A stretch of DNA of 64,000 nt from Balneola sp. Its GTDB lineage: Bacteria > Bacteroidota > Rhodothermia > Balneolales > Balneolaceae. The stretch is from the NCBI GenBank assembly GCA_003712055.1, contig RHLJ01000001.1, forward strand, positions 372,001 to 436,000. Reading direction: 5' to 3'. Made by a program: the position numbers and the translations under genes. Shown in pieces: positions 1 to 64,000 of this stretch. Position 1 is the stretch's first letter, and the number at the start of each line of letters is the position of its first letter. The notes beneath the pieces were generated by a model. The model saw only the letters and a list, made by a program, of their open reading frames with translations. It had not been told where the DNA came from and made no database searches.

Positions 1-1
1 A

Positions 2-967
2 CGCAGAGTTTTTTCTGAAGATCAATTAATTCCACTTGATGAGTTTCTTGAAGACCGACTAATAAGAGTTAGAGAGCCAGGAGGATTCATTTCATATTCA
101 ACCTACTCAATTGCATTAGCTGGGTTAATTGTTGAAGAGGTTTCGGGGATGGATTTAGAAAGGTATATGAAGACAAAAATCTGGGAACCTTTGGAAATGA
201 CTATGACCAGCATTGAACCACCAGAAAGTCATCATCCATTTATTGCAGAAGGCTATGAATATAGAAACGGTGTAAATGTCCCACAACCCTGGGAATGGTA
301 CCATACTTTTCCTGCCTCCTCAATCAATAGTACGGTTACCGATATGGCTCAATACATGTTGATGCTCCTCAATAAAGGTAGCTGGAATAACAATACTATT
401 TTGAGCAACGAAATGGCTATGAATATGCAGACGAACCAGTCAAACATTCATCAGGAAGTTGAAGGTTTTGCCTATGGCTTTTACGAAGACTTTATTAGCG
501 GTTTAACAGCCTACAGTCATGGCGGAGATATGCTAGGTTACAGTGGGTATCTGTCATTAGTTCCTGAACTTAATATGGGGATATATGTGGTTCACCACCA
601 TGAAGGAAGCCGATTACGCTTCAATGTACTTTCAACAGTAATGGAGTATTTTGGACATACAAATGAATCCAATCATTCTGAATTCGAGATGAGGTTAAAA
701 TCCGATCTAAGTAAATTCGCTGGTAATTACAGATGGAGTACCTATTGTCATTCTTGTACAAATAGCTGGCTACCAGATTTAGAAGTCTTGACCGTAAATG
801 ATGATTATACGCTTAGTGGATTTGGGAGAACTTTTTTCCAGGTATCACCAAACCTATTTAGAAGTACTGACGGACTTAGAACTATGGGATTTAAAGAAGA
901 GAAAGATGGGAGCATCAAATATATGTCAATGGGGAATACTAGCACTTTTGAAAAAGTAGATGATTAA
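2..967 (+). CDS. Serine hydrolase (class C beta-lactamase/esterase family), 5' end outside window
   Basis: The reading frame is open from the window edge, so the N-terminus and the catalytic SxxK motif lie upstream. What is visible fits the beta-lactamase-related serine hydrolase fold: the region FISYSTYSIALAGLIVEEVSG-like at bases 86-151 corresponds to the YxN block (here Tyr-Ser-Thr instead of the usual Tyr-Ser-Asn), and the HGGD motif near base 518 corresponds to the KTG/HxG box. A C-terminal extension of about 90 residues follows the hydrolase fold and resembles the small beta-rich domain often appended in this family. The next gene, only 19 bases downstream, encodes a second serine hydrolase, so this looks like a tandem duplication. 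The substrate cannot be inferred. Confidence 0.8.
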   Translation, partial: RRVFSEDQLIPLDEFLEDRLIRVREPGGFISYSTYSIALAGLIVEEVSGMDLERYMKTKIWEPLEMTMTSIEPPESHHPFIAEGYEYRNGVNVPQPWEWYHTFPASSINSTVTDMAQYMLMLLNKGSWNNNTILSNEMAMNMQTNQSNIHQEVEGFAYGFYEDFISGLTAYSHGGDMLGYSGYLSLVPELNMGIYVVHHHEGSRLRFNVLSTVMEYFGHTNESNHSEFEMRLKSDLSKFAGNYRWSTYCHSCTNSWLPDLEVLTVNDDYTLSGFGRTFFQVSPNLFRSTDGLRTMGFKEEKDGSIKYMSMGNTSTFEKVDD

Positions 968-986
968 TGTGATTCAATGAAATCTC

Positions 987-2057
987 TTGTACTGTTTTTT
1001 TTTCCTGATCCTTAGTAACACCCTATTTGCCCAAGACCTAGAAATTGATCAGCTGGTTAATGATCAAATCGATAACCATTCAATTCCAGGGATTGCTGTT
1101 GGAGTAGTTAAGGATGGGAATGTTATTCTTTCTAAGGGATACGGTTACTCTGATGTAGAAAACAAAACTAAAGCTAACGAACATACCATTTATCAGATAG
1201 GCTCGGTAACAAAAATGTTTACCGGGCATTTACTTTCTATTCTTATTGAGAAACAGATACTCTCCCCTTCCGATACCCTCTCTGACTTTTTTCCTGATGA
1301 CTTAAACTTTCCAAAATCTCCTTCTGGGCAAGTAGTGACCATAAAAGATATTGCCACTCATTCTTCAGAATTTCCGAGATATCCGTCTAACCTGGAGCGA
1401 ATTGACCCAGACCCTATTCAGGGTTACTCGATCGAACAAATGTTGGAAGGAATAGAGCTGGTATCCATTAAGAATAAAATCGGCGGGCATTATAGCTATT
1501 CTAATTTTGGCTATGGGATTCTTGGAATTGCAATGGAGTATCGAATGAATAAACCTCTTTCGGAGCTACTGGATGAACATATATTTTCGGCGTATCACAT
1601 GAATCATTCTTCCCTATTCTTTCGCGAAAGTTTACATGATAATCTTGCTACTCCTTACCTAGAAGTGTCTCCACTTAAAAAAACAGAACCATGGGATATG
1701 GGAACACTCGCGGGTGCGGGGAATATTTTTAGTTCTGTTTCTGATTTGAATCAATTTATGATTCACTTATTGAAGGAGAGCAAGACCAATGATATTCAAA
1801 TGAAGAAGCGCCTTTCGATAAATGAAACCTGGAGTTATGGTTTAGGTTGCTTTGTAATTGATTCTTCCAAATGGGATACGCAAATCATTTACCACGGTGG
1901 TGACATCGACGGATATGCGTCATACTTAGCTTTGTATCCTGAATTTGATTTAGGCATTGTTATCCTAACGAATTGGGGTGAAGGACAGAGAGTTGGAGAA
2001 GCTTTTAGTGAAATAAGTGATGCTGTAGCAAATCACTTTCTTAATCCGATCGACTAA
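987..2057 (+). CDS. Secreted serine hydrolase (beta-lactamase/esterase family) with frame-ambiguous start
   Basis: A 356-residue serine hydrolase with the full catalytic set: SVTK (residues 73-76, nucleophile Ser73 and Lys76), YSN in the SYSNFGYGILG block, and HGGD near the C-terminus. The N-terminus is a signal peptide ending in NTLFAQ. The open frame must start at TTG (987). However, an ATG at 977 begins MKSLVLFFF in another frame and meets stop codons just past a run of nine T (995-1003). With eight T the two would join into a perfect signal peptide, MKSLVLFFFLILSNTLFAQ. The gene is therefore started weakly from TTG, is phase variable, or carries a sequencing error. It probably acts in the periplasm on an ester or amide; the substrate is unknown. 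Confidence 0.85.
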   Translation: MYCFFFLILSNTLFAQDLEIDQLVNDQIDNHSIPGIAVGVVKDGNVILSKGYGYSDVENKTKANEHTIYQIGSVTKMFTGHLLSILIEKQILSPSDTLSDFFPDDLNFPKSPSGQVVTIKDIATHSSEFPRYPSNLERIDPDPIQGYSIEQMLEGIELVSIKNKIGGHYSYSNFGYGILGIAMEYRMNKPLSELLDEHIFSAYHMNHSSLFFRESLHDNLATPYLEVSPLKKTEPWDMGTLAGAGNIFSSVSDLNQFMIHLLKESKTNDIQMKKRLSINETWSYGLGCFVIDSSKWDTQIIYHGGDIDGYASYLALYPEFDLGIVILTNWGEGQRVGEAFSEISDAVANHFLNPID

Positions 2058-2074
2058 AACTTAGAAGTATCCGC

Positions 2075-2902
2075 TTAACTGAAGTCCTGAAAGGGTTCTT
2101 CTTCTCCTGTATAATCAGCTCGAAAAAATTTAATTGCACCTAGAGTTACTGATTTAGTTATATAAATCAGAATCACAGCCATAAGTCCGTATTCACGGAA
2201 AACGATGATTATTACCAGATATGCAAAAAATAAGAGAAAGGTCCACTTCTTTGTCTTAATTGAATACTTATCAAAACGAGGAATCTTCTCAAACTGAATA
2301 GTACTAACCATTAAAAAAGAAACAATTACAATTAGTGGGATCAAGACACTGCTTACACCATTTTTAAAGAAATCAAATAAGTACACATCGTCTCTGAAAG
2401 TGAGGTAAAAGGATACTATGATGATGGCTACAGACGGTATCGGTAATCCAATAAAACTATCTGCACTTGGTTTAAGACGAGCATTTACATTAAACCTTGC
2501 CAATCGGACAGCTCCGCATAATGGCGGAATTGCACTAACAAGAATACCTAACATCCCAAATTGATATAACACAAAGTTGTAGGCCAGGAAACCCGGAGCA
2601 ACTCCGAATGAAACCATATCGCTGAGAGAATCCAGCTCTATTCCAAAATCACTATGAGCATCAGCCAATCTAGCCATAAGCCCGTCAAACACGTCGAACA
2701 TCCCGGCAGCAATAATTAACCAGGCTCCCCAAAATAAGTTACCATCTGAAATTGAAATAATAGCCAAGAAACCCGAAAAGAGATTCATCAGGGTAAAAAA
2801 GCTGGGAACAGCTATCCGTGGATTTACTGGGGGTTTCGACTTCCGGATCTCCTCCCGTCTTTTCTTGAAACCGTAATATTTCTTTTGAATCGGATATTTC
2901 AT
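2075..2902 (-). CDS. pssA: CDP-diacylglycerol--serine O-phosphatidyltransferase
   Basis: Transfers a phosphatidyl group from CDP-diacylglycerol to L-serine to make phosphatidylserine at the inner membrane. The CDP-alcohol phosphatidyltransferase signature is complete: DG, two residues, AR, eight residues, G, three residues, D, three residues, D (DVFDGLMARLADAHSDFGIELDSLSD region). Several hydrophobic segments surround it; the length of 275 residues is normal. The start lies one base after the stop of psd, so the two consecutive steps to phosphatidylethanolamine are co-transcribed and probably translationally coupled. It is the last gene of the aroE-pgeF-dxr-rseP-psd-pssA run. Confidence 0.96.
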   Translation of the reverse strand: MKYPIQKKYYGFKKRREEIRKSKPPVNPRIAVPSFFTLMNLFSGFLAIISISDGNLFWGAWLIIAAGMFDVFDGLMARLADAHSDFGIELDSLSDMVSFGVAPGFLAYNFVLYQFGMLGILVSAIPPLCGAVRLARFNVNARLKPSADSFIGLPIPSVAIIIVSFYLTFRDDVYLFDFFKNGVSSVLIPLIVIVSFLMVSTIQFEKIPRFDKYSIKTKKWTFLLFFAYLVIIIVFREYGLMAVILIYITKSVTLGAIKFFRADYTGEEEPFQDFS

Positions 2903-2903
2903 C

Positions 2904-3554
2904 TTAAACTATCTTTCCAATAACTGATTCTCCAGCCCAGGTTCGATCTCCCTCCTTCACGTGTACTTCAACATTACCGGGTACAATAACATCCATTCTA
3001 CTTCCGAATTTCATCATTCCGAACCTTTCACCTGAAACCAGATCATCACCTTCTTTAATATGATAAACAATCCTTCTGGCAAGAAAGCCTGTAATCTGCT
3101 TAAAGAAAAGTTTTGTACCCGATGAATGCATTACCCCAAAATCTGCCCGTTCATTTTCAATAGAAGCGTTCTCGTCCCAGGCCATTAAGTATTTTCCCGG
3201 ATGATATTTCAGGTATTCAAGTTTACCCGATATGGGATTTCTATTTACATGTACATCCAGCGGTGATAAAAATATACTTATTTGAGTAGCCTTGGATTTG
3301 AGATAAATATCCTCTTCGATTTCCTTAATCAATACTACTTTACCATCAGCAGGAGATATTATCAGCGATTTACCATCTGGAGTGACACGTTCAGGGTCTC
3401 GAAAAAAATAGATTACTATCGCCCAGACTATTGCAAAAAAACTGTAAATGAGATAAGAAACCCAGTGATCAATGTATTGACTGGTCAAAACAAATACGGT
3501 AGCCGTAACTACCGTAACAAGTCCCATTGTAAAGTACCCTTCTTTTGCGAACAT
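2904..3554 (-). CDS. psd: Phosphatidylserine decarboxylase, short proenzyme type
   Basis: Decarboxylates phosphatidylserine to phosphatidylethanolamine. This is the short (216-residue) class related to archaetidylserine decarboxylase, with two N-terminal membrane segments (about residues 8-50) and a soluble catalytic part. The self-cleavage site that yields the pyruvoyl cofactor is visible as KFGSRMD, with Gly184-Ser185. The motif HVNRNPISG is the conserved His-containing block seen in the family. It sits two bases downstream of rseP and one base before pssA, so it forms a phospholipid pair with pssA. Confidence 0.96.
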   Translation of the reverse strand: MFAKEGYFTMGLVTVVTATVFVLTSQYIDHWVSYLIYSFFAIVWAIVIYFFRDPERVTPDGKSLIISPADGKVVLIKEIEEDIYLKSKATQISIFLSPLDVHVNRNPISGKLEYLKYHPGKYLMAWDENASIENERADFGVMHSSGTKLFFKQITGFLARRIVYHIKEGDDLVSGERFGMMKFGSRMDVIVPGNVEVHVKEGDRTWAGESVIGKIV

Positions 3555-3556
3555 GC

Positions 3557-4885
3557 TTAAAATAGCTTCATAATATCATTAAAGATAACAAAGACCATCA
3601 AGGTTAAAAGAAGGATGAAACCGATATTTTGTGCAACAATCTTGAATTTTTCGGAAGGTTCTTTCCTGACTATCCCCTCATAAATCAAGAAAACAAGATG
3701 TCCACCATCAAGAGCTGGAATTGGAAGGATATTCATTATTGCAAGAGTGATACTAAGAAAAGCAGTAATTCTCCAGAAGCCACTAGCCCCACTTTCGTCA
3801 GTAGCTCTTTTTGTCTCCCTCGCAATAGCAATAGGACCACCTAAATTTTGCTTAACTGATACTTCTCCCCTTAGCAATAATCCAAAACTATTGAGAATAC
3901 CAGTTGTAGTTTCAATTGTTTGAGTATAGCCTTCCGAAACCGATGCAAGGAATCCATATTCAATCAGATCATAATTCAGCGAATTGATGCTTCCTCCCTG
4001 AATACCAATTTTTTTAGCTGCATCAGGAGTTACGGAGATAGCAAGAGTATCAATACCTCGTAATACCAATAAATCCATAGGGCCGGTAGAGCTTTCAATA
4101 GAAGAAACCAGACCATTCCACGAATTAACTTCAAACCCATCGGCTTCAATAATCAAATCATCTGATTCTAATCCTGCTATATCAGCAGGAGAATCACTTA
4201 CCACCTGCAATACTTTTGAGGGTAAAAGATAATCTAAGTCCAAAAACCCTCGTGTTTGTATGCTATCCAAAAAACTAGGAGGAATATTAATATCAACTGA
4301 TTCTCCATTCCTTATCACAGTATAGAATAAGTTTGAGCTGGTTATTTCTGAAGGAGAAACCAAATCATTGAAATAGTCAACATTCTTGCCATTCACTGCA
4401 ATTATCTGATCATTATTTCTGAATCCTAAGTCATATAAAAAAGACGTTTCGTCGATATAAATACCATTTTCCTGTTCTGCAAAAACAACAACTTTTCCGT
4501 TTACCCACGTCATCCCAGTAAAAATGAACCAAGCCAGGATCATATTGAATATTACTCCGGCAGTAATTACGATCATCCGTTGCCAAACCGGCTTACTTCT
4601 ATACTCCCATGGCTCGGGTTCTTTGTTCATGAATTCGGTATCCATGCTCTCATCCACCATCCCTGAGATCTTGACATAGCCGCCAAGCGGAGTAGCTCCA
4701 ATACAATAATCGGTATCTCCTTTTTTAAATCCCCATACCCGAGGAGGAAAGCCTACTGAAAAACGCTCCACACGCATCCCAAATAGCTTGGCAGCTAAAA
4801 AGTGACCTAATTCATGGATGAACACTAAGATCATAAGTGCCCCCATAAAAATGCCTATTGTCCTTAAAATGTCAATGAATTCCAT
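3557..4885 (-). CDS. rseP: RseP-type site-2 intramembrane zinc metalloprotease
   Basis: Intramembrane protease that cleaves anti-sigma factors or leftover signal peptides within the inner membrane. The zinc motif HELGH is at residues 24-28 in the first membrane helix, and the third-ligand motif ILPIPALDGGHL is near the C-terminus. Between them lie a membrane helix (about 100-120) and two PDZ-like segments; the second contains VVSDSPADIAGLESDD. Length 442 matches RseP. It starts six bases after the dxr stop, an arrangement common in bacteria, where rseP commonly neighbours dxr. No anti-sigma factor or sigma-E gene is adjacent. Confidence 0.96.
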   Translation of the reverse strand: MEFIDILRTIGIFMGALMILVFIHELGHFLAAKLFGMRVERFSVGFPPRVWGFKKGDTDYCIGATPLGGYVKISGMVDESMDTEFMNKEPEPWEYRSKPVWQRMIVITAGVIFNMILAWFIFTGMTWVNGKVVVFAEQENGIYIDETSFLYDLGFRNNDQIIAVNGKNVDYFNDLVSPSEITSSNLFYTVIRNGESVDINIPPSFLDSIQTRGFLDLDYLLPSKVLQVVSDSPADIAGLESDDLIIEADGFEVNSWNGLVSSIESSTGPMDLLVLRGIDTLAISVTPDAAKKIGIQGGSINSLNYDLIEYGFLASVSEGYTQTIETTTGILNSFGLLLRGEVSVKQNLGGPIAIARETKRATDESGASGFWRITAFLSITLAIMNILPIPALDGGHLVFLIYEGIVRKEPSEKFKIVAQNIGFILLLTLMVFVIFNDIMKLF

Positions 4886-4890
4886 ACTCG

Positions 4891-6036
4891 CTAAATTGTT
4901 GAGGCAAATGCTCTCGTTTCTTTATCTATTTCTTTAAGTAACTCAATACTTATATCCCCTTGATTAGGAATGTTTTGCATACTTTTTTCAACGACTTTCG
5001 AAATGTCAATATAACCAATTTCTTCATTCAAAAAGCGTTGCACGGCTACTTCGTTTGCAGCATTTAACACTGTTGGAGTAACTCCTCCTTCCTCTATAGC
5101 ATCTATAGCCAGCTTAACGCAGGGAAACCTTAAATAATCTACTGGTTCAAAAGTTAAATCCTGTTTCTTTGTCCAATCCATCCTTGGAGTTTCTAAGTCG
5201 AGTCTATCCGGATAAGAAAGGGCATAAATAATAGGCACCTTCATGTCCGGTAATCCAAGCTGCGCTTTACTGGAACCGTCTTTGAAAGTTACTATCGAAT
5301 GAATAATACTTTGGGGATGAATTACGGGTTCAATCTTATAAACAGGTATATCGAATAGCCAGTGAGCCTCAATTATCTCTAGCCCTTTATTCATCATTGT
5401 TGCTGAATCAATGGTGATTTTGGCTCCCATATTCCAATTAGGATGCTTCAAAGCCTGGGCTTTAGTAACACTCCTCATTTGATCTACTGAGAACGTCCGA
5501 AATGGACCGCCACTTGCGGTAATAATAATCTTCTCTAATGAGCCTTTTGGCTCCCCTACTAAACACTGTAACATAGCACTGTGTTCAGAATCAACAGGGA
5601 TCAACGTTGAGGTGGAATTCTTTAGTGATTCGAATATGAGTTCTCCGCCAACTACCAATGATTCTTTGTTCGCAAGAGCAATTTTTTTCCCGGCTTTGAT
5701 TGCTTCTATGGTAGGATGGAAACCAGAAAAACCGACCAAACTATTTACCACAGTATCTACTTTTGCATGGGTAGCAAGTCTAGAAAGATGTTCTTCTCCA
5801 GAAATAAGCTCGGATTCTGTTTTTACCAGCTCTTTTAAATTTTTGAAGAGTATATCCTTGCAGATAAGGGCGCATTCAGGGTTAAACTCATTAACCTGTT
5901 GAGCAAGCAATTCAACATTAGTATTGGCACTAAGTACGGTTACCTCAAATTTATCGGGATGCTGGCGCACAATTTCAAGTGTTTGCGTCCCAATAGACCC
6001 CGTTGATCCCAGTATGGCGAGCTTCTGTTTATTCAA
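4891..6036 (-). CDS. dxr: 1-deoxy-D-xylulose 5-phosphate reductoisomerase
   Basis: Second enzyme of the non-mevalonate (MEP) isoprenoid pathway: it isomerises and reduces DXP to 2-C-methylerythritol 4-phosphate with NADPH in the cytoplasm. The NADPH-binding loop GSTGSIG is at residues 10-16, the metal/substrate motif PVDSEHSA lies mid-protein, and NKGLEIIEAHWLF and HPQSIIHS are typical family blocks. Length 381 is normal. The start follows pgeF by 13 bases. Other MEP genes are not in the window. Confidence 0.97.
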   Translation of the reverse strand: MNKQKLAILGSTGSIGTQTLEIVRQHPDKFEVTVLSANTNVELLAQQVNEFNPECALICKDILFKNLKELVKTESELISGEEHLSRLATHAKVDTVVNSLVGFSGFHPTIEAIKAGKKIALANKESLVVGGELIFESLKNSTSTLIPVDSEHSAMLQCLVGEPKGSLEKIIITASGGPFRTFSVDQMRSVTKAQALKHPNWNMGAKITIDSATMMNKGLEIIEAHWLFDIPVYKIEPVIHPQSIIHSIVTFKDGSSKAQLGLPDMKVPIIYALSYPDRLDLETPRMDWTKKQDLTFEPVDYLRFPCVKLAIDAIEEGGVTPTVLNAANEVAVQRFLNEEIGYIDISKVVEKSMQNIPNQGDISIELLKEIDKETRAFASTI

Positions 6037-6049
6037 ATCGAAAATAAAC

Positions 6050-6811
6050 TCATTTGAGAGAGTTTAACTTTATTACCCCAAGCATGCGACCACTTTTTTC
6101 TTTTTCTCTTCTATAGGAGTAGAAAAGATCTTCATAATCTATTGTGCAGCGGGCGTCACATTCTATATTTTCCTGCTTTATCCCAACCTCCATGAGTTGT
6201 TCAATTATCAGACCTTTTAAGTCAACATGGGGTTTTTCATAAGAATTATTATCAACCAGATTCCCAGGGAATTGATTAGCAACTTCTGCTCCTACTTCGA
6301 AGTTGTGTACTGCAAGACATGGACTTATAAAAGCTTTGATCCTGTTTTTCTCTGCTCCAAGAGTAACCATCTCTTCGATAGTCTTAGGAACAATTCCGCT
6401 AACCGCTCCTCTCCAACCTGCATGAGCAGCGCCTATTACCTTATTCATTGAATCTCCAAGAAGAACTGCTCCGCAATCCGCTACCTGTATTCCGAGAGCA
6501 ATTCCCGGTGTATTGCTTACAAAGGCATCGGTTTCGGTATAGATACCCCCTCTAGAAACTAACTTTACATCGCTTTTATGAACTTGCTCGGCCAAGGCGA
6601 TACTGCTTGTCTTTGTTCTGATCTCATCGGATAACAACTTGAGATTATGAAGAACAATATCATGTCTGTCTTTAGAATTGAAACCAATATTGAGCCCCGG
6701 AATTACCTGACCTTCCTCAATCAATTCCGGATTTTTTAAGGAAAACCAGGAGAGTATTCGTCCATCATTAAGTTTTTCGGGTCGTATGAATTCAATTTGG
6801 GAAGACTGCAT
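6050..6811 (-). CDS. pgeF: Peptidoglycan editing factor PgeF / YfiH-type polyphenol oxidase (laccase domain)
   Basis: A 253-residue member of the multicopper-oxidase-like YfiH family, reported to act as peptidoglycan editing factor and as a purine nucleoside phosphorylase/deaminase. The metal-binding set is present: an N-terminal His in LAEQVHKSDV, Cys/Asp in VADCGAVLLGD, the hallmark GAAHAGWRGAV, and ISPCLAVHNFEVG. The start codon overlaps the 3' end of aroE by 20 bases, so translation is likely coupled. Which of the reported activities matters here cannot be told from sequence. Confidence 0.93.
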   Translation of the reverse strand: MQSSQIEFIRPEKLNDGRILSWFSLKNPELIEEGQVIPGLNIGFNSKDRHDIVLHNLKLLSDEIRTKTSSIALAEQVHKSDVKLVSRGGIYTETDAFVSNTPGIALGIQVADCGAVLLGDSMNKVIGAAHAGWRGAVSGIVPKTIEEMVTLGAEKNRIKAFISPCLAVHNFEVGAEVANQFPGNLVDNNSYEKPHVDLKGLIIEQLMEVGIKQENIECDARCTIDYEDLFYSYRREKEKSGRMLGVIKLNSLK

Positions 6812-7643
6812 CTAATTCCTCATTGATCAGTTCTAAAGGGAATTCCTTACCTGTCCACTCTTTGAAAGATTTTGCTCCTTGATGGATAAGCATACCTAAT
6901 CCACCGATAGGAAAAGCATCAACTTGCTTAGCCTGTTTTAGAAAAGTAGTCTCCCTCGGGTTATAAACGATATCATAACAAATCTTCCCTTCTAAGAAAC
7001 TTATTTCAGATGCTTTTACCGGAGAAGCTGTAGTATTAGGGACCATACCAAGCGGTGTTGCATTCACTATAAGCGAAGCATCTTCTGCAAATTCTGTCCA
7101 AAGATCATAATTGCACATTATAGTTCCTTCCATTTGTTGATAGCGTTCTGGCTTTCGTGATACAAGTACAACTTCTTCGAACCCTAAATCATTCAATGCA
7201 TAGTTAATTGCTTTGGTTGCTCCACCGGCTCCAAAAACAATTGCCCTATCCTGATCTATTTCATTTAAATACTTTTCAAGTGGCTTTAGAAAACCATACG
7301 CGTCCGTATTTTCACCAATTAGTCCCTCATCTCTCTTAATTATAGTATTAATTGCACCAATCGAAGAGGCAGTAATAGTATGTGAATCAACTACTTCAAA
7401 CAGATTTTGCTTGTGAGGCAGTGTAATATTTGCTCCTAAAAAATTGGGACTGTTGAAATGCGAAATCAGTGAACTAAGCTCACCCATAGAAACTGCTATT
7501 GCATGATATTCAGCCTCAATTGCATGGAATTGAAGTGCTGTATTATGCATTATTGGAGAAACGCTATGACTAACCGGGTTCCCAATTAAAAGATAATGTG
7601 GCTTTTGAGAGTATTGGGAGTTCTTGAATTCAGAAAAGGTCAT
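6792..7643 (-). CDS. aroE: Shikimate dehydrogenase
   Basis: Reduces 3-dehydroshikimate to shikimate with NADPH in the aromatic amino acid pathway. The N-terminal shikimate-binding block GNPVSHSVSPIMHN is clear, the catalytic Lys lies in ANITLPHKQ, and the nucleotide loop is GAGGATKAI. The C-terminal GGLGMLIHQGAKSF is the typical end of the family. Length 283 is normal. It is the first gene of the six-gene minus-strand operon, with a strong terminator for the preceding SRPBCC gene just upstream. Confidence 0.96.
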   Translation of the reverse strand: MTFSEFKNSQYSQKPHYLLIGNPVSHSVSPIMHNTALQFHAIEAEYHAIAVSMGELSSLISHFNSPNFLGANITLPHKQNLFEVVDSHTITASSIGAINTIIKRDEGLIGENTDAYGFLKPLEKYLNEIDQDRAIVFGAGGATKAINYALNDLGFEEVVLVSRKPERYQQMEGTIMCNYDLWTEFAEDASLIVNATPLGMVPNTTASPVKASEISFLEGKICYDIVYNPRETTFLKQAKQVDAFPIGGLGMLIHQGAKSFKEWTGKEFPLELINEELDAVFPN

Positions 7644-7659
7644 TCCAAGAAATTAGAGC

Positions 7660-7691
7660 AAAAAAAATGCGCATCAAATTTGATGCGCATT
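7660..7691 (-). terminator. Rho-independent terminator with 26-bp perfect palindrome
   Basis: Bases 7666-7691 form a perfect palindrome (half site AATGCGCATCAAA). On the minus strand it is followed at once by a run of eight T. It ends the SRPBCC gene transcript and separates it from aroE. Confidence 0.85.
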
Positions 7692-7711
7692 CGGAATGGT
7701 TAATAATAAAT

Positions 7712-8179
7712 CTATGCAGTTACCTGCTCTTCAGAAACTTCTGCCTGTTCTTCTTTAAAAGTATCAGATTCAGCTAGTTTTTTGAACTTTTCGAGATCCT
7801 TAACCAGTTGAGCCGGAGATTCTTCAATAAAAGAAGCTAAATCATCGGTTGGATCACCAAAAAAGGTTCTATAATCCAAAGAAAATTCAACTCGAGTACG
7901 AGTACCATTATCAAGAGGAGTAAAACGGATAGTTCCGGTTTGGTTCAAATTACCATTAATTGTAATCCAGGCGAAACGGGTGTTTCTAAGATTATCAATT
8001 AGGTTTGTAGTCCAAACAAACTCTTCGCTCCCGATAGTGGTTCTGTATTCGAAAGTTTGAGAATTAATTCTTGTTACTGAATCAATACGCTCCAAAAATT
8101 TTGGGAAGTCAACAGGATTACTTAGAAGTTCATAAACTTTAGCAAGAGGCAAATCAATCTCGATTCTTTCGTGCGCCAT
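7712..8179 (-). CDS. SRPBCC-family protein (START/polyketide cyclase-like fold)
   Basis: A 155-residue protein with the pattern of the SRPBCC/Bet v1 fold: an N-terminal strand HERIEIDLPLAKVYELLSNPVDFPKFLERID, alternating strands with VEFSLDYRTFF, and a C-terminal helix (LVKDLEKFKKLAE). Members bind hydrophobic ligands or act as cyclases or coenzyme Q-binding proteins. The last 20 residues are acidic and probably disordered. It is transcribed alone, bounded by its own terminator. No ligand can be assigned. Confidence 0.75.
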   Translation of the reverse strand: MAHERIEIDLPLAKVYELLSNPVDFPKFLERIDSVTRINSQTFEYRTTIGSEEFVWTTNLIDNLRNTRFAWITINGNLNQTGTIRFTPLDNGTRTRVEFSLDYRTFFGDPTDDLASFIEESPAQLVKDLEKFKKLAESDTFKEEQAEVSEEQVTA

Positions 8180-8223
8180 AATAAGTATCTAAGATGTTAT
8201 AGTCGTTTGATATTTAACTGAAA

Positions 8224-8259
8224 ATGGATCAATTCCGGGAAAAGGCAGGATTGATCCAT
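8224..8259 (-). terminator. Hairpin after tmk, possible terminator
   Basis: Arms ATGGATCAAT (8224-8233) and its exact complement (8250-8259) enclose a 16-base loop. It lies in the 188-base gap between tmk and the SRPBCC gene. On the minus strand it is followed only by TTTTCAG, a poor U-tract, so it may be a weak terminator or a processing or regulatory hairpin. Confidence 0.45.
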
Positions 8260-8367
8260 ATTGTTTCAAATTTACGGATAATATGATTAAGCCTCAATTA
8301 CTAACACAGATAAAATATTTAAAGACTATTTGATGTATAAAAAGGATTAAAAGCTTGATAAAAACGA

Positions 8368-8982
8368 CTATGCCTTTTCGGGAAATGGAAAATCAAGATG
8401 ATCTAGTATTTCTAAATGAATGGTGCTTATATCTTTAGAGGCGTCAATAGTTCGGAAACGAGATTCAACTCTTGCAACTTCATCAAACCCTTTTATCACC
8501 CTCTTAAAAAACTCTACTCCGGATTTCTCCATTCTATCATCTTTTTCATTCTTTCTGCGAGCGATTGATTCATCGATACTGAGCCTTAGATAAAAAGTGA
8601 AATCAGGTTTGCGCTCATAAGACGCAACTTTATTAATCACTCTTATTTGGTCGATGGAAAGACTTTCACGGCCATATCCTTGATATGCTGTAGTTGAATC
8701 ATAAAAACGATCCAGAATTACTACCTCACCCCTATCTAAAGCTGGTATCACTTCCTCATTAACTAATTGTGCCCGTGCAGCAGAGAAAAGCAACAATTCG
8801 GAGACTGGTGAAATTTCTAGTTCTGAGTTCAATAATATCTCTCTGATTTGTTCAGAAAGGATTGTTCCACCCGGTTCTCTAAAAACCTGTACTACCTTAT
8901 TTGATTGGATGAGTTTTTCTTTAAGCAGAGCGATTTGTGTGGATTTACCACTACCATCGATCCCTTCGAAAGAGATGAACAT
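8368..8982 (-). CDS. tmk: Thymidylate kinase
   Basis: Phosphorylates dTMP to dTDP with ATP, an essential step in DNA precursor synthesis. The P-loop FEGIDGSGKST spans residues 5-15; the DRFYDSTTAYQGYGR block carries the thymidine-binding Arg, and a Lys/Arg-rich lid (RRKNEKDDRME) follows. Length 204 is normal. The PspC gene upstream on the same strand is 20 bases away, so they may share a transcript. Confidence 0.97.
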   Translation of the reverse strand: MFISFEGIDGSGKSTQIALLKEKLIQSNKVVQVFREPGGTILSEQIREILLNSELEISPVSELLLFSAARAQLVNEEVIPALDRGEVVILDRFYDSTTAYQGYGRESLSIDQIRVINKVASYERKPDFTFYLRLSIDESIARRKNEKDDRMEKSGVEFFKRVIKGFDEVARVESRFRTIDASKDISTIHLEILDHLDFPFPEKA

Positions 8983-9002
8983 AAAAGTAAATTGTGGATA
9001 AT

Positions 9003-9761
9003 TTAGAAATCAAAATCATCCATAAGTTCGACAGGCTCTTTCGGCATTGCAAGTGCTAATCCTAAATAAATGATTGTACTCAATACGCCATAACTCATAA
9101 AAAAACCTGCTACAAAAATAAATCGGACTACGGTAGGACTAATTCCAAAATACTTTGCTAACCCACCACATACACCAGCCAGTTTCTTGTTGGTACGTGA
9201 CTTCATCAGTTTTTTAACATGTCGATACTCATAAGAAGAACCCATGGCAAAGTCTTCAAAATTGGTAGAGCTGGAACTTGACATAAAATCTGAGTCTAAA
9301 TCGTTTCTAAGGGTGCTTTTAGTTGAAGTATTAAATTCAGAACCGTGTACATCATCCATTTTTTTGCGGCTAGAAACAGAAGCAGCCTTTACTTTAGCCT
9401 TTTTATTTCGACGTATTTCCTTTTCGGCCTTTTGTTCTCTTTTTCTGTCACCAACTAAAAACCCAAAACCTATAAGTGTTACCAATGCCCCTCCTATCAA
9501 TGGCATTGAAGCTGTTGCTCCCTCAAGAAAAGATGCAAACCCAACTCCAAAAGAAATACCGATAAACTGTAGTACAGATGATAAAGCAAAAAATAACATT
9601 GCTAATCCGGCAATGGTTGCAAAATTCCAAATACCCTTTCCTGTTTCTTTCTCTTCCTCTTTAAGGAAATTTCGCATCGTATTTTGAAGTTCAAAATCAT
9701 CGAACTCAAGTGATGCTGTTCCGGTTTTCGAATATGTTTTTTCTTTGGTTTTTTCTGCCAT
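9003..9761 (-). CDS. PspC-domain membrane protein
   Basis: A 252-residue membrane protein. Residues 1-45 are charged; two hydrophobic segments lie at about 45-100, then a basic/serine-rich linker (AEKEIRRNKKAKVKAASVSS), and a C-terminal PspC domain at about 180-240 (LAGVCGGLAKYFGISPTVVRFIF, then a membrane helix). PspC proteins sense or respond to envelope stress, but no pspA or pspF-like gene is adjacent. The Arg/Lys-rich middle may bind lipid or nucleic acid; that is speculation. Confidence 0.85.
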   Translation of the reverse strand: MAEKTKEKTYSKTGTASLEFDDFELQNTMRNFLKEEEKETGKGIWNFATIAGLAMLFFALSSVLQFIGISFGVGFASFLEGATASMPLIGGALVTLIGFGFLVGDRKREQKAEKEIRRNKKAKVKAASVSSRKKMDDVHGSEFNTSTKSTLRNDLDSDFMSSSSSTNFEDFAMGSSYEYRHVKKLMKSRTNKKLAGVCGGLAKYFGISPTVVRFIFVAGFFMSYGVLSTIIYLGLALAMPKEPVELMDDFDF

Positions 9762-9804
9762 TTTATTTCCTCCGATAGCCCGCTACGGAGTCATTTTTTG
9801 ATTG

Positions 9805-10383
9805 TTACGTGTAGGTTATGCCTTTCTCAGAAATAAATCCATCTAGTTTCTGATCAAAAGTATCAAATGGAACTGACTCCAAAACAAATTCCTCAAAGAT
9901 TAAGCCCAATGATCGCGCAGTTATACTTTTCAAAAAGCGATCATAAAAACCTTTACCATAACCCAATCTATTCCCTTCCAAGTCTACAGCTAGTAGGGGC
10001 ACGAACACTAACTCAATTGAATCAATCAATACAGGATTTACATTTTTTGGTTCAAGAACTCCCCATTTATTCTGGACTAAATCAGATAATGAATTAATTT
10101 TTGAATGAATAAGACTTTCATTTTCAAAATCGGTTTTTGGAACAATAACTTCTTTCCCATGGGCGAGCATATGTGTAATTAAAGCATGCGTGTTCACTTC
10201 AAATCGTTGGTTCATAGATACAAATGTGTGAACAACTCTGGCCTGCCTGTACTCTTTCGATTCGAGTGCATATTCAATAATCCTTGAACATTTTTGCTCC
10301 CAGACACTTTTATGGATCTTAGTTCTTTGAGAGAGAATTGATTTCCTGAGAGAATCTTTTTGTTCAGCAACGGAACCCATCAC
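9805..10383 (-). CDS. 5-formyltetrahydrofolate cyclo-ligase
   Basis: Converts 5-formyl-THF to 5,10-methenyl-THF with ATP, returning the storage folate to one-carbon metabolism. The family signature is RLGYGKGFYDRFL at about residues 138-150, and the N-terminal basic helix (SLRKSILSQRTK) is typical. Length 192 matches the YgfA/Fau family. The start overlaps the bshC stop by four bases (ATGA), so the two are translationally coupled although they have no known pathway link. ATG is followed directly by a second ATG; either may be used. Confidence 0.94.
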   Translation of the reverse strand: MMGSVAEQKDSLRKSILSQRTKIHKSVWEQKCSRIIEYALESKEYRQARVVHTFVSMNQRFEVNTHALITHMLAHGKEVIVPKTDFENESLIHSKINSLSDLVQNKWGVLEPKNVNPVLIDSIELVFVPLLAVDLEGNRLGYGKGFYDRFLKSITARSLGLIFEEFVLESVPFDTFDQKLDGFISEKGITYT

Positions 10384-11990
10384 ACAGAAACTATATGATG
10401 GATAGTAAGATCCAACTCTTCTTCTCCAAATCGGGTTATGAGGTCATCCCAAATGTCTTCCCCATATTTATTCATAAAGTATATTGGCGAAACAGAACGT
10501 TCTTGCAAACCATTTGGGAATAACTGAGATTTAATTTTTGCTATTCTCTTTAATTGGGTTTCTTCTTGCTGTTTAATTGACCGATAAACTCTCCCTTTTA
10601 GCTTATCCAGCTCATTATTAAATCCTGTTACCGTTTTCCCAACTAATCCTTCGAGTGATTGATCAATTTCTTTAATAAGTCCCGATGGTTGAACTCCCGC
10701 CTCATTTATTTCTGATTTCCATTTACTAAATATCCCTTCAATATCTCTGGAATTTGTATGATCAACATATGTGGCTTCCAAATCTTCGATTCTTCTATTG
10801 TAGCTGCACATTGCAAATGGCAGTTTTTCCATTATTCTCTCAATTCCCTTCTCAAGCAATGTGATACTTAACCTAGGAAAAATAATGGGCATTTCGAGAT
10901 CAAATACAGGATATAAATCCTTCATTTGCCCGTAATAGGCCAATTCTCCCGGCCCTGCTACATACCCCAAAGTGGGTAACAGCATATCTTGTAATACCGG
11001 ACGTAGAAACACATTTGGAGAGAATTTTTCCGGGTTGGCATTTATTAAGGATAATAGCTTATCCTGGCTAAGTGTTAACGAACCGACCTTCCATACATTC
11101 CCTGATTTCTCTAGCTTAACTCTTCCCAATTGATCATCGATATAAAATAGATTCGATTCGGTTACCACCACTTGACGATGGAATGACTTCTCCAAATCAG
11201 CACTCTTCTTTTCAAGTGAATTGTAGATAGTTTCTGCTTCTGTAATCGAGGTTTTGAATAAATCCTTTACCGAATCCTTCAAGAGCTGAGTATTACTACC
11301 AACTATTAAAACACCTTCTTTTGAGAATATTGAGTTAATCAGCTGAGCAAAGGCTTGAACATGAGTCTTACCTGGTTCATAGAATCCATTTAATTCGCTA
11401 AAAAGTGAGTCCGAAAAATCGGTCTCAGTCAAAGTACTTTTTACACGGGTCTCAAAGTCAGGAAAAGTATCCTGAATTATTTCCATAGAAACAGGCAACC
11501 CAGTGCCATCTTGAGCCAAGGAAACTGATTCAAATCCTTCAAAACCTGGTATTCCGATAGAAGCAATTTCTTCAAAGTCGTGGTCTTCATCAGCCATCCA
11601 AAATACTGGCACAACAGGTCTTTGAAGTTTTCTTTCCCATTCCCGAGCTAAAAGAATACAGGAAATCGTTTTATAGATCGTAAATAAAGGGCCGCCATAA
11701 ACTCCAAGCTGCTGCCCCGTAACTATTACAAGCGCATCTTCATTAGAAAATTTTCTTAACTGATCAGCTTGAGAATCCTGTATTCCCAGATAAACATGAT
11801 ATTCCTCTAAAGCACGAACAACCTCTTCTCTACTAACCTTAGATTGTACTTTCTTTGATTTCTCTTCAACAGCATTTTCTTCGAAGGGATTGGTAGAATA
11901 AAACCTTTCTAATTCTTTAAAGCTCGACGTATAGGTAGTGAATAAATTAGAAAATGGGAGTTGCTGAAATGAACAATAATTTTCGCTCAA
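10380..11990 (-). CDS. bshC: Bacillithiol biosynthesis cysteine-adding enzyme BshC
   Basis: BshC is the presumed last enzyme of bacillithiol synthesis, adding cysteine to glucosaminyl-malate in the cytoplasm. The diagnostic block VTGQQLGVYGGPLFTIYK and the PVFWMADEDHDFEE motif are intact, and VAGPGELAYYGQMKDLYP lies in the C-terminal half. A long helical, probably coiled-coil region occupies roughly residues 425-490. Length 536 is normal. It begins four bases after the nuclease gene stop. bshA and bshB are not in the window. Presence implies a low-molecular-weight thiol system based on bacillithiol. Confidence 0.94.
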   Translation of the reverse strand: MSENYCSFQQLPFSNLFTTYTSSFKELERFYSTNPFEENAVEEKSKKVQSKVSREEVVRALEEYHVYLGIQDSQADQLRKFSNEDALVIVTGQQLGVYGGPLFTIYKTISCILLAREWERKLQRPVVPVFWMADEDHDFEEIASIGIPGFEGFESVSLAQDGTGLPVSMEIIQDTFPDFETRVKSTLTETDFSDSLFSELNGFYEPGKTHVQAFAQLINSIFSKEGVLIVGSNTQLLKDSVKDLFKTSITEAETIYNSLEKKSADLEKSFHRQVVVTESNLFYIDDQLGRVKLEKSGNVWKVGSLTLSQDKLLSLINANPEKFSPNVFLRPVLQDMLLPTLGYVAGPGELAYYGQMKDLYPVFDLEMPIIFPRLSITLLEKGIERIMEKLPFAMCSYNRRIEDLEATYVDHTNSRDIEGIFSKWKSEINEAGVQPSGLIKEIDQSLEGLVGKTVTGFNNELDKLKGRVYRSIKQQEETQLKRIAKIKSQLFPNGLQERSVSPIYFMNKYGEDIWDDLITRFGEEELDLTIHHIVSV

Positions 11991-11993
11991 AAT

Positions 11994-12572
11994 TTACCCT
12001 TTCATTTTTTGAATTTGATCGCGCAATTTAGCTGCTTTCTCATAATTCTCGGTTTCAACAGCAATAATGAGATCTTGCTCTAATTTTTCCAATTTTGAAA
12101 GTTCTTCCCCACTATCAGTATCTACAGACTCTCCGGATTTTGTTTTTTTTCCACTTTGTGTGGGTTCTGCAACGATCCCTGCTTCGTTCAGAACCTGTTC
12201 ACTTGTGTATATGGAACATCCAAAACGAACCGCAAGTGCAATAGCATCACTAGGTCTTGCATCTACTTCATATAGTTCATCTCCCCTTTCAAAGACCATC
12301 CTTGCAAAAAAAGTACCTTCAGTGAGATCATTTATGATGACTTCTTTAAGTGTTGAATCGAAATTTAAAACAACATTTTTAAGCAGATCATGTGTCATTG
12401 GGCGAGGAGGCTTAATATTCTCCAGCTCTAATGCTATTGCTTGAGCCTCTGATGAGCCAATGATAATGGGAAGTCGTCTGGAACCTCGAGCTTCAGTTAA
12501 AATTAATGCGTAAGCACCACCACTACTTGGGCTAGTAGAAAGCCCCAGGATTTCCATTAAAATATTGCTCAA
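11994..12572 (-). CDS. Bifunctional nuclease family (DUF151) protein with C-terminal UVR motif
   Basis: A 192-residue protein. Residues 1-130 form the DUF151/BFN domain (LGLSTSPSSGGAYALILTE, RLPIIIGSSEAQAIALELE, ARPSDAIALAVRFGCSIYTSE). A Ser/Gly/Thr-rich linker is followed by a UvrB/UvrC-type UVR motif at about 155-190 (LEKLEQDLIIAVETENYEKAAKLRDQIQ). The combination is characteristic of Bacteroidota-type members. In plants a homologue has nuclease activity; the bacterial role is unclear. It heads the bshC-cyclo-ligase transcript and is divergent from the collagen-like lipoprotein across a hairpin-rich gap. Confidence 0.9.
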   Translation of the reverse strand: MSNILMEILGLSTSPSSGGAYALILTEARGSRRLPIIIGSSEAQAIALELENIKPPRPMTHDLLKNVVLNFDSTLKEVIINDLTEGTFFARMVFERGDELYEVDARPSDAIALAVRFGCSIYTSEQVLNEAGIVAEPTQSGKKTKSGESVDTDSGEELSKLEKLEQDLIIAVETENYEKAAKLRDQIQKMKG

Positions 12573-12637
12573 AGCGATCTCTGAATTTGCTTTTTCGTTA
12601 AAAAAACAAATGTACTGAAATTTAATTAAGTCTTAAA

Positions 12638-12658
12638 CCAAGATTGAATGAATCTTGG
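12638..12658. promoter_or_regulatory. Inverted repeat 1 in divergent intergenic region
   Basis: CCAAGATT and its exact complement AATCTTGG separated by five bases. There is no T run on either side, so it is not an ordinary terminator. It lies between the nuclease gene (minus) and the collagen-like lipoprotein gene (plus) and may be an operator or a leader hairpin. Confidence 0.55.
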
Positions 12659-12668
12659 CATGTTCCCT

Positions 12669-12704
12669 ATATCACATGTTTTGCCTAACCAAAACATGTG
12701 ATAT
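12669..12704. promoter_or_regulatory. Inverted repeat 2, 15-bp perfect arms
   Basis: ATATCACATGTTTTG (12669-12683) and its exact complement (12690-12704) enclose a six-base loop, only 10 bases from inverted repeat 1. No U-tract follows on the plus strand (GGTTATAC), and the minus side reads AGGGAACATG. It sits 61 bases before the lipoprotein ATG. A dyad of this quality between two divergent genes suggests a regulator site or an mRNA leader stem-loop. Confidence 0.65.
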
Positions 12705-12765
12705 GGTTATACATTTCATCCCGTTACTTTGACGCAAGCTTAAAACCAAAACTAACGGTGAAGCC

Positions 12766-13269
12766 ATGAAAACAAAATACACTATCATCATACTTTTTTT
12801 AGGACTACTAACAATTTCATGTATTGGGCCAACAGGACCACAAGGCCCATCAGGTCAGGATGCCGAAGTTTATTCAGCATCGATAACTATTAACTCGGAT
12901 CAGGATTTTGGAGTTGTCGATGAATTCGTATCAGTAGCTTCCTATGGATGGGATATTCTGGATGAAGCTACCGTAGACGAAGGATTAGTGTTAGCCTACT
13001 TACGTTTTCAAGGTAACACTGCTTGGCATGCATTACCGTTTAGTACTCCATTCGAAAATGATCTGGTTGTTCTTCGATACGCCTTCGACATTGATAACTT
13101 CGATCTAATCGTAGAAGGTGAAGTAGCAAATAACAATGAGGCGAATGAAAATCTGTTTGATGGAGATGTCCTACGAATAGTTGCGATACCACCAACACTT
13201 ACGCTAAAAGCAAAAATCGATTATTCAGATTACGAGGCGGTAGTTAAAGCATACAATCTCGACTTCTGA
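12766..13269 (+). CDS. Short collagen-like lipoprotein
   Basis: A 167-residue secreted lipoprotein. The signal peptide ends in a lipobox LTISC with the lipidated Cys at about residue 19. Directly after it come four Gly-X-Y triplets (GPTGPQGPSGQD), a minimal collagen-like stalk, and then a beta-rich domain (IDNFDLIVEGEV, DGDVLRIVAIPPT). Similar small lipoproteins with a GPxGPxGPxG linker are common in Bacteroidota and their function is unknown. It is monocistronic, with two hairpins upstream and a clean terminator downstream. Confidence 0.85.
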   Translation: MKTKYTIIILFLGLLTISCIGPTGPQGPSGQDAEVYSASITINSDQDFGVVDEFVSVASYGWDILDEATVDEGLVLAYLRFQGNTAWHALPFSTPFENDLVVLRYAFDIDNFDLIVEGEVANNNEANENLFDGDVLRIVAIPPTLTLKAKIDYSDYEAVVKAYNLDF

Positions 13270-13292
13270 AATAGCTTACCATGATGACCGAG

Positions 13293-13321
13293 AGAGCCAG
13301 CTTAACAGTTGGCTCTTTTTT
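13293..13321 (+). terminator. Rho-independent terminator of the collagen-like lipoprotein gene
   Basis: Stem AGAGCCA (13293-13299) pairs with TGGCTCT (13310-13316), followed by five T. Confidence 0.85.
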
Positions 13322-13356
13322 ATTTCTAGTTAATCGATTGTTTAGTAAAATCGGGG

Positions 13357-14472
13357 ATGATTAAAGACCCGAAACACATAGTAACCCCTTTTGCTTTCGA
13401 GGTACATCCGGATTTATTAGGGCTTCCACTTGCAACTCCAAGAAGAAGATTAATTGCCCTTTTACTTGACTTACTGATAGCTTCCATTTTATCTGCGCTC
13501 GGCGCTTTTTTTCTGGCTACCTCTGCAAGCATTCTTTTCTTTTGGTTAGCGATAAGAAACCGAGGAAAAATATGGTGGAAAAACATCCTACGGTTTGGAG
13601 CTGCTTCATTCGTTTCTATCCTTGTATTTGCCCTCACTTTCAATGTGACAAAAAGTGAAGACGATAATCTAGCGACTATAAACTATACTACTCCTAGTGG
13701 GGAACGAGTTTCTAATACGACTGACCAAATCGATTGGCAATCTCTTGGACAACAATTGGTTGCACTAAACTCTAGTGACTCTGTTGATATTGAAGAAGAA
13801 CTCGAAAAGATTGCAGAATCGATCGAAGAACAACTTGGAACAGAATCTTCAGAAAATGCATCCTTCTACCACCCAAACTTATTCGACGATGAGTTTATCC
13901 TAAAACTCAGAGCGATTGGTTTTGCGATCAGTAATAGTGATACCGTTACAATTGATAGTTTGCTTCAGGAAATAGCACCGATTTTGGCTTTTAATGAATT
14001 AGAAAAATTAGACAGCAAAATTAATCAGTTAGATGATGAGGTTGATGAGCTAGAAGAAAAAAACGAGGCCTTAGCTGAACAGGTTGAAAATCCTAGTTTC
14101 TTAAGAAGCCTTAGAGCTACCGCAGAAGATTTTGGATTGAGTGTGGGATGGGTTGGAGTATATTTTGTTCTATGCCTTGCATCATTTAAAGGGCAAACAA
14201 TTGGCAAACGAATTTTAAAACTAAGAGTAGTGCGATTAAACAATAAACCAATTGGTCTGTGGTATTCCTTTGAACGATTTGGAGGATATGCTGCAGGTGT
14301 TGCAACTGGCCTCCTGGGCTTTTTTCAAATTTATTGGGACGCGAACCGACAAGGAATACACGACAAAATAGCTGCAACTGTGGTGCTTGATATGAGACCT
14401 AAAATAATTGAAAAATTTGCGGCTGAAAGAGAGGAAGTTATTAGTGAAGAAAATTTACTGGCTCAGGTATGA
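13357..14472 (+). CDS. RDD-family membrane protein with large acidic coiled-coil insert
   Basis: A 371-residue membrane protein. The N-terminus carries the Arg/Asp-containing first RDD helix (RRRLIALLLDLLIASILSAL, about residues 28-47), followed by two more hydrophobic stretches to about residue 95. About 170 acidic, soluble residues come next, including a heptad-like coiled coil (LDSKINQLDDEVDELEEKNE, about 218-240). The second RDD half follows (GQTIGKRILKLRVV, then DRQGIHDKIAATVVL-like NRQGIHDKIAATVVL). RDD proteins are usually uninterrupted and shorter; some are proposed transporters. It is coupled to the cupin gene by a four-base overlap. Confidence 0.8.
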   Translation: MIKDPKHIVTPFAFEVHPDLLGLPLATPRRRLIALLLDLLIASILSALGAFFLATSASILFFWLAIRNRGKIWWKNILRFGAASFVSILVFALTFNVTKSEDDNLATINYTTPSGERVSNTTDQIDWQSLGQQLVALNSSDSVDIEEELEKIAESIEEQLGTESSENASFYHPNLFDDEFILKLRAIGFAISNSDTVTIDSLLQEIAPILAFNELEKLDSKINQLDDEVDELEEKNEALAEQVENPSFLRSLRATAEDFGLSVGWVGVYFVLCLASFKGQTIGKRILKLRVVRLNNKPIGLWYSFERFGGYAAGVATGLLGFFQIYWDANRQGIHDKIAATVVLDMRPKIIEKFAAEREEVISEENLLAQV

Positions 14473-14834
14473 ATGCAATAAACCTTAAGAAAAAATTCGA
14501 TTTATTTAGCGAGCAATGGACTCCTAAAATCATAGCCAAAACGAACGGACAGTTAGTTAAGCTTGCAAAGCTTGAAGGAGAGTTTGTTTGGCACAACCAT
14601 CCCGATGAAGATGAACTTTTTTATATCGTAAAGGGAAGTTTGTTGCTTCGATTTAAGGACAGAGATGTCCGTTTACAAGAGGGAGAATTATATGTAGTTC
14701 CTAAAGGTGAAGACCATTTGCCAATTGCAGAAGAAGAATGCTGGGTTATGCTTATTGAACCTGAAGGTACTAAGCATACCGGGGAATCTACTTTTGATGT
14801 AACAGTGAACGAAGAAAACCAGGATTGGATTTAA
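14469..14834 (+). CDS. Small cupin-domain protein
   Basis: A 121-residue single-domain cupin. The first cupin motif is GEFVWHNHPDEDELFYIVKGSL with metal ligands His, His and Glu, and the second is EGELYVVPKGEDHLP with the last His. Such proteins bind a metal and serve as isomerases, dioxygenases or sensors; no substrate is apparent. It overlaps the RDD gene by four bases (ATGA) and is followed 12 bases later by an outer-membrane protein gene. Confidence 0.87.
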   Translation: MNAINLKKKFDLFSEQWTPKIIAKTNGQLVKLAKLEGEFVWHNHPDEDELFYIVKGSLLLRFKDRDVRLQEGELYVVPKGEDHLPIAEEECWVMLIEPEGTKHTGESTFDVTVNEENQDWI

Positions 14835-14846
14835 TTAAACAATGAT

Positions 14847-16091
14847 ATGAAAAAAACTTCTCTATTCATCTTATTACTCCTTATTTCTTATCCGCTTGTC
14901 GCTCAAAATGTATTCGAAGTGGGTTACTACATTGACAACGATGACAATATAGTTCCGGGATTAATTCTTAATCTCGATTGGCGATCCAACCCTTCTGAGA
15001 TAAGATTCAAAAAAGACTCACTAGCACAAGAAATGGTACTTAGTCTAGATGAGCTAAATGGGTTTGAGATTTATGATTACGGGAAGTTTTTAAAATTCTC
15101 TGTAGAAATAGATCGCTCATCAGAAAATAAATCCAATCTCAGTGATAGTCCCACCCCTCTATTTAATAGTGAAACAATTCTCTTAAAATCCCTAGCAGAA
15201 GGAGCAATCAGTTTATACTCTTATCAGGATGGGAATCTTCAACGCTTCTTTATTAAAAAGAGAAATGGAGATATTGAACAATTGGTATTTCGATTTTTTA
15301 CCAGAGGAAGTAGAGTAATTACCGATGATTCTTTCAAGCAACAGCTAATATCAGAGTTCGGTTGTAGCTTAAACTCCCAAAATGTGCTCGAAGAAACTGA
15401 CTATAAAAAAGGAGATTTAATTAATCTAGTAATTGAAGAAAATGCATGTATGGGTGATGTAAGTACAATTTATACTTACAAGAGAGACTATAAAAAATTC
15501 AGGCTTACTATTAAACCTGGAGTAAGTATCTCAAACCTTAAATTTGATACCATGTCAGGCCTGTTCATACGAACGAGATACACCTCAGATTTTGACAACA
15601 ATTTAGTTCTCAACCTGGGAACAGAAGCTGAATTCATTTTACCCTACGCTAATGGGGCCTGGTCTATTACATTTCAAGCATCGTACCATCAATTTGAATT
15701 CGAAGATACCTTTGAAGTCATTTCGCAAGAACGAGAAGTAGCTATTGACTATAAAGCTTTAGAACTGGAATTAGGTATGAGATACAATTACATATTAAAT
15801 GAAAAGTCGAGAATATATCTTTCTCCATATCTGGTATATGGTTTCGATTTTAATTCTAAAATAACAATAAGCCCAGAACTACCTACACTTGATCTTGTTT
15901 CTTTAAGTACAATTGAAATCAATCCACAACCCAGCTTCAAAATTGCTTTAGGATTCGCTTTTAAAAAGATAAACTTCGAATCGTCTTATAGTTTCAGAAA
16001 AGAACTACTAGAAAATGAGAATAGTAACGGATATGTATTTGACGCAGAAAATAGCTTGCTGAATTTCTCAATAGGTTATTCCATCTTCTAG
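14847..16091 (+). CDS. Outer-membrane beta-barrel protein, function unknown
   Basis: A 414-residue secreted protein with signal peptide MKKTSLFILLLLISYPLVAQ. The N-terminal half (to about 210) is soluble and mixed; the C-terminal half has alternating amphipathic strands (LVLNLGTEAEFILPY, WSITFQASYHQFEF, LELELGMRYNYILN, SFKIALGFAFKKINFESSYSF) ending in an aromatic/hydrophobic strand, LLNFSIGYSIF, as expected for an outer-membrane barrel. Two widely spaced cysteines in the middle (FGCSLN and ENACMGD) might form a disulfide. No specific family is recognised. Its end lies only four bases from the convergent SDR gene. Confidence 0.72.
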   Translation: MKKTSLFILLLLISYPLVAQNVFEVGYYIDNDDNIVPGLILNLDWRSNPSEIRFKKDSLAQEMVLSLDELNGFEIYDYGKFLKFSVEIDRSSENKSNLSDSPTPLFNSETILLKSLAEGAISLYSYQDGNLQRFFIKKRNGDIEQLVFRFFTRGSRVITDDSFKQQLISEFGCSLNSQNVLEETDYKKGDLINLVIEENACMGDVSTIYTYKRDYKKFRLTIKPGVSISNLKFDTMSGLFIRTRYTSDFDNNLVLNLGTEAEFILPYANGAWSITFQASYHQFEFEDTFEVISQEREVAIDYKALELELGMRYNYILNEKSRIYLSPYLVYGFDFNSKITISPELPTLDLVSLSTIEINPQPSFKIALGFAFKKINFESSYSFRKELLENENSNGYVFDAENSLLNFSIGYSIF

Positions 16092-16095
16092 AAAA

Positions 16096-16809
16096 CTACA
16101 TCGGTTTTACTTCCCCACCCTGAGGGGATAAAATAATCTCCTCAGCAACACTCCTTGGGGTTAGCTCAGAAAGAGAAACAATTAAGCGACCGACATCTTC
16201 AGGGTCTATGAGCTTCTGGGGGTCAATATCTACCCCATCCCAGGAAGTAGAAAATGTTTGGCCCAGATTTATGGCCGAAACAGCAATATCTGTATCCACC
16301 AACTCTTTCCGAAGTGACCTGGTATAGCCTAGTAAAGCGTGTTTGCTCATTGTATAAGCACCACTATCCCCATATCCTTTTAAAGAGGCCTGAGAACAAA
16401 TATTTACGATAAGTCCCCTATCCATTTCTTTCAACCGGGGCAGAATTCTTTGTGTAAGATTAAAAGCCCCAAGGGTGTTGATTTGGAACTGTTTTATAAA
16501 CTCATCTTGATTTGTCCGCGAGAGAGATTTAAAAAGAAACGAGCCTGCATTGTTTACTAATATTCCCACATTAAGCTTATCTACTTCTAAGCTATCTATA
16601 GCTTCCTGATCTAATAGATCCAGGGCAAGAGTGTCTACTTCTTTCGCTCCTTCTTTTAGGCAAATCTCTTTAGCAGTAAGCAGCTCTTCCTGATTACGGG
16701 CAATCAGTATAATGGGACGGTTTGTTCTTCTTGCGAATACTCTGGCGATGGAAAGGCCTATCCCCTTGCTTCCACCTGTTATCAATACCCCTGAATTCTC
16801 AAAACTCAT
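16096..16809 (-). CDS. Short-chain dehydrogenase/reductase, coupled to queE
   Basis: An SDR oxidoreductase of 237 residues from the chosen start. The nucleotide loop is TGGSKGIG, NNAG lies at about residue 85, and the catalytic Ser and Tyr-x-x-x-Lys appear in NICSQASLKGYGDSGAYTMSK. An upstream ATG at 16854 would add 15 residues reaching into queE. The ATG at 16809 overlaps the queE stop as TAATG and places MSFENSGVLITGG directly before the Rossmann strand, so it is preferred. Its coupling to queD and queE suggests co-expression with 7-deazaguanine synthesis, but the substrate is unknown. Confidence 0.85.
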   Translation of the reverse strand: MSFENSGVLITGGSKGIGLSIARVFARRTNRPIILIARNQEELLTAKEICLKEGAKEVDTLALDLLDQEAIDSLEVDKLNVGILVNNAGSFLFKSLSRTNQDEFIKQFQINTLGAFNLTQRILPRLKEMDRGLIVNICSQASLKGYGDSGAYTMSKHALLGYTRSLRKELVDTDIAVSAINLGQTFSTSWDGVDIDPQKLIDPEDVGRLIVSLSELTPRSVAEEIILSPQGGEVKPM

Positions 16810-17465
16810 TAAGGTACCTGGAGAAATTTGTGAGTTTGAAGACTTATCCCCCATTTGGGATGTTCTTTCACATACTCAACAATGAGGGGAATTGACGCAG
16901 GGGTATCCCATTCTGGTTGTAGCAAAAGTTTGGTATTCTCAGGGCATTTAGCCGCATTCTCTTCGGCCCAGGCTAAATCCTTTTTGGTGAGTACCACTAC
17001 TTTTAGTTCATCCACATATGGAAATATATCGTCTAGAGGTTTTTTGAATCGTTTTGGAGAAAGTGTTATCCAATCGAAATACCCAGATATCGGAGATGAC
17101 CCGCTTGTTTCTATATGAGTGGCTACCCCTAATTCTTTGATTGCAGAAGTCAACGCTCCAAGTTTATGTAGCAAAGGTTCACCACCGGTTATGACTACCA
17201 TTGGAGCACCACTCTCTTTAACATGTCCTACAAGCTCTTTAACAGAAACCCTCGGGTGAATAGATTCATCCCAACTATCTTTTACGTCACACCACCAACA
17301 TTCCACATCACAGCCCCCGGTTCTTATAAAATAAGCTGCTTTTCCAGTATGTATCCCTTCACCTTGAATAGTATAGAAGTGCTCCATTACGGGATATTCC
17401 ACATTTGCTTCTTCCTCAGAAACAACTACTTCATAGGGATCAATATGAAATTCAGGATTAAACAT
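16809..17465 (-). CDS. queE: 7-carboxy-7-deazaguanine synthase (radical SAM)
   Basis: Radical SAM enzyme that rearranges 6-carboxytetrahydropterin to 7-carboxy-7-deazaguanine on the queuosine/preQ0 route. From ATG 17465 the protein has 218 residues, with the cluster ligands Cys52, Cys56 and Cys59 (CDVECWWC), the substrate region FYTIQGEG before them, and VITGGEPLLH after. A longer frame from 17573 is open but would overlap queD by 116 bases. The start at 17465 overlaps queD by eight bases, as expected for a coupled operon. queC and queF are not in the window. Confidence 0.93.
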   Translation of the reverse strand: MFNPEFHIDPYEVVVSEEEANVEYPVMEHFYTIQGEGIHTGKAAYFIRTGGCDVECWWCDVKDSWDESIHPRVSVKELVGHVKESGAPMVVITGGEPLLHKLGALTSAIKELGVATHIETSGSSPISGYFDWITLSPKRFKKPLDDIFPYVDELKVVVLTKKDLAWAEENAAKCPENTKLLLQPEWDTPASIPLIVEYVKEHPKWGISLQTHKFLQVP

Positions 17466-17850
17466 CTTTATCAGTGTATTCCACCCAACAAGTGTCGGTT
17501 TCCCATACAGTAACGGTAAGCTCGATTCCATCAGGGATCCTACGCATGGTCTCCTGATGTATGTATTCTGCAATTCGTTCGGCGGTAGTATTTACAGAAA
17601 TCAAATCATTCAGAATTCCATGATCGAAGCCACCTTTTTCCGAATCCTTAGCAGCCCATTTTAATTCTTTAAAATCGCATACCATATCTTCTGTTTTTAG
17701 ATATGCTGATGGATTTAGCTTATTTGATTTGGCAGTCATTTTTACTTTGTAAGAATGCCCGTGCATTCTTCCACATTTACCATCGTAGCCCTCGATAAAA
17801 TGAGCAGCATCAAATTTAAACTCTGTATGTAATGTCCAGGTTGGCATCAA
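17458..17850 (-). CDS. queD: 6-carboxy-5,6,7,8-tetrahydropterin synthase
   Basis: Converts 7,8-dihydroneopterin triphosphate to 6-carboxytetrahydropterin, the substrate of QueE. It has 130 residues. Zinc ligands are His17, His30 and His32 (CGRMHGHSY) and the catalytic Cys is Cys26; the C-terminal VTVWETDTCWVEYT is typical. The N-terminus MMPTW allows a start one codon later. It is the first gene of queD-queE-SDR. Confidence 0.94.
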   Translation of the reverse strand: MMPTWTLHTEFKFDAAHFIEGYDGKCGRMHGHSYKVKMTAKSNKLNPSAYLKTEDMVCDFKELKWAAKDSEKGGFDHGILNDLISVNTTAERIAEYIHQETMRRIPDGIELTVTVWETDTCWVEYTDKDV

Positions 17851-17865
17851 CTAATATTTCATATT

Positions 17866-17911
17866 CAAAAAAAATCCTTCCTGTTCCGGTAATATTCGGT
17901 ACAGGAAGGAT
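17866..17911 (-). terminator. Rho-independent terminator of the phosphopantetheinyl transferase-thioredoxin operon
   Basis: Arms ATCCTTCCTGT (17874-17884) and exact complement (17901-17911), with an inner CCG/CGG pair, followed on the minus strand by a run of eight or nine T. It closes the five-gene operon 17938-20797 and insulates queD. Confidence 0.9.
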
Positions 17912-17937
17912 CAAAAATACAGCTTTTTTTACTAAAG

Positions 17938-18546
17938 TTAACTTACGCGTTTAATGGTGCAACCCAGCGATTTAGTATTGGAACGAGTTAATTCTTCTCC
18001 GGCAACGAGTTGCTCAATCGCGTCTTTGATATAGTATTCTTTAACCGCAGAAGCATCGTTTGCATTATCATCGATGGCGCCTACGTAAACCAGTTCCATT
18101 TCGCCATTAAAAAGATACACGTGAGGAGTTCTTGAAGCGCCGAAAGCATCCGCTATTTCATGATTTTTATCCAGAGCATACGGAAAATCATAGTCTGATT
18201 TTTTCGCGTATTTGATCATGTCATCCATTCCATCACCCCGATCCCGATAGTCTTCATTGGGATTGAGTGCAATCATCCCAATTTTATTTTCCTTTGCAAT
18301 TCTGGACATATCCGGATAACGATCATTCCATTTCATCACCCAGGGACAGGTATTGCATGAGAATATTACCAATAAACCGTTCTCATCGGCTACCTCACCT
18401 AGTGTCAGGCTTCTACCGGATACATCTTCTACTTTATGGTCAGCCATAGGAAGTGCTGAACCTATTGCAAGCTCCTCAGGGTTTTGCCCCGTTGAGCCTA
18501 TAAAAAAAACAACGAGGAATAGTAATAGTAAATTATTTTTATTCAT
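17938..18546 (-). CDS. Secreted thioredoxin-fold (redoxin) protein
   Basis: About 202 residues with an N-terminal signal or anchor helix (NNLLLLFLVVFFIGSTGQ) and a redoxin domain. The active site is CNTC in FSCNTCPWVMKWNDRY; ASRTPHVYLFN carries the cis-Pro loop, and the C-terminal SLGCTIKR motif has a third conserved Cys typical of this redoxin subgroup. ATG at 18546 begins just after the stop of the TlpA-like gene; an ATG at 18558 would add MKAK and overlap that gene. It is probably periplasmic and may act in redox repair. It is the last gene of its operon. Confidence 0.85.
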   Translation of the reverse strand: MNKNNLLLLFLVVFFIGSTGQNPEELAIGSALPMADHKVEDVSGRSLTLGEVADENGLLVIFSCNTCPWVMKWNDRYPDMSRIAKENKIGMIALNPNEDYRDRGDGMDDMIKYAKKSDYDFPYALDKNHEIADAFGASRTPHVYLFNGEMELVYVGAIDDNANDASAVKEYYIKDAIEQLVAGEELTRSNTKSLGCTIKRVS

Positions 18547-18547
18547 T

Positions 18548-19036
18548 TTAGCTTTCATTTATTGCTTTTAGTAACTCGCTTTCAAAAACTTCAAATTCCT
18601 GCTTTCCTTCCCATTCGGCTGAGATAGTACCATCTTTATTATAAATCACTGTGAAAGGCAAAGCTCCACTCCAAGTATCCGAAATTGTGGTAATAAATTC
18701 ATTATCGTTGCCCACTTTGTAATAGGTAGTGAACTGTACATCCTGTGATTGAAGAAATTCCTTAGCCTCTTCCTTTGCTTCAGAAAAATCAGTAGAAACA
18801 AAAATGAGTTCGAAGTCATCACCATATTTTTCTTTGAGCTCCATGATGTATGGAAATTCTTCAACACAGGGAATACACCATGTTGCCCAAAAATTTACAA
18901 ACACAACTTTTTCTCCCTCATGTGAAGATACTTTTTGAACAATTTCACCTGCCGTAGCATCTACCATCAGCTCTTCTTCTTTCACCTGTTGGCATGCAAT
19001 AAACAAAATAAAAAGTGCGATTAACTTGTACCTCAT
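18548..19036 (-). CDS. TlpA/ResA-like thioredoxin lipoprotein
   Basis: A 162-residue lipoprotein with lipobox LFIAC (Cys at about residue 15) and a TlpA-type thioredoxin domain: active site WATWCIPCVEEF, and cis-Pro in ALPFTVIYN. It should be tethered to a membrane in the periplasm and reduce disulfides, for example in cytochrome c maturation or in repair of exported proteins. It overlaps the alkyltransferase-like gene by four bases (ATGA) and is followed by the second thioredoxin-fold gene. Confidence 0.9.
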   Translation of the reverse strand: MRYKLIALFILFIACQQVKEEELMVDATAGEIVQKVSSHEGEKVVFVNFWATWCIPCVEEFPYIMELKEKYGDDFELIFVSTDFSEAKEEAKEFLQSQDVQFTTYYKVGNDNEFITTISDTWSGALPFTVIYNKDGTISAEWEGKQEFEVFESELLKAINES

Positions 19037-19377
19037 GTGTCTAAATCAAAAGGGTTCCAGAAATGTTTTTCCATATCCACTGTATATTCTTCAGTAAAGG
19101 TAACACCTTCCTGTTCCAGGCGTTCCCTCATGCTATCCCCGCCAAAATATGCCCTACCAGTAAGCTGGCCTAACCTATTTAACACTCTATGCGCGGGTAT
19201 TTCAAAACCAATTTCGGAACTAACATAATTGTTCATAGCATAACCTACCATTCTTGCTCCGGATTCAACTCCAAGATATTTCGAAATTGCTCCATAACTA
19301 GTCACATATCCATGCGGGATTTGAGCTACAACTTCATACACTCTCATGTAAAAATCATTGGGCTTCTTTGTACTCAT
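19033..19377 (-). CDS. Alkyltransferase-like (ATL) protein of the MGMT family
   Basis: A 114-residue protein matching the C-terminal DNA-binding domain of O6-alkylguanine-DNA alkyltransferase: IPHGYVTSYGAISKYLG, the Arg-finger segment GARMVGYAMNN, and the active-site block. The nucleophile block reads IPAHRVLN rather than PCHR, so the acceptor Cys is replaced by Ala. This defines ATL proteins, which bind alkylated bases and hand them to nucleotide excision repair instead of repairing directly. It overlaps neighbours on both sides by four bases within the operon. Confidence 0.92.
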   Translation of the reverse strand: MSTKKPNDFYMRVYEVVAQIPHGYVTSYGAISKYLGVESGARMVGYAMNNYVSSEIGFEIPAHRVLNRLGQLTGRAYFGGDSMRERLEQEGVTFTEEYTVDMEKHFWNPFDLDT

Positions 19378-20168
19378 TTTAGGAGGTCATATAGTCTGAA
19401 TTTTATGGTATGCTCGGTAACTTCATCTGTAATTAATTCCAGAGTTAGTAGTCCTAAATGCTTATAAATTGCCAATAAATCGGGTTTATCTTGTAAAAGT
19501 AACAGGTGCTTTTGAACTGTTTGGATATCACCGCGTGCAATAGGTCCTGTTAAAGCTTCTGCCGGGTTTAACCCTGACAAATTTTCTATAGAAGAGCCCA
19601 TTAAAGGGAGTAAGGCATCTAATAATTCTCTTTCTGAGATATTATTACTACTTGAAATGCGCAATGCCAGATCAGCAAGTGTAACGGTATAGTTCGAAGC
19701 CATAACCGCTGAAACATGAAGTAGCTCTTTTTCCTCAGGACTTACTCTAATAGATTGGGCACCAATTTTTTTTACGATGTCTTCTAAATGAACAATGGCT
19801 TCTTCAGACCCCTCAAGATCAAAGAAGCTTGCTTTAAATGAGCGTGTAGTTTTACTCACCGCTTTTAATGGATGGAAACAGGCGGTCAATGCACCCTGCT
19901 CTGCTAAATTATCCAAGATTTGTGAAGAATAAGCTCCGGAACAATGAGCAACAATCTTACCGGAAAAGGAACTTCCTCCAGAGGCTAACTTTTTTGATAC
20001 TTCATGAATTGATCCATCTGGAACTGTTATAAAGGTAACATCTCCAACCTCTTGTCTATCAGTGGTTTTATCAATCATTTTTACCACAAATCCTACCTCT
20101 GAAAACACCACTTGAAAAGCAGTACCTAATCTTCCAGGCCCGATTATGGTAATGTTTTTGATCTCCAT
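19374..20168 (-). CDS. Rossmann-fold DUF2520 protein
   Basis: A 264-residue protein with an N-terminal NAD(P)-binding loop IIGPGRLGTAF (residues 8-18), a dehydrogenase-like N-terminal domain, and the all-helical DUF2520 domain after about residue 125 (HVSAVMASNYTVTLADLAL, GPIARGDIQTVQKHL). The architecture resembles F420-dependent NADP oxidoreductases and ketopantoate/hydroxyacid dehydrogenases. The substrate is unknown. It starts five bases after the phosphopantetheinyl transferase gene and overlaps the ATL gene. Confidence 0.87.
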   Translation of the reverse strand: MEIKNITIIGPGRLGTAFQVVFSEVGFVVKMIDKTTDRQEVGDVTFITVPDGSIHEVSKKLASGGSSFSGKIVAHCSGAYSSQILDNLAEQGALTACFHPLKAVSKTTRSFKASFFDLEGSEEAIVHLEDIVKKIGAQSIRVSPEEKELLHVSAVMASNYTVTLADLALRISSSNNISERELLDALLPLMGSSIENLSGLNPAEALTGPIARGDIQTVQKHLLLLQDKPDLLAIYKHLGLLTLELITDEVTEHTIKFRLYDLLK

Positions 20169-20173
20169 TTATT

Positions 20174-20797
20174 CTAATAAGCTATCGAAATACAGTGCTT
20201 CAGCGCAGTGAAGCAATGACCTTGCAATTTCTTTTCTGTTCCAAGTCCTATCAAGAATTTACTTCCTTTAAATTTTCGAAGCTCAATATCTTTCAGATTA
20301 GTGCGTAATCCTGTGCCTAAACTCTTAACAGCTGCTTCTTTCATAGTCCATAATGCAATGGGATCCTCTTCACCATAAATATCCCATTCATTCTCGCTAA
20401 GTATTCTTTTAACTATTGCAGGATTTACTTTTCGATCAATACTTTCTGCATCCAATCCAAGATCAAGTGTTTTAGAAATTGCACAAAAAACGAGGTTTTT
20501 GGTATGTGAAAAGCTGATGAACGCTCTCTTGCCTTTTAGCTCTATATAAGGCTTGCCAAGCTCTTCTTTCTCTAAGGTAACATATTCATGATCCCATCCC
20601 AGTTCATCAATCAAGCTCCAGAAGGTATGTCTTGCACTCAGGAATTCACTTTTCCTGCGATCATTAATCATGCTATCTAACCGTAATCGATCTTTTTTAC
20701 TTAGAACATGAGCGCTTAGACCGGATTGAATCTCGCTCCATCCAATAGCAATTTGAGCCGGAAAATCAGGAATGTGAGAGGTATCTAGTGTGTTCAA
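20174..20797 (-). CDS. 4'-phosphopantetheinyl transferase superfamily protein
   Basis: Transfers phosphopantetheine from CoA to a carrier-protein serine. The protein has 207 residues. The Mg-binding Asp pair is in LGLDAESID, and the helix WTMKEAAVKSLGTGL carries the conserved Glu and Lys; FISFSHTKNLVFCAIS is the central strand block. Its size suits the Sfp/AcpT type rather than the short AcpS. It is the first gene of the operon; no fatty acid or polyketide synthase lies nearby. Confidence 0.9.
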   Translation of the reverse strand: MNTLDTSHIPDFPAQIAIGWSEIQSGLSAHVLSKKDRLRLDSMINDRRKSEFLSARHTFWSLIDELGWDHEYVTLEKEELGKPYIELKGKRAFISFSHTKNLVFCAISKTLDLGLDAESIDRKVNPAIVKRILSENEWDIYGEEDPIALWTMKEAAVKSLGTGLRTNLKDIELRKFKGSKFLIGLGTEKKLQGHCFTALKHCISIAY

Positions 20798-20848
20798 TTA
20801 CTTATTAAGCATATTTGGGTTGATGGTACAATTTTCAGCACAATTCGG

Positions 20849-20856
20849 TATTTTTG
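20849..20856 (+). promoter_or_regulatory. Possible Bacteroidota-type -7 element before lysS
   Basis: TATTTTTG fits TAnnTTTG and ends 39 bases before the lysS ATG. Upstream TTG triplets (20815 and 20820) are spaced farther than usual, so only the -7 part is supported. Confidence 0.3.
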
Positions 20857-20895
20857 CAACCTTTCATTTTATCATACAGGAAATAAGACAAACGC

Positions 20896-22425
20896 ATGAC
20901 TAATCAGGAGCCTTCACTTTCGGAACAGGAAGAAATTCGACGGGAGAAGCTACAACAATTACATGAAATGGGGGTAAATCCTTTCCCCTATTCTTTTGAA
21001 GTAACACATAGCAGTACACAAATTAAAAACGCCCCTGAGTTAGTAAGGGATGAAGAGACGAATCCTGAATCGGAGACGGTATCTATTGCCGGGAGAGTGA
21101 TGACACGCCGAATTATGGGCAAGGCGGCCTTTTTCAACCTTCAGGATTCAGAAGGAACAATCCAGGTTTATATTCGGAGGGACGATGTAGGAATAGATGA
21201 ATACAACACAGTATTTAAAAAGCTAGTTGATATTGGAGATATCGTAGGCATTAAAGGGTTCGTATTTAAAACAAGAACCGGTGAAACTACTGTCCATGCC
21301 GAGCATTTTGAGTTTTTGACAAAAACTATCCGTCCAATTCCTACTCCTAAGGAAATCGAGAATGAGGATGGTGAAAAAGTCGTCTACGATGCTTTCGCGG
21401 ATAAAGAACTTCGTTATCGTCAGCGCTATGTTGACCTAATTGTAAACCCGAATGTAAAAGACACCTTTATAAAGAGAACCAGACTGGTTCAAACCATGCG
21501 TAATTTCATGAATGAGCGTGGTTACCTTGAAGTTGAGACACCTATCCTTCAACCAGTATATGGTGGGGCCTCTGCGCGTCCTTTTGTGACCCACCATAAT
21601 ACACTTGATATGGATCTTTATCTAAGGATTGCTAATGAGCTGTACCTCAAGCGATTAATTGTCGGTGGATTTGATGGTGTATATGAGTTTTCAAAGGATT
21701 TCAGAAATGAAGGATTGTCTCGTTTTCATAATCCGGAATTTACCCAGGTAGAGTTATATGTGGCTTACAAAGACTACAACTGGATGATGGATTTTACCGA
21801 GAAGATGATTGAACAAGTGGCGATCGATCTTCATGGCTCAACAAAAGTAACAGTGGGTGAGCACGAAATTGATTTTAAAGCGCCATGGCCTCGAGTTCCA
21901 ATGTTCGAGGCCATAGAAAAAGAAACCGGTCATAATCTTTATGGCAAAAGCCTGGATGAACTAAAGGCTATTGCTAAAGAGCTGCATATCCAGGTTGATG
22001 ATTCTTTCGGCACGGGTAAAATTATTGATGAGATTTTTGGTGAATTTGTGGAACCAAAGCTCATTCAACCTACCTTTATTACCGACTATCCAGTGGAAAT
22101 GAGCCCACTTACTAAAAAGCACCGATCGAAAGAAGGACTGGTTGAGCGCTTCGAATGCATTTGCAATGGAAAGGAAATTGCTAATGCATACAGTGAGTTA
22201 AATGACCCTATCGATCAAAGAGAACGACTGGAAGATCAAGCCTCACTGCGCGCAGGAGGTGATGAAGAGGCAATGACTATCGATGAAGATTTCATCAGAG
22301 CGCTAGAATATGGCATGCCTCCAACTGCCGGCATTGGAATCGGTATTGACCGTTTAAGTATGATTATGACTAATTCTGATTCTATTCGGGATGTTTTATT
22401 CTTCCCACAGATGAAACCAGAGTAA
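20896..22425 (+). CDS. lysS: Lysyl-tRNA synthetase, class II
   Basis: Charges tRNA-Lys. It has 509 residues, with an N-terminal OB-fold anticodon-binding domain ([23 protein letters not shown]) and a class II catalytic domain with motif 1 around [15 protein letters not shown], motif 2 [20 protein letters not shown], and motif 3 [12 protein letters not shown]. The start is supported by the basic, helical [19 protein letters not shown] end. It is monocistronic or shares a transcript with the LolC/E-like gene 140 bases downstream, across a palindromic repeat. Confidence 0.98.
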
Positions 22426-22462
22426 GAAATTTTCAATGATCAATATCCAAATATCTTTTACC

Positions 22463-22553
22463 GTTATTCTGAATCATGCACTGAACTCAATTCAGTCTCA
22501 AGCACGCCTCCTCCCGAACATTTTCGGGATACGAAGGGCAGGTTTGGGATGAC
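22463..22553. repeat. Palindromic intergenic repeat, putative third member of the GTCATTCC family
   Basis: A 91-base element between lysS and the permease gene. It begins GTTATTCT and ends GGGATGAC, an imperfect version of the GTCATTCC/GGAATGAC termini of the elements at 23809 and 41640. It contains a stem-loop TCCCGAA-CATT-TTCGGGA (22512-22529). The relation to the other two is by eye and weak. Confidence 0.45.
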
Positions 22554-22564
22554 CACAAGCTATT

Positions 22565-23791
22565 ATGAAACTCGAATCCTATTTAGCACTCCGGTATTTC
22601 AAAGGCACCCGCAAAGGAGCTCGCTTTCTATCGTTCATAAAGGCGATGAGTATAGCCGGAGTAGCAATTGGTTCAGCAGGGTTATTAATCGCTTTGTCGA
22701 TCGTTCATGGATTCAGGTCCACAATAAATACCAAAATCCTCGGGTTTGCTCCACACGCATTAGTTACCTCCTATTCCGATTCTCCTCTATTTCGAGCGGA
22801 TACTGTACTTACTTTTCTTGATCAATATGAAGAAATAGAGAGCAAGCAAATTATTGATCAGGGCCAGGTAATGATTCAGACCAAAAATGGAGTCACGGGA
22901 ACCGAATTAAAAGGGGTCGATCCGAATGAGGATGTCTCAAACCTTACCAACTATCTACTTTCAGGGGAATATGATTTATCCATCACAAAGGACGGCTTCC
23001 CGGGAATCATATTAGGTTCAAAGATGGCTCAAACTCTTCAGGCAGATGTCGGAAGTATTATAACTGTTTATACAATCTCCGGGGAGCCCACCCTAGTCAA
23101 CTCACCTGAAATACAGCAATTCCAATTAACTGGAATCTTTAGAACCGGCATCGATTTTTTTGACGAAATTTTCGCTGTAGTTGATCGTGACTATACAAAA
23201 CAGCTTTTTGGGCTACGACCAACTCAAGGTCATGGCATCGAAATTAAACTTATTGATCCAGAACTGAGTTCATCTTTTAAAGAAAAATTAGAAGAAGAAC
23301 TACCTTTTCCCTATCAATGGCAGTCTATTGAAGATCGCTATTATAATATCTTTGAATGGGTAAAACTACAAGAACAAATGATCCCTCCTGTAATAAGTGT
23401 GATGATTATTGTAGCTGCCTTTAACCTGATTGGGGCAGTCCTGATGATGGTCCTTGAGCGAACAAGAGATATCGGCGTACTTAAAACGATAGGAAGTCGA
23501 TCTTCTGTCATCCGAAAGGTTTTTCTCTTAGAAGGACTGATGGTTGCCGGGATAGGGCTGCTCATAGGCATTGCAATATCCCTTCTATTTGCCTGGTTAC
23601 AAATCAATTATCAGATCATTCCTCTTTCCGAAGAGAACTATTACATGAGCTATGCCCCTGTTGAGCCACATGCCCTCGATTTTGTTATCACAACGGTCGT
23701 TACCCTTGTACTTTGTGCGCTCGCTTCCTGGCTCCCAGCACGAATAGCAGCTAAAACTGATCCATTAAAAGTGATCGCTTACGGGCGATAA
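22565..23791 (+). CDS. LolC/LolE-type ABC transporter permease (FtsX family)
   Basis: A 408-residue permease of the lipoprotein-releasing family. The N-terminal block LALRYFKGTRKGARFLSFIKAMSIAGVAIGSAGLLIALSI-type region (cytoplasmic end and first helix) is diagnostic. A periplasmic MacB-like domain spans about residues 45-265, and three C-terminal membrane helices carry the FtsX signature (VLERTRDIGVLKTIGS, VFLLEGLMVAGIGLLIG). It would move lipoproteins from the inner membrane toward LolA, with an ATPase encoded elsewhere. No second permease or lolD is adjacent. Confidence 0.9.
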   Translation: MKLESYLALRYFKGTRKGARFLSFIKAMSIAGVAIGSAGLLIALSIVHGFRSTINTKILGFAPHALVTSYSDSPLFRADTVLTFLDQYEEIESKQIIDQGQVMIQTKNGVTGTELKGVDPNEDVSNLTNYLLSGEYDLSITKDGFPGIILGSKMAQTLQADVGSIITVYTISGEPTLVNSPEIQQFQLTGIFRTGIDFFDEIFAVVDRDYTKQLFGLRPTQGHGIEIKLIDPELSSSFKEKLEEELPFPYQWQSIEDRYYNIFEWVKLQEQMIPPVISVMIIVAAFNLIGAVLMMVLERTRDIGVLKTIGSRSSVIRKVFLLEGLMVAGIGLLIGIAISLLFAWLQINYQIIPLSEENYYMSYAPVEPHALDFVITTVVTLVLCALASWLPARIAAKTDPLKVIAYGR

Positions 23792-23808
23792 TTAAAACGA
23801 GCATTTAT

Positions 23809-23934
23809 TCATTCCCGCCTGCCCTCCGTACTTGTACTATGGAAGGCGGGCGGAGGTGGGAATCTAGATCAAACTTTTATAAGAGGAATCCGCCTGTTAC
23901 ATCAATCTAGATTCCGGCTTACGCCCCGGAATGA
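23809..23934. repeat. MITE-like palindromic repeat with TCATTCC/GGAATGA ends
   Basis: A 126-base element with inverted termini TCATTCC (23809-23815) and GGAATGA (23928-23934). It contains two hairpins: ATTCCC/GGGAAT with a G+C-rich inner stem (23811-23863), and ATTCCGG/CCGGAAT (23911-23932). AATCTAGAT occurs next to each hairpin. It is noncoding, lies just after the permease gene, and is related to the element at 41640. Confidence 0.75.
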
Positions 23935-23958
23935 CTTTTCCCAATTCAAATAAGCCAT

Positions 23959-24019
23959 AAAAACACAAAGACACTAATTTTGAGTTTTCGAGGTTTCGTG
24001 GCAATAACAATTGCTAGCC
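23959..24019. repeat. CACAAAGACAC palindromic repeat, copy 1
   Basis: Contains AAACACAAAGACAC, then GTTTTCGAGGTTTCGTGGCA, then ACAATTGCTAGCC. Aligned with copy 2 (24141-24205) it differs at a modest number of positions. Both copies are in the same orientation. Confidence 0.7.
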
Positions 24020-24140
24020 GATTCCAAATCCAAAATAAAAGGACTCTTGGATCCATAAGCTCTCAGGAATGTTCTTGGATATCGATATTATTTTCTCGAC
24101 CAACGGTTGTAGAAGAATTCCAAGGAATCAGAAATGATTA

Positions 24141-24205
24141 AACCACAAAAGCACAAAGACACCAATTTGTGTTTTCGTGGTTTTGTGGCAACAGCAATTG
24201 CTACC
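24141..24205. repeat. CACAAAGACAC palindromic repeat, copy 2
   Basis: Has CCACAAAA (24143-24150) and its complement TTTTGTGG (24181-24188) as outer arms, with CACAAAGACAC and GTGTTTTCGTGG inside. It can fold as a long imperfect hairpin. Direct repeat of copy 1, about 180 bases away. Confidence 0.7.
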
Positions 24206-24230
24206 TCGTAGCCGGGTTCAAGTGCAGAAT

Positions 24231-24863
24231 TCAGGGATCAATGAGCTTTCGAGCTATTCCTTTTGAGACGGCTTCTGCTTTGCTATGTACTTCCAGCTTT
24301 TGGTAAATGCTTCGGATATGGTGACGTACCCCGTCCACTGAAAGAAATATCGTTTTGCCAATAGCGGCATAGGATTTCCCTTTAGCCAGCTCTCTTAAGA
24401 TGGAAATCTCTCGTTCGTTTAACATTTCCTCTTTCTTGACTTCGGGAATATGAAGCGTTTTAATAATCTTCCTGGCAATATTTGGGGTTATTGGAGAGCC
24501 TCCCGAAAATGCGTCTTTTATGGCGGCTACCATTTCATCCGGACTCACCTTTTTCATCAGGTAGCCCACAGCTCCGGCCTTAATGGCGTTGAAAACATTT
24601 TCATCATCATCGAATACAGTAGCCATCACAATGATCATATTGGGGAATTTCGTTCGGAAAATACTTACTCCTTCAATCCCGCTCATTCCAGGTAAACCGA
24701 TGTCCAAAATGAGCACATCTACTTTGGCTAGCTCGGTGTCTTCGAGCGCCTCTTCACATGAACCATAGCTGGCAACCACACATAATTGCTTATCATAGTC
24801 TATAAATGTTTCCCAGCCCTCTCTTACATACTTATTGTCTTCAATGACTCCTACTTTAATCAA
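24231..24863 (-). CDS. NarL/FixJ-type response regulator
   Basis: A 210-residue DNA-binding response regulator. The receiver domain has acidic Glu8/Asp9, the phospho-acceptor Asp54 (VLILDIGLPG), Thr in MATVFDDD and Lys in GYLMKK. The C-terminal LuxR-type HTH covers LNEREISILRELAKGKSYAAIGKTIFLSVDGVRHHIRSIYQKL. It lies downstream of the propeller histidine kinase on the same strand and is its probable partner, though a 184-base gap with a possible terminator separates them. Confidence 0.94.
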   Translation of the reverse strand: MIKVGVIEDNKYVREGWETFIDYDKQLCVVASYGSCEEALEDTELAKVDVLILDIGLPGMSGIEGVSIFRTKFPNMIIVMATVFDDDENVFNAIKAGAVGYLMKKVSPDEMVAAIKDAFSGGSPITPNIARKIIKTLHIPEVKKEEMLNEREISILRELAKGKSYAAIGKTIFLSVDGVRHHIRSIYQKLEVHSKAEAVSKGIARKLIDP

Positions 24864-24934
24864 TGAACTACTCCTGTAGGTTAAATTATTGGAAATTAAA
24901 TCCTTCGAACCGCTGTAGAATACGTTTGTTCTCT

Positions 24935-24964
24935 AAAAAACCCAAACTCTTTCAGAAACCTGGG
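24935..24964 (-). terminator. Possible terminator or attenuator between histidine kinase and response regulator
   Basis: On the minus strand CCCAGG pairs with TTTGGG (the last two pairs are G-T wobbles) around a 12-base loop, then TTTTTT. It lies 84-113 bases after the kinase stop and would reduce read-through into the response regulator gene. The stem is short, so confidence is modest. Confidence 0.4.
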
Positions 24965-25047
24965 CTTGTTATGATTTTTCTGTCGGAAGGATCATCTCCT
25001 TCAGTTTACAAGTTTTCACAAGCCTATGAGCGACATGGCCATGCGGT

Positions 25048-27954
25048 TTAGAGAAGAAGTTCTAGCCTCCAGCGGGTTCCGAATTCTTTATCTGTTTCTA
25101 ACTGCAACTTCCCTTTAATTTTCTCAGCCCTTTTCCTGATGTTCAGCAAACCATTCCCGGTTTTTCCTCCCTCTTCAAAGCCAGTTCCATTATCCTGGAC
25201 AATGAGCTTGAGTACTCCATTTTCTACATCTAAAATCACATCTACTCGTTCGGCCTTGGAATGTCGAACTACATTTGTAAGCATCTCCTTGAAGATCATC
25301 CACAAATGCTGACGTACATCCATTTTCAACTTACCTGGAATTTGGTCGGCTATATGTAAAGTGTACTCAATTCCCTTACTCTCCAGTAAATCGGAAGCAT
25401 AGCGCCGGCACTTAACCAGGAACTCTTTCCATCCATCATTCTCCGGGTTAATAGCCCATACAATGTCCGTTATATTTTCCTTGGCATCCCCTGCACTTTT
25501 GGTAATACGATTCATAAAATAAGATCTCTTCTTTGGATCCTTGTCTCGTTGTACTGCTTCAGCAAAGAGACTAATCCCCGTTAACGTAGCTGATACATCA
25601 TCATGCAAGTCATTGGCAATCCTGGTTCGCATCCGTTCTACTTTAAGAATTTGATTGACCCGTATTTTAAAAGCGGTATAGAGTATCCCTGAAATGAAGA
25701 TCGTATACATGAAATAAGCCCACCAGGTACGGTACCATGGTGGAAGAACTATAAAAGAAAAAGACTGAGCTTCACTAACCGCTCCAAAAACATTTCTTGC
25801 CTGAACTTGAAAGTTATACTCCCCTTCTGGAATGTTTGTATAATCTTTTTGAGTCTCACTTGTCCACTTATTCCAGTCTTTATCAAATCCAGCCAGTTTT
25901 GTTCTGAACTCAGTTTTTTCAGGTAAGCTATAACTTGAAGCCGAGTAACTGAATCTTAACTCATTATCCTCATACCTTAGTACATCTAAATCAGAATCAT
26001 CACCTCCATTGATTAATGAGTCATTTCTAACTAAAACTTCTTCAATTTGTGTATGATAAGAATATCCTAAATCTACTCTCCTTCCTGGGTAAAACCTCAC
26101 TAAAGATTCATTCATTGAAAACCAAATATCTCCATTACTATCTGAAAAAATACCATTGTTCTGCCCATCGGAAATTATGTTTAATGATTCTTTAAATAAT
26201 CTGAACTCATTTCGCTCTGTTTTTAAAGCCCCTTGAAAAGCAGAACCAGATCTAAACCATCCATTCCCAAATTTATCTTCAATAAACCTGAAATACTGCC
26301 TGGTAGTATCACTAAAAAAATCGCCAAACCTCCTAACTAGTCTTAGTTTGTTTTCTTCAAAATCAAACTCCTGTATTCCTGCACCCCAGGTTAAGAATAT
26401 TGGGGAGCCGCTATATTCACTTACCAAAACTCTTTTATTATCCTCGGGATTTGTAAATGAGGTGAGAAATTTTGAAGGTCTGCTTATTTTATAATCTTCT
26501 TCACTCGAAACTGTGTATCTATATAACCCACCAGTCTCACTACCTAACCAAATGTTATTTAAGCTGTCGACTTCAATAGAATTAAAATTATCGACTTCTT
26601 CATTCTCTATTTCTAGAAAAGTAAGTTTGTCTTCATTTAGCCTTCCAATAGACTGAAAAAGGTTATTCGCAGTAAAAACTAAATCAGGAGGTTCAATTAA
26701 TTCAATTACTGATAAGGTTAAATCTTCAGTATCAATAGCAAGAACTTCATGTCCTCTAATAAGATATAGCTTACCTCCGCAAACAGTATATAATAAACCT
26801 TGCACTTCTAAGAAGCCTCGGCAACTGGCACCTGAATTATCAATTTCTAATTCTAGGAACTCGTTTAACTCAACATCATATTTGTATAACCCTATAGTTG
26901 AAGAAGTAGCATATAAACTACCATTGTGTTCTTTAAGGTCATATATATATTGCGTAATCCCGTGTCTTTCATCAAAAACCTCAAATGGCAGGGAGAATTT
27001 TATCTGCGAAACCCCATTTCTCGTTGCAACCCAAACATCCCCAATTCTATCCTTAAATAACCCATATGCTGTATTATTAGATAACCCGTTCTCTTCGTCA
27101 ATAATGCGTATCAAACTTCCATCTTTAGCTATTTGAACTACTCCTCCCCTACGTGTTGCAAAAACTAGAGACTCATCTGATAATGAAATAGCTTCATCGA
27201 TATAATTTTCCGCAAGATACTTATCGGATTCTGTCACAAAGGCTACAAACTGATTGCCTTTTTTTTCATAACACTGATTAGGAGCACAAAAAATTGTCTT
27301 TTCCCCAATGCTAATAACTGACTTAATCGCTTTATCAATAAAGAAATTACCCCAATCAACAAGTTCAAGTTTATCCCCTCTTATCTTATATATTCCAATT
27401 GTAGAACTTCTAACAAAAACCTCACCATCCAACTCAAATAAAAAAGAAAACCGAACTTTGGGCTCCCAGTACTTTATCTCACTTGTTTCAGGATTATATT
27501 TAATAAGGAAGTTATTCGATCTAAAAAAAATGCTCTCTTTGTGAGAAATTACTTCCCATATATCCCCTATTATCAAGGAATCGGGTAGTAAATATCTAAT
27601 TGAATAATACTTTTCTTGTGCTGACTCTTCAGAATCAGATTTAGCTAAAAAACCTAGTTCATTACTTCCACCAATATATATCTCTCCTTTATGGTTCTCT
27701 AGACTGTATACTAAGTTGTTTTTAATAGAAATCTCATCCCATCTTGTACCTTTGTATTGAAATACACTCAGCCTATTTGCTACATAAATCACCCCATTTG
27801 AATCTTCTTGAAAAGCCCAGCTCTGAACAAATCCATTGTGTTCTTCTAGATTAAAATTTTGAATCAAAGGAAAACCACGACCCTCTTCGGGGAGCTGGGC
27901 TTTAACATGTATTGAGATAAATAAAACGAAAGAAAAAAATAGCTTTATTCTCAA
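25048..27954 (-). CDS. Two-component sensor histidine kinase with periplasmic beta-propeller
   Basis: A 968-residue sensor. A signal peptide (MRIKLFFSFVLFISIHVKAQ) is followed by about 620 residues of two-component-regulator propeller repeats (for example LFKDRIGDVWVATRNGVSQI and IFSDSNGDIWFSMNESLVRF), then a Y_Y_Y domain (LRFSYSASSY, KWTSETQKDYTNIPEGEYNFQVQARN), one membrane helix at about 740-765, and a HisKA_3 kinase core with phospho-acceptor His784 (NDLHDDVSATLTG). The HATPase follows, with N box KEMLTNVVRHSKA and G box DNGTGF and GNGLLNIRKRAEKI. The HisKA_3 class normally pairs with NarL-type regulators, as found next to it. The ligand is unknown; no polysaccharide-utilisation genes adjoin. 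Confidence 0.95.
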   Translation of the reverse strand: MRIKLFFSFVLFISIHVKAQLPEEGRGFPLIQNFNLEEHNGFVQSWAFQEDSNGVIYVANRLSVFQYKGTRWDEISIKNNLVYSLENHKGEIYIGGSNELGFLAKSDSEESAQEKYYSIRYLLPDSLIIGDIWEVISHKESIFFRSNNFLIKYNPETSEIKYWEPKVRFSFLFELDGEVFVRSSTIGIYKIRGDKLELVDWGNFFIDKAIKSVISIGEKTIFCAPNQCYEKKGNQFVAFVTESDKYLAENYIDEAISLSDESLVFATRRGGVVQIAKDGSLIRIIDEENGLSNNTAYGLFKDRIGDVWVATRNGVSQIKFSLPFEVFDERHGITQYIYDLKEHNGSLYATSSTIGLYKYDVELNEFLELEIDNSGASCRGFLEVQGLLYTVCGGKLYLIRGHEVLAIDTEDLTLSVIELIEPPDLVFTANNLFQSIGRLNEDKLTFLEIENEEVDNFNSIEVDSLNNIWLGSETGGLYRYTVSSEEDYKISRPSKFLTSFTNPEDNKRVLVSEYSGSPIFLTWGAGIQEFDFEENKLRLVRRFGDFFSDTTRQYFRFIEDKFGNGWFRSGSAFQGALKTERNEFRLFKESLNIISDGQNNGIFSDSNGDIWFSMNESLVRFYPGRRVDLGYSYHTQIEEVLVRNDSLINGGDDSDLDVLRYEDNELRFSYSASSYSLPEKTEFRTKLAGFDKDWNKWTSETQKDYTNIPEGEYNFQVQARNVFGAVSEAQSFSFIVLPPWYRTWWAYFMYTIFISGILYTAFKIRVNQILKVERMRTRIANDLHDDVSATLTGISLFAEAVQRDKDPKKRSYFMNRITKSAGDAKENITDIVWAINPENDGWKEFLVKCRRYASDLLESKGIEYTLHIADQIPGKLKMDVRQHLWMIFKEMLTNVVRHSKAERVDVILDVENGVLKLIVQDNGTGFEEGGKTGNGLLNIRKRAEKIKGKLQLETDKEFGTRWRLELLL

Positions 27955-27976
27955 ATTGTATTAGTTATAAAGTTAC

Positions 27977-28369
27977 TTAATCATTTTTTACTGGTTCATC
28001 GTCTTCAGGATCCCCTACATCTCCATCCCCACTCGTACCACTATTCGTGAGAAAGTCAAAACTTTCTGAACCTATTTCAAAATGACTATTGGAAGTATGG
28101 GTATCATAATGCAATAAAAACATATACGAATCATCCCCTGAATATCTATCATGAGAAGGTATCACTTGAATAAACTCATAATGAACAAAGCTACTATGAG
28201 TTATATTAAACCCCGTATTGTGTGGTAGAATAAGAGCTAGGAATCGATTTTCTGTATCTATTTGTACTGCCTGTTCATGAATTAGAGTATGAAAAGTAAA
28301 GGCTCTATCTTCTTTCGCCCAACCTACTTCAATTGTCTGAGCTATATTATTTTTGATTGTAAATTTCAT
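27977..28369 (-). CDS. Hypothetical protein, 130 residues
   Basis: Not recognised. No signal peptide or membrane helix. It is predicted to be beta-rich (KFTIKNNIAQTIEVGW, FLALILPHNTGFNITH, YMFLLHYDTH) with many His and aromatic residues, and ends in an acidic Gly/Asp-rich tail (SGDGDVGDPEDDEPVKND) that looks disordered. It lies 22 bases upstream of the histidine kinase on the same strand, so the two are likely co-transcribed. Confidence 0.6.
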   Translation of the reverse strand: MKFTIKNNIAQTIEVGWAKEDRAFTFHTLIHEQAVQIDTENRFLALILPHNTGFNITHSSFVHYEFIQVIPSHDRYSGDDSYMFLLHYDTHTSNSHFEIGSESFDFLTNSGTSGDGDVGDPEDDEPVKND

Positions 28370-28698
28370 TTTTCTTCAATTTTAAGTTGTTCTTTTTAAA
28401 ACATCGGCAGACGTCGCCGTACCCCACTAATGTCTTTTAGCTTTAGTTAATTAAATTCAAATAAACTTGAATCTCAACGTCCTTAGTTTTTATTGATGTT
28501 TTCTTAACATCATAAGAAATGGAGATTTCAACTCATCATTTGAACTACACTTAATCTCACTATAGCAGATTGGCTTTCCACTACATGGATGTGTAGTTTT
28601 GGTTTGCAGCATAAAAAAAGCCACCCGATTGGGTGGCTTTGCTAGCTTAAAAATCTATGTGGGAAAGATCCCGGTTCGTTGTCTGGGATAAGCTGTAG
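28370..28698. other. 329-base intergenic region with hairpins
   Basis: No gene seen. Holds a TGATGTT-TTCTT-AACATCA stem-loop (28494-28512), a CTACA/TGTAG stem (28581-28596), and the ald terminator (28612-28638). The promoter of the 130-residue gene and kinase unit is expected in the left part. Confidence 0.6.
28612..28638 (-). terminator. Rho-independent terminator of ald
   Basis: Stem AGCCACCC (28619-28626), loop GATT, stem GGGTGGCT (28631-28638), followed on the minus strand by seven T. Confidence 0.92.
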
Positions 28699-29814
28699 TC
28701 AGTTCAACACCGTTTCTACAGGCTCCCAGTCCAATCCAAATGCTTTGGCTACATCTTCATAAACGATGGTACCGTTTGCTACATTGAGTCCCATTTTTAG
28801 TTCGGGGTCATCGTTCAGGGCTTGCTTCCATCCTTTGTTGGCAAGTGCTACTGCATAAGGAAGGGTCACATTAGTTAGTCCTAGTGTGGAAGTGTAAGGA
28901 ACAGCTCCTGGCATGTTGGCCACACAGTAATGTACTACCCCATCAATTTCGTAAACAGGATCTTCGTGTGTAGTTGGCTTTGAAGTTTCAAAGCATCCCC
29001 CCTGGTCAATGGATACATCCACTAACACGGTGCCAGGGCGCATTTCTTTTAGCATGTCTTTGGTAATTAGATGTGGTGCTTTTGCTCCAGGCTTTAATAC
29101 CGCTCCAATAATCACATCTACATGTGGAAGCATGGCGCGGATGTTTGCTTCTGAAGAGAAGAAGGTTTGTACATTCTTGGGCATTACATCATCCAAGTAG
29201 CGCAGTCGCGGCATATTGATGTCCATGATGGTAGTATCAGCACCCATACCCGCTGCGATTTTTGCTGAGTTTACCCCAACAATTCCGCCACCTAAAACGA
29301 GTACCTTTGCAGGACGAACACCAGGGATACCTCCCATTAACATTCCCCGACCACCTTTAGGTTTCTCCAAGTATACAGCGGCTTCCTGAGCGGCCATTCT
29401 TCCTGCTACTTCACTCATTGGGATAAGAAGTGGCAGAGAACGATCTGCTTTTTCCACTGTTTCGTAAGCAATGGCAATACATTTTGAGTCAATCACTGCT
29501 TTGGTTAGTGCTTCATCTGCGGCGAAGTGGAAATAGGTAAAGATGATTTGCCCCTCTCTCATCCTTGGGTATTCAACCGCAATAGGCTCTTTCACCTTCA
29601 TAATCATTTCAGCTTTTTGCCATACTTCTTCTACATCATCAAGGATCGTAGCGCCAGCATCAACATATTGATCATCGGTAAACCCACTCCCGATTCCTGC
29701 ACCTTTCTGAATAAATACCTGATGGCCATTTCTTTTGAGCTGTAAAGCCCCTCCCGGTTGAAGTGCTACTCGGTTTTCATGGGTTTTAATTTCTTTGGGT
29801 ACTCCAATGATCAT
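28699..29814 (-). CDS. ald: Alanine dehydrogenase
   Basis: Reversible NAD-dependent conversion of L-alanine to pyruvate and ammonia. It has 371 residues. The N-terminal IIGVPKEIKTHENRVALQPGG carries the substrate Arg and the Lys region, the Rossmann loop is VLGGGIVGVNSAKIAAGMGA, and VDVSIDQGGCFETSKPTTH is the conserved catalytic-Asp region. Length and C-terminus are normal for Ald. Monocistronic with its own terminator. Confidence 0.96.
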   Translation of the reverse strand: MIIGVPKEIKTHENRVALQPGGALQLKRNGHQVFIQKGAGIGSGFTDDQYVDAGATILDDVEEVWQKAEMIMKVKEPIAVEYPRMREGQIIFTYFHFAADEALTKAVIDSKCIAIAYETVEKADRSLPLLIPMSEVAGRMAAQEAAVYLEKPKGGRGMLMGGIPGVRPAKVLVLGGGIVGVNSAKIAAGMGADTTIMDINMPRLRYLDDVMPKNVQTFFSSEANIRAMLPHVDVIIGAVLKPGAKAPHLITKDMLKEMRPGTVLVDVSIDQGGCFETSKPTTHEDPVYEIDGVVHYCVANMPGAVPYTSTLGLTNVTLPYAVALANKGWKQALNDDPELKMGLNVANGTIVYEDVAKAFGLDWEPVETVLN

Positions 29815-29999
29815 GTCTTTTAGATTTGTTCAAAGTTTTCGGGATGGAAAAGGTAGCGCTTTTTTGAGATTTTAGAGTGCTGTTTTTTTGCTTTTTGATG
29901 AGAGATTTGCGCTTTCTTTGTTATTTATTGTTAAAGCCCTTTTAGATAGGTCTTGATGTGTTTATCTACCCAAGCTACTCATAACCTAACGAATACAAT

Positions 30000-32453
30000 A
30001 TGGGATTTAAAAACTCGGTAACCCTTCTTCTTTTAATTGGGTTAATCACTGGTTGTACAGGAGCTAAAGAATCAACCACAACTCCTAACCGACAAAGTAA
30101 TACCTCCAGATCGGCACCTAAAGATGGAATTAAAAAATTCAGCGATGTAATTAAAAAGACTGCTGATAAAGACGAAGGGCTTTTTACGATCTACCAGCAA
30201 GAAGATAAACTCTATTATGAAATCCCGGATTCGTTGCTTGGTCGCGATATGCTTCTTGTAAGCCGAGTTGCCGATGTCCCGGCTGGTTTCTTCGGCTTTT
30301 TCTCTTCAGGAGCTAAAACAGCCGAGCAGGTTATTCGCTTTGAAAGGCAAAAAGATCAAATCCTGATCCGAAAATACTCCTTCCAAAATATTGCCGACGA
30401 AGAACTCCCTGTTTACCGATCGGTTCAGGCCAATAACTTCGCCCCAATTTTAGCTGCTATGAATATAGAAGCACTTAATGAAGATTCTTCAGGGGTAGTT
30501 ATTGAAATGACCAAATTCTTTGATACTGACATTGAAGCGATAAGTGGTTTAATGACATTTCTACGTCGTCAATATCAGGTTCGTAGACTGGATGGAAATC
30601 GGAGTTATTTAGAATCGGCAAAAAGTTTTCCTCAAAATATAGAAGTACGCCATGTGATGACTTACCAGGCTGGCAACCCTCCTTCAGATGGAGGAGCTCA
30701 GACACTTTCACTAAGAATGAGTCAATCGATGGTTCTGTTACCAAAAGAACCCATGAGAAAAAGGCTTTATGATTACCGTGTTGGCTGGTTCACCATTAAC
30801 CAGATTGATTTCGGATTAGAGGAGCAAAAAGCTGCTTCCCGACAATATATTCGTCGTTGGAGATTAGAGCCTAAAGATCCTGAAGCTTATGCGCGTGGAG
30901 AATTAGTTGAGCCTGTAAAACCGATTGTTTACTACCTGGATCCTGCTACTCCCGAGAAATATCGTTCTTATATCATCCAGGGTATACTGGATTGGAATGT
31001 GGCTTTTGAGGAAGCCGGATTTAAGAATGCTGTTCAGGCAAAGCTCCCTCCTTCTCCAGAAGAAGATCCTGACTGGAGCCCAGAGGATATTCGATACTCT
31101 ACGGTTCGTTGGGTAGCCAATACCATTCGAAATGCCGTTGGCCCTAGTGTATCTGATCCACGATCTGGTGAGATTATCGAAAGTGATATCGTTTGGTACC
31201 ATAATCATATGCGTTCGTACCGAAATCGTCTGATGATTGAGACTGGTGCTGCAAATCCTGATGCGCGAAAACTAAAGTTAGATGACGATCTGATTGGTGA
31301 AACTATGCGCCGTGTTATTTCTCATGAAATTGGCCATGCCATTGGTCTTCCACATAATATGCAGTCAAGCTCGGCATACCCGGTTGATTCCCTCCGATCA
31401 GGCAAGTTTACCCAAGAATGGGGAATTGCAACCACAATTATGGAGTACGCCCGTCAGAATTATGTAGCTCAGCCTGGAGATGAAAATATCAGGTTTATCC
31501 GCCAAATCGGTCCTTATGACAAGTATTCTGTTAATTGGGGATATCGTCTGGTTCCCGGGGCTGATACTCCAGAAGAAGAAAAGCCTACCCTGGATTCATG
31601 GATTGAAGAAAAAGCCGGAGACCCTGTATATCGGTTCGCCTCTTCCACCGGATATGATCCTTCTTCTCAGACTGAAGATTTATCCAATGATCCGGTTAAA
31701 GCCAGTACATATGGCCTAATGAACCTCAAGCGAGTAGTTCCAAATCTTGTAGAATGGACATCTACTGATGGGCAGGATTATGATGATTTGGAAGAAATCT
31801 ATGGCGAACTGGTATTCCAATGGAACAGATACGCCCGTCACGTTTCAACCAACATTGGTGGGGTCTATCAAAACAGGCTTGCTTCTGACCAGGAGGGCTA
31901 TGTATACACACCAGTATCCAAAGAATACCAAAAGGAAGCAATGGAGTTTTTGATTGAACATGCTTTTTCGACTCCAACCTGGCTGCTTGATGAAGATATA
32001 CTTCGTCGAATTGAGCATAACGGAGCCATTAATCGGGTTAAGAACCTACAAGCTAGTATTCTAAATGCTACTATGAACCCTGGTGCAATGGCAAGGTTGA
32101 GTGAACAGAGTGCATTTGATAGTGATGCTTACTCGCTTTATGAAATGCTGAATGATATCAGAAAAGGAATCTGGAGTGAAGTGTATGAAAGTGAATCTAT
32201 TGATGCTTTCCGCCGGGCTCTTCAGCGAGAATACATAAGTTATCTACACAACATGTTTGAAACTGACCAATGGGGTTTTGGCTCAAACCAGGTAGATGTT
32301 AAAGATTCTGATATCCGGCCTGCACTTCGATATGAACTGGTCCAATTGCGAACAGATATCAGAAATGCTCGTCCTACAATCAGAGATCGAGCAAGCCGAT
32401 CTCATCTTGATGATATCACTGCGCGCATTAATGAGATTCTTGACGAAGATTAA
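30000..32453 (+). CDS. Zinc-dependent metalloprotease lipoprotein (DUF5117/DUF5118 type)
   Basis: An 817-residue secreted lipoprotein with lipobox LITGC (Cys at about residue 19). The N-terminal DUF5118/DUF5117-like regions (IKKTADKDEGLFTIYQQEDKLYYEIP, GRDMLLVSRV) precede a metzincin-type zinc site HEIGHAIGLPHNM starting at residue 442, with a Met-turn-like TTIMEYARQNY about 35 residues later. Bacteroidota carry many such proteases, thought to act in the periplasm or on the surface; the substrate is unknown. It is followed by a strong bidirectional terminator. Confidence 0.93.
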   Translation: MGFKNSVTLLLLIGLITGCTGAKESTTTPNRQSNTSRSAPKDGIKKFSDVIKKTADKDEGLFTIYQQEDKLYYEIPDSLLGRDMLLVSRVADVPAGFFGFFSSGAKTAEQVIRFERQKDQILIRKYSFQNIADEELPVYRSVQANNFAPILAAMNIEALNEDSSGVVIEMTKFFDTDIEAISGLMTFLRRQYQVRRLDGNRSYLESAKSFPQNIEVRHVMTYQAGNPPSDGGAQTLSLRMSQSMVLLPKEPMRKRLYDYRVGWFTINQIDFGLEEQKAASRQYIRRWRLEPKDPEAYARGELVEPVKPIVYYLDPATPEKYRSYIIQGILDWNVAFEEAGFKNAVQAKLPPSPEEDPDWSPEDIRYSTVRWVANTIRNAVGPSVSDPRSGEIIESDIVWYHNHMRSYRNRLMIETGAANPDARKLKLDDDLIGETMRRVISHEIGHAIGLPHNMQSSSAYPVDSLRSGKFTQEWGIATTIMEYARQNYVAQPGDENIRFIRQIGPYDKYSVNWGYRLVPGADTPEEEKPTLDSWIEEKAGDPVYRFASSTGYDPSSQTEDLSNDPVKASTYGLMNLKRVVPNLVEWTSTDGQDYDDLEEIYGELVFQWNRYARHVSTNIGGVYQNRLASDQEGYVYTPVSKEYQKEAMEFLIEHAFSTPTWLLDEDILRRIEHNGAINRVKNLQASILNATMNPGAMARLSEQSAFDSDAYSLYEMLNDIRKGIWSEVYESESIDAFRRALQREYISYLHNMFETDQWGFGSNQVDVKDSDIRPALRYELVQLRTDIRNARPTIRDRASRSHLDDITARINEILDED

Positions 32454-32460
32454 AAACATA

Positions 32461-32486
32461 AAAAAGGCTCCTTTTGGAGCCTTTTT
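32461..32486. terminator. Bidirectional Rho-independent terminator
   Basis: GGCTCC-TTTT-GGAGCC (32466-32481) flanked by five A on the left and five T on the right, so it can stop both the metalloprotease transcript (plus) and the small winged-helix gene (minus), whose stop codon overlaps it. Confidence 0.92.
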
Positions 32487-32745
32487 AGTATTTCTCAGAT
32501 TTAGCAAGACCTTTTTTAGTAATCGAAACATGACCATATAGAAAAGGCCCCCCAATGGTTTCAATCTTAACACATCCCTTATTCTCAAGATACTCAAGAA
32601 GGTTTTTTACTTCATTACGGTCAAATTCGAGGGCTTCATTTAGTCCTTTCACAGTAACTTGTACTTCAATCTGTTTATCCGACTGACTCGCCAACTCCTT
32701 AAGTAACCGCTTTCCTTTCCGGTTAAATTCTCCGCCGATTAGCAT
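32485..32745 (-). CDS. Small winged-helix-like protein
   Basis: An 86-residue protein. The helical part (FNRKGKRLLKELASQSDKQI, DRNEVKNLLEYLENKGCVKIE) followed by a beta wing (TIGGPFLYGHVSITKKGLAK) is the pattern of a compact winged-helix DNA-binding or anti-terminator-like protein. No specific family is recognised. It is divergent from the membrane histidine kinase gene at 32910, with a 164-base gap, so it might regulate that unit; this is inference only. Confidence 0.6.
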   Translation of the reverse strand: MLIGGEFNRKGKRLLKELASQSDKQIEVQVTVKGLNEALEFDRNEVKNLLEYLENKGCVKIETIGGPFLYGHVSITKKGLAKSEKY

Positions 32746-32909
32746 GAACTAGTTTTTTATAACAATCTCACTTTCAGCTCACGAAAAAGTTAATTTTATA
32801 TTAAGCTATTGTTATCTCCGAAAAAAAAGCCTCATTTGTAAAACCCAACATAAGATGATTCTAATCGCATTTGATGAGATATAACGTCAAATTTGGTAGT
32901 TGAATAATT

Positions 32910-35045
32910 ATGTACAGAAAGCTAACCCTACGATATCGAATTTTCCTCATCACCTCGTGCCTGATACTTGTCGCGTATGCACTGGTGTTGATATTCGTAC
33001 GCCCTAAATATCGGGAAGCTATTATAAATGAACGTACAACGATTGTATCACAGCTTCAGGAATACTCACTAAGAAGGACAGATGAGACTATTCGTAATTG
33101 GTTGAATGCGACTACTATTCTTGCAGAAGATATTCGTAGTGCTCCGGGCCAAACCGAAGAAATTGTTCGAAGAGCAATTAATTATACTCCCGGATTGGTG
33201 AGGATTACTTTGTCAGAATCAGGTTCTACTGATATGCTTGATTTCACAAGAACTATCTATCAAAACATCGACTTTCCAACCGCAGTGGATGAATGGTATC
33301 CATCTCGTCTTGATCAGCGGTTGAATATGGCCTGGTTACCCGATACTCTTGAAGCTGTCGACATCTTTATCGCACAACGCACTATCCAAATTGACTCTTT
33401 TGATGGTTCCGGCTCTCCTATTGAGTTGATATTTACCCTGGATATGTTCTTTGATGCTAAACGGCTGACCTTTGAACTGACCGACATTCCTCTTGGAACC
33501 GGTAATTACGAAGCAAATATAGTGAGCGATTTAGGTGACCATATAGCGAACTCAGAGTTTATTTTCCCAAGTGAATTAATTGGTGATGCAAGTTTTTCAG
33601 AAGAAAAAGAAGTTTCTATAGACGGAGAAAACTGGTTTTTAATGTCCTCCCGGTTCGAGACTATTCCGTTTTGGCACCTTATTGCAGTAGAGGATGATTT
33701 TATTTTAAAACCGGTAAGAGACTTACTACTCTTTTCCTTGTTTACAGGACTTGGAATCCTGGGCATCATGGTATTTTTTAGCTGGTACATCAGTAACCGG
33801 ATGAATAAACCCATCAACCAAATCTTGTTGGATGTTGAGCACATAAGTAATCTCGAGTTTGATAAATCCATTCGCGAAGTAGATCTGCCGGAGTTTGGAA
33901 TTATGAGAGAAACGCTCGAGAATATTAGGATTACCCTCCTCCGCTATCAAAAGATTAATGTTGAGAAGATTATTTTAGAAGAATGGAAGAACCGATATAT
34001 GATGACGTATTCAGAAGATTTAATTGGGATTCTGGATAACGATGGTGGCTTCAGATTCGCGAATAATCACTTTGTTCAATTTATAGAGTCATTTGGATAC
34101 AACCCTAAAGAAGTAAAATTTGATCAGCTACTTGATACCCAAAAACTTGAGCTCAGTAAGAATAGTCAAACTGTACATTATCCGAATCCTTATACAATTA
34201 AGATCAATCAGGCTGAACTGGCACATTTTAAAGATGAAAATCTCACCTACTTTTATGACTACCAGTACGTAGCCTTTATTGATGAGCAAGGCAATTCGCA
34301 AGGAGCTCTTATAGTTCTTCACGACAAAACCAATGACAGGCTTATAGATCTCAAGCGTACTGATATGATCAATATCATTGTTCACGAGCTTAAAAATCCA
34401 ATAAGTGGCGTAGTTGGCCTTTCAAAGCTTATGCTCGATAACCCCTCAATGGATGAGGAAGAGTACAAAGAATTAGTCAAGGAAATCTATTTGTCAGGAG
34501 AACGGATGAATGATCTGGTAAACAGGTTCCTGGATGTACAAAGACTGGAACATGGCCGTATACCTGTAGAATTCAACCAGGTGGATTTATTCCAATTAGT
34601 GAATGATGTGAAAACGATTACTAACCCTCTGTTGTCACAGAAAAATCTGAAAATGAATATTTCCGCAAAAGGAACGAGTTTCATAGTTTCAGGTAGTAAA
34701 GACCTTTTGTTTGATGCGGTTCAAAATCTGGTAAGTAATGCCATTAAATATGGTGATCCAGATAGGGTTATTGAAGTTGAACTGATGGACAAAGACGGTC
34801 AAACTGAGCTTAGTGTAATTGATTATGGTTTTGGTATTAGTATCGAAGATCAGCAGAAAGTATTTGAGAAATTCTTCCGCGTCCGGTCGAATCTCAAATC
34901 TGCAAAAGAAAAAGGTACTGGTCTTGGCCTGGCTTATGTGAAAGAGATCATGCACAAGCACAATGGAGATATACAATTAGAATCGAACGAAGAAATTGGC
35001 AGTAAATTCACCCTCATTTTCCCTCCTTATGAGAAAAAGGACTAA
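32910..35045 (+). CDS. Membrane sensor histidine kinase (extracytoplasmic domain, HAMP, PAS, HisKA)
   Basis: A 711-residue kinase. Membrane helix 1 lies at 11-30 and helix 2 at about 272-292, bracketing a roughly 240-residue periplasmic sensor of dCache-like size. HAMP follows (RMNKPINQILLDVEHISNLEF), then a PAS-like domain (about 355-480, DLIGILDNDGGFRFANNHF) and HisKA with His492 (IIVHELKNPISG). HATPase_c has the N box NLVSNAIKYG, G1 DYGFGIS, F box FEKFFRV and G2 KGTGLGLAYVKEIM. No response regulator is adjacent. Its 3' end overlaps the next gene by 17 bases, so it is coupled to two secreted-protein genes. Confidence 0.94.
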   Translation: MYRKLTLRYRIFLITSCLILVAYALVLIFVRPKYREAIINERTTIVSQLQEYSLRRTDETIRNWLNATTILAEDIRSAPGQTEEIVRRAINYTPGLVRITLSESGSTDMLDFTRTIYQNIDFPTAVDEWYPSRLDQRLNMAWLPDTLEAVDIFIAQRTIQIDSFDGSGSPIELIFTLDMFFDAKRLTFELTDIPLGTGNYEANIVSDLGDHIANSEFIFPSELIGDASFSEEKEVSIDGENWFLMSSRFETIPFWHLIAVEDDFILKPVRDLLLFSLFTGLGILGIMVFFSWYISNRMNKPINQILLDVEHISNLEFDKSIREVDLPEFGIMRETLENIRITLLRYQKINVEKIILEEWKNRYMMTYSEDLIGILDNDGGFRFANNHFVQFIESFGYNPKEVKFDQLLDTQKLELSKNSQTVHYPNPYTIKINQAELAHFKDENLTYFYDYQYVAFIDEQGNSQGALIVLHDKTNDRLIDLKRTDMINIIVHELKNPISGVVGLSKLMLDNPSMDEEEYKELVKEIYLSGERMNDLVNRFLDVQRLEHGRIPVEFNQVDLFQLVNDVKTITNPLLSQKNLKMNISAKGTSFIVSGSKDLLFDAVQNLVSNAIKYGDPDRVIEVELMDKDGQTELSVIDYGFGISIEDQQKVFEKFFRVRSNLKSAKEKGTGLGLAYVKEIMHKHNGDIQLESNEEIGSKFTLIFPPYEKKD

Positions 35046-36813
35046 TTCTATTGTTCTTTCTTTGGTTTTTGTGAGTCTATTTTTTGTCGAAGCTTCTTTC
35101 GCACAAAACGGATCTGTAACCTTCCCTTCTTCCGAGTTACAACAAATGGCATTGCGCTACTCCGGAAATAGCCTGAATTGGCCGGTTTTAGTGAACCTTG
35201 CCGACCATGATATCTCTTCTAATAGTTTTACTCTTACACGATCCGATCTATTGCAGCTTGAGTCTTTTTCCAGAACTTCTTCATCAGTAACAGAAAGCCA
35301 GGAAAAAATTAAGTCACTGATATCTTCAGGAGCTACCATTTTTGCTAAAGAAGAATTGAATCAAACCAATACTCTTATCAAAGAGTATATCGATGCGGTA
35401 CAAACTGGTGAAATAGAAACCGCAATTGAAGTTGGAAATGCAATTCCGGAAGCAATTGTAGAATTGGAATCCACTTTGAATGCCAATCGGCTTGTTCAAA
35501 TACAAGCACAGCTTGCAGAAAAAACAGGTAATGTTGATAAGAGGCTTGGTCTCTTGGGCGGCTGGGAAGACGCATTTGAAGGTGACCTTTTTAAAGAGTC
35601 TGATGGCTTACGGACATTTATTGAAAGTTATGCTAGCCTTGAGTTTACAGATGGAAGCTCAATTACTGTTGAACCAAGTACGGTGGCTGTAATAAGGAAA
35701 TCACGAATTGATAAATTGGACGAAAGTGCTGATACGGAAATAAGCCTCGTTCAGGGCGGCTTGCTTGCAAAATTATCTGCTGCCGGTAAGGAACGGAGTA
35801 AATACATCCTTAATGCGGGTGCTTCTACTTCGGAACTTAAGACTCAAAATTTTTATGCTGAATCCGATGGTCAGGAGACCGTAAAACTCACGAATTACGA
35901 TGGAACAGCAAATGTGAGTGCCAATGATGTGACTATTACCATCCGTAAAAATGAAGGTACTATTGTACGTGAAGGAGAACCCCCTGCTCCTCCTATTGAG
36001 TTATTACCTTCTCCTGAACTAGCATGGGCTTCCAGCGATACAGTTATTTATAATGAGAGTATCATTTTCCCATTTAGACAGGTTGAAGATGCTGTGTCCT
36101 ATCGCATCGAATACAGTACCTCTTCTTCATTTAGTGCCGAAATAAAAGAAATCACGCTCACATCCAATTCCGCCCGGATAGGAGATTTACCACTTGGAAC
36201 AACCTTTATTCGTGTACAGGCAATCGACAACCTTGGTCTCAGGGGCCCGTTTTCAGAAGTTACTCGTGTAATTAGAAATGTAGATAATCAACCCCCTGCT
36301 ATCTTCCTTGAGGAAGTGGCTGGCAATATTGTCTTTACTCTTGAAAATTCCTTCTTAGTACAAGGTGTTACTGAACCTGATGCTAGAGTAGAGATTAATA
36401 ATGTTCGGGTACCAGTTCAGGCTTCCGGTCGTTTTATCTACCAGGTTCAAAATCTTGGAGTAGATCAAACTGCATCAATAAAATCTATTGATGGATCAGG
36501 AAACGTTAATGAATCGAAACTTAGAATTGTTCGCTTAACAGAGGATGTTCTCTTTAACCTCTCGCTTACGGGTTCAATATCCGGTAATAGCATTCGAGTA
36601 AATCAGCCTACGGTGACTATGTCTTCAAAGGCATATCCTGAATTGGAAGTCATTATTATTAATGAAGGTACCACCCGTACAGTACAAACAGATTCGCAGG
36701 GAAGGTGGGGTATCACAATGAATATGCAAGAAGGCGAACTTTCTATTACATTTAAGGGTATTCGCTCTGGGGTGAACTCCTTAACAAAATCATTTACAGT
36801 AGAAGCTAATTAA
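35029..36813 (+). CDS. Secreted FecR-domain and Ig/FN3-like repeat protein
   Basis: About 594 residues from ATG 35029; an upstream ATG at 34996 would disrupt the signal peptide. Signal peptide RKRTNSIVLSLVFVSLFFVEASFAQ. A helical N-terminal region (to about 180) is followed by a FecR-like beta domain (SYASLEFTDGSSITVEPSTVAVIRK, LVQGGLLAKLSA), a proline-rich hinge (EGEPPAPPIELLPSPELAW), an FN3-like module (AVSYRIEYSTSSSFSAEI), and two bacterial Ig-like modules (VQGVTEPDARVEINNVRVP; ELEVIIINEGTTRTVQTDSQG). It lies between the kinase and the PKD protein, so it is probably an envelope or surface partner of both. Confidence 0.82.
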   Translation: MRKRTNSIVLSLVFVSLFFVEASFAQNGSVTFPSSELQQMALRYSGNSLNWPVLVNLADHDISSNSFTLTRSDLLQLESFSRTSSSVTESQEKIKSLISSGATIFAKEELNQTNTLIKEYIDAVQTGEIETAIEVGNAIPEAIVELESTLNANRLVQIQAQLAEKTGNVDKRLGLLGGWEDAFEGDLFKESDGLRTFIESYASLEFTDGSSITVEPSTVAVIRKSRIDKLDESADTEISLVQGGLLAKLSAAGKERSKYILNAGASTSELKTQNFYAESDGQETVKLTNYDGTANVSANDVTITIRKNEGTIVREGEPPAPPIELLPSPELAWASSDTVIYNESIIFPFRQVEDAVSYRIEYSTSSSFSAEIKEITLTSNSARIGDLPLGTTFIRVQAIDNLGLRGPFSEVTRVIRNVDNQPPAIFLEEVAGNIVFTLENSFLVQGVTEPDARVEINNVRVPVQASGRFIYQVQNLGVDQTASIKSIDGSGNVNESKLRIVRLTEDVLFNLSLTGSISGNSIRVNQPTVTMSSKAYPELEVIIINEGTTRTVQTDSQGRWGITMNMQEGELSITFKGIRSGVNSLTKSFTVEAN

Positions 36814-36819
36814 CGGAAC

Positions 36820-39800
36820 ATGTTTAAACGAATAACACTTGTTATCGCTTTTTTTGTTTCTGGGTTTTCTGGGTATAGCCAGGAGATGTACCTCTCTATC
36901 TCCGGACAAAATGTAGATATTCAAAGTGGCGATAATCGCCACTTATATGATATATGGATTAAACCCGGAGCTAATGCTCAGAATGGAAGCCTTCAGATTT
37001 TTGATGCTGGTTTGGGAGGCGCCGTTGATTTAATAACTCAAGAAGATGCGAATACGGTTACTACGTTCGAATTATTCCGATTTGATGAATTATATCGAAC
37101 CACAGGTAATTCAGTAGCAACGCTTTCAGGTTCACCAACCGCACAAAATAGTCTTGTTACCAAAAGCGAAGAACGTTTTAAAAATAGATGGGTTCCCTTA
37201 GCCGATATTTCACCTGGCCCAAATGGGTATATAGTTCGAGTTACTACAGATGAGGGAGATGATGTAAATAGTTTTAATTTCCGGGTTGTATCACCAACAG
37301 GACAAGTATTAAGTGGCAGCGCCTGGAAAGTGGTGGCTATCGACCTTTCAGTAGGTGTTTATCGCTCCAGTGCTAATACACTGTTTCAGTTAAAACCTCA
37401 CATTCTTGATCCTGGAGCTGATGCCCCAAACCTCTCAATAAATGGTCAGGAAGACTCTCGCATAACTATTATCGATGCTTTTGGAGAAACCTACCCAGTA
37501 GCAGATTCTGATATGCCTTCTCAACGATTTGGTATTGATAATAACTGGGGACTTCAAATTGGAGGCTCTCAAAGCTGGCTAAATACCCTCACTGTATTTG
37601 GGCAACAAGAACCTGTACTCTGGGAATTCGAGCCCATTGCACTCAATGAATTAGAGAAACCTTCTCTAAGCATTAATGAAATTGAAGCCACTCGCTGTAC
37701 CAATAAAAGGTTTGAGCTTTCTGGTAACGTTTTTACTCAACGTGATCTTGGAAGTGCTCAATGGATATTAAACAGTGAGGTAATAAGTACAGGTAGTGGC
37801 CCTACCATCGCATTTGAAGATCGAGGGCAAATCCCGGTTGATGTTCTTATCCCTAATGAGCGTTCTTATTTCCCGGAATATTGGGCGTATACAAAAATCG
37901 TTTTTGTTAACACCCCTCCTATTGCCCGCTTAGAATCCCCAAAAGAAATTATATCTCCTTCAGAAGTTCTCACATTATCCGCTGCTGAATCTTATGATCT
38001 TGAAGGACAAGAAGTTGATATAACATGGTTCGTAAATGGAACTCGCCGTAATACTGGTCCAAGTTTTGATTTCTCAAACACTGTCTCAGGACTTTACACT
38101 ATTTCTATACAAGTAGCTGATGGAGGCACCTCATTAAATTGTAGTATTTCTGAACAAGAAGTTCAGGTACGTGTAAATACTCAGCCCTATGCCGAGATAG
38201 ATGTGGCACCCGTTTCTGGTACTGACGATGAGATCGTATTGAAAGTATCAAATCAAACCGACTCGGATAATGATCAGCTGACATACCTTTGGGCTGGAAT
38301 TGGAATTCCTCAAAATTCAACTGCTGAGAGCATCGTAGTTCAGCACCAACAGCCTGGTGTTTACCCAGTGCGATTGACAGTAAATGATGGTTCAGGAGCT
38401 CAAAATGCAGCCTACTCTGTCAATCAGGTGTATGAAGTTAATGCAGCACCTGTTCCTGAGTTTTCAGTACCTGGTTATGTAGCACCGGGTGATATTTTCG
38501 CTTTAAACGGCGTTGAATCAGAAGATCCTAATCAGGATCCATTAATATATATATGGACTGTAAACGATGAAGAAGTAGCTCGAGGTGATGTTTCCACTCT
38601 ATCACTAAGTAATCCAGGCGATTATGAAATCAAACTTACTGTTGATGATCAGCGAGGAGTAAGCAACTCTGTTCAAAGTCTTACCCAAGTTGTTCATGTA
38701 AATGCCCCCCCAAGCCCAATTATTACAGCAGTACCAATTACTTCTACTGCAAAAGTTACTTTTGCTGCCACTCAAAGTTCTGACGCTGAATCAGAATTAG
38801 CCTCTTATGACTGGGATTTTGGTGATGGAAACAGAGCATCAGGTCCTCAGGTTGATCATACCTACCAAAGAACGGGAAGCTATACCGTAAGACTGACCGT
38901 CGATGATGGCTCAAATCTTAGAAACAGTGTTCAAACTTCAGAACACGTAATTGTTGTTAACAGCTACCCTGTCGCTTCTTTTGAAATACCTGAAGTAGTT
39001 GCACCTGGAATAGCATTTACAGCTGATGCAAGCACCAGTACCGACGCTGATGGAGCCATTAGCAAATATGAATGGGAAGCCAATGGATCGGCTGCGGGTA
39101 TAGGAAGAACGAATACTATTACATTAACTGAATCTGGTTTGCATACCATTTCATTATATGTAACTGATGACTCCGGATTTGATCAGGCAAAAGGCTTTAG
39201 CTCAAAACAAGTACGAGTGAACCAGCCCCCTATTCCGGGTTGGAGAACTGAGCCTACTGAAATCGTACCTAATACCGAAATCAAATTCTTTGCTGATCAA
39301 TCAGTTGATCCTGACGGTAATATAGACAGTTACTTATGGCGTTTTGAGGACGGTACAGAGCTCAAAGGAATGCAAATTCAGCGAATATTTTCGGAAGGCG
39401 GGATAAAGAGATTTACTATTACTGTTACCGATAATGACGGACTGGAAAATTCTACTTCTACAGTTGAAGGATTCGTTAACGTAAATCATCAACCTTATAT
39501 CGTTACCGAAACCGTGGTACGGTCAAATTCGACAACTGTGCGGTTGGATGCTTCTGAAAGCTACGATCTGGACAATGATGCCATTACTTATGAATGGACG
39601 TTACCTGATGGCACAAAACGAAAGGAATCATCTTTTAGTTGGACTGCTCCATCTCCAGGGATTCATTTCATTGGCCTTACTTTAGACGATGGACTAGGAC
39701 TTTCTAATAGTGTCAACAGTGAATCTATCAGGGTAATGGTTAACCGACCTGTTCAGGCGGTTGTTGATTCGGTTATAACTTCATGTAGTGGCCAGACGGT

Positions 39801-41535
39801 TTTGTTTAATAGTTCAAGGAGTTTCGATCCTGATGGTGATGCATTTAGAGCACAATGGGATTTTGGAAATGGAGTTACCTCCGACGAAGCTAATCCTTCC
39901 TATGTTTATGAAACTCCGGGCGTTTATGAAGCAAAACTTACTTTATCCGATGGATTTTCGGGTCAAAGTTCAGTAGCTAAGATTCCCGTCATTATTGAGG
40001 GCTCGCCAGTAGCAAAATTGAATTTAGCAGAAGCCACCATCTGTGTGAATACCGCGCTCATGTTCGATGGATCTGAAAGTACTGATCCATCAGGGTCCCT
40101 GCCTGCCATGAGTTGGGATATGGGTGATGGAAATTCAGCTACAGGTGCACGATTTGAGCATATCTTCACTGAGCCAGGTGAATACACGGTTACTCTTACC
40201 GTTGTAGGTTCAGGATCAGGACAGTGTAGTAATATCAGCCAGGCTACTGCAAAGGTTACTGTTGTAGAAGGCCCGGTTGCCTCCTTCGACTTACCAGAAT
40301 GGATAGCACCTGGTGAACCGATCATCCTTGATGGATCTGCCTCGTCAGCAGATGGAGGATTTAGAACAGCTAAGTGGATGATTGATACTGAATCGGGAAG
40401 CCAGGAGCTGGATGGCCTCACTACTACACATACCTTTAATGAGCCCGGGGAATACTTCGTTACCCTTTACCTGGAAACAAATACAGATACTGATTGCAAT
40501 ACGGTTAGTCTCACAAAATCCATAAAAGTGAATGCTCCTCCCACAATTGTATGGGAACTACCAGACAATATTGTAGCAGGTGAAGATTTAGAACTTAATG
40601 CTTTTGCAAGTAGTGACCCTGATGGATTCATCAAGCAGTTCAAGTGGTATATTGATGATGGTTTTGTGAGCTATAATGCAAGCGAACTGGTAAAAGCTAT
40701 TACTCCAGGACGTCATAAAGTGAATTTAGAAATCCGCGATAATTCTGCTGCATCAAATAACGTGGTTACTATGGAGAAGTATTTCTTCGCTAATAGCAGT
40801 CCTCTACCTACCATAGAAGGACCAGCTATTATTTATCAAAACCAGCAGGTAAATCTACGATCCGGACTTGGACAAGACAGGGATGGAGATTTATTAACCA
40901 CCACTTGGAAATTGGATGGACAAGCCCTTCCATTCCCTCAGTTTACTGTTGATGAGCCGAGAACCTATAGAGTAACTCTGATACAGAATGATGGACGCGG
41001 ACTACCAAACTCAGCTGACTCAACCATCCTAGAAATAAATCCGGTAAGAGTACCCGATGTCTCCCCTTCCTATCCTGAAAAAATTGTTGTGGGTGGAGTC
41101 TTATCTATTCCAACTATGGGTGTATCTGATTCATGGACATTCGCGAACCAGAATTTTTATGAGACTTCCTGGAGAGCAAGTGCTGCTGGAGAACAAACCT
41201 TCCATTTAGCCTGGACTCCTTTGGGAATGGAATTAAGTAGGCGTCCTTTCACGATTAATGTAGTTGAGCCTTTGAAATTCACAGAACCTGCTACTCCGTT
41301 GATTGTAGACTGGAACCCGGTGAATCCAACTACAGTAGTCAAAATCCCTGCTTTAAATCGTCCGTTATCGGAAGTTCAAATAATCTGGAAACAAGCTGGT
41401 GAAGAGATCGGAAGAGGTTCTCAATTGAGCCCTAGATTAATCCGAGGACAAAATAGATTTACTGTTGAGGTTTCTGATTTAAAGGTAAGTCAATCCAGAC
41501 CGATCAGTGTTGATGTAATTGTTACTACTCAATAA
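36820..41535 (+). CDS. Giant secreted PKD/Ig-repeat protein, about 12 repeats
   Basis: A 1571-residue protein with signal peptide (MFKRITLVIAFFVSGFSGYSQ). Residues about 25-290 are a unique domain. Counting the DxxSxDxDGD-like strand followed by a W-containing strand gives about 12 PKD-type modules between residues 388 and 1430, for example TQSSDAESELASYDWDFGDG and SRSFDPDGDAFRAQWDFGNG, each ending in a (V)TLTVxD(D/N)G-like strand. The tail of about 140 residues has no repeat and no recognisable type IX secretion C-terminal domain. Such proteins serve in adhesion or as surface scaffolds. It starts six bases after the FecR-like gene and is the last gene of the unit. Confidence 0.9.
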   Translation: MFKRITLVIAFFVSGFSGYSQEMYLSISGQNVDIQSGDNRHLYDIWIKPGANAQNGSLQIFDAGLGGAVDLITQEDANTVTTFELFRFDELYRTTGNSVATLSGSPTAQNSLVTKSEERFKNRWVPLADISPGPNGYIVRVTTDEGDDVNSFNFRVVSPTGQVLSGSAWKVVAIDLSVGVYRSSANTLFQLKPHILDPGADAPNLSINGQEDSRITIIDAFGETYPVADSDMPSQRFGIDNNWGLQIGGSQSWLNTLTVFGQQEPVLWEFEPIALNELEKPSLSINEIEATRCTNKRFELSGNVFTQRDLGSAQWILNSEVISTGSGPTIAFEDRGQIPVDVLIPNERSYFPEYWAYTKIVFVNTPPIARLESPKEIISPSEVLTLSAAESYDLEGQEVDITWFVNGTRRNTGPSFDFSNTVSGLYTISIQVADGGTSLNCSISEQEVQVRVNTQPYAEIDVAPVSGTDDEIVLKVSNQTDSDNDQLTYLWAGIGIPQNSTAESIVVQHQQPGVYPVRLTVNDGSGAQNAAYSVNQVYEVNAAPVPEFSVPGYVAPGDIFALNGVESEDPNQDPLIYIWTVNDEEVARGDVSTLSLSNPGDYEIKLTVDDQRGVSNSVQSLTQVVHVNAPPSPIITAVPITSTAKVTFAATQSSDAESELASYDWDFGDGNRASGPQVDHTYQRTGSYTVRLTVDDGSNLRNSVQTSEHVIVVNSYPVASFEIPEVVAPGIAFTADASTSTDADGAISKYEWEANGSAAGIGRTNTITLTESGLHTISLYVTDDSGFDQAKGFSSKQVRVNQPPIPGWRTEPTEIVPNTEIKFFADQSVDPDGNIDSYLWRFEDGTELKGMQIQRIFSEGGIKRFTITVTDNDGLENSTSTVEGFVNVNHQPYIVTETVVRSNSTTVRLDASESYDLDNDAITYEWTLPDGTKRKESSFSWTAPSPGIHFIGLTLDDGLGLSNSVNSESIRVMVNRPVQAVVDSVITSCSGQTVLFNSSRSFDPDGDAFRAQWDFGNGVTSDEANPSYVYETPGVYEAKLTLSDGFSGQSSVAKIPVIIEGSPVAKLNLAEATICVNTALMFDGSESTDPSGSLPAMSWDMGDGNSATGARFEHIFTEPGEYTVTLTVVGSGSGQCSNISQATAKVTVVEGPVASFDLPEWIAPGEPIILDGSASSADGGFRTAKWMIDTESGSQELDGLTTTHTFNEPGEYFVTLYLETNTDTDCNTVSLTKSIKVNAPPTIVWELPDNIVAGEDLELNAFASSDPDGFIKQFKWYIDDGFVSYNASELVKAITPGRHKVNLEIRDNSAASNNVVTMEKYFFANSSPLPTIEGPAIIYQNQQVNLRSGLGQDRDGDLLTTTWKLDGQALPFPQFTVDEPRTYRVTLIQNDGRGLPNSADSTILEINPVRVPDVSPSYPEKIVVGGVLSIPTMGVSDSWTFANQNFYETSWRASAAGEQTFHLAWTPLGMELSRRPFTINVVEPLKFTEPATPLIVDWNPVNPTTVVKIPALNRPLSEVQIIWKQAGEEIGRGSQLSPRLIRGQNRFTVEVSDLKVSQSRPISVDVIVTTQ

Positions 41536-41639
41536 GTACCTGCTTTACATTCTTTTATTTGAAATAAAAACATGGTAGCTTTTTTGGTTAGTGTGAATTG
41601 AGATAAGAAATCTGATCAAGATTCTAATATGATTTAAGT

Positions 41640-41735
41640 GTCATTCCTGCGAAGGCAGGAATCTAAATTTGGATGAAGAGAAAGATTTGAGTCTTCAAAA
41701 CCAATCTAGATTCCTGACATACGTCGCGGAATGAC
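41640..41735. repeat. MITE-like palindromic repeat with GTCATTCC/GGAATGAC ends
   Basis: A 96-base noncoding element with perfect 8-base inverted termini (41640-41647 and 41728-41735). The left hairpin ATTCCTGC-GAAG-GCAGGAAT spans 41643-41662, and AATCTAGATTCC lies in the right part (41703-41714). It shares termini and the AATCTAGAT core with the element at 23809. It sits between the PKD gene and trkA; the rest of that 270-base gap holds no gene. Confidence 0.8.
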
Positions 41736-41805
41736 CCCTTTAGTATTTATGGGTTGTTTCTTAGTTTGAATTCACCTTTTATCAACTCACTCAACTCGAT
41801 TTCAT

Positions 41806-43158
41806 TTGAAGATCGTAATTATAGGAGCCGGAGAAATTGGATATGATCTGGCTAGTGTTTTATCCAAAGAAAAGCATGACGTAACGGTTTTAGACCGAGA
41901 GAAAGAATGCCTCACCAGAGTGATCGAATCTTTAGACGTTCTTACCGTTGAGGGTAATGCTACCTCAGGTAAAGACCTGGTAAAAGCAGGAGTTGGGACC
42001 GCAGATGTTGTTATTTCTGCAACCAGTATTGATGAAGTAAATATGATTACTTCCATGATCAGTAAAAGGCTTGGAGCCAAAATGGTTATAGCCAGGGTTC
42101 GGAGCGATGAATTTACCCAGCATAATGCCCCTGTTACCTCCAGGGATTTGGGTATCGATGTTATGATACATCCGGAGTTGAGTGCTGCCCAGGAAATTGT
42201 ACAGCTCTTAAAACGATCGGCAGCAAGTGATCTTATTAACCTTGCTGAAGGCCAGATGCAATTAATCGGTGTCCGGCTCGAACGTTCCTCCCCTCTTAGC
42301 GGAAAATCTTTAGAGCAGTATGCTGCTGAGTATCCTGACATCATTTTCAGGGTGGTAGCCATTGGTCGAAGAGGCTTAACATTGATTCCAAGAGGATCGA
42401 TGAAATTGCAGGCCTACGATCAGATTTTTGTACTGGCTAAAACCGAAGATATCCCGGATGTAATCAAGACAACAGGAAAAAAGGAAACCGAATTAAACCG
42501 GGTTATGGTTGCAGGAGGCTCTACCATGGGAGCCATGATTGCCCGGCTGTTGTGCAAAGATCCTAAGAAAAACTGGAGCGTTAAAGTAATTGAGCCCGAC
42601 TATGATCTAGCAGAAGAATTAGCCATAGAACTTAAAAATGCAATGATTCTTCACGGGAACCCTACCGACCCTGACTTACTGGCAACAGAAGGAATCACTG
42701 ATATGGATGCCTTTATAGCCGTTACCGATGACGAGGAGTCGAATATCATTTCTTGTTTAATGGCTAAACATCTGGAAGTAAAAAAGACAGTAGCTTTAGT
42801 TTCTAAGCCAGATTTTATCCCCCTCAGTCAAACTATTGGACTGGACGCAGTAGTGAACAAAAAAGTAGCGGCTTCAAACGAGATTCACCGATTTGTTCGT
42901 AAAGGAAAGGTTATTTCTGTTACTGAGCTTCGTGGAATTAAAGCTGAAGTAATCGAGCTACAAATATCTTCTAGATCGAAAGTAGTTGGAAAAGAAATCC
43001 GAAAGCTCAAACTCCCTAATGGGTGTGTAATAGGTGGCGTTTTATGTGAAGGTTCGGTAGAAATAGCCACTGGTTTTACAGTTATAAAAGCAAATGACCG
43101 TGTTATGGTATTCTGCCTCCCTGAGGCTATTGATAAAGTAACCAATTTGTTTCAATAG
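41806..43158 (+). CDS. trkA: Trk potassium uptake protein TrkA
   Basis: Cytosolic NAD-binding gating subunit of the Trk potassium uptake system. It has 450 residues and two RCK repeats: the first begins MKIVIIGAGEIGYDLASVL (residues 1-19) and the second VMVAGGSTMGAMIARLL at about 229, each followed by an RCK-C domain. The start is TTG at 41806, set immediately before the Rossmann strand. Its stop shares one base with the trkH start, so the subunits are coupled. Confidence 0.95.
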   Translation: MKIVIIGAGEIGYDLASVLSKEKHDVTVLDREKECLTRVIESLDVLTVEGNATSGKDLVKAGVGTADVVISATSIDEVNMITSMISKRLGAKMVIARVRSDEFTQHNAPVTSRDLGIDVMIHPELSAAQEIVQLLKRSAASDLINLAEGQMQLIGVRLERSSPLSGKSLEQYAAEYPDIIFRVVAIGRRGLTLIPRGSMKLQAYDQIFVLAKTEDIPDVIKTTGKKETELNRVMVAGGSTMGAMIARLLCKDPKKNWSVKVIEPDYDLAEELAIELKNAMILHGNPTDPDLLATEGITDMDAFIAVTDDEESNIISCLMAKHLEVKKTVALVSKPDFIPLSQTIGLDAVVNKKVAASNEIHRFVRKGKVISVTELRGIKAEVIELQISSRSKVVGKEIRKLKLPNGCVIGGVLCEGSVEIATGFTVIKANDRVMVFCLPEAIDKVTNLFQ

Positions 43159-44675
43159 TGGCTCAACGAGGCTCCATAAGCACCCTAAGCCGCCCTCTTA
43201 TCGACTTCAAAGTTGTTTTTGGCATCCTTGGTTCTTTTATCTTTTTCATGGGTTTTGCCTTTCTGCTTCCATTGATAATCGATCTGATTTATGTAGAGCA
43301 TCATTGGGATTCATGGCTGATCTCTTCTGGCATTGCTTTCGCAGTCGGAGGGGGGCTCTGGTATTTCTTTAAGCCTAAAGAAGAAGCCCGTATTAGAGAA
43401 GGCTTCATGGTAGTAAGTTTAACCTGGCTCCTTCTTTCTTTGGTGGGCGCATTGCCATTCATCATAGCTAAAGTGCTTCCTCACTACACCGATGCTGTTT
43501 TCGAGACCATGAGTGGATTAACTACCACAGGCTCAACTATAATGGGAGGCATCACCAGTAATGGTTTTGCCAACCCAATGATTGAAGAATTACCAAAAAG
43601 CTTTCTCTTTTGGCGTTCTTTTTCACATTGGCTTGGAGGCATGGGAATCATCGTTCTATCTCTGGCCATTCTTCCTTTATTGGGGATTGGAGGAATGCAG
43701 CTCTTCCAGGCTGAATCTCCCGGACCAACCGCAGACAAACTGACTCCACGTGTACAGGAAACAGCAAAGTTACTTTGGGTAGTGTATGTAGCGTTAACAG
43801 GACTAGAATTTGTTCTTCTCTGGATCCACCCGGCGATGGATTGGTTCGAAGCACTCAATCATGCCTTTGCCACCCTTGCTACTGGTGGTTTCTCAACCAA
43901 AAATGCCAATATCGCAGCTTTTGATTCTGCTTATATAGACATCATCATCGCCATATTCATGTTCCTTGCCGGGATAAACTTTGCGATGCATTTTCGGTTA
44001 TTGAATGGAGACAGCAAGACCTTTTTCAGCAATAGAGAAACCCGGTTCTATGCGTTAATAACACTTATTGGAATCCTGGGCATCTCTTTTTCACTGTGGC
44101 ATTTTGATGGAAGATCCTTGTTAGAAGCTCTTCGGTATGGATCCTTCCAGGTAGTAGCAATTATAACCAGTACTGGTTTTGGCACAGATGATTATGAGCT
44201 TTGGTATTCTTTTGGAGCATTCATACTGTTCCTTCTTTTCTTTACCGGAGGAAGCGCAGGTTCAACCAGCGGAGGGATTAAAATGATTCGCTGGATGATC
44301 TTAATTCGAAATACAGGAAGAGAAATCAAACAAATCATTCACCCTAAAGCGATTCTTCCTGTTCGAATTGGAGAACAGGCTATCGATGCTAATATTCAAC
44401 GTACCGTACTGAGCTTTTTTATTTTATATCTATTCATATTTGCAATCGGAGCTTTTGCAATCAGTTTATTTGGGTACGATCTCCTTTCTTCAGTGGGTGC
44501 AAGTATCTCAGCTCTCGGCAATATTGGACCGGGTTGGGGTGACTTTGGGCCTACAGATAGCTTCGCACAGCTTCCATTTCTCGCAAAATGGGTACTTATA
44601 CTATTAATGATGATTGGCCGACTTGAAATCATTACAGTATTGATTATTTTTTCGCCAAGCTTCTGGAAGCAATAA
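43158..44675 (+). CDS. trkH: Trk potassium uptake protein TrkH
   Basis: Potassium-translocating membrane subunit of 505 residues. The four pore loops are visible with their filter glycines: GLTTTGSTIMGG, TLATGGFSTKN, ITSTGFGTDDY and SALGNIGPGWG. The start is GTG at 43158, overlapping the trkA TAG by one base. Together with trkA it should give constitutive low-affinity potassium uptake, useful in saline habitats. It is followed nine bases later by gntK, so the Trk and gluconate genes may share a transcript. Confidence 0.96.
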   Translation: MAQRGSISTLSRPLIDFKVVFGILGSFIFFMGFAFLLPLIIDLIYVEHHWDSWLISSGIAFAVGGGLWYFFKPKEEARIREGFMVVSLTWLLLSLVGALPFIIAKVLPHYTDAVFETMSGLTTTGSTIMGGITSNGFANPMIEELPKSFLFWRSFSHWLGGMGIIVLSLAILPLLGIGGMQLFQAESPGPTADKLTPRVQETAKLLWVVYVALTGLEFVLLWIHPAMDWFEALNHAFATLATGGFSTKNANIAAFDSAYIDIIIAIFMFLAGINFAMHFRLLNGDSKTFFSNRETRFYALITLIGILGISFSLWHFDGRSLLEALRYGSFQVVAIITSTGFGTDDYELWYSFGAFILFLLFFTGGSAGSTSGGIKMIRWMILIRNTGREIKQIIHPKAILPVRIGEQAIDANIQRTVLSFFILYLFIFAIGAFAISLFGYDLLSSVGASISALGNIGPGWGDFGPTDSFAQLPFLAKWVLILLMMIGRLEIITVLIIFSPSFWKQ

Positions 44676-44684
44676 TTTTAATCT

Positions 44685-45179
44685 ATGCCCCCTGTCTATA
44701 TAATTTTTGGAGTGAGTGGTTCTGGTAAAACTACCATTGCCCAAAAACTATCTACAGCATTAAGTATCCCCTTTTTTGATGCAGATGACTTCCATCCTGT
44801 TTCAAATGTAGAAAAGATGAAAGCTGGAGTTCCGCTTAATGATGATGACCGTTTCCCATGGCTGGAAACTCTCTCGAACAAAATAGCAGAATGGAATGAG
44901 GCTCGGGGTGCAGTATTAGCCTGCTCAGCACTAAAAGAAAAATACCGGGATATTCTTGAAGGCTCATCCAATTTGGTTCGATGGGTTTTTCTGGAAGGCT
45001 CTCATCAACTTATTGTTCAACGCATGGAAGCCAGAAAAGGACACTTTATGCCCCCTGCTCTGCTAAAATCACAATTTGAAAGCCTTGAAGAACCAATAGA
45101 ATGCCTGAAAGTTTCCATTGAAAATACCCCAACTGAAATCGTGGGAGAAATCATCGAATATTTTAAAGAACATGAGTAA
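44685..45179 (+). CDS. gntK: Gluconokinase
   Basis: Phosphorylates D-gluconate to 6-phosphogluconate with ATP. It has 164 residues, a P-loop GVSGSGKTT at residues 9-17, the substrate block FFDADDFHPVSNVEKMKAGVPLNDDDR-type region (residues about 31-57), ACSALKEKYRD, and the lid RKGHFMPPALLKSQFE. It is the first gene of a gluconate-use unit; the gnd start lies inside its last codons (eight-base overlap). Confidence 0.95.
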   Translation: MPPVYIIFGVSGSGKTTIAQKLSTALSIPFFDADDFHPVSNVEKMKAGVPLNDDDRFPWLETLSNKIAEWNEARGAVLACSALKEKYRDILEGSSNLVRWVFLEGSHQLIVQRMEARKGHFMPPALLKSQFESLEEPIECLKVSIENTPTEIVGEIIEYFKEHE

Positions 45180-46578
45180 ATCTAAACTAGGAGTGTATGG
45201 GCTCGGAGTGATGGGTAGCAGCCTGGCACTCAATATGCTGGAAAAAGGCTTTTCCATTTCAGTATTCAATCGTGATGAGGGCTCCGAAAAAGGGACAGTT
45301 TCTTCCTTTCTTGAAAAGAATTCGGGTTACGATCAATTATCAGGCTTCACAAATGAAGCAGGATTTATCGCTTCGCTTGAAAGGCCAAGAAGAATCCTGA
45401 TAATGGTTAAAGCTGGTCCTGTTATTGATCTTGTAATACAACAACTTCTCCCATTTTTGGAAGAGGGTGATATACTGATTGACGGCGGTAATTCACACTT
45501 CAAAGATACCCAGCGAAGAATGGACGAGCTCTCTAAAACCCGCAATATTCATTTTCTGGGAGTGGGAATTTCGGGGGGAGAAAAAGGCGCTCGATACGGT
45601 GCTTCTTTAATGCCCGGGGGTATGAAAGAAGCGTATGAAATGGTGTCGCAGATACTCACATCCATAGCCGCAAAAGACACCTCTCAAAATCCCTGTTGTA
45701 CTTTTATTGGTGAACAAGGCAGTGGGCATTTTGTAAAGATGGTGCATAATGGAATCGAGTATGTAGAAATGCAGCTTATCGCTGAATCGTACTCCATCTT
45801 AAAGCAGAACTACTCCAATGAACAGATTTCTGAAATATTCTCGGAATGGAATAAAGGTGAATTAGAAAGTTATCTTTTGGAGATCACTGCTGAAATTCTC
45901 CTGCATCAGAATGAACACGGTTATCTTATAGACCAAATTTTAGACGCAGCCGGCAGTAAAGGAACCGGATCATGGTCTACCATTGCTGCACTAGAAACCG
46001 GAGTTGTAAACACAATGATGTCTTCCTCAGTTTTTGCTCGATATGTTTCCAATAAAAAGGAAGAGAGGATATCACTATCAAAAAAAGTAAGCTCAGAATC
46101 CGTAAACTCATCATTAGAAATTCAGACGCTAAAAACCGCTTATAAAGCTGCACGGATTGTTAATCACCACCAGGGATTTGAATTAATAAGAGCGTCAGCC
46201 AAGGAATACAATTGGAGCTTAGATTTTTCTGAGTTAGCCAGAATATGGACCAATGGCTGTATTATCCGTTCCAGACTTATGGAAGAACTGTCCGAAATTT
46301 TTAAGCAATCTGACTCCCTTCTCAATCACTCTGAATCTTTTCAAGTGATCCGGGATGCTGAAAAGGCTTTATCTGAAGTCGTAAAATCAGGTATAGATGC
46401 AAGGATACCTACTCCAGCCTTTTCCTCCGGGTTCGAGTACTGGATTTCTATTACTTCAGAAAACCTTTCGTCTAATATGATACAGGCACAACGAGATTTT
46501 TTTGGAGCTCATACCTATCAACTAAAAAACGACCCAACCGGCTCGTTTTATCACACAAACTGGGAAAACAATGATTGA
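45172..46578 (+). CDS. gnd: 6-phosphogluconate dehydrogenase (decarboxylating)
   Basis: Oxidises 6-phosphogluconate to ribulose 5-phosphate, CO2 and reduced NAD(P). From ATG 45172 it has 468 residues; a start at 45118 would overlap gntK by 62 bases and add 18 residues before the Rossmann strand. The cofactor loop is GLGVMG (residues 10-15) with NRD after strand 2, the signature is GVGISGGEKGARYGAS, and HNGIEYVEMQLIAE is the catalytic Lys/Glu region. It receives the gntK product and overlaps the permease gene by eight bases. Confidence 0.95.
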   Translation: MSKSKLGVYGLGVMGSSLALNMLEKGFSISVFNRDEGSEKGTVSSFLEKNSGYDQLSGFTNEAGFIASLERPRRILIMVKAGPVIDLVIQQLLPFLEEGDILIDGGNSHFKDTQRRMDELSKTRNIHFLGVGISGGEKGARYGASLMPGGMKEAYEMVSQILTSIAAKDTSQNPCCTFIGEQGSGHFVKMVHNGIEYVEMQLIAESYSILKQNYSNEQISEIFSEWNKGELESYLLEITAEILLHQNEHGYLIDQILDAAGSKGTGSWSTIAALETGVVNTMMSSSVFARYVSNKKEERISLSKKVSSESVNSSLEIQTLKTAYKAARIVNHHQGFELIRASAKEYNWSLDFSELARIWTNGCIIRSRLMEELSEIFKQSDSLLNHSESFQVIRDAEKALSEVVKSGIDARIPTPAFSSGFEYWISITSENLSSNMIQAQRDFFGAHTYQLKNDPTGSFYHTNWENND

Positions 46579-47911
46579 TTGGACACTTATTGCAGCTGTA
46601 TTGGGAGGCATTGGCCTGTTACTCCTTCTTATTCTTCGTTTTAAAATTCAGGCATTTATCTCCCTTCTTATTTCAAGTATTGTAGTGGGAATCCTTGCCG
46701 GACTCTCCCCTTCCGAAATGATTTCAACAATTCAGGAAGGGATGGGGAGTACATTAGGATTTGTAGCTACCGTTGTAGGACTAGGAGCTATGTTTGGAGC
46801 TATCCTGGAATATTCAGGAGGTGCCGAGGCACTAGCTAAGAGTATGATTTCCAGGTTTGGGGAGGAACGTGCTTCCTGGTCATTAATGGCAACCGGATTT
46901 ATCGTAGCTATACCGGTTTTCTTTGATGTGGCCTTCATCATTCTCGTTCCAATCGTTTATGCTCTTCAGCGAAAAACCGGCAAGTCCTTGCTCATGTATG
47001 GAATTCCTTTATTGAGTGGACTTGCAATTACCCATGCCTTCATCCCCCCAACCCCTGGCCCGGTAGCTGTCGCAGATATTCTGGGAGCAGATTTGGGATG
47101 GATTATCCTATTCGGCTTTTTGGTAGGTATCCCTGCCGCCATATTGAGCGGACCTTTATTCGCAAAGTTCATAGCAAATAAGATTCAAGTCGCGGCTCCC
47201 GAATTTACCGATGAACAGGTTGAAGTAGAAAATGCTCCTTCCATTGGCATTATTCTCTCCATTATTGGAGTACCGATAGTACTCATTCTAATTAATACTT
47301 TGATCAATAGTCCTTTACTCGGTGAAGCTGCTATCCCATCGTCTATTAAAGAGTGGATGAAGATGATTGGGCACCCATTCACCGCTCTCATCATTGCAAA
47401 CCTGTTGGCCTGGTATATACTTGGGATAAAGAGAGATACCCCAAGAGATAAAATGCTGGATATAATGACCCGTTCAATGGCACCAGCCGGGATTATTATT
47501 TTGCTAACCGGTGCGGGCGGGGTATTCAAACAAGTATTAGTAGACACCGGAATTGGAGAAATGCTGGCTACCTATTTTGCGGAGCAAGGCATCAGTCTTT
47601 TAGTGTTTGCATACCTTGCGGCCGTATTGGTAAGGATTTTACAGGGTTCAGCAACGGTTGCTATGATCACTGCAGCCGGTCTTACTGCCCCACTTATACT
47701 TTCAGAAACAGAAATAGAAAAAGCTCTGCTTGTGATTGCAATTGCTTCGGGTGCATCCATTCTCTCGCATGTCAACGACAGCGGATTCTGGTTGGTAAGT
47801 AAATATCTGGGACTATCAGAAAAGGAAACCTTTAAAAGCTGGACCATTTCCACCACCATTCTTTCGCTTACTGGTTTTGTAACTGTACTGCTTATTTCCC
47901 TCTTCGTGTAG
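46571..47911 (+). CDS. GntP-family gluconate:H+ symporter
   Basis: A 446-residue permease with about 12 hydrophobic helices. The GntP family blocks are present: FGAILEYSGGAEALAKSM, IPVFFDVAFIILVPI, HAFIPPTPGPVAVADILGAD and GSATVAMITAAGLTAP, followed by ASGASILSHVNDSGFWLV. With gntK and gnd it makes a complete gluconate uptake-to-pentose phosphate route. No GntR or LacI regulator is in the operon. Confidence 0.94.
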   Translation: MIDWTLIAAVLGGIGLLLLLILRFKIQAFISLLISSIVVGILAGLSPSEMISTIQEGMGSTLGFVATVVGLGAMFGAILEYSGGAEALAKSMISRFGEERASWSLMATGFIVAIPVFFDVAFIILVPIVYALQRKTGKSLLMYGIPLLSGLAITHAFIPPTPGPVAVADILGADLGWIILFGFLVGIPAAILSGPLFAKFIANKIQVAAPEFTDEQVEVENAPSIGIILSIIGVPIVLILINTLINSPLLGEAAIPSSIKEWMKMIGHPFTALIIANLLAWYILGIKRDTPRDKMLDIMTRSMAPAGIIILLTGAGGVFKQVLVDTGIGEMLATYFAEQGISLLVFAYLAAVLVRILQGSATVAMITAAGLTAPLILSETEIEKALLVIAIASGASILSHVNDSGFWLVSKYLGLSEKETFKSWTISTTILSLTGFVTVLLISLFV

Positions 47912-48035
47912 ACATGAGATTTTTTCTCACAAAATCGCTCTTTAATGCGCAAAAAAGCGCTTTAATTATTGATTGAAACGCAGTAGGTTAAGCCAACTTA
48001 TCAGCTTTCGAGTAACCTTAACTAAACCAACCTAG

Positions 48036-49370
48036 ATGGAAAATACCATAAACAGAGATCGGCTATTTTTGGGTAGTTGCCTGGCTCTCACTGTTACCTC
48101 ACTTACATTTGCCGTACGCGCTGAAATTGAAGGAGTATTTAGCTCCGATTTTGGACTAACGGCAGCAGAAATTGGATGGGCATTTGGACCTGCTTTTTGG
48201 GGATTCACCATAGCGATGTTTGCCGGTGGATTAATTATCGACCTTGTAAAAACAAAGAATGTAATCTGGATGGCCTTCTTTATGCAGCTTATAGGATTGG
48301 TTCTTATGCTCATTTCCCGCGATAAAACTATGCTATTTGTCTCTAATGTGTTTGTTGGTCTTGGAAATGGATTTGTAGAAGCAGCATTTAATCCTCTTGT
48401 TGCAACACTCTATCCTGATGCAAAAACGAAAATGTTAAATCGCTTCCATGTTTGGTTTCCCGGGGGAATTGTAATTGGTGGCTTATTGGCCTACCTGCTT
48501 GTTGATACACTTGGATTAAGCTGGCTGGTACTTGTTGGTACCTTGTTCATCCCATTAATCTGGTATGGAGTATTATTCATGGGGCAGGAAATTCCTGAAA
48601 CCGAAAGGGTTACCAGTGGAGTCTCCTATAAAGACATGTTGAAAAATACGGCAGCTCCGTATACGATCATTCTTATTGTTTCTGTGATGATTGCTTTTGC
48701 TTCTATTCCAAGCCTAAGCATCGACTTTGGTTCTAATATTACTTACATCATCGTAGTTGGATTTCTGGCGCTAATAGTCATCGAAGGTAAAGTTGTAAAT
48801 AAGATTGGGTTACTCTTCCCTTTCATCTTCATTTGTATGTTCTTAACGGCAAGCTCCGAATTAGGAACCAACCAGTTCATTAACGCATTGTTGACCGATG
48901 GTGGAGTAAATCCAATCCTTATCCTGGTATTAATTACCGGAATTATGGCGGTTGGTAGATTCTTTGCCGGGCCAATCATTCACCGCTTAAATCCTACAGG
49001 CGTGTTACTAGGATCTGCAATTCTTTCTACAGCTGGCTTATACTTACTGAGTACGGTAAGCGGAGTAGCGCCAACTTTGATATCTGCAGTAGTATTCGCA
49101 CTTGGTATTTGTTATTTCTGGCCAACCATGATTGGTTTCGTTGCAGAATATGTGCCAAAAAGTGGTGCACTTGGTCTTTCCATTATGGGTGGAACCGGGA
49201 TGGTAGCTACCTCTCTCATTCTACCAATTATGGGAGAATCTATTGATACTGCCGGGCCACAGGCTACTCTTGGTTATATGACCATTCTTCCCGCCATACT
49301 TATCGTCCTGTTTGCAGGATTATTTGTATACATGAGAGGAAAAACCGGAGAAGGCGAAGCAGCCCACTAG
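48036..49370 (+). CDS. Major facilitator superfamily transporter, sugar-porter-like
   Basis: A 444-residue MFS permease with about 12 helices. FCGP-like features include GLGNGFVEAAFNPLVATLYPD, LNRFHVWFPGGIVIGG and GRFFAGPIIHRLNP, which resemble the fucose/galactose permease branch. The N-terminal TFAVRAEIEGVFSSDFGLTAAEIGW fits helix 1. The substrate is not certain; it is 125 bases downstream of the gluconate unit and has its own terminator. Confidence 0.87.
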   Translation: MENTINRDRLFLGSCLALTVTSLTFAVRAEIEGVFSSDFGLTAAEIGWAFGPAFWGFTIAMFAGGLIIDLVKTKNVIWMAFFMQLIGLVLMLISRDKTMLFVSNVFVGLGNGFVEAAFNPLVATLYPDAKTKMLNRFHVWFPGGIVIGGLLAYLLVDTLGLSWLVLVGTLFIPLIWYGVLFMGQEIPETERVTSGVSYKDMLKNTAAPYTIILIVSVMIAFASIPSLSIDFGSNITYIIVVGFLALIVIEGKVVNKIGLLFPFIFICMFLTASSELGTNQFINALLTDGGVNPILILVLITGIMAVGRFFAGPIIHRLNPTGVLLGSAILSTAGLYLLSTVSGVAPTLISAVVFALGICYFWPTMIGFVAEYVPKSGALGLSIMGGTGMVATSLILPIMGESIDTAGPQATLGYMTILPAILIVLFAGLFVYMRGKTGEGEAAH

Positions 49371-49396
49371 GGTAAACTCTCATACTATTTAAATGA

Positions 49397-49426
49397 AAGG
49401 CAGCTAAGCAATTAGCTGCCTTTTTT
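49397..49426 (+). terminator. Rho-independent terminator of the MFS gene (module copy)
   Basis: GGCAGCTA-AGCAAT-TAGCTGCC (49399-49420), then six T. Bases 49399-49451, the hairpin plus the following promoter-like stretch, are identical to 54696-54748. Confidence 0.92.
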
Positions 49427-49429
49427 ATT

Positions 49430-49457
49430 TTGAGATAATAGTAATTCTATACACTTT
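49430..49457 (+). promoter_or_regulatory. Putative Bacteroidota-type promoter, copy 1
   Basis: TTG, 17 bases, then TACACTTT, close to the TTG-N17-23-TAnnTTTG consensus. The same arrangement recurs at 53569 and 54727. It leads a leader of about 100 bases with a GTCTC/GAGAC inverted repeat to the VGIGT gene at 49564. Confidence 0.5.
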
Positions 49458-49563
49458 TAGTCATTGTCTCAAGAGATTTACAAGAGACTCAATTTTAAAC
49501 AAGATATACGAAAGAGAGTCAAGCATTTCCGATTTCTATATCACAAAAACACTGGGAAAAACC

Positions 49564-50802
49564 ATGAGAACTAAACTTTTTCTACTCACCCTGCTTTCAA
49601 CTTTCTGCTTTAAAACTGTATCTGCTCAAAGCCTTTGGGATTCTACAGGGACTAACATCTATTACAATGCCGGAAATGTTGGAATTGGAACCAGTAGTCC
49701 TTCAAAACCCTTTCATATAATTAGCTCAACAGAACATCACCAGATTCGACTACAAGGAACTAACGATAAACATGCCTGGATTCAATATTACCCAAGTGGC
49801 AGTGATGTTTTAAATTGGCAGACAGGAGTAAATACGTATGGTTTTAGTATATATGATGTTTCTAATACCGAGTATAGATTAACAATAAATAATTCTGGAA
49901 ATATAGGGATTGGTACTGCAACTCCAGAAAGTATACTTCACTTATATGGTACAGGAGGATCAGCTTCCGGTTACAGAGTTTCAAATAGTTTTGATAATGT
50001 AAATGGGTATTTCTCTAACGATTCTGACAATTCTAATTACATAATATCCTACCAAAATACCGGAGCAACAGAAATTGAATTGCAATCAGATGGGGATGTA
50101 ATTCTGGGGCAAGCTGGAAATGTGGGTATTGGAACTAGTACACCTAACTCTATTTTGCATATAAAAAGTGATACTCCTGATGCACCGGGAACCTTAATTG
50201 TCCAAGGTAAGCAAAACGATAGTACTTATAATTCAGCAGAAATTGTTCTCAGTACAGAATTTAATACAGCAAATACTCAGACAGGAACGCAGGCTGGAAG
50301 GAAAGCACTCATCAAAGCGACGGCTAACTCGAGTTGGGGTCAAAGGGTAAGTTTAGGTTTTTACACTTCGGGAGTTGCGTCAAGCTACCCGGAAGAAAGA
50401 ATGGTTATTTCTCCAGATGGAAATATCGGAATCGGAACTGATTCACCTGAGAATGAACTCGAAGTCAACGGTACCATCCGCTCTAAAGAAGTAGTTGTAG
50501 AAGCCACAGGCTGGCCGGATTTTGTATTTTACTCTAATTACAATCTCCTTCCCCTAGAAGAAGTGGAACAATACATTGCTGAAAACAACCATCTTCCTGA
50601 GGTACCAAGCGAAGCAGAAGTATTAGAACATGGAGTCAAGCTTGGAGAAATGGACGCTACCATTCTTCAAAAAATCGAAGAGTTAACCTTGTACATGATT
50701 GAGCAGAATAAGATCAACAAGCAACAGCAAAAGTTGATTGATGTCCAATCAACAATGATTGAAGAGTTAAAAAAGGAAGTCTCGGAACTCAAAAAGAACT
50801 GA
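49564..50802 (+). CDS. VGIGT-repeat surface protein (tail-fibre-like), paralogue 1
   Basis: A 412-residue secreted protein with signal peptide (MRTKLFLLTLLSTFCFKTVSAQ). It carries four GN(V/I)GIGT-x-(S/T)P motifs spaced through a beta-rich, fibre-like body. The C-terminal module of about 120 residues starts ENELEVNGTIRSKEV, continues GWPDFVF, NNHLPEVPSEAEV and GVKLGEMDA, and ends in a coiled coil (KIEELTLYMIEQNKINKQQQ onwards). This module is common in Bacteroidota surface proteins and resembles intramolecular-chaperone or trimerisation ends. Signal peptide, leader, C-terminus and terminator are shared with paralogue 2 at 53703, while the middle differs. Confidence 0.85.
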   Translation: MRTKLFLLTLLSTFCFKTVSAQSLWDSTGTNIYYNAGNVGIGTSSPSKPFHIISSTEHHQIRLQGTNDKHAWIQYYPSGSDVLNWQTGVNTYGFSIYDVSNTEYRLTINNSGNIGIGTATPESILHLYGTGGSASGYRVSNSFDNVNGYFSNDSDNSNYIISYQNTGATEIELQSDGDVILGQAGNVGIGTSTPNSILHIKSDTPDAPGTLIVQGKQNDSTYNSAEIVLSTEFNTANTQTGTQAGRKALIKATANSSWGQRVSLGFYTSGVASSYPEERMVISPDGNIGIGTDSPENELEVNGTIRSKEVVVEATGWPDFVFYSNYNLLPLEEVEQYIAENNHLPEVPSEAEVLEHGVKLGEMDATILQKIEELTLYMIEQNKINKQQQKLIDVQSTMIEELKKEVSELKKN

Positions 50803-50805
50803 GTT

Positions 50806-50840
50806 AAAAAAGGCAGCTAAATACTTAGCTGCCTTTTTTT
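50806..50840 (+). terminator. Rho-independent terminator of VGIGT gene 1
   Basis: GGCAGCTAA-ATAC-TTAGCTGCC (50812-50833), preceded by A and followed by seven T. Same stem core as the terminators at 49397 and 54692. Confidence 0.93.
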
Positions 50841-50883
50841 ATTTAAATGGTCTCAAACAAATTATGATCAAAGAAGGACCACC

Positions 50884-51729
50884 TCAATCATTCAAAAGTT
50901 TGAGAATAGCCTCACCCACTGCCGTAGATGATTTATTATTCTGACCGGTTATTAGCTCCCGGTCTATTACCAAATGAGGGGCCCAATCCTGCTCACCTTT
51001 AGAGTAATCTCCTCCGGCATTGGTTAACGCATCCTCTGGCCAGTAAAACAACTCATCTCCTCCCAGGTAATACCTAGTAGCAATAGTTTCTTCTGAGTTA
51101 CTAAAGACAGTCATTTTATAACCTTCATAAATCCATCCTTCGCCTGGCTTTGCCTTTTTTCCAGCTCTCATTTCGACCTCGAACTCTTTGCTATTTGGCA
51201 AAGCAGATAAGAGTGCTACCGGCCCATGACATACCAGGCCTGTTGGCTTTGACTCAGCGTGAAAGTGATTCAGAAACTTACTTAGATATTCGTTTGCCAC
51301 TAAGTCGCCCAATGGAGCATGACCACCTGGAACAAATATAGCGTCAAAGTTCTCAATACCTATTTGATCAATACGAGCAAAACTTACAACCGGACTATGC
51401 TCCTTATCGGTTAGCATTAATCGATTGAACAGCGCTCTATGCGCATTATAATTTTCCTGACTCGTATCCAAAAAATGATCCGGCGTATCTGACACCGGAT
51501 CTAATGTCGGAGCCAGACCTGTAGGCGTGGCAAAAGTCACCGTATATCCTGCATCTAAAAAGATCTTGACAGGTTCCATCAATTCGTTCAGGTAAAACCC
51601 AGTTTGGTAATCGTATCCTCCTTTTAGTTTCATTTCTGAAACCTCAGATATTATTACCAGGATATTTCCTGCAAATACTACTTGAACATTAATAAGAACG
51701 GTTAATACTATTAGAAATAATTTTTTCAT
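50884..51729 (-). CDS. Secreted DJ-1/PfpI-family (type 1 glutamine amidotransferase-like) protein
   Basis: A 281-residue protein with signal peptide (LFLIVLTVLINVQVVFAG). The fold is DJ-1/PfpI of the Hsp31-like long type: the Glu region DPVSDTPDHFLD, PGGHAPLGDL, and the nucleophile-elbow Cys with adjacent His in TGLVCHGPVALL. Relatives act as glyoxalases or chaperones, mostly in the cytoplasm; export is less usual. It follows the SDR gene on the same strand, with LysR divergent. Confidence 0.88.
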   Translation of the reverse strand: MKKLFLIVLTVLINVQVVFAGNILVIISEVSEMKLKGGYDYQTGFYLNELMEPVKIFLDAGYTVTFATPTGLAPTLDPVSDTPDHFLDTSQENYNAHRALFNRLMLTDKEHSPVVSFARIDQIGIENFDAIFVPGGHAPLGDLVANEYLSKFLNHFHAESKPTGLVCHGPVALLSALPNSKEFEVEMRAGKKAKPGEGWIYEGYKMTVFSNSEETIATRYYLGGDELFYWPEDALTNAGGDYSKGEQDWAPHLVIDRELITGQNNKSSTAVGEAILKLLND

Positions 51730-51802
51730 AACGTCATAATTTTGTTATTAATTGGTTGGGATGATTCTTTGGCTAAATGGCTAACCAAAGAAGCCTGAAT
51801 TT

Positions 51803-52528
51803 CTACCAGGCTATTTCTTCTCCATCGTGCACAAACTTTCCCGTAAAATCGGCAGATGATAAACTCACTGAAGTCTTCGCTCCCTCCGGTGCTTCCAGCG
51901 GAGCATTTTTACCTCCTAAATCCGTCTTCACCCATCCAGGATGAGCCGAATTCACTTTAATGTTTGAATCCTTCAAAGCTGCCGCTAAATGCACTGTGAA
52001 TGAATTCAAAGCAGATTTGGATGCATTATAAGCGAAGGGCTTAATTCCACTCCATGGAGAGCTTTCATCACTTTGGACGGTATTAGATCCTAAAATGCTT
52101 GAGACATTTACGATCCTGGCTTCCTTACTTTTTTTGAGTAGTGGTAATAGTTTTTGAGTAAGGCTTACAAGGCCGAAGAAATTCACATCGAATGTTTCTT
52201 TTAATACTTCGGCTTTCACAATTTCAGAAGAATTAACACCTGTTGGCTCTCCGCTATGCATGATCCCTGCATTATTTACCAACACATCAAGCTTACCATA
52301 GGTAGTATCGATATGCTGTACTAAGGAATCTACTTCAGCTTCGCTAGTAACTTCTAGTTGTACTAATTCCACATCTAATCCTTCTTCTTTCAATTTTTGA
52401 ACTGCTTCTTTGCCTCTTTCCTTGTTTCTTGAAGCCATTAAAACAGTCAAACCTTCTTTTGCTAATTGTCGAGCAGTCTCAAGGCCTAAGCCTTTATTGG
52501 CTCCTGTAACTAATGCTATTGTATTCAT
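51803..52528 (-). CDS. Short-chain dehydrogenase/reductase (carbonyl reductase-like)
   Basis: A 241-residue SDR: cofactor loop TGANKGLG (residues 8-15), NNAG in DVLVNNAGIMHSG, catalytic Ser in VNVSSILGS and YNASK. The insert before the catalytic Tyr (NTVQSDESSPWSGIKPFAYN) resembles eukaryotic-type carbonyl reductases. It is the first gene of the SDR/DJ-1 pair and is divergent from the LysR gene, which probably controls it. A joint role in detoxifying reactive carbonyls is possible. Confidence 0.9.
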   Translation of the reverse strand: MNTIALVTGANKGLGLETARQLAKEGLTVLMASRNKERGKEAVQKLKEEGLDVELVQLEVTSEAEVDSLVQHIDTTYGKLDVLVNNAGIMHSGEPTGVNSSEIVKAEVLKETFDVNFFGLVSLTQKLLPLLKKSKEARIVNVSSILGSNTVQSDESSPWSGIKPFAYNASKSALNSFTVHLAAALKDSNIKVNSAHPGWVKTDLGGKNAPLEAPEGAKTSVSLSSADFTGKFVHDGEEIAW

Positions 52529-52628
52529 TTGACTATAGTTTTTTAAAGTTGACGGAGCAAGATTATTGAATTGATGATATCAAATGAAATAGCTTATTTT
52601 GCCTCATGTTATAATTATTTTTATATCT

Positions 52629-53528
52629 ATGGTTAATCTTGAATGGTATAGAACCTTTAAAGCAGTCTACAAACACCGCAACTACTCAAAGGCTGCGGAG
52701 GAGTTATTCATGAGCCAGCCAGCGGTGACTAATCAGATGAGTAAGCTAGAGGCTTATGTTGGGCACAAATTGTTTATCAGAAAATCAAAAGGTGTTGAAG
52801 CTACTGAGAACGCTAAATTCCTTAATAACTTGATTATTGAATCTCTTGATACTTTGGAAGAAGTGGAATCAATGTACAGCCGAAACGTAAGGAAAGAGGA
52901 AAAACTGTACGTTCTTGGAATCAGTGAACACCTATATAAAAGTTTCCTTTCCAACAAGTTCACCGACTTCAAACACTTGTCTATTCGATTTGAAGAGAGA
53001 AATGAAATTCTAACCGACCTGGTCAATCAACAAGAAATTGACGCCGCGATAATTCATCATGAGGTACAAACCTTTGATATACTCTCTCATAAAATTCTAA
53101 GCTCTCCATTAGTAATTGTTGGTCACCCCAATATTGACACCAACGAAATTAGTATTCACACTGAGAATCAAGACCTTCGAAAAATTCAACATTGGCTGGA
53201 ACAACAGATCTGGTTCTCGCACATGTCTACCAATCCCTTCATTAAATTGTTCTGGTTGCATTGCTTTAATAAGAAAAGGCCTAAAGTTTTCACCAACTAT
53301 ATCATTCCCAATGAATATTTCATGCTTCAAGAACTGACCAAAACAGAAGGGATTTGTGTGACCTTATTGAAAAATGCAAACGAGTTCCTTGAGGATGGAA
53401 CATTACAACTCATTTGGCAATCAGATTCATATCCGGAAAGAAATTATTTTTTAATAGCTCATAAAAAGCAAAAACACCTTTTTGAGTTATTAAAAAACCT
53501 ATTTGGAGAAACTGCCCGCTACAAATGA
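52629..53528 (+). CDS. LysR-family transcriptional regulator
   Basis: About 299 residues from ATG 52629; an ATG at 52599 would add ten hydrophobic residues (MPHVIIIFIS) unusual for LysR. The N-terminal HTH is FKAVYKHRNYSKAAEELFMSQPAVTNQMSKLE, followed by a co-inducer domain. Divergent from the SDR/DJ-1 pair with a gap of about 100 bases, the classic LysR layout, so it likely regulates them and itself. Confidence 0.92.
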   Translation: MVNLEWYRTFKAVYKHRNYSKAAEELFMSQPAVTNQMSKLEAYVGHKLFIRKSKGVEATENAKFLNNLIIESLDTLEEVESMYSRNVRKEEKLYVLGISEHLYKSFLSNKFTDFKHLSIRFEERNEILTDLVNQQEIDAAIIHHEVQTFDILSHKILSSPLVIVGHPNIDTNEISIHTENQDLRKIQHWLEQQIWFSHMSTNPFIKLFWLHCFNKKRPKVFTNYIIPNEYFMLQELTKTEGICVTLLKNANEFLEDGTLQLIWQSDSYPERNYFLIAHKKQKHLFELLKNLFGETARYK

Positions 53529-53568
53529 AGTGGTAAGTGATATATCCAGATTTAGTCACCGTTTTATT

Positions 53569-53596
53569 TTGAGATAATTGTAATTCTATAGACTTT
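53569..53596 (+). promoter_or_regulatory. Putative Bacteroidota-type promoter, copy 2
   Basis: TTG, 17 bases, TAGACTTT; near-identical to copies 1 and 3. The 5' leader that follows (53597-53702) also matches that of VGIGT gene 1, including GTCTC/GAGAC and AGAGAGTCAAGC. Confidence 0.5.
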
Positions 53597-53702
53597 AAGG
53601 CCAGTGTCTCAAGAGGTTCAAGAGACTTAATTTTAACGATGATATAAGAAAGAGAGTCAAGCTTTTTTCTATTTCTATATCGCCAAACACTAGGATAAAA
53701 CC

Positions 53703-54683
53703 ATGAAAACGAAACTTTCTCTATTCGCACTACTTTCAATTTTTTGCTTTCAAACTGTATCCGCTCAAAATGTGGGGTGGTTCTATGGATCTACAGATGG
53801 GTCTGATGCCATTGACTTAAAACTGGGCTACCGGAACTCTGGTAGTTCAAACAACTTCACGCTTTCCAGTAGATATGTGAATGGAGCTGCATACTTAGAC
53901 TATAGATCATCTGCATGGAGTAACTGGACAACCTGGGAACGAAATAGCTCGACAGGAACAAAAAATATTTTAAGATTTGGTGGCTCCGATGGATTAGGCC
54001 ATTACCTAACCATTTTTGATAAGGATAGTGGAGCAACAAGTATGGTCAAGTTAAATGCTAATGGAGATTCATTTTTTAGTAATGATCTTGGTATCGGTAC
54101 TACTTCTCCTAGTTCAACGCTTCATATACATGGCGATGGAGGTTCTGCTTCTGGCTATAGCATCTCTAATAGTTCTGAAAGTGTTAGAGGTTATTTCCGT
54201 GATAATACTGCTGATGCAGATTATGTAATCACTTATTTGGGTTCTGGAGAAGCAGAAATTGAGCTACAATCGGATGGAGATGTAATTCTGGCACAAGCTG
54301 GAAATGTTGGGATTGGTACTACAACACCCGGAAATGAACTTGAAGTCAACGGCACCATCCGTTCAAAAGAAGTTATTGTTGAAGCTACTGGCTGGCCGGA
54401 TTTCGTTTTCTACCCTGACTATGATCTCCTTCCTCTCGAAGACTTAGAGCAATTCATAGTTAAAAACAATCATCTTCCTGAAGTACCAAGTGAAGCAGAA
54501 GTGAACGAAAATGGCGTCAAGCTTGGAGAAATGGATGCTACACTTCTTCAAAAAATTGAGGAATTAACCCTGTACATGATTGAGCAGAATAAGATCAATA
54601 AGCAGCAGCAAGAGTTGATTGATGTCCAGTCAGAAATGATCGAAAAGTTAAAGCAAGAAGTCTCAGAGCTCCACGATAAATAA
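53703..54683 (+). CDS. VGIGT-repeat surface protein (tail-fibre-like), paralogue 2
   Basis: A 326-residue secreted protein with signal peptide (MKTKLSLFALLSIFCFQTVSAQ). It has two clear motifs (LGIGTTSP, GNVGIGTTTP), a shorter fibre body than paralogue 1, and an almost identical C-terminal module from ELEVNGTIRSKEV to the coiled-coil end. The segment from SGYSISNSSESVRGYF through LQSDGDVILAQAGN also matches paralogue 1 (SGYRVSNSFDNVNGYF, LQSDGDVILGQAGN). The N-terminal body differs, so the pair looks like a duplication with exchange of the exposed part. Probably displayed at the cell surface. Confidence 0.85.
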   Translation: MKTKLSLFALLSIFCFQTVSAQNVGWFYGSTDGSDAIDLKLGYRNSGSSNNFTLSSRYVNGAAYLDYRSSAWSNWTTWERNSSTGTKNILRFGGSDGLGHYLTIFDKDSGATSMVKLNANGDSFFSNDLGIGTTSPSSTLHIHGDGGSASGYSISNSSESVRGYFRDNTADADYVITYLGSGEAEIELQSDGDVILAQAGNVGIGTTTPGNELEVNGTIRSKEVIVEATGWPDFVFYPDYDLLPLEDLEQFIVKNNHLPEVPSEAEVNENGVKLGEMDATLLQKIEELTLYMIEQNKINKQQQELIDVQSEMIEKLKQEVSELHDK

Positions 54684-54691
54684 CAGAAAAC

Positions 54692-54723
54692 TCAAGGCAG
54701 CTAAGCAATTAGCTGCCTTTTTT
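54692..54723 (+). terminator. Rho-independent terminator of VGIGT gene 2 (module copy)
   Basis: GGCAGCTA-AGCAAT-TAGCTGCC (54696-54717), then six T. Identical to the terminator at 49397, including the DNA that follows. Confidence 0.92.
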
Positions 54724-54726
54724 ATT

Positions 54727-54754
54727 TTGAGATAATAGTAATTCTATAGACTTT
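54727..54754 (+). promoter_or_regulatory. Putative Bacteroidota-type promoter, copy 3, now before the cREC gene
   Basis: TTG, 17 bases, TAGACTTT; part of the 53-base block identical to 49399-49451. The long leader found after copies 1 and 2 is missing; the cREC ATG lies 24 bases downstream. Confidence 0.45.
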
Positions 54755-54778
54755 AGCTAGTCATGTACCCATGAAAGG

Positions 54779-55114
54779 ATGAAAAAACTATTTCTTGATG
54801 ATATTAGAACTATTGACATGATTTATGACAAATCCATGGAACAGGAATTTGACATAGTTAGAACTTATAGAGCCTTTGTTGACTATATCAAAATAAATGG
54901 ACTGCCTGACTTTATTAGTTTCGATAATGATTTAGGACTTGATGAGAATGGTGAATTAGCACCTGATGGTTATGCTGCCGCTAAATGGCTTGTTTATGAG
55001 TCTGGGCTCGATTTAAGGAATTTGGAATTCAAAGTACATTCTGCAAATCCGGTAGCCGCTAAACAAATTGATGGGTTATTAACTAATTATATCAATCATT
55101 TAAAAGAGAAATGA
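54779..55114 (+). CDS. Cyclic-phosphate processing receiver-domain (cREC) protein
   Basis: A 111-residue stand-alone receiver-like domain. Motifs of the cREC group are visible: LFLDDIR (residues 4-10, acidic pair), FISFDNDLG (the Asp position of a receiver replaced by an FDxDLG motif), DGYAAAKWL, and HSANPVAAKQI near the end. The family has been linked by comparative genomics to processing of 2',3'-cyclic phosphate ends and RNA damage/repair conflicts. It is preceded by promoter copy 3 and overlaps its partner gene by four bases. The exact reaction is unproven. Confidence 0.82.
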   Translation: MKKLFLDDIRTIDMIYDKSMEQEFDIVRTYRAFVDYIKINGLPDFISFDNDLGLDENGELAPDGYAAAKWLVYESGLDLRNLEFKVHSANPVAAKQIDGLLTNYINHLKEK

Positions 55115-55488
55115 GTTGGGACATTATACTATTTAACTCGAAAGAGACCATAAGTTCCATCGAACAACTGGATGAAGAGAAATTAGAGCCTATTGACTTC
55201 ACAGAAATCTTCGAAAATTCATTTGATGATATAGTCAAAGATGACAAATATCGAGAAATAAAAGGGAAAGATTATTCGATTACATTCTATACTGATAGTG
55301 AATTAGTAAGTAATAAAATGTTGAGTCTATATGGAGAAAATGGATTATTTGAGTTGATAGAACTGGCAAAACGACAAGGTTGGCAAATTTTCGATACAGG
55401 ATTGGGAAATATGATTGATTTGGATAACCCAGGGAATAATGGATATGAAAACCACAGGAAGTATGTGGAGCAAATAATAAAAAAATAA
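55111..55488 (+). CDS. Conserved hypothetical protein coupled to cREC
   Basis: A 125-residue soluble acidic protein beginning MSWDIILFNSKETI. It resembles a small family of Bacteroidota hypothetical proteins with the blocks REIKGKDYSITFYTD, NKMLSLYGENGLFELIELAK and GWQIFDTGLGNMIDLDNP. No catalytic motif is obvious; an immunity-type or partner role is only a guess. The four-base overlap (ATGA) with the cREC gene argues for coupled synthesis. Confidence 0.65.
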   Translation: MSWDIILFNSKETISSIEQLDEEKLEPIDFTEIFENSFDDIVKDDKYREIKGKDYSITFYTDSELVSNKMLSLYGENGLFELIELAKRQGWQIFDTGLGNMIDLDNPGNNGYENHRKYVEQIIKK

Positions 55489-55542
55489 AAACGGTGTACA
55501 ACAAGGTGTGGTTGCACTTCGGATATGCCCATACGCAGACTG

Positions 55543-58035
55543 TTAAAACCTAATCCAGTCTTTATCCTCTAACAATTGGATAAGGGCTGGCAAAAAGGTA
55601 ACGGATGTAAGAAGAGTCATACCTATTCCAATTACCGCCATCACTCCAAGCGACTGTAAGCCCGGATGAGCAGTAAAGAGCAGTCCTGCAAAACCGAGCA
55701 TAGTGGTGAAAGACCCCATGGTAATATGTTGTCCTGTACTTGAGAGTACCTCCCACATGCTGTTCTTACCCTCATCCCGGTAGCGATGTGCTAAGTGAAC
55801 CCCACTGTCCTCCCCTATTCCAAGGATAGCTGGAAGTACAACCAGGTTATAGAAGTTGAACTGAAGATCGAAAATCATCATGATACCAAACATCCATAGT
55901 AAACCAACCAATAATGGTAACATGGAGATCAGTGACCATCGAAAAGATCGGAAAGTAAAAATCATAAAAAGGTATATGATCAGGAAGGTAGCTCCCACCA
56001 TATAAGGACTTTCTGTCCTCATCAAATCTAGCATAGACGCTGCAACAATACTGGTACTTGCCGCATGATAGGTTTTACCTCCGTCCAGTCTTACTTCTCC
56101 TACATCATCTTTGAAGGCAATAGATAAGCGACCATCCGAAAGCCCTACCGAAGGATATATGATTACAAAACGCCCTACTTCTCCATCTTTGGTGATAAAC
56201 CTCGATTTCAGATAATCGGGGATTTGATCAATAGTGAGCGGTTCGGTGGTCTGAGAGGCACGACGAAGTTTATCAAGGTCTTCATCTTCTTCATTTACTA
56301 TAAATGGATCCTGAAGTAAATCTCTGATATTTGCAATTGTTGCAAGCTTGGCTTCCTCTTCCTCTGAAGTAGATGGAAATCGCTCCTGTAACGACTCAAT
56401 ACTCAAAATGGTAGGCGAGGTCGTGTCTTGATCTTTGATCTCCTGTAAAGCAAACATGAGCTCTTTGACCTCTTCATCTGAATCAGCAATGATGTAGGCT
56501 GGATTTCTTTTGTCCGAGTCTTCCGCCTGTCGGGCTACTTCGCGAAACTTCTCATACTCAGGAAATCGTGGCTCAAGTTCACCTGTATCATATTGAAAGC
56601 TAAGATTTCCACTTAAAGCAATTACCACTCCTGAAATGAGCAAACCAATGACTACCACTGTGCGAGCAAATGGGTATCTACGCTTTTGAATGTTATGGAA
56701 TTCTTCGTCATGACTGAACAGGATCAGGTTAAAGCGTTCAAAAATGACTAGCAAAGATGGGAGCACATACAGCATCGCAACCAGTGCAAGCATAATCCCA
56801 GTACCTGAAATAAAGCCAAATTCTGAGAAGCCTCTGAAATCAGCAAACATAAGCACATACAATGCACAGGCTGTAGTGAACGCGCTTACCAATATGGCTT
56901 CACCGGTTTTATCATTGGTAGCATAAATAGCAGTTTCCACGTCCATCCCACTTGAGCGTAATTCTATGTACCGGGCGTAATAATGAATTCCATAATCGAT
57001 CCCAAGACCAAAAAGAATTACAAAAAGCACTGAGGTCATGGTATTCAGCATTCCCAGATAGAAATAGGTAATACCAAAAGTCCAAAGAAGACTAATAAGC
57101 AAGGGCACTCCAATGATGAGAACAGGAATAGGCATCCGAATGATATGGCTCCATAACGAATACTCCTGATCTCCGTTTGAGCCTCTTCTGTAATGAATGT
57201 ATTTCTTGATAAAGAAGTACAACATCACCAGCAACACAACACTGCTGATACCGGATGCAAAACTTCCAAGCACATCATTCATAATAGAAGTCAATTCTTC
57301 TAGATGTCGCTTTAACCTGCCTCCATATTGTACCTGCATCTCAGGATGGAAGGAAGCAGGATTGAGCGCTGTAATCAACGAGTCGTACGTCTCAAACATG
57401 TCTTCCAGATACTTAATATCACTCTTGGAGCCTGTAGGGAAGAACTTAAGCACCATTATGGTACTGTCTTCACTAATGGGGTATTCTGATGGAACTAAAG
57501 TCTCATAACTTTCCTGGAAGCCCTCTGCCCTGGTATCCTCTTCTTCATCATCTTCTTCAAAATCAATATAAAGAGGGCTCGCTTCTAATTTAGCCTGTTC
57601 GATTTCGTCTTCGAGCCACTGAGTAATATCCACCAGTTCCTGGTTACTGGCCAGATATAAGGCATTATCTTTTAATACTTCTGTGTCTTTCTTGTACTCA
57701 GCTCTTTTAAAATAAACATCCTGATACCTTTGGTAATAAAGTTCTAGTGTTTTCGGGATGAGCGCTTCTGCAAAAGCTTTGTTCGCTTCAAAACTTGGAG
57801 AATTGATCGCCACCTGCATTTCCGTCTCCCCACCAACGGTTTCTTTTAATTCCTCCAGAGCCAGGACATTGGGGTGATCGGCAGGTAGTAAATTCGCTAT
57901 GTCAGTATCAACCTTAAGTTGTGAAGCATAATATCCGCTGAGAGCCGCCAGTGCTAAAGAGAAGATAATCACTAAAAAAGGATGGCGGATATTAAATGTT
58001 AAAAGAGGCCTGAACAGCCCAAGAAGTTGCTTCAT
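55543..58035 (-). CDS. RND-superfamily exporter, MMPL/HAE3 type
   Basis: An 830-residue membrane protein with the two-fold RND plan: helix 1 (about 20-38), a large periplasmic loop (about 40-245), five helices (about 250-450), helix 7, a second periplasmic loop (about 490-680), and five more helices. Paired motifs in helix 4 (GLGIDYGIHYYARY) and helix 10 (GIGEDSGVHLAHRYRDEG) carry the acidic proton-relay residues. HAE3/MMPL proteins export lipids or hopanoids. The substrate is unknown. It is downstream of the DUF3047 gene in the same direction (43 bases). Confidence 0.93.
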   Translation of the reverse strand: MKQLLGLFRPLLTFNIRHPFLVIIFSLALAALSGYYASQLKVDTDIANLLPADHPNVLALEELKETVGGETEMQVAINSPSFEANKAFAEALIPKTLELYYQRYQDVYFKRAEYKKDTEVLKDNALYLASNQELVDITQWLEDEIEQAKLEASPLYIDFEEDDEEEDTRAEGFQESYETLVPSEYPISEDSTIMVLKFFPTGSKSDIKYLEDMFETYDSLITALNPASFHPEMQVQYGGRLKRHLEELTSIMNDVLGSFASGISSVVLLVMLYFFIKKYIHYRRGSNGDQEYSLWSHIIRMPIPVLIIGVPLLISLLWTFGITYFYLGMLNTMTSVLFVILFGLGIDYGIHYYARYIELRSSGMDVETAIYATNDKTGEAILVSAFTTACALYVLMFADFRGFSEFGFISGTGIMLALVAMLYVLPSLLVIFERFNLILFSHDEEFHNIQKRRYPFARTVVVIGLLISGVVIALSGNLSFQYDTGELEPRFPEYEKFREVARQAEDSDKRNPAYIIADSDEEVKELMFALQEIKDQDTTSPTILSIESLQERFPSTSEEEEAKLATIANIRDLLQDPFIVNEEDEDLDKLRRASQTTEPLTIDQIPDYLKSRFITKDGEVGRFVIIYPSVGLSDGRLSIAFKDDVGEVRLDGGKTYHAASTSIVAASMLDLMRTESPYMVGATFLIIYLFMIFTFRSFRWSLISMLPLLVGLLWMFGIMMIFDLQFNFYNLVVLPAILGIGEDSGVHLAHRYRDEGKNSMWEVLSSTGQHITMGSFTTMLGFAGLLFTAHPGLQSLGVMAVIGIGMTLLTSVTFLPALIQLLEDKDWIRF

Positions 58036-58078
58036 TTATATATTTAACTGACTAAATCGTTGATAATACGGATTTGAT

Positions 58079-58810
58079 TTAATTATCGGGAGAAGAGCTT
58101 AAGAAAATGTCGTCATAATCTGCTTTTGAATTTTTATTCGTGCTATCACCATCACTCAAGATCAATATTGCTAATGGGGTATTAGGTGGACGATCAGCGA
58201 ATAGACGTCTGTAATCTTCCACTATATTCCGTTGAAAGGAATGCCATTCTCCCAGCCCTTCTTCACCTGTTCCCATAACTACAATCTTTTGGTTGCCGTG
58301 AAATATGGATGCTTCCTCACCCACAGGAAGGCTGGAACTCCAGGTATATCGAATGGATTTAGGAACTTTTCGGAATAATACTTTTCCCAAATCAAAAACT
58401 ACATAGATACTTGCAGCGGTATCATTTTTTTTCTTGTCCGTTTCCTTGGCTCCATCGGGGATGTCATGAATACGCCATTTCCAGTTCAGGATTGGAGTTT
58501 CATAAATATCTACATCAGACTTAGCTAATGGATAATTTAAATGTTTACCTCTTACACCGTCAAAACGTAGGAACTTATTCGTTCCCTCCTCCATAACTGT
58601 ATAGTTATATGTTTTGCGCAAATCTCCTGTGTAGGTAATTGGCCTTGCCTCTCCTTTTTGGTTGTACCAATTTTCCGGAAGATCACCAATAAGCTCATTT
58701 TCAAAATCCTCTATATCAAAGAAGATCACTTCTCCCGAATCTGATTGAGAGAATGCCGGCATCGAAAAGAGCAATGCAAGAACAAAAATTATGGCCGCTT
58801 TTTTACCCAT
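58079..58810 (-). CDS. DUF3047-domain secreted protein
   Basis: About 243 residues from ATG 58810 (MGKKAAIIFVLALLFSMPAFSQ, a clean signal peptide); an ATG at 58828 would add six residues. The remainder matches DUF3047: ILNWKWRI, AASIYVVFD, IRYTWSS, and a final LSDGDSTNKNSKADYDDI block that looks metal-binding or beta-sandwich-like. Periplasmic, function unknown. Coupling with the MMPL exporter suggests a shared lipid-transport or envelope role. Confidence 0.87.
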   Translation of the reverse strand: MGKKAAIIFVLALLFSMPAFSQSDSGEVIFFDIEDFENELIGDLPENWYNQKGEARPITYTGDLRKTYNYTVMEEGTNKFLRFDGVRGKHLNYPLAKSDVDIYETPILNWKWRIHDIPDGAKETDKKKNDTAASIYVVFDLGKVLFRKVPKSIRYTWSSSLPVGEEASIFHGNQKIVVMGTGEEGLGEWHSFQRNIVEDYRRLFADRPPNTPLAILILSDGDSTNKNSKADYDDIFLSSSPDN

Positions 58811-58929
58811 GTAGATGTTGTAGATCATATTGAATTAACAGAAGAAAGAATATAAATATTAATTCCTCGATTTATTGTATCTCTAAAAACCTTAACTTCG
58901 CATATCCATTATTTATTTCATGATTATTA

Positions 58930-59421
58930 ATGTCTAATCAAAAGCGGATGATGAGAATAACGCTCATCACTTTTCTACTTTCCGGGATTCTACTCGCCAC
59001 TCATGAAGGAGAATACTGGCCCTTCAGTATATATCCTATGTTTTCTAAAGCTGGTAATCCATGGACCCGTGCAATCGTAACCGATGTCTCAAATGTTGAT
59101 TCCTCTGATGTTTGGCAAACTACCTCACTAAATGAAATCAATGGAACTGTTGAGAGTATCCTAGATGCCGGTGTAGATCAGATTGATTTCTCAAATTTTG
59201 TGTCCAAAACAAAGAACTGGGATGAAAAAAGAGTTCAGGCTCTGCGAACAATGCTTGGAGAGCAACATTTCCAAAATGAAGACTGGATGATTTTTAAAGT
59301 GAGAGGTCAGATGGTTGGCGATGATAGTGTAACCGTTCAGGTTACCCCTTATCTGCTCTTTAAATCAGATACCACTCTTTTCAACCCTAATTTGTCAAAC
59401 GAGGATTATTTTAGCGAATGA
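58930..59421 (+). CDS. Small membrane-anchored protein with WPFSIYPMFS motif
   Basis: A 163-residue protein with one N-terminal helix (ITLITFLLSGILLAT) and the motif EYWPFSIYPMFSKAGNPW just after it. A similar short motif is often seen in small proteins encoded next to HTTM/vitamin-K-gamma-carboxylase-like membrane genes, as here. The rest is a periplasmic alpha/beta region with no recognised domain. It overlaps the next gene by four bases. Confidence 0.68.
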   Translation: MSNQKRMMRITLITFLLSGILLATHEGEYWPFSIYPMFSKAGNPWTRAIVTDVSNVDSSDVWQTTSLNEINGTVESILDAGVDQIDFSNFVSKTKNWDEKRVQALRTMLGEQHFQNEDWMIFKVRGQMVGDDSVTVQVTPYLLFKSDTTLFNPNLSNEDYFSE

Positions 59422-60314
59422 AATTAGGAGCATATATAGTAAAGAATCTCTTTGGAGAGCCGGAAGAACTCACCAAAGCTCACGTCATTTATTTCAAGAT
59501 TTTTGAGCTATTTATGGTATATGAGGTTATTTGGCACTCATGGTACTGGGGAATTTATACCCTTAAGATTAGAGATGTAGTTCTCCCTCTTGGCCTTGCA
59601 CGATTGGTTGATATCTCGTTTATGCATAATGAGTTCATGCCGATTATCGTGGCCTCTTTGACCACTATTATTGTTTTGGTAGCCTTTTTTAGAATCGGCT
59701 CAAAGTGGCTATATGCCATAGCGCTGTTGCTATTTCATATTTTATATGTGGCCCGTTTCTCTATTGGAGAAATTCCTCATAGTGCAAACTTAGTTGGAAT
59801 GGCATTATTTAGTTTTGCTATAGGATTGGGATTCTTCGATAAGAAAAATGAGCGATATCGATTCATTATTGGTATCACCATCTTTTATATCGGAGCAGGT
59901 TATTTCTCTGCTTCCATATCAAAATTAATTGGTACTGGAATTACATGGGTAGATGGCAGGCATTTGTGGCTTTGGATTGCTGAAAAGGGAACAGACATAC
60001 TTTCTAGGGAAGGAGAATTCCAATACACCTTTGTTCAAACCCTGGCACTAAATAGTATCCCTATAGCTACTATGATCTTGATTGTCGGTATTCTGACCGA
60101 GTTTTTCGGAATTCTTTTCTGGTTCAACAAAGCAAGACCATTTATCGCTTTATTTTTAATTGGAATGCATTTTGGAGTTACGCTTAGTATGAATATCCGC
60201 TTTGATGCTTTCATGATTGAGCTCTTTATTCTTGGCTTTCCCTGGCCCGAATGGTATAATCGGTACCAGCATAAAATCCGCGGCTTTTTCGAACCGGATA
60301 AAATTCCCATTTAA
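59418..60314 (+). CDS. HTTM-like multi-pass membrane protein
   Basis: A 298-residue protein with six to eight hydrophobic segments. The blocks YFSASISKLIGTGITWVDGRHLWLWI and LIGMHFGVTLSMNIRFDAFMIEL match the HTTM family (horizontally transferred transmembrane domain, related to vitamin-K-dependent gamma-carboxylase). The typical C-terminal soluble part is absent, so it is a membrane-core-only form. It is sandwiched between the WPFS protein (four-base overlap) and a membrane-anchored methyltransferase (nine-base gap). Confidence 0.78.
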   Translation: MKLGAYIVKNLFGEPEELTKAHVIYFKIFELFMVYEVIWHSWYWGIYTLKIRDVVLPLGLARLVDISFMHNEFMPIIVASLTTIIVLVAFFRIGSKWLYAIALLLFHILYVARFSIGEIPHSANLVGMALFSFAIGLGFFDKKNERYRFIIGITIFYIGAGYFSASISKLIGTGITWVDGRHLWLWIAEKGTDILSREGEFQYTFVQTLALNSIPIATMILIVGILTEFFGILFWFNKARPFIALFLIGMHFGVTLSMNIRFDAFMIELFILGFPWPEWYNRYQHKIRGFFEPDKIPI

Positions 60315-60323
60315 GTTTTCTTT

Positions 60324-61154
60324 ATGGCATATTTTGATGAGTTGAACCTCAAGATAGTTGACAATAAGTACATCTATCCCCCGGTAATTATACTTGCTGT
60401 ATTATTTGGAGTACTATTCTCTTTTGTAGATTTCCATCTTGCAGTAGTTATTACTCTACCGTTAGTAGTACTGTATTTCTCATTGCTTATTTTTCATACT
60501 TATCGAGGAATAATTAAGGAAATCAGATACCAGGACGAGCGTAATCAGGCTCTTTTTAACATTTACTCTTTAGTTAAACCAACAGCGCCTCTTCCCTATT
60601 TATCTGGCTGGGCAGCTTTCCCGGAATTGATAAATACGATTCTGGGCGAAGTAAAGACATTAAAGCCAGATTATATAATCGAAATTGGAAGTGGTTCTTC
60701 AACCATTATTACTTCTTACCTATTGCAAGAGCATGGACAAGGATTCATTCACTCCCTTGATCATGATGAGTTTTATGGAGGTAAGACCAAAGCTCAATTA
60801 GCTCAACATGGACTCTCTGATTACGCTGAGATTCATTTTACCCCCCTGGTTGATCAATCTGTGGGAAGTAACAAGTACACCTGGTATGATCTCTCAGCTT
60901 TTAAATTAGAGGAAAACAGTGTTCAACTTCTTGTAGTTGATGGTCCTCCTGAGAAAACTCAACGTCACGCTCGCTATCCAGCGTTACCTCTTTTAGAGAA
61001 GTATTTGGATAAAAATGCAGTAGTAATTCTGGATGATGCCGGAAGAAAAGAGGAACAGGAAAGCGTGCAAATGTGGCTAAAAGAGTTCCCAGGATTTGAG
61101 CATGAATTCATTCCTACCGAAAAAGGAATTTCCATTCTCAGAAGAAAAGCCTAG
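60324..61154 (+). CDS. Membrane-anchored class I SAM-dependent methyltransferase
   Basis: A 276-residue protein. Two N-terminal membrane helices (about residues 16-55) precede a Rossmann methyltransferase domain with motif I IIEIGSGSSTIITS (about 114-127), HSLDHDEFYG at motif II, and LLVVDGPPEKTQRHARYPALP. The last block resembles the TylF/CmcI-type or O-antigen methyltransferases. The acceptor is unknown. It is co-oriented with the WPFS-HTTM pair; its stop abuts the flippase stop from the other strand. Confidence 0.85.
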   Translation: MAYFDELNLKIVDNKYIYPPVIILAVLFGVLFSFVDFHLAVVITLPLVVLYFSLLIFHTYRGIIKEIRYQDERNQALFNIYSLVKPTAPLPYLSGWAAFPELINTILGEVKTLKPDYIIEIGSGSSTIITSYLLQEHGQGFIHSLDHDEFYGGKTKAQLAQHGLSDYAEIHFTPLVDQSVGSNKYTWYDLSAFKLEENSVQLLVVDGPPEKTQRHARYPALPLLEKYLDKNAVVILDDAGRKEEQESVQMWLKEFPGFEHEFIPTEKGISILRRKA

Positions 61155-62663
61155 TTACTTCCATAAGAAACTGAGCTTCATCATCTCTTTCACATTATTC
61201 CAGTCTTCCTTCTTAATCGTTTTAGTTACACTGCCTAATAGAGAATAGCCTGTTAAAAAGAATGCCGAGCTAATAAGGATATTTGGAATCCATTCCACAT
61301 AGGTATCCAGACTATTACTTAAAAAGTAAGTCATTGCTCCTACAATAATGGAAACCAGGGTAATTCTACCATATTGAGGTAGCGGAAGTACTTTATAAGC
61401 TGGGATATTTAGATGGGTACCTATTCTTCTTAGCAGGAATACCCAGTTAATTATATTTGCGAGCAAGGTTCCAAAAGCTGTTCCATTGATACCATAGAAA
61501 TAGGTAAGCGGAATACTAAAGAGGATGTTCAATACTACAAGGAGAATACTTAATCGTAACACTCCTTTCGTATCCCCAAAGGCTTGAAGTATACTCCCGT
61601 AATGGGCTACCCTGATGAGGATGATGAGATTATAAATCTGGAATGGGATTATCGCATTTCTATAACTGGTCTCATCTGTCTCAAAGATATTAATGAAGTA
61701 AGGAGCAAGCACAACAGCCAGAATAGTTAAGGGAATAACAACCAATGCTACTTTATTTATCCCTTTATGCCATATATGAATGAGTTCATTAAAACTTCCT
61801 TTAATCTTTAGTTGTACATATCTGCTAATTAAAACTGTTCCAACTGCAAAAGGGATAACTTTAATTATTGGAACTTCCTGTGCACCAACAGAGTATTCCG
61901 CAAAAGCTACATCTGTTAAGAAAAAAGCTACGATAAATTTATCCGCATATTTATTAAACTGATTGACGAGCGAAGATATTCCAAGAGGGATTGAAAAATA
62001 AACCTGCTCCTTAAGATTTCCTGAGGGGGTACGAATTTCTCCCGGGGGGATAACTAATAGCATCCAAATCATAGACCCAATAAACCGGATTATAGCGTAC
62101 CCTACTAACGAATAAATGGCTACCTCGATAGAATACCCCAGAGAAATAGGAACAATAAGCGCCAAGAAAGAAATCAAACTAGTTAAAATCTGATACCACC
62201 CGGCTTCTTTTTGTCTATCCAAAGCAAGTAATATATTATGAACAGGCCAAGTAGGAATTTCGAACACAGCCATAATGGCTATAAAGGGCAACAAGCTTTG
62301 AATTGCAATAATAGCTGTTTTATCAAAACCACTTATTAGCTCAGGAGCGAATAGTTGCACTATCATAATTACTCCACCAGCCAAGAGCCCAGTTAGTACC
62401 AGTAAACCAGTTGTTTGAAGCGCAAAAGCTTTCCTGAAATTTTTTGCAAGATGCTCAAAGTAATAAAAGACGCTTTCCGGAAACCCAAGTGTAGCGAGAT
62501 TACGTGCCACCTCATATATCATTAATAGATATCCAAGTATTGCATATTCTGTTTTCCCTAATACCCTTACGACAATAACAGCAGTTGTTAAGTCAATGAG
62601 TGAAGTAAGTATCCTCGAAAAAACCACAACCATGGTTTTTTGTTTCAAAGAGTTATTACTCAT
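61155..62663 (-). CDS. Oligosaccharide flippase (Wzx-like, MOP superfamily)
   Basis: A 502-residue integral membrane protein with 12 to 14 helices and the pattern of polysaccharide exporters: an N-terminal SRILTSLIDLTTAVIVVRVLGKTEYAILGYL, and a second half restarting near IPLGISSLVNQFNKYADKFIVAFFL. It would flip lipid-linked sugars across the inner membrane for a surface glycan. It overlaps the glycosyltransferase gene by eight bases. Confidence 0.9.
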   Translation of the reverse strand: MSNNSLKQKTMVVVFSRILTSLIDLTTAVIVVRVLGKTEYAILGYLLMIYEVARNLATLGFPESVFYYFEHLAKNFRKAFALQTTGLLVLTGLLAGGVIMIVQLFAPELISGFDKTAIIAIQSLLPFIAIMAVFEIPTWPVHNILLALDRQKEAGWYQILTSLISFLALIVPISLGYSIEVAIYSLVGYAIIRFIGSMIWMLLVIPPGEIRTPSGNLKEQVYFSIPLGISSLVNQFNKYADKFIVAFFLTDVAFAEYSVGAQEVPIIKVIPFAVGTVLISRYVQLKIKGSFNELIHIWHKGINKVALVVIPLTILAVVLAPYFINIFETDETSYRNAIIPFQIYNLIILIRVAHYGSILQAFGDTKGVLRLSILLVVLNILFSIPLTYFYGINGTAFGTLLANIINWVFLLRRIGTHLNIPAYKVLPLPQYGRITLVSIIVGAMTYFLSNSLDTYVEWIPNILISSAFFLTGYSLLGSVTKTIKKEDWNNVKEMMKLSFLWK

Positions 62664-63933
62664 TACTTATCACCTCATCTAAGAGTTCTGCAAGTTGTTT
62701 CGAAGTATGTAGTGCAGAAAATTTAATAACAGCTTTTACCTCTGTTTTAACTGAAAAAGAGATCTTCTCTCCTTTTTGTAAAGCTTCGACCGATTTAATT
62801 AATAGGTCAGCAGCTTCAACTAATCTATCTTTAGAAAACTGCACTCCCCTACCTGTCTCTTCTAAAATAGTCGCAATTTCATCGTTTTGAACAAGAGAAA
62901 GAATGGGCCTATTGGATACTAGGTAGTCTAATAACTTGGCAGGTACAATCTCTTTTCTATCGGGATGTGTGCTTAATAATAGGATATCGGCATTTGCAAT
63001 TTCTTTCTGAACTAATTCGAAGGGAACTTTATCCCTTACAATAAAACGATCATGAACACCGGCTTCGATTGCTGCATCTAAATCTTCTCCTGATAACTCA
63101 GCGTAGGAATGAATATTGATATACTTAAGTACTTCTGGATTTTTTTCTTTTACAATAGCCAAGACCTCAATAATTAAAGAGGCTGTAGACAATTCCCGAA
63201 AACTTCCCATAAAGAAAACCTCCAAATTCTTAGAAAGAATTGCAGGTATTGACTGATAGGGCTGCCCTTGAAAGCTATTATAAATGGTAGTAGTTCTTCC
63301 CTTTAGTTTAGGGTATTCGTTGAGATAGAGCTTCTCTGTTTTCTTTGCCGTAAATGTCATGTAATCCGCTTTCCTAACCATCCAGGCTTCAGCCCTTTTC
63401 TCAATGTTGCGGGCAAAAAATCCTTTTTTAGGGAACCTCACTTTGCATAATGTCCATGGATCTCTGAAGTCTGCTACCCAGGGCAGTTTTAATTTCTTTG
63501 CTATTTTTCCGGCTATATACCCTCCAGACCAAGGATCAGAAGTAGTCCAAACTACATCGGGTTTAACTTCTTCGATGACCGATTTGATCTCACCCTTCAT
63601 AGCCCAAAAAAATGGCAACCACGTATCTACAGGGAAATTTGAATCTATCCAATCCGCAAATGAATTGTTCTTTTTCTTTTTGACTTCGTTTGCTGACTTC
63701 GGGCTTTTGTTATCCTTGTAGGTTCTATCTATCGGAGATCTGAGTTTAAAGATCGGAATATCTTTTAGCTCCTCTTGTTCGTTTTTTGTCAGTTCAGAGC
63801 TCGAGTCATCAATGCATAGTACAGATGGTTCCCATCCATACTTCTTTAAATGTATTGCAAATTTATAAGGCCTAAGTGATCCAACCCTCCTTCTGGGGAC
63901 GAAATATGGGGCTATTATAAGTACGCGCTTCAA
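62656..63933 (-). CDS. Glycosyltransferase family 4-like protein
   Basis: A 425-residue GT-B glycosyltransferase. The N-terminal domain starts MKRVLIIAPYFVPRRRVGSLRPYKFAIHLKKYG and contains VWTTSDPWSGGYIAGKIAKKLKLPWVADFRDPW, typical of GT4 enzymes of surface polysaccharide loci. The C-terminal domain carries the nucleotide-sugar block ADILLLSTHPDRKEIVPAKLLDYLVSNRPIL, a variant of the E-x7-E motif. It is coupled to the flippase gene and is probably part of a larger cluster continuing past the right edge. Confidence 0.9.
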   Translation of the reverse strand: MKRVLIIAPYFVPRRRVGSLRPYKFAIHLKKYGWEPSVLCIDDSSSELTKNEQEELKDIPIFKLRSPIDRTYKDNKSPKSANEVKKKKNNSFADWIDSNFPVDTWLPFFWAMKGEIKSVIEEVKPDVVWTTSDPWSGGYIAGKIAKKLKLPWVADFRDPWTLCKVRFPKKGFFARNIEKRAEAWMVRKADYMTFTAKKTEKLYLNEYPKLKGRTTTIYNSFQGQPYQSIPAILSKNLEVFFMGSFRELSTASLIIEVLAIVKEKNPEVLKYINIHSYAELSGEDLDAAIEAGVHDRFIVRDKVPFELVQKEIANADILLLSTHPDRKEIVPAKLLDYLVSNRPILSLVQNDEIATILEETGRGVQFSKDRLVEAADLLIKSVEALQKGEKISFSVKTEVKAVIKFSALHTSKQLAELLDEVISNE

Positions 63934-64000
63934 AACAGGGTCTCTTTACCCTAATGACTTAACTAGTGGCCTGTTCCTGCACTTCATGAGGTGCAGAGTT

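Follow-up and report, generated by a model that had tools for sequence, protein, structure and literature searches.

A conserved gene trio for a histidine kinase, a FecR-like protein and a PKD-repeat protein in Balneola sp.: a candidate FecR-assisted envelope- or surface-sensing system

The BiofilmReg operon of the Burkholderiales encodes a response regulator, a LysM/FecR protein, a CHASE2-PAS kinase and a DUF4136 lipoprotein, and an insertion in the regulator results in the loss of biofilm; its LysM/FecR-kinase pair has been proposed to function in periplasmic sensing (PMC5192318). A cluster described in the Campylobacterota comprises a CHASE2 adenylate cyclase, a FecR protein, a TPR protein and a phosphodiesterase (PMC9239204).

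In the present analysis, a stretch of 64,000 nucleotides (hereafter the window) from the 3.63-Mb genome of a Balneola sp. was examined, in which three adjacent genes encode a sensor histidine kinase with a predicted dCache input domain, a secreted FecR-like protein and a giant PKD-repeat protein. A sequence-only reading of the window had proposed this trio as a candidate undescribed surface-sensing system. No paper describing a dCache-FecR-PKD module was found when full texts, covering a part of the literature, were searched for dCache together with FecR, and to that extent the word undescribed holds; it does not extend to LysM/FecR proteins encoded beside CHASE2 sensors, which had been described already (PMC5192318, PMC9239204).

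The three genes and their products

The trio and a nearby element are located as follows.

32910..35045, + strand: sensor histidine kinase gene, 711 aa (ORF; Pfam HisKA 1.5e-14, HATPase_c 2.8e-24)
35029..36813, + strand: secreted FecR/Ig protein gene, 594 aa (ORF, Pfam; signal peptide)
36820..41535, + strand: giant PKD-repeat protein gene, 1571 aa (ORF, Pfam)
32461..32486, + strand: terminator-like hairpin between the upstream met-zincin gene and the trio (consensus scan)

The ORF coordinates confirm the close packing noticed in the sequence-only reading: read from ATG 35029, the FecR ORF encodes 594 aa and overlaps the kinase gene by 17 bases (TTG 34996 is an alternative start), and the ORF of the 1571-residue PKD protein begins six bases past the FecR stop. 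Judged from this spacing, the three genes are probably co-transcribed. A scan for E. coli-type promoters gave no excess (16 found vs 25 expected), sites of the TAnnTTTG type were absent upstream of all three genes, and the hairpin is a scan match that by itself is no evidence of function. The immediate neighbours of the trio are a DUF4953/DUF5117/DUF5118 met-zincin gene upstream (30000-32453) and TrkA downstream. The gap between the PKD and TrkA genes, 270 bases in the window as against about 60-115 in most relatives, carries an imperfect, REP-like inverted repeat at 41640-41740 (TCATTCCTGCGAAGGCAGGAAT ... ATTCCTGACATACGTCGCGGAATGACC).

The ORF list and the Pfam matches bear out the earlier observation that a response regulator, a TonB receptor and a sigma factor are all missing from the trio, and they place no ECF sigma factor FecI in the trio or the immediately adjacent genes of the window. 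A SusC/SusD pair is likewise absent from the trio and the adjacent genes, in keeping with the view that the locus is not a PUL. Within the window, a receiver domain occurs in a single ORF (minus strand, 24231-24863), which lies beside its own kinase, a minus-strand Reg_prop/Y_Y_Y/HisKA_3 protein (25048-27954) unrelated to the trio.

The kinase gene was divided as follows.

32928..33011, + strand: first transmembrane helix, residues 7-34 (hydropathy)
33009..33713, + strand: predicted extracytoplasmic dCache sensor domain, residues 34-268 (AlphaFold model, fold matches)
33714..33794, + strand: second transmembrane helix, residues 269-295 (hydropathy)
34002..34334, + strand: putative cytoplasmic PAS-like domain, about residues 365-475 (model secondary structure)
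34356..35027, + strand: HisKA and HATPase_c catalytic core, residues 483-706, phosphoacceptor H492 (Pfam, alignment)

The product is, as had been suggested, a membrane kinase with a large periplasmic sensor, its two hydrophobic helices bracketing the predicted dCache domain. In the AlphaFold model, the block of residues 34-268 has pLDDT values mostly of 70-93, and the cytoplasmic half is modelled poorly. Fold searches (Foldseek, VIA-align) returned dCache ligand-binding domains as the best matches (6ios, Z 16.1 over 205 residues, 3.6 A); the crystal structures among the matches are dCache sensors, and the model is closest to amino-acid and amine chemoreceptors. The hallmarks of the fold, namely two PAS-like units, a long N-terminal helix and two flanking transmembrane helices, are present in the model, and the prediction for the sensor is a double-Cache domain. 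In sequence it resembles distant dCache sensors weakly (36%, E 3.7e-4), and the kinase has no Pfam match to CHASE2.

Across 33 kinase homologues, H492, N606, N610, G640, G642, G669 and G671-L674, which represent the phosphoacceptor His and the N and G boxes, are invariant. The invariant residues cluster at the membrane-near N-terminal helix (P32, Y34, E41, R42, W64) and in the cytoplasmic core, and the putative pocket region of the sensor is variable. The amino-acid motif of dCache_1AA domains includes the carboxylate-binding arginine R126 of PctA (PMC10104139); inspection of the sequence alignment showed that arginine is not conserved at the position two residues ahead of the aligned W129. 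The variable pocket and the lack, by alignment, of a conserved motif arginine are compatible with a protein or polymer as the input. One kinase homologue (L051, G054:C11) is represented by two ORFs, one of 270 aa and one of 432 aa, and one in-frame stop is reported for it; the assembly may be in error here, or the gene may have decayed.

The FecR/Ig protein has the following parts.

35116..35262, + strand: N-terminal LysM-derived segment, about residues 30-78 (profile match to distant homologues)
35608..35880, + strand: FecR domain, residues 194-284 (Pfam PF04773)
36568..36798, + strand: C-terminal Ig-like domain, residues 514-590 (sub-threshold Big_13 match)

The FecR domain is degenerate, its E-value of 2.6e-4 in the protein search falling slightly below the Pfam cut-off and its score of 26.7 bits in the genome scan lying over it. 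By inspection, the protein carries a Sec-type signal sequence (residues 5-26), which is its lone hydrophobic segment; hydropathy predicts no internal transmembrane segment, and the mature protein is devoid of cysteine and hence of a lipobox. Residues 27-180 align with the N-termini of distant FecR homologues that match Pfam LysM (hhalign 97.4%, E 1e-11); the LysM segment on its own is degenerate in the same profile comparison (30%, E 5.5e-4). In the combined alignment W51 does not vary. A wall-binding (LysM) ancestry of the N-terminus is well supported by these profile comparisons, and peptidoglycan binding by the segment in the window may have been lost.

The PKD-repeat protein was resolved into two regions.

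36883..37689, + strand: N-terminal all-beta domain of unknown family, residues 22-290 (model pTM 0.67, mean pLDDT 66)
37696..41013, + strand: 13 PKD repeats, residues 293-1398 (Pfam, iterated profile)

A fold search with the N-terminal domain gave no significant match, the best (Z 5.1) being unrelated beta-sandwiches. The 12 repeats of the sequence-only reading agree with the 12 stretches matched by Pfam PKD_4; an iterated profile gives 13 clear repeats and one weak C-terminal repeat, and homologues carry 12-14. The repeats are orthologous by position to those of distant homologues: central repeats pair best with their positional counterparts even at about 38% identity. An array fixed in this way, with each repeat conserved individually, is unlike a recombining, fast-evolving adhesin. 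An Ig-like domain is about 4 nm long, and 13 of them fully extended would span tens of nanometres. The protein has, by inspection, a Sec-type signal peptide with no cysteine near the N-terminus and hence no lipobox, and hydropathy predicts no internal transmembrane segment. Since no T9SS sorting domain (PF18962 or TIGR04183) was detected at its C-terminus, a location in the periplasm is no less likely than one on the surface; both the FecR and PKD proteins may reside in the periplasm, and surface exposure of the secreted proteins is likewise conceivable.

Distribution, gene order and exchanged outputs

A contig scan by peptide patterns found only seven close relatives, and the family counts were obtained with whole-genome searches. 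Among 97 relatives, the kinase was identified in 37 genomes, the FecR protein in 39 (full-length or contig-cut homologues) and the PKD protein in 40, with the kinase and PKD counts resting on profile searches. The three sets of genomes are nested, and all three genes are missing from 57 genomes. The trio is thus inherited in an all-or-none manner, barring contig ends and one genome with the PKD gene alone. In the two genomes with FecR and no kinase (G035, G086) the FecR gene lies at a contig end, and the one true exception is G083, in which the PKD gene stands beside an unrelated ORF and no FecR or kinase gene was found. The FecR matches in G062, G074 and G076 are weak and local and were not accepted as family members.

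For the phylum survey, 394 genomes were searched with a FecR profile, which recovered the trio from additional families, and a second search extended the list; with the loci of the relatives included, there are 62 rows that correspond to 61 distinct loci. The order transducer-FecR-PKD occurs in 58 of the 61 (51 with a histidine kinase and seven with a dCache-type transducer); one of the remaining three has no PKD gene (L106) and two lie at contig ends. Conservation of order to this extent is far beyond chance. L110 and L111, with an OmpA N-terminus on FecR or without a transducer, were treated as outside the family, the L110 protein carrying the OmpA domain in place of LysM. The search for the same gene order that the sequence-only reading had recommended therefore recovered it from many Bacteroidota, and this broad synteny rules out the restriction to one strain that the reading had named as telling against its proposal.

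In the family of the window (f1), the trio lies between ald/met-zincin and, at nearly all loci, TrkA/TrkH, and the order ald, met-zincin, trio, TrkA, TrkH is kept within this family only. The flanks are unrelated and the trio is intact in families f2 to f5, for which identities are 26-30% (kinase), about 30-34% (FecR) and 36-39% (PKD), and altogether it is intact across about ten families with differing flanks. The coupling of the three genes is real, ancient and transferable among unrelated neighbourhoods, and our confidence in the existence and coupling of the module is very high. A receiver scan of the loci found linked response regulators sporadically and none conserved. A gene for a receiver with a SpoIIE/PP2C phosphatase (RsbU-type) directly precedes transducer-FecR-PKD at two loci (L109, 3646-4812; L108, 8506-9669) and is possibly a partner-switching output.

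In distant relatives, the output of the transducer varies. A dCache-HAMP transducer ending in HisKA/HATPase_c precedes FecR at six loci (L106, L107, L108, L116-L118) and one ending in a class III nucleotide cyclase at L109 and L112, and in G355 a cyclase-FecR-PKD module stands in tandem with a kinase-FecR-PKD module. Because only the first ~385 residues align between the cyclase and kinase forms and the output parts do not, it is the extracytoplasmic input, and not the output, that is co-inherited with FecR-PKD.

The three genes also evolve in correlation. Over 17 f1 loci, the distances of sensor, FecR and PKD correlate after removal of four flanking genes (partial r 0.64-0.76; Mantel p 0.0005), and the catalytic domain gives partial r of 0.67 with FecR and 0.57 with PKD; the correlation of the sensor slightly exceeds that of the catalytic part. 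Under a uniform control, module pairs range over 0.64-0.79, module-flank pairs over -0.12 to 0.60 and flank-flank pairs over 0.00-0.60; caution is required since one flanking gene also tracks PKD (PKD-TrkH, 0.60).

The role of the secreted proteins

We regard it as somewhat probable that the kinase, FecR and PKD proteins constitute one signalling cassette, in which the two secreted proteins act as the input arm. The strongest argument is the exchange of outputs under a constant dCache-FecR-PKD, from which we infer that the secreted proteins take part in signal input; with the correlated evolution of the three genes, it lends weight to the suggestion of the sequence-only reading that they form the sensing arm of the kinase, and the mechanosensing or ruler function is speculative. 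The kinase would work through its periplasmic dCache input with the two secreted partners of its own operon, the FecR protein most likely being at or near the cell wall and linked to the PKD protein, a putative long rod of fixed length. The dCache domain would read the state of FecR/PKD, be it their occupancy, where they lie or how they are tensioned in the envelope, or whether they touch surface polymers; that state would set autophosphorylation at H492, and the phosphate would presumably pass to a response regulator encoded elsewhere. The physical contact of FecR/PKD with dCache, the signal and the partner regulator are thus put forward as plausible elements of the scheme. The joint inheritance and gene order, the predicted dCache fold, the LysM ancestry, the positional orthology of the PKD repeats and the precedent of BiofilmReg also speak for the cassette; against it stand the degenerate LysM segment, the PKD gene of G083 without FecR or kinase, the FecR locus L106 without PKD, the weak similarity of the sensor to distant dCache sensors and the correlation of TrkH with PKD.

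A more specific form, in which FecR-PKD is a portable extracytoplasmic receptor, a wall-anchored Ig rod of fixed length that serves as a ruler or force sensor, clamps dCache and is plugged into different outputs (histidine kinase cores of several types or a nucleotide cyclase), is offered as tentative.

Rather unlikely, in our estimation, is the explanation that the kinase is an ordinary small-molecule sensor autoregulating its operon and that FecR/PKD are secreted cargo, whether matrix, adhesin or envelope scaffold. Autoregulated kinase operons with cargo are common, extracellular proteins typically carry PKD repeats, the ligands of dCache domains are usually small, and the sensor model best matches amino-acid/amine chemoreceptors; however, cargo does not readily account for the retention of the dCache-HAMP half while the output shifts from a kinase core to a nucleotide cyclase, and the arginine equivalent to R126 of PctA is not conserved by alignment (PMC10104139), repeat number and identity are fixed rather than variable, and the operon has no consistently linked regulator.

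FecR/PKD might instead build or anchor an envelope structure, such as a tether from the wall to the outer membrane, with the kinase monitoring its assembly in the manner of envelope-stress systems. The LysM and OmpA peptidoglycan-binding N-termini of FecR homologues and the long rod of fixed length would suit such a role, and accessory proteins that act on envelope kinases are known (e.g. QseG-QseE, YycHI-WalK). Nevertheless, outside family f1 the trio has neither assembly machinery nor an outer-membrane protein as a conserved neighbour, and a module absent as a block from many relatives is not a core part of the envelope, which renders this explanation improbable. The last alternative, that unrelated genes came to form an operon by chance and were then frozen in a single lineage, accords with the conservation of flanking genes within Balneolaceae and is refuted by the joint occurrence of the trio in about ten families with different flanks and its absence as a block elsewhere.

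The cassette with a FecR-PKD input arm, if correct, would widen the role of the FecR domain from sigma-factor control to that of a periplasmic partner of membrane sensors, and would provide a testable function for large conserved PKD proteins, whose annotation usually goes no further than surface or adhesin-like. To our knowledge, most dCache receptors have no known ligand, small-molecule binding being assumed. The trio offers a tractable example of how dCache domains might receive their input through a protein or the envelope, because the sensor is inherited with two dedicated secreted proteins that are kept when the output is replaced.

Comparison with known systems

The trio and FecIRA have the FecR domain in common. 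FecR of FecIRA is an inner-membrane anti-sigma factor with a cytoplasmic N-terminus, whereas the FecR protein of the trio is secreted and follows a histidine kinase, and the trio has neither sigma factor nor TonB receptor; the earlier statement that it is not a FecIR system therefore stands. The predicted sensor fold is common to dCache_1 chemoreceptors and kinases (Mlp24, PctA, mmHK1), from which the trio differs in the pocket arginine, not conserved by alignment, and in the two secreted partner genes tied to the sensor.

With the Campylobacterota cluster, the trio shares the clustering of a FecR-domain protein with a membrane sensor, which in that cluster makes cAMP, and the distant cyclase form of the module is similar in logic; the differences are the CHASE2 sensor, a TPR protein where the trio has PKD, and an outer-membrane FecR protein. 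The genome of the window carries a second FecR-plus-sensor operon (L113, 5699-12635; G000:C4, about 461.7-468.6 kb) encoding a 407-aa protein, a 249-aa FecR protein, a 906-aa protein without a Pfam match and a CHASE2-nucleotide cyclase (721 aa), which is similar in kind to the Campylobacterota cluster and separate from the trio.

BiofilmReg is the closest described system, both having the gene of a secreted LysM/FecR protein beside that of a membrane sensor kinase in one operon, although the LysM of the trio is recognised by homology to LysM-bearing N-termini and is degenerate in the window. BiofilmReg has a CHASE2 input, a response regulator in the operon and the order regulator-FecR-kinase, whereas the trio has a predicted dCache input, no regulator and an additional PKD protein. 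Thus, the trio resembles the FecR-assisted sensors without being a member of them, because it lacks CHASE2 and the regulator and has PKD in addition. Its joint inheritance across many Bacteroidota, upheld where the output of the sensor is exchanged, points to an undescribed kind of FecR-assisted envelope- or surface-sensing complex.

What the first reader, a model, noticed from the sequence alone, without database searches (positions are those of the whole stretch)
49399..54754. Identical 53-base terminator-promoter blocks bracket a variable surface-protein region
Bases 49399-49451 equal 54696-54748, and a third promoter copy lies at 53569. The two VGIGT genes between them share leader, signal peptide and C-terminal module but differ in the exposed body. 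This is the arrangement expected for a locus that gains, loses or swaps cassettes by homologous recombination, giving antigenic or adhesin variation.
Basis: partly seen in the sequence, partly recalled or inferred. Interest (0 to 1): 0.6.

Follow-up and report, generated by a model that had tools for sequence, protein, structure and literature searches.

The report
Duplicated surface-fibre genes with shared promoter
A bacterium carries two old copies of a gene for a secreted fibre-like protein, related to the prey-gripping fibres of Bdellovibrio, and the identical DNA blocks beside them look like inherited gene-unit junctions rather than an active switch.

Summary
The repeat is real: 49397-49451 equals 54694-54748 exactly (55 bp; 60/61 over 61 bp), with a promoter half at 53562-53597. 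Within the 3.63-Mb genome the block is confined to this locus. It fuses a terminator hairpin (T) to a promoter-like element (P). T behind the upstream MFS gene predates the fibre genes: a congener has T there without P. Best reading: an old tandem duplication of a unit T-P-leader-fibre gene, with a truncated third unit and a 2.7-kb three-gene insert. The two genes diverged long ago (C-terminal dS about 1) and show no conversion tract (p = 0.82), so their alike ends reflect selection, not recent exchange. The products are relatives of Bdellovibrio mosaic adhesive trimer fibres (profile E 9.6e-23). Family-wide, mosaic exchange is supported: 44 of 523 paralogue pairs have silent-site tracts at p<0.01 (5.2 expected), including a pair on this genome's contig C6. 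The MFS-RND junction differs in content among the three congeners.

The parts
48036..49370 (+). MFS transporter gene, left flank; its terminator is the ancestral T
   Evidence: Pfam MFS_1 3.3e-25; orthologue in G001, 94% aa, followed by T without P
49397..49451 (+). block copy 1: terminator hairpin T (stem 49395-49424) fused to promoter-like P
   Evidence: exact 55-bp match to 54694-54748; hairpin -19 kcal/mol, z -5.07; terminator scan
49452..49563 (+). 5' leader of gene A, 82/104 identical to leader of gene B
49564..50802 (+). fibre gene A (412 aa): signal peptide ending SAQ, VGIGT modules, conserved C-terminal coiled-coil module
50113..50415 (+). 303-bp VGIGT-bounded module present in A, absent in B; the B junction lies inside the VGIGT repeat
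   Evidence: D7; alignment
50804..50845 (+). terminator T' after gene A (stem 50806-50839), usable on both strands
   Evidence: -20.1 kcal/mol, z -6.69
50837..53569 (.). three-gene insert lying between T' of unit A and P of unit B, with TTTTATTT at each edge (50837-50844 and 53562-53569)
   Evidence: no terminal inverted repeat
50884..51729 (-). DJ-1/PfpI family gene, in 1 of 38 genomes searched (own only)
51803..52528 (-). short-chain dehydrogenase gene
   Evidence: Pfam adh_short 2.3e-51
52629..53528 (+). LysR-type regulator gene
   Evidence: Pfam HTH_1 8.3e-19
53562..53597 (+). promoter-like P of unit B (no T in front)
53703..54683 (+). fibre gene B (326 aa)
54694..54748 (+). block copy 2 (T of gene B plus P of a truncated third unit)
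   Evidence: hairpin -17.3 kcal/mol, z -5.06
54749..54768 (+). about 20 bp of leader-like remnant, then homology to units A and B ends
   Evidence: alignment (weak)
54779..55114 (+). cREC (cyclic-phosphate processing receiver domain) gene, now behind P
   Evidence: Pfam cREC_REC 7.1e-23
55543..58035 (-). RND-type transporter gene, right flank conserved in 37 of 38 genomes

Best explanation
The locus is an old tandem duplication of a secreted trimeric-fibre gene behind an MFS transporter gene. The unit is terminator (T) - promoter (P) - 5' leader - fibre gene. Unit A is complete; unit B lost its junction to T when three unrelated genes were inserted between T' and P; unit C keeps T-P and about 20 bp of leader and now stands in front of a cREC gene. 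T is the older, native terminator of the MFS gene; P came with the fibre genes. The ends of genes A and B stay alike through purifying selection on the C-terminal trimerisation/cap module and on signal peptide and leader, while the VGIGT-bounded body modules turn over by insertion, deletion and replacement (A has one 303-bp module more than B). In the family at large, ends are also homogenised by exchange between paralogues. The proteins are most likely cell-surface or secreted adhesive fibres. Shown: block, units, insert, divergence, fold relationship of the shaft, exchange elsewhere in the family. Inferred: P is a promoter, trimeric state, adhesive role, order of events.
For: Block confined to this locus, 3 P and 3 T copies. 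G001 has T behind the same MFS gene but no P and no fibre gene. A/B fourfold identity 16/30 in the C-terminal core, dS 0.95-1.1 with dN 0.08, against G000/G001 orthologues at fourfold 0.44 (MFS) and 0.38 (RND). No conversion tract A/B, p = 0.82. Three-gene insert at the T'/P seam with TTTTATTT at both edges. VGIGT-bounded 303-bp module difference. Shaft matches Bdellovibrio MAT fibres by profile (E 9.6e-23) and Foldseek (8ond, E 3.3e-4, prob 1.00); model has beta repeats then a long C-terminal helix 274-325. Family arrays: 50 of 80 loci with 2 or more genes, up to 12; C-terminus more alike than middle in 84 of 88 adjacent pairs.
Against: 60/61 identity of the two T-P blocks exceeds what the A/B leader identity (0.79) predicts (P about 1e-5), so a more recent local copying of the block, by conversion or a later duplication, is possible; constraint on hairpin and promoter is my alternative and is untested. 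P does not fit the sigma-70 consensus scan on the + strand. The fold model is of modest confidence (mean pLDDT 70, pTM 0.40) and whole-chain TM-scores to the matches are low (0.17-0.22 by query length). The order of events rests on one congener.
Confidence: 0.6

Rival explanations
1. Active cassette locus: the identical blocks are live substrates for homologous recombination that deletes, duplicates or swaps fibre genes within the population.
For: 55-bp exact direct repeat, long enough in principle for RecA-dependent exchange (recalled); block identity above that of the leaders; variable junction in the genus; exchange tracts in the family and in this genome's C6 pair; collapsed gene at C6.
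Against: A/B are old and without conversion tracts; P is equally alike in the old-diverged middle copy; no variant allele could be looked for.
Confidence: 0.15
2. Insertion of one 5.3-kb element at a T-P site, the second block being the duplicate left by single-crossover (Campbell-type) integration of a circle.
For: Direct repeats at both outer edges; left half (T) is native to the site in G001; junction is an insertion hot spot.
Against: No recombinase in the segment; P is absent from the G001 site; P also occurs inside the segment (53562) and A/B are separately related units.
Confidence: 0.1
3. The segment is the remains of an integron cassette array like the one at the same junction in G001.
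For: G001 has an internally deleted tyrosine-integrase fragment (N-terminal SAM domain, Pfam 4.5e-6; weak 25% match to relatives' IntI) and attC-like sites in its insert; IntI is over cut-off in 16 of 38 relatives.
Against: No IntI over cut-off in any of the 3 genomes of the genus; the one attC-like candidate in the window (55490-55545) folds no better than shuffles (z +0.91); DJ-1 and SDR genes run against the array direction; fibre genes carry their own P and T.
Confidence: 0.07
4. Prophage tail-fibre cargo.
For: All 9 proteins of A1 match PHROG tail-fibre family 18345; relatives in 26 viral-contig loci.
Against: Signal peptides at the start of the aligned proteins, no phage genes among the neighbours scanned, tandem arrays in chromosomes of many Bacteroidota.
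Confidence: 0.04

Closest known systems
Mosaic adhesive trimer (MAT) fibres of Bdellovibrio bacteriovorus (PMC10769870; PDB 8ond, 8oml, 8ojn, 8ol4)
   Same: VGIGTxxPxxxL repeats fit the published capping-loop consensus V-G-G/N-pi-X-X-P-X-X-X-L; profile and fold match to the shaft; mosaic design with one constant and one varied part; many paralogues per genome.
   Different: Here the constant part is C-terminal (helical) and the varied part follows the signal peptide; proteins are 326-523 aa, not about 1,000; no S74 domain and no conserved 130-aa domain after the signal peptide; genes in tandem arrays.
Phage tail fibres with VGIGT-type repeats (PHROG 18345, 9942)
   Same: Sequence match of the repeat region in 9 of 9 and 8 of 9 proteins.
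   Different: Secreted by signal peptide, chromosomal, no phage operon at this locus.
Domain rearrangement and allelic exchange in Porphyromonas gingivalis surface proteins (PMC5266723, seen in search listing only)
   Same: Exchange among surface-protein modules in Bacteroidota.
   Different: Other protein families; documented between strains, which could not be tested here.

Membership tests
Bdellovibrio-type MAT fibre | capping-loop motif of the trimeric beta-helix | tested here: met
   VGIGTxxPxxxL in all nine A1 proteins; alignment to 8ond over the motif
Bdellovibrio-type MAT fibre | beta-helix/beta-prism shaft fold | tested here: inconclusive
   Foldseek 8ond E 3.3e-4 prob 1.00 but TM by query about 0.2; model mean pLDDT 70
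Bdellovibrio-type MAT fibre | conserved beta-rich domain of about 130 aa right after the signal peptide | tested here: not met
   region after the signal peptide is the varied part: 0.33 identity in 88 adjacent pairs against 0.30 between random loci; Bdellovibrio domain itself not compared
Bdellovibrio-type MAT fibre | S74 domain or another adhesive tip at the C-terminus | tested here: inconclusive
   no Pfam S74 hit; profile-profile with 14 relatives' S74 tails 50% over 42 coiled-coil columns only
Bdellovibrio-type MAT fibre | trimer displayed on the cell surface | not testable with these tools
   needs expression and microscopy
Antigenic-variation locus | silent copies and one expressed copy | tested here: not met
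   both genes intact, each with start codon, signal peptide and P
Antigenic-variation locus | recent conversion between copies | tested here: not met
   A/B silent-site run test p = 0.82; dS about 1
Antigenic-variation locus | structural variation among strains | not testable with these tools
   one genome per species held; metagenome scans capped at 0
Integron cassette array | integron integrase in the genome | tested here: not met
   TIGR02249 over cut-off in 0 of 3 genomes of the genus, 16 of 38 relatives
Integron cassette array | attC sites between genes | tested here: inconclusive
   single candidate 55490-55545 folds at z +0.91; no attC covariance model was built

The most novel reading that the evidence does not exclude
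Bacteroidota and allied phyla carry a widespread class of mosaic fibres of reversed polarity to Bdellovibrio MATs (constant C-terminal helical cap, exchanged VGIGT-bounded body modules), kept in tandem arrays of up to a dozen genes whose identical ends are recombination handles that let the body be swapped; the T-P blocks in this window are one such handle.
Probability: 0.3. Interest if true: 0.65.

Novelty: new variant of a known kind. Interest (0 to 1): 0.42.

Why it matters
It links an unannotated, very common protein family of Bacteroidota (no Pfam domain above cut-off) to the structurally solved prey-recognition fibres of Bdellovibrio, and gives a concrete, testable picture of how such fibre repertoires diversify: tandem duplication, module insertion/deletion at VGIGT repeats, and homogenised ends. 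It also shows that an eye-catching identical repeat need not mean active switching: at this locus the coding evidence says the copies are old.

Tried and rejected
Common-promoter reading: rejected, block only at this locus in the genome. Common terminator: GGCAGCTN3-14AGCTGCC occurs 3 times in G000, all here, and 0 times in G001 and G002; each congener has a mutated T-like hairpin at the junction. Rfam matches at 50794-50901 (CsrC, mir-1252, SNORA47) are far below gathering scores and only see the T' hairpin. NCBIfam gave nothing credible for the family. S74 kinship of the C-terminus: inconclusive. Integron origin: G001 yes, window not supported. Transposon: no terminal inverted repeat at the edges of the three-gene insert. 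Literature: searches for VGIGT (13 papers; titles show no work on this family), for Bacteroidetes tail-fiber/tandem/surface-protein/recombination terms, for integrons in Balneolaceae, for tail fiber domain-containing protein with Flavobacterium (0 papers) and for tail fibre/adhesin/gene-conversion terms found no description of these arrays; only the open library was searched.

Limits of counts: one search used only + strand genes of 240-420 aa with gaps of at most 400 bp; one search left out domains under 85 profile columns, pairs under 30 silent codons and pairs without any difference, and pairs are not independent; loci were grouped into genomes by hand from record names. In one search the leader/SP class (10 pairs) is inflated because the 150-bp upstream stretch of a gene can overlap the C-terminus of its neighbour. 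One search counts include some fragments, and several loci come from the same genome. L042-L044 served only as BLAST subjects; L140-L141 and L183-L185 were fetched and not analysed.

Full report
OBSERVATION. The repeat is as described and slightly longer: 49397-49451 and 54694-54748 are identical over 55 bp, 60/61 over 61 bp. The first half is a strong hairpin followed by T (T; -19.0 and -17.3 kcal/mol for the two copies, z about -5), the second half a promoter-like element (P). A third P lies at 53562-53597 without T in front, and a third hairpin, T', lies at 50812-50833 behind the first gene without P. In the whole genome (3.63 Mb, 9 contigs) P and T occur only here: the other hits are 16-32 bp partial matches, and the hairpin pattern occurs three times, all at this locus, and not at all in the two congeners. 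P scores in no sigma-70-type hit on the + strand, so calling it a promoter is inference from position and conservation.

THE UNITS. Aligning the three unit starts shows unit A (T-P-leader-gene A), unit B (P-leader-gene B) and unit C (T-P, about 20 bp of leader-like sequence, then a cREC-domain gene at 54779). Between T' of unit A and P of unit B lie three unrelated genes, DJ-1/PfpI (-), short-chain dehydrogenase (-) and a LysR regulator (+). This 2.7-kb insert sits exactly at the T/P seam, with TTTTATTT at both edges (50837-50844, 53562-53569) and no terminal inverted repeat. The DJ-1 gene is found in none of the other 37 genomes searched.

HISTORY OF THE JUNCTION. The left neighbour, an MFS gene, has an orthologue in 1 of the other 37 genomes, congener G001 (94% aa); the right neighbour, an RND-type gene, is present in 37 of 38 genomes. 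In G001 the MFS gene is followed by T (93% over 30 bp) but not by P, and then by other genes: a deleted tyrosine-integrase fragment, TIR, alpha/beta hydrolase, metallo-beta-lactamase-fold and serine beta-lactamase-fold genes. In G002 the interval holds a glycosidase-like gene and another transporter. Hence T belongs to the MFS gene and predates the fibre genes, P came with them, and the interval differs in gene content among the three congeners.

AGE AND EXCHANGE AT THE LOCUS. Genes A and B have a C-terminal dS of 0.95-1.1 with dN 0.08 (fourfold identity 16/30) and dS 1.39 in the shared body module; orthologues of G000 and G001 are at fourfold 0.44 (MFS) and 0.38 (RND). The duplication is therefore old, somewhat younger than the species split. 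A silent-site run test, which asks whether identical silent codons are clustered as after gene conversion, gives p = 0.82 for A/B (longest run 7, 59 of 93 silent codons identical). The likeness of the C-termini is thus purifying selection. Against this reading stands the block: 60/61 identity is improbable (about 1e-5) at the leader identity of 0.79 (82/104). Because P is nearly as alike in the old middle copy (1 and 3 mismatches in 36), constraint on a promoter and a hairpin is a sufficient explanation, but a later copying of the block is not excluded. A carries one 303-bp VGIGT-bounded module more than B.

THE PROTEINS. Both start with a signal peptide ending in SAQ and end in a conserved module with a long helix. 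No Pfam model reaches its cut-off; 9 of 9 relatives match PHROG tail-fibre family 18345. A profile of 47 relatives matches Bdellovibrio fibres Bd2133 (8ond, E 9.6e-23), Bd1334, Bd3182 and Bd2439 over the VGIGT repeats, and Foldseek with the predicted model ranks 8ond first (E 3.3e-4, probability 1.00, low TM-score; model pLDDT 70). The paper on these fibres (PMC10769870; outline, abstract and selected passages read) gives a capping-loop consensus V-G-G/N-pi-X-X-P-X-X-X-L that the VGIGTxxPxxxL repeats fit, and a mosaic design with one constant and one varied end. In the present family the constant end is C-terminal, the reverse of Bdellovibrio, and the conserved domain behind the signal peptide is missing, so I do not file it as a MAT member, only as working alike.

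THE FAMILY. In 80 loci from one scan of genome contigs (the best 80 of 420 confirmed), all 80 carry the C-terminal module and 50 carry two or more genes, up to 12 in 11.7 kb. In 88 adjacent pairs of 29 loci, identity is 0.35 in the signal peptide, 0.33 in the middle and 0.70 at the C-terminus; the C-terminus exceeds the middle in 84 of 88. Of 532 pairs of one genome, 79 share an exact stretch of 40 bp or more, mostly in the C-terminus (67); the longest, 275 bp exact within 369 bp at 98.4%, is leader plus signal peptide of two loci of a Balneolaceae chromosome (CP030887) about 337 kb apart by their contig ranges, whose bodies then diverge. The silent-site test gives p<0.01 in 44 of 523 pairs (5.2 expected) and p<0.001 in 13, in 20 of 49 genome groups at p<0.01; in the window's own genome the pair on contig C6 has a run of 37 identical silent codons, and beside it lies a collapsed, out-of-frame gene made of a signal peptide joined to a C-terminal tail (L022:2081-2193). 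So mosaic exchange is real in the family and in this genome, but is not seen between the two genes of this finding.

VERDICT. The decisive test, structure of the locus among strains, was not possible with one genome per species.

Noticed in passing
L022:582-1751 and 2195-5001; L023:1701-11579 (G000 contigs C6 and C5); L053:2585-6209: Other fibre genes of this genome sit beside type II secretion / type IV pilus genes (T2SSE ATPase, secretin, PilN, PilO, pilin-like, prepilin peptidase; OmpH-like next door), and in the Balneolaceae chromosome CP030887 two fibre genes follow a pilin-like and a prepilin-peptidase gene. This may point to the export or display route.
   Followed up: partly
L040:6824-12457 (G001, same MFS-RND junction): Looks like an integron remnant: internally deleted integrase fragment, then TIR, hydrolase and lactamase-fold genes with attC-like palindromes between some of them. 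Integron integrases are over cut-off in 16 of 38 relatives but in none of the 3 genomes of the genus.
   Followed up: partly
L022:2081-2193 (G000:C6): Collapsed fibre gene: signal-peptide start joined out of frame to a C-terminal tail, directly before two intact fibre genes.
   Followed up: yes
L048:4664-5032 and L053:3671-4039 (CP030887): Two fibre loci share 369 bp at 98.4% over leader and signal peptide while the bodies differ.
   Followed up: yes
G000:C3:40896-41066 (L176): The genome also has one protein ending in an S74 autoproteolytic chaperone domain.
   Followed up: no
window 54779-55488: A cREC-domain gene overlaps the start of an unknown 125-aa gene; both are low in G+C (0.33 and 0.32 against 0.39 for the window) and stand behind the orphan P of unit C.
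   Followed up: no
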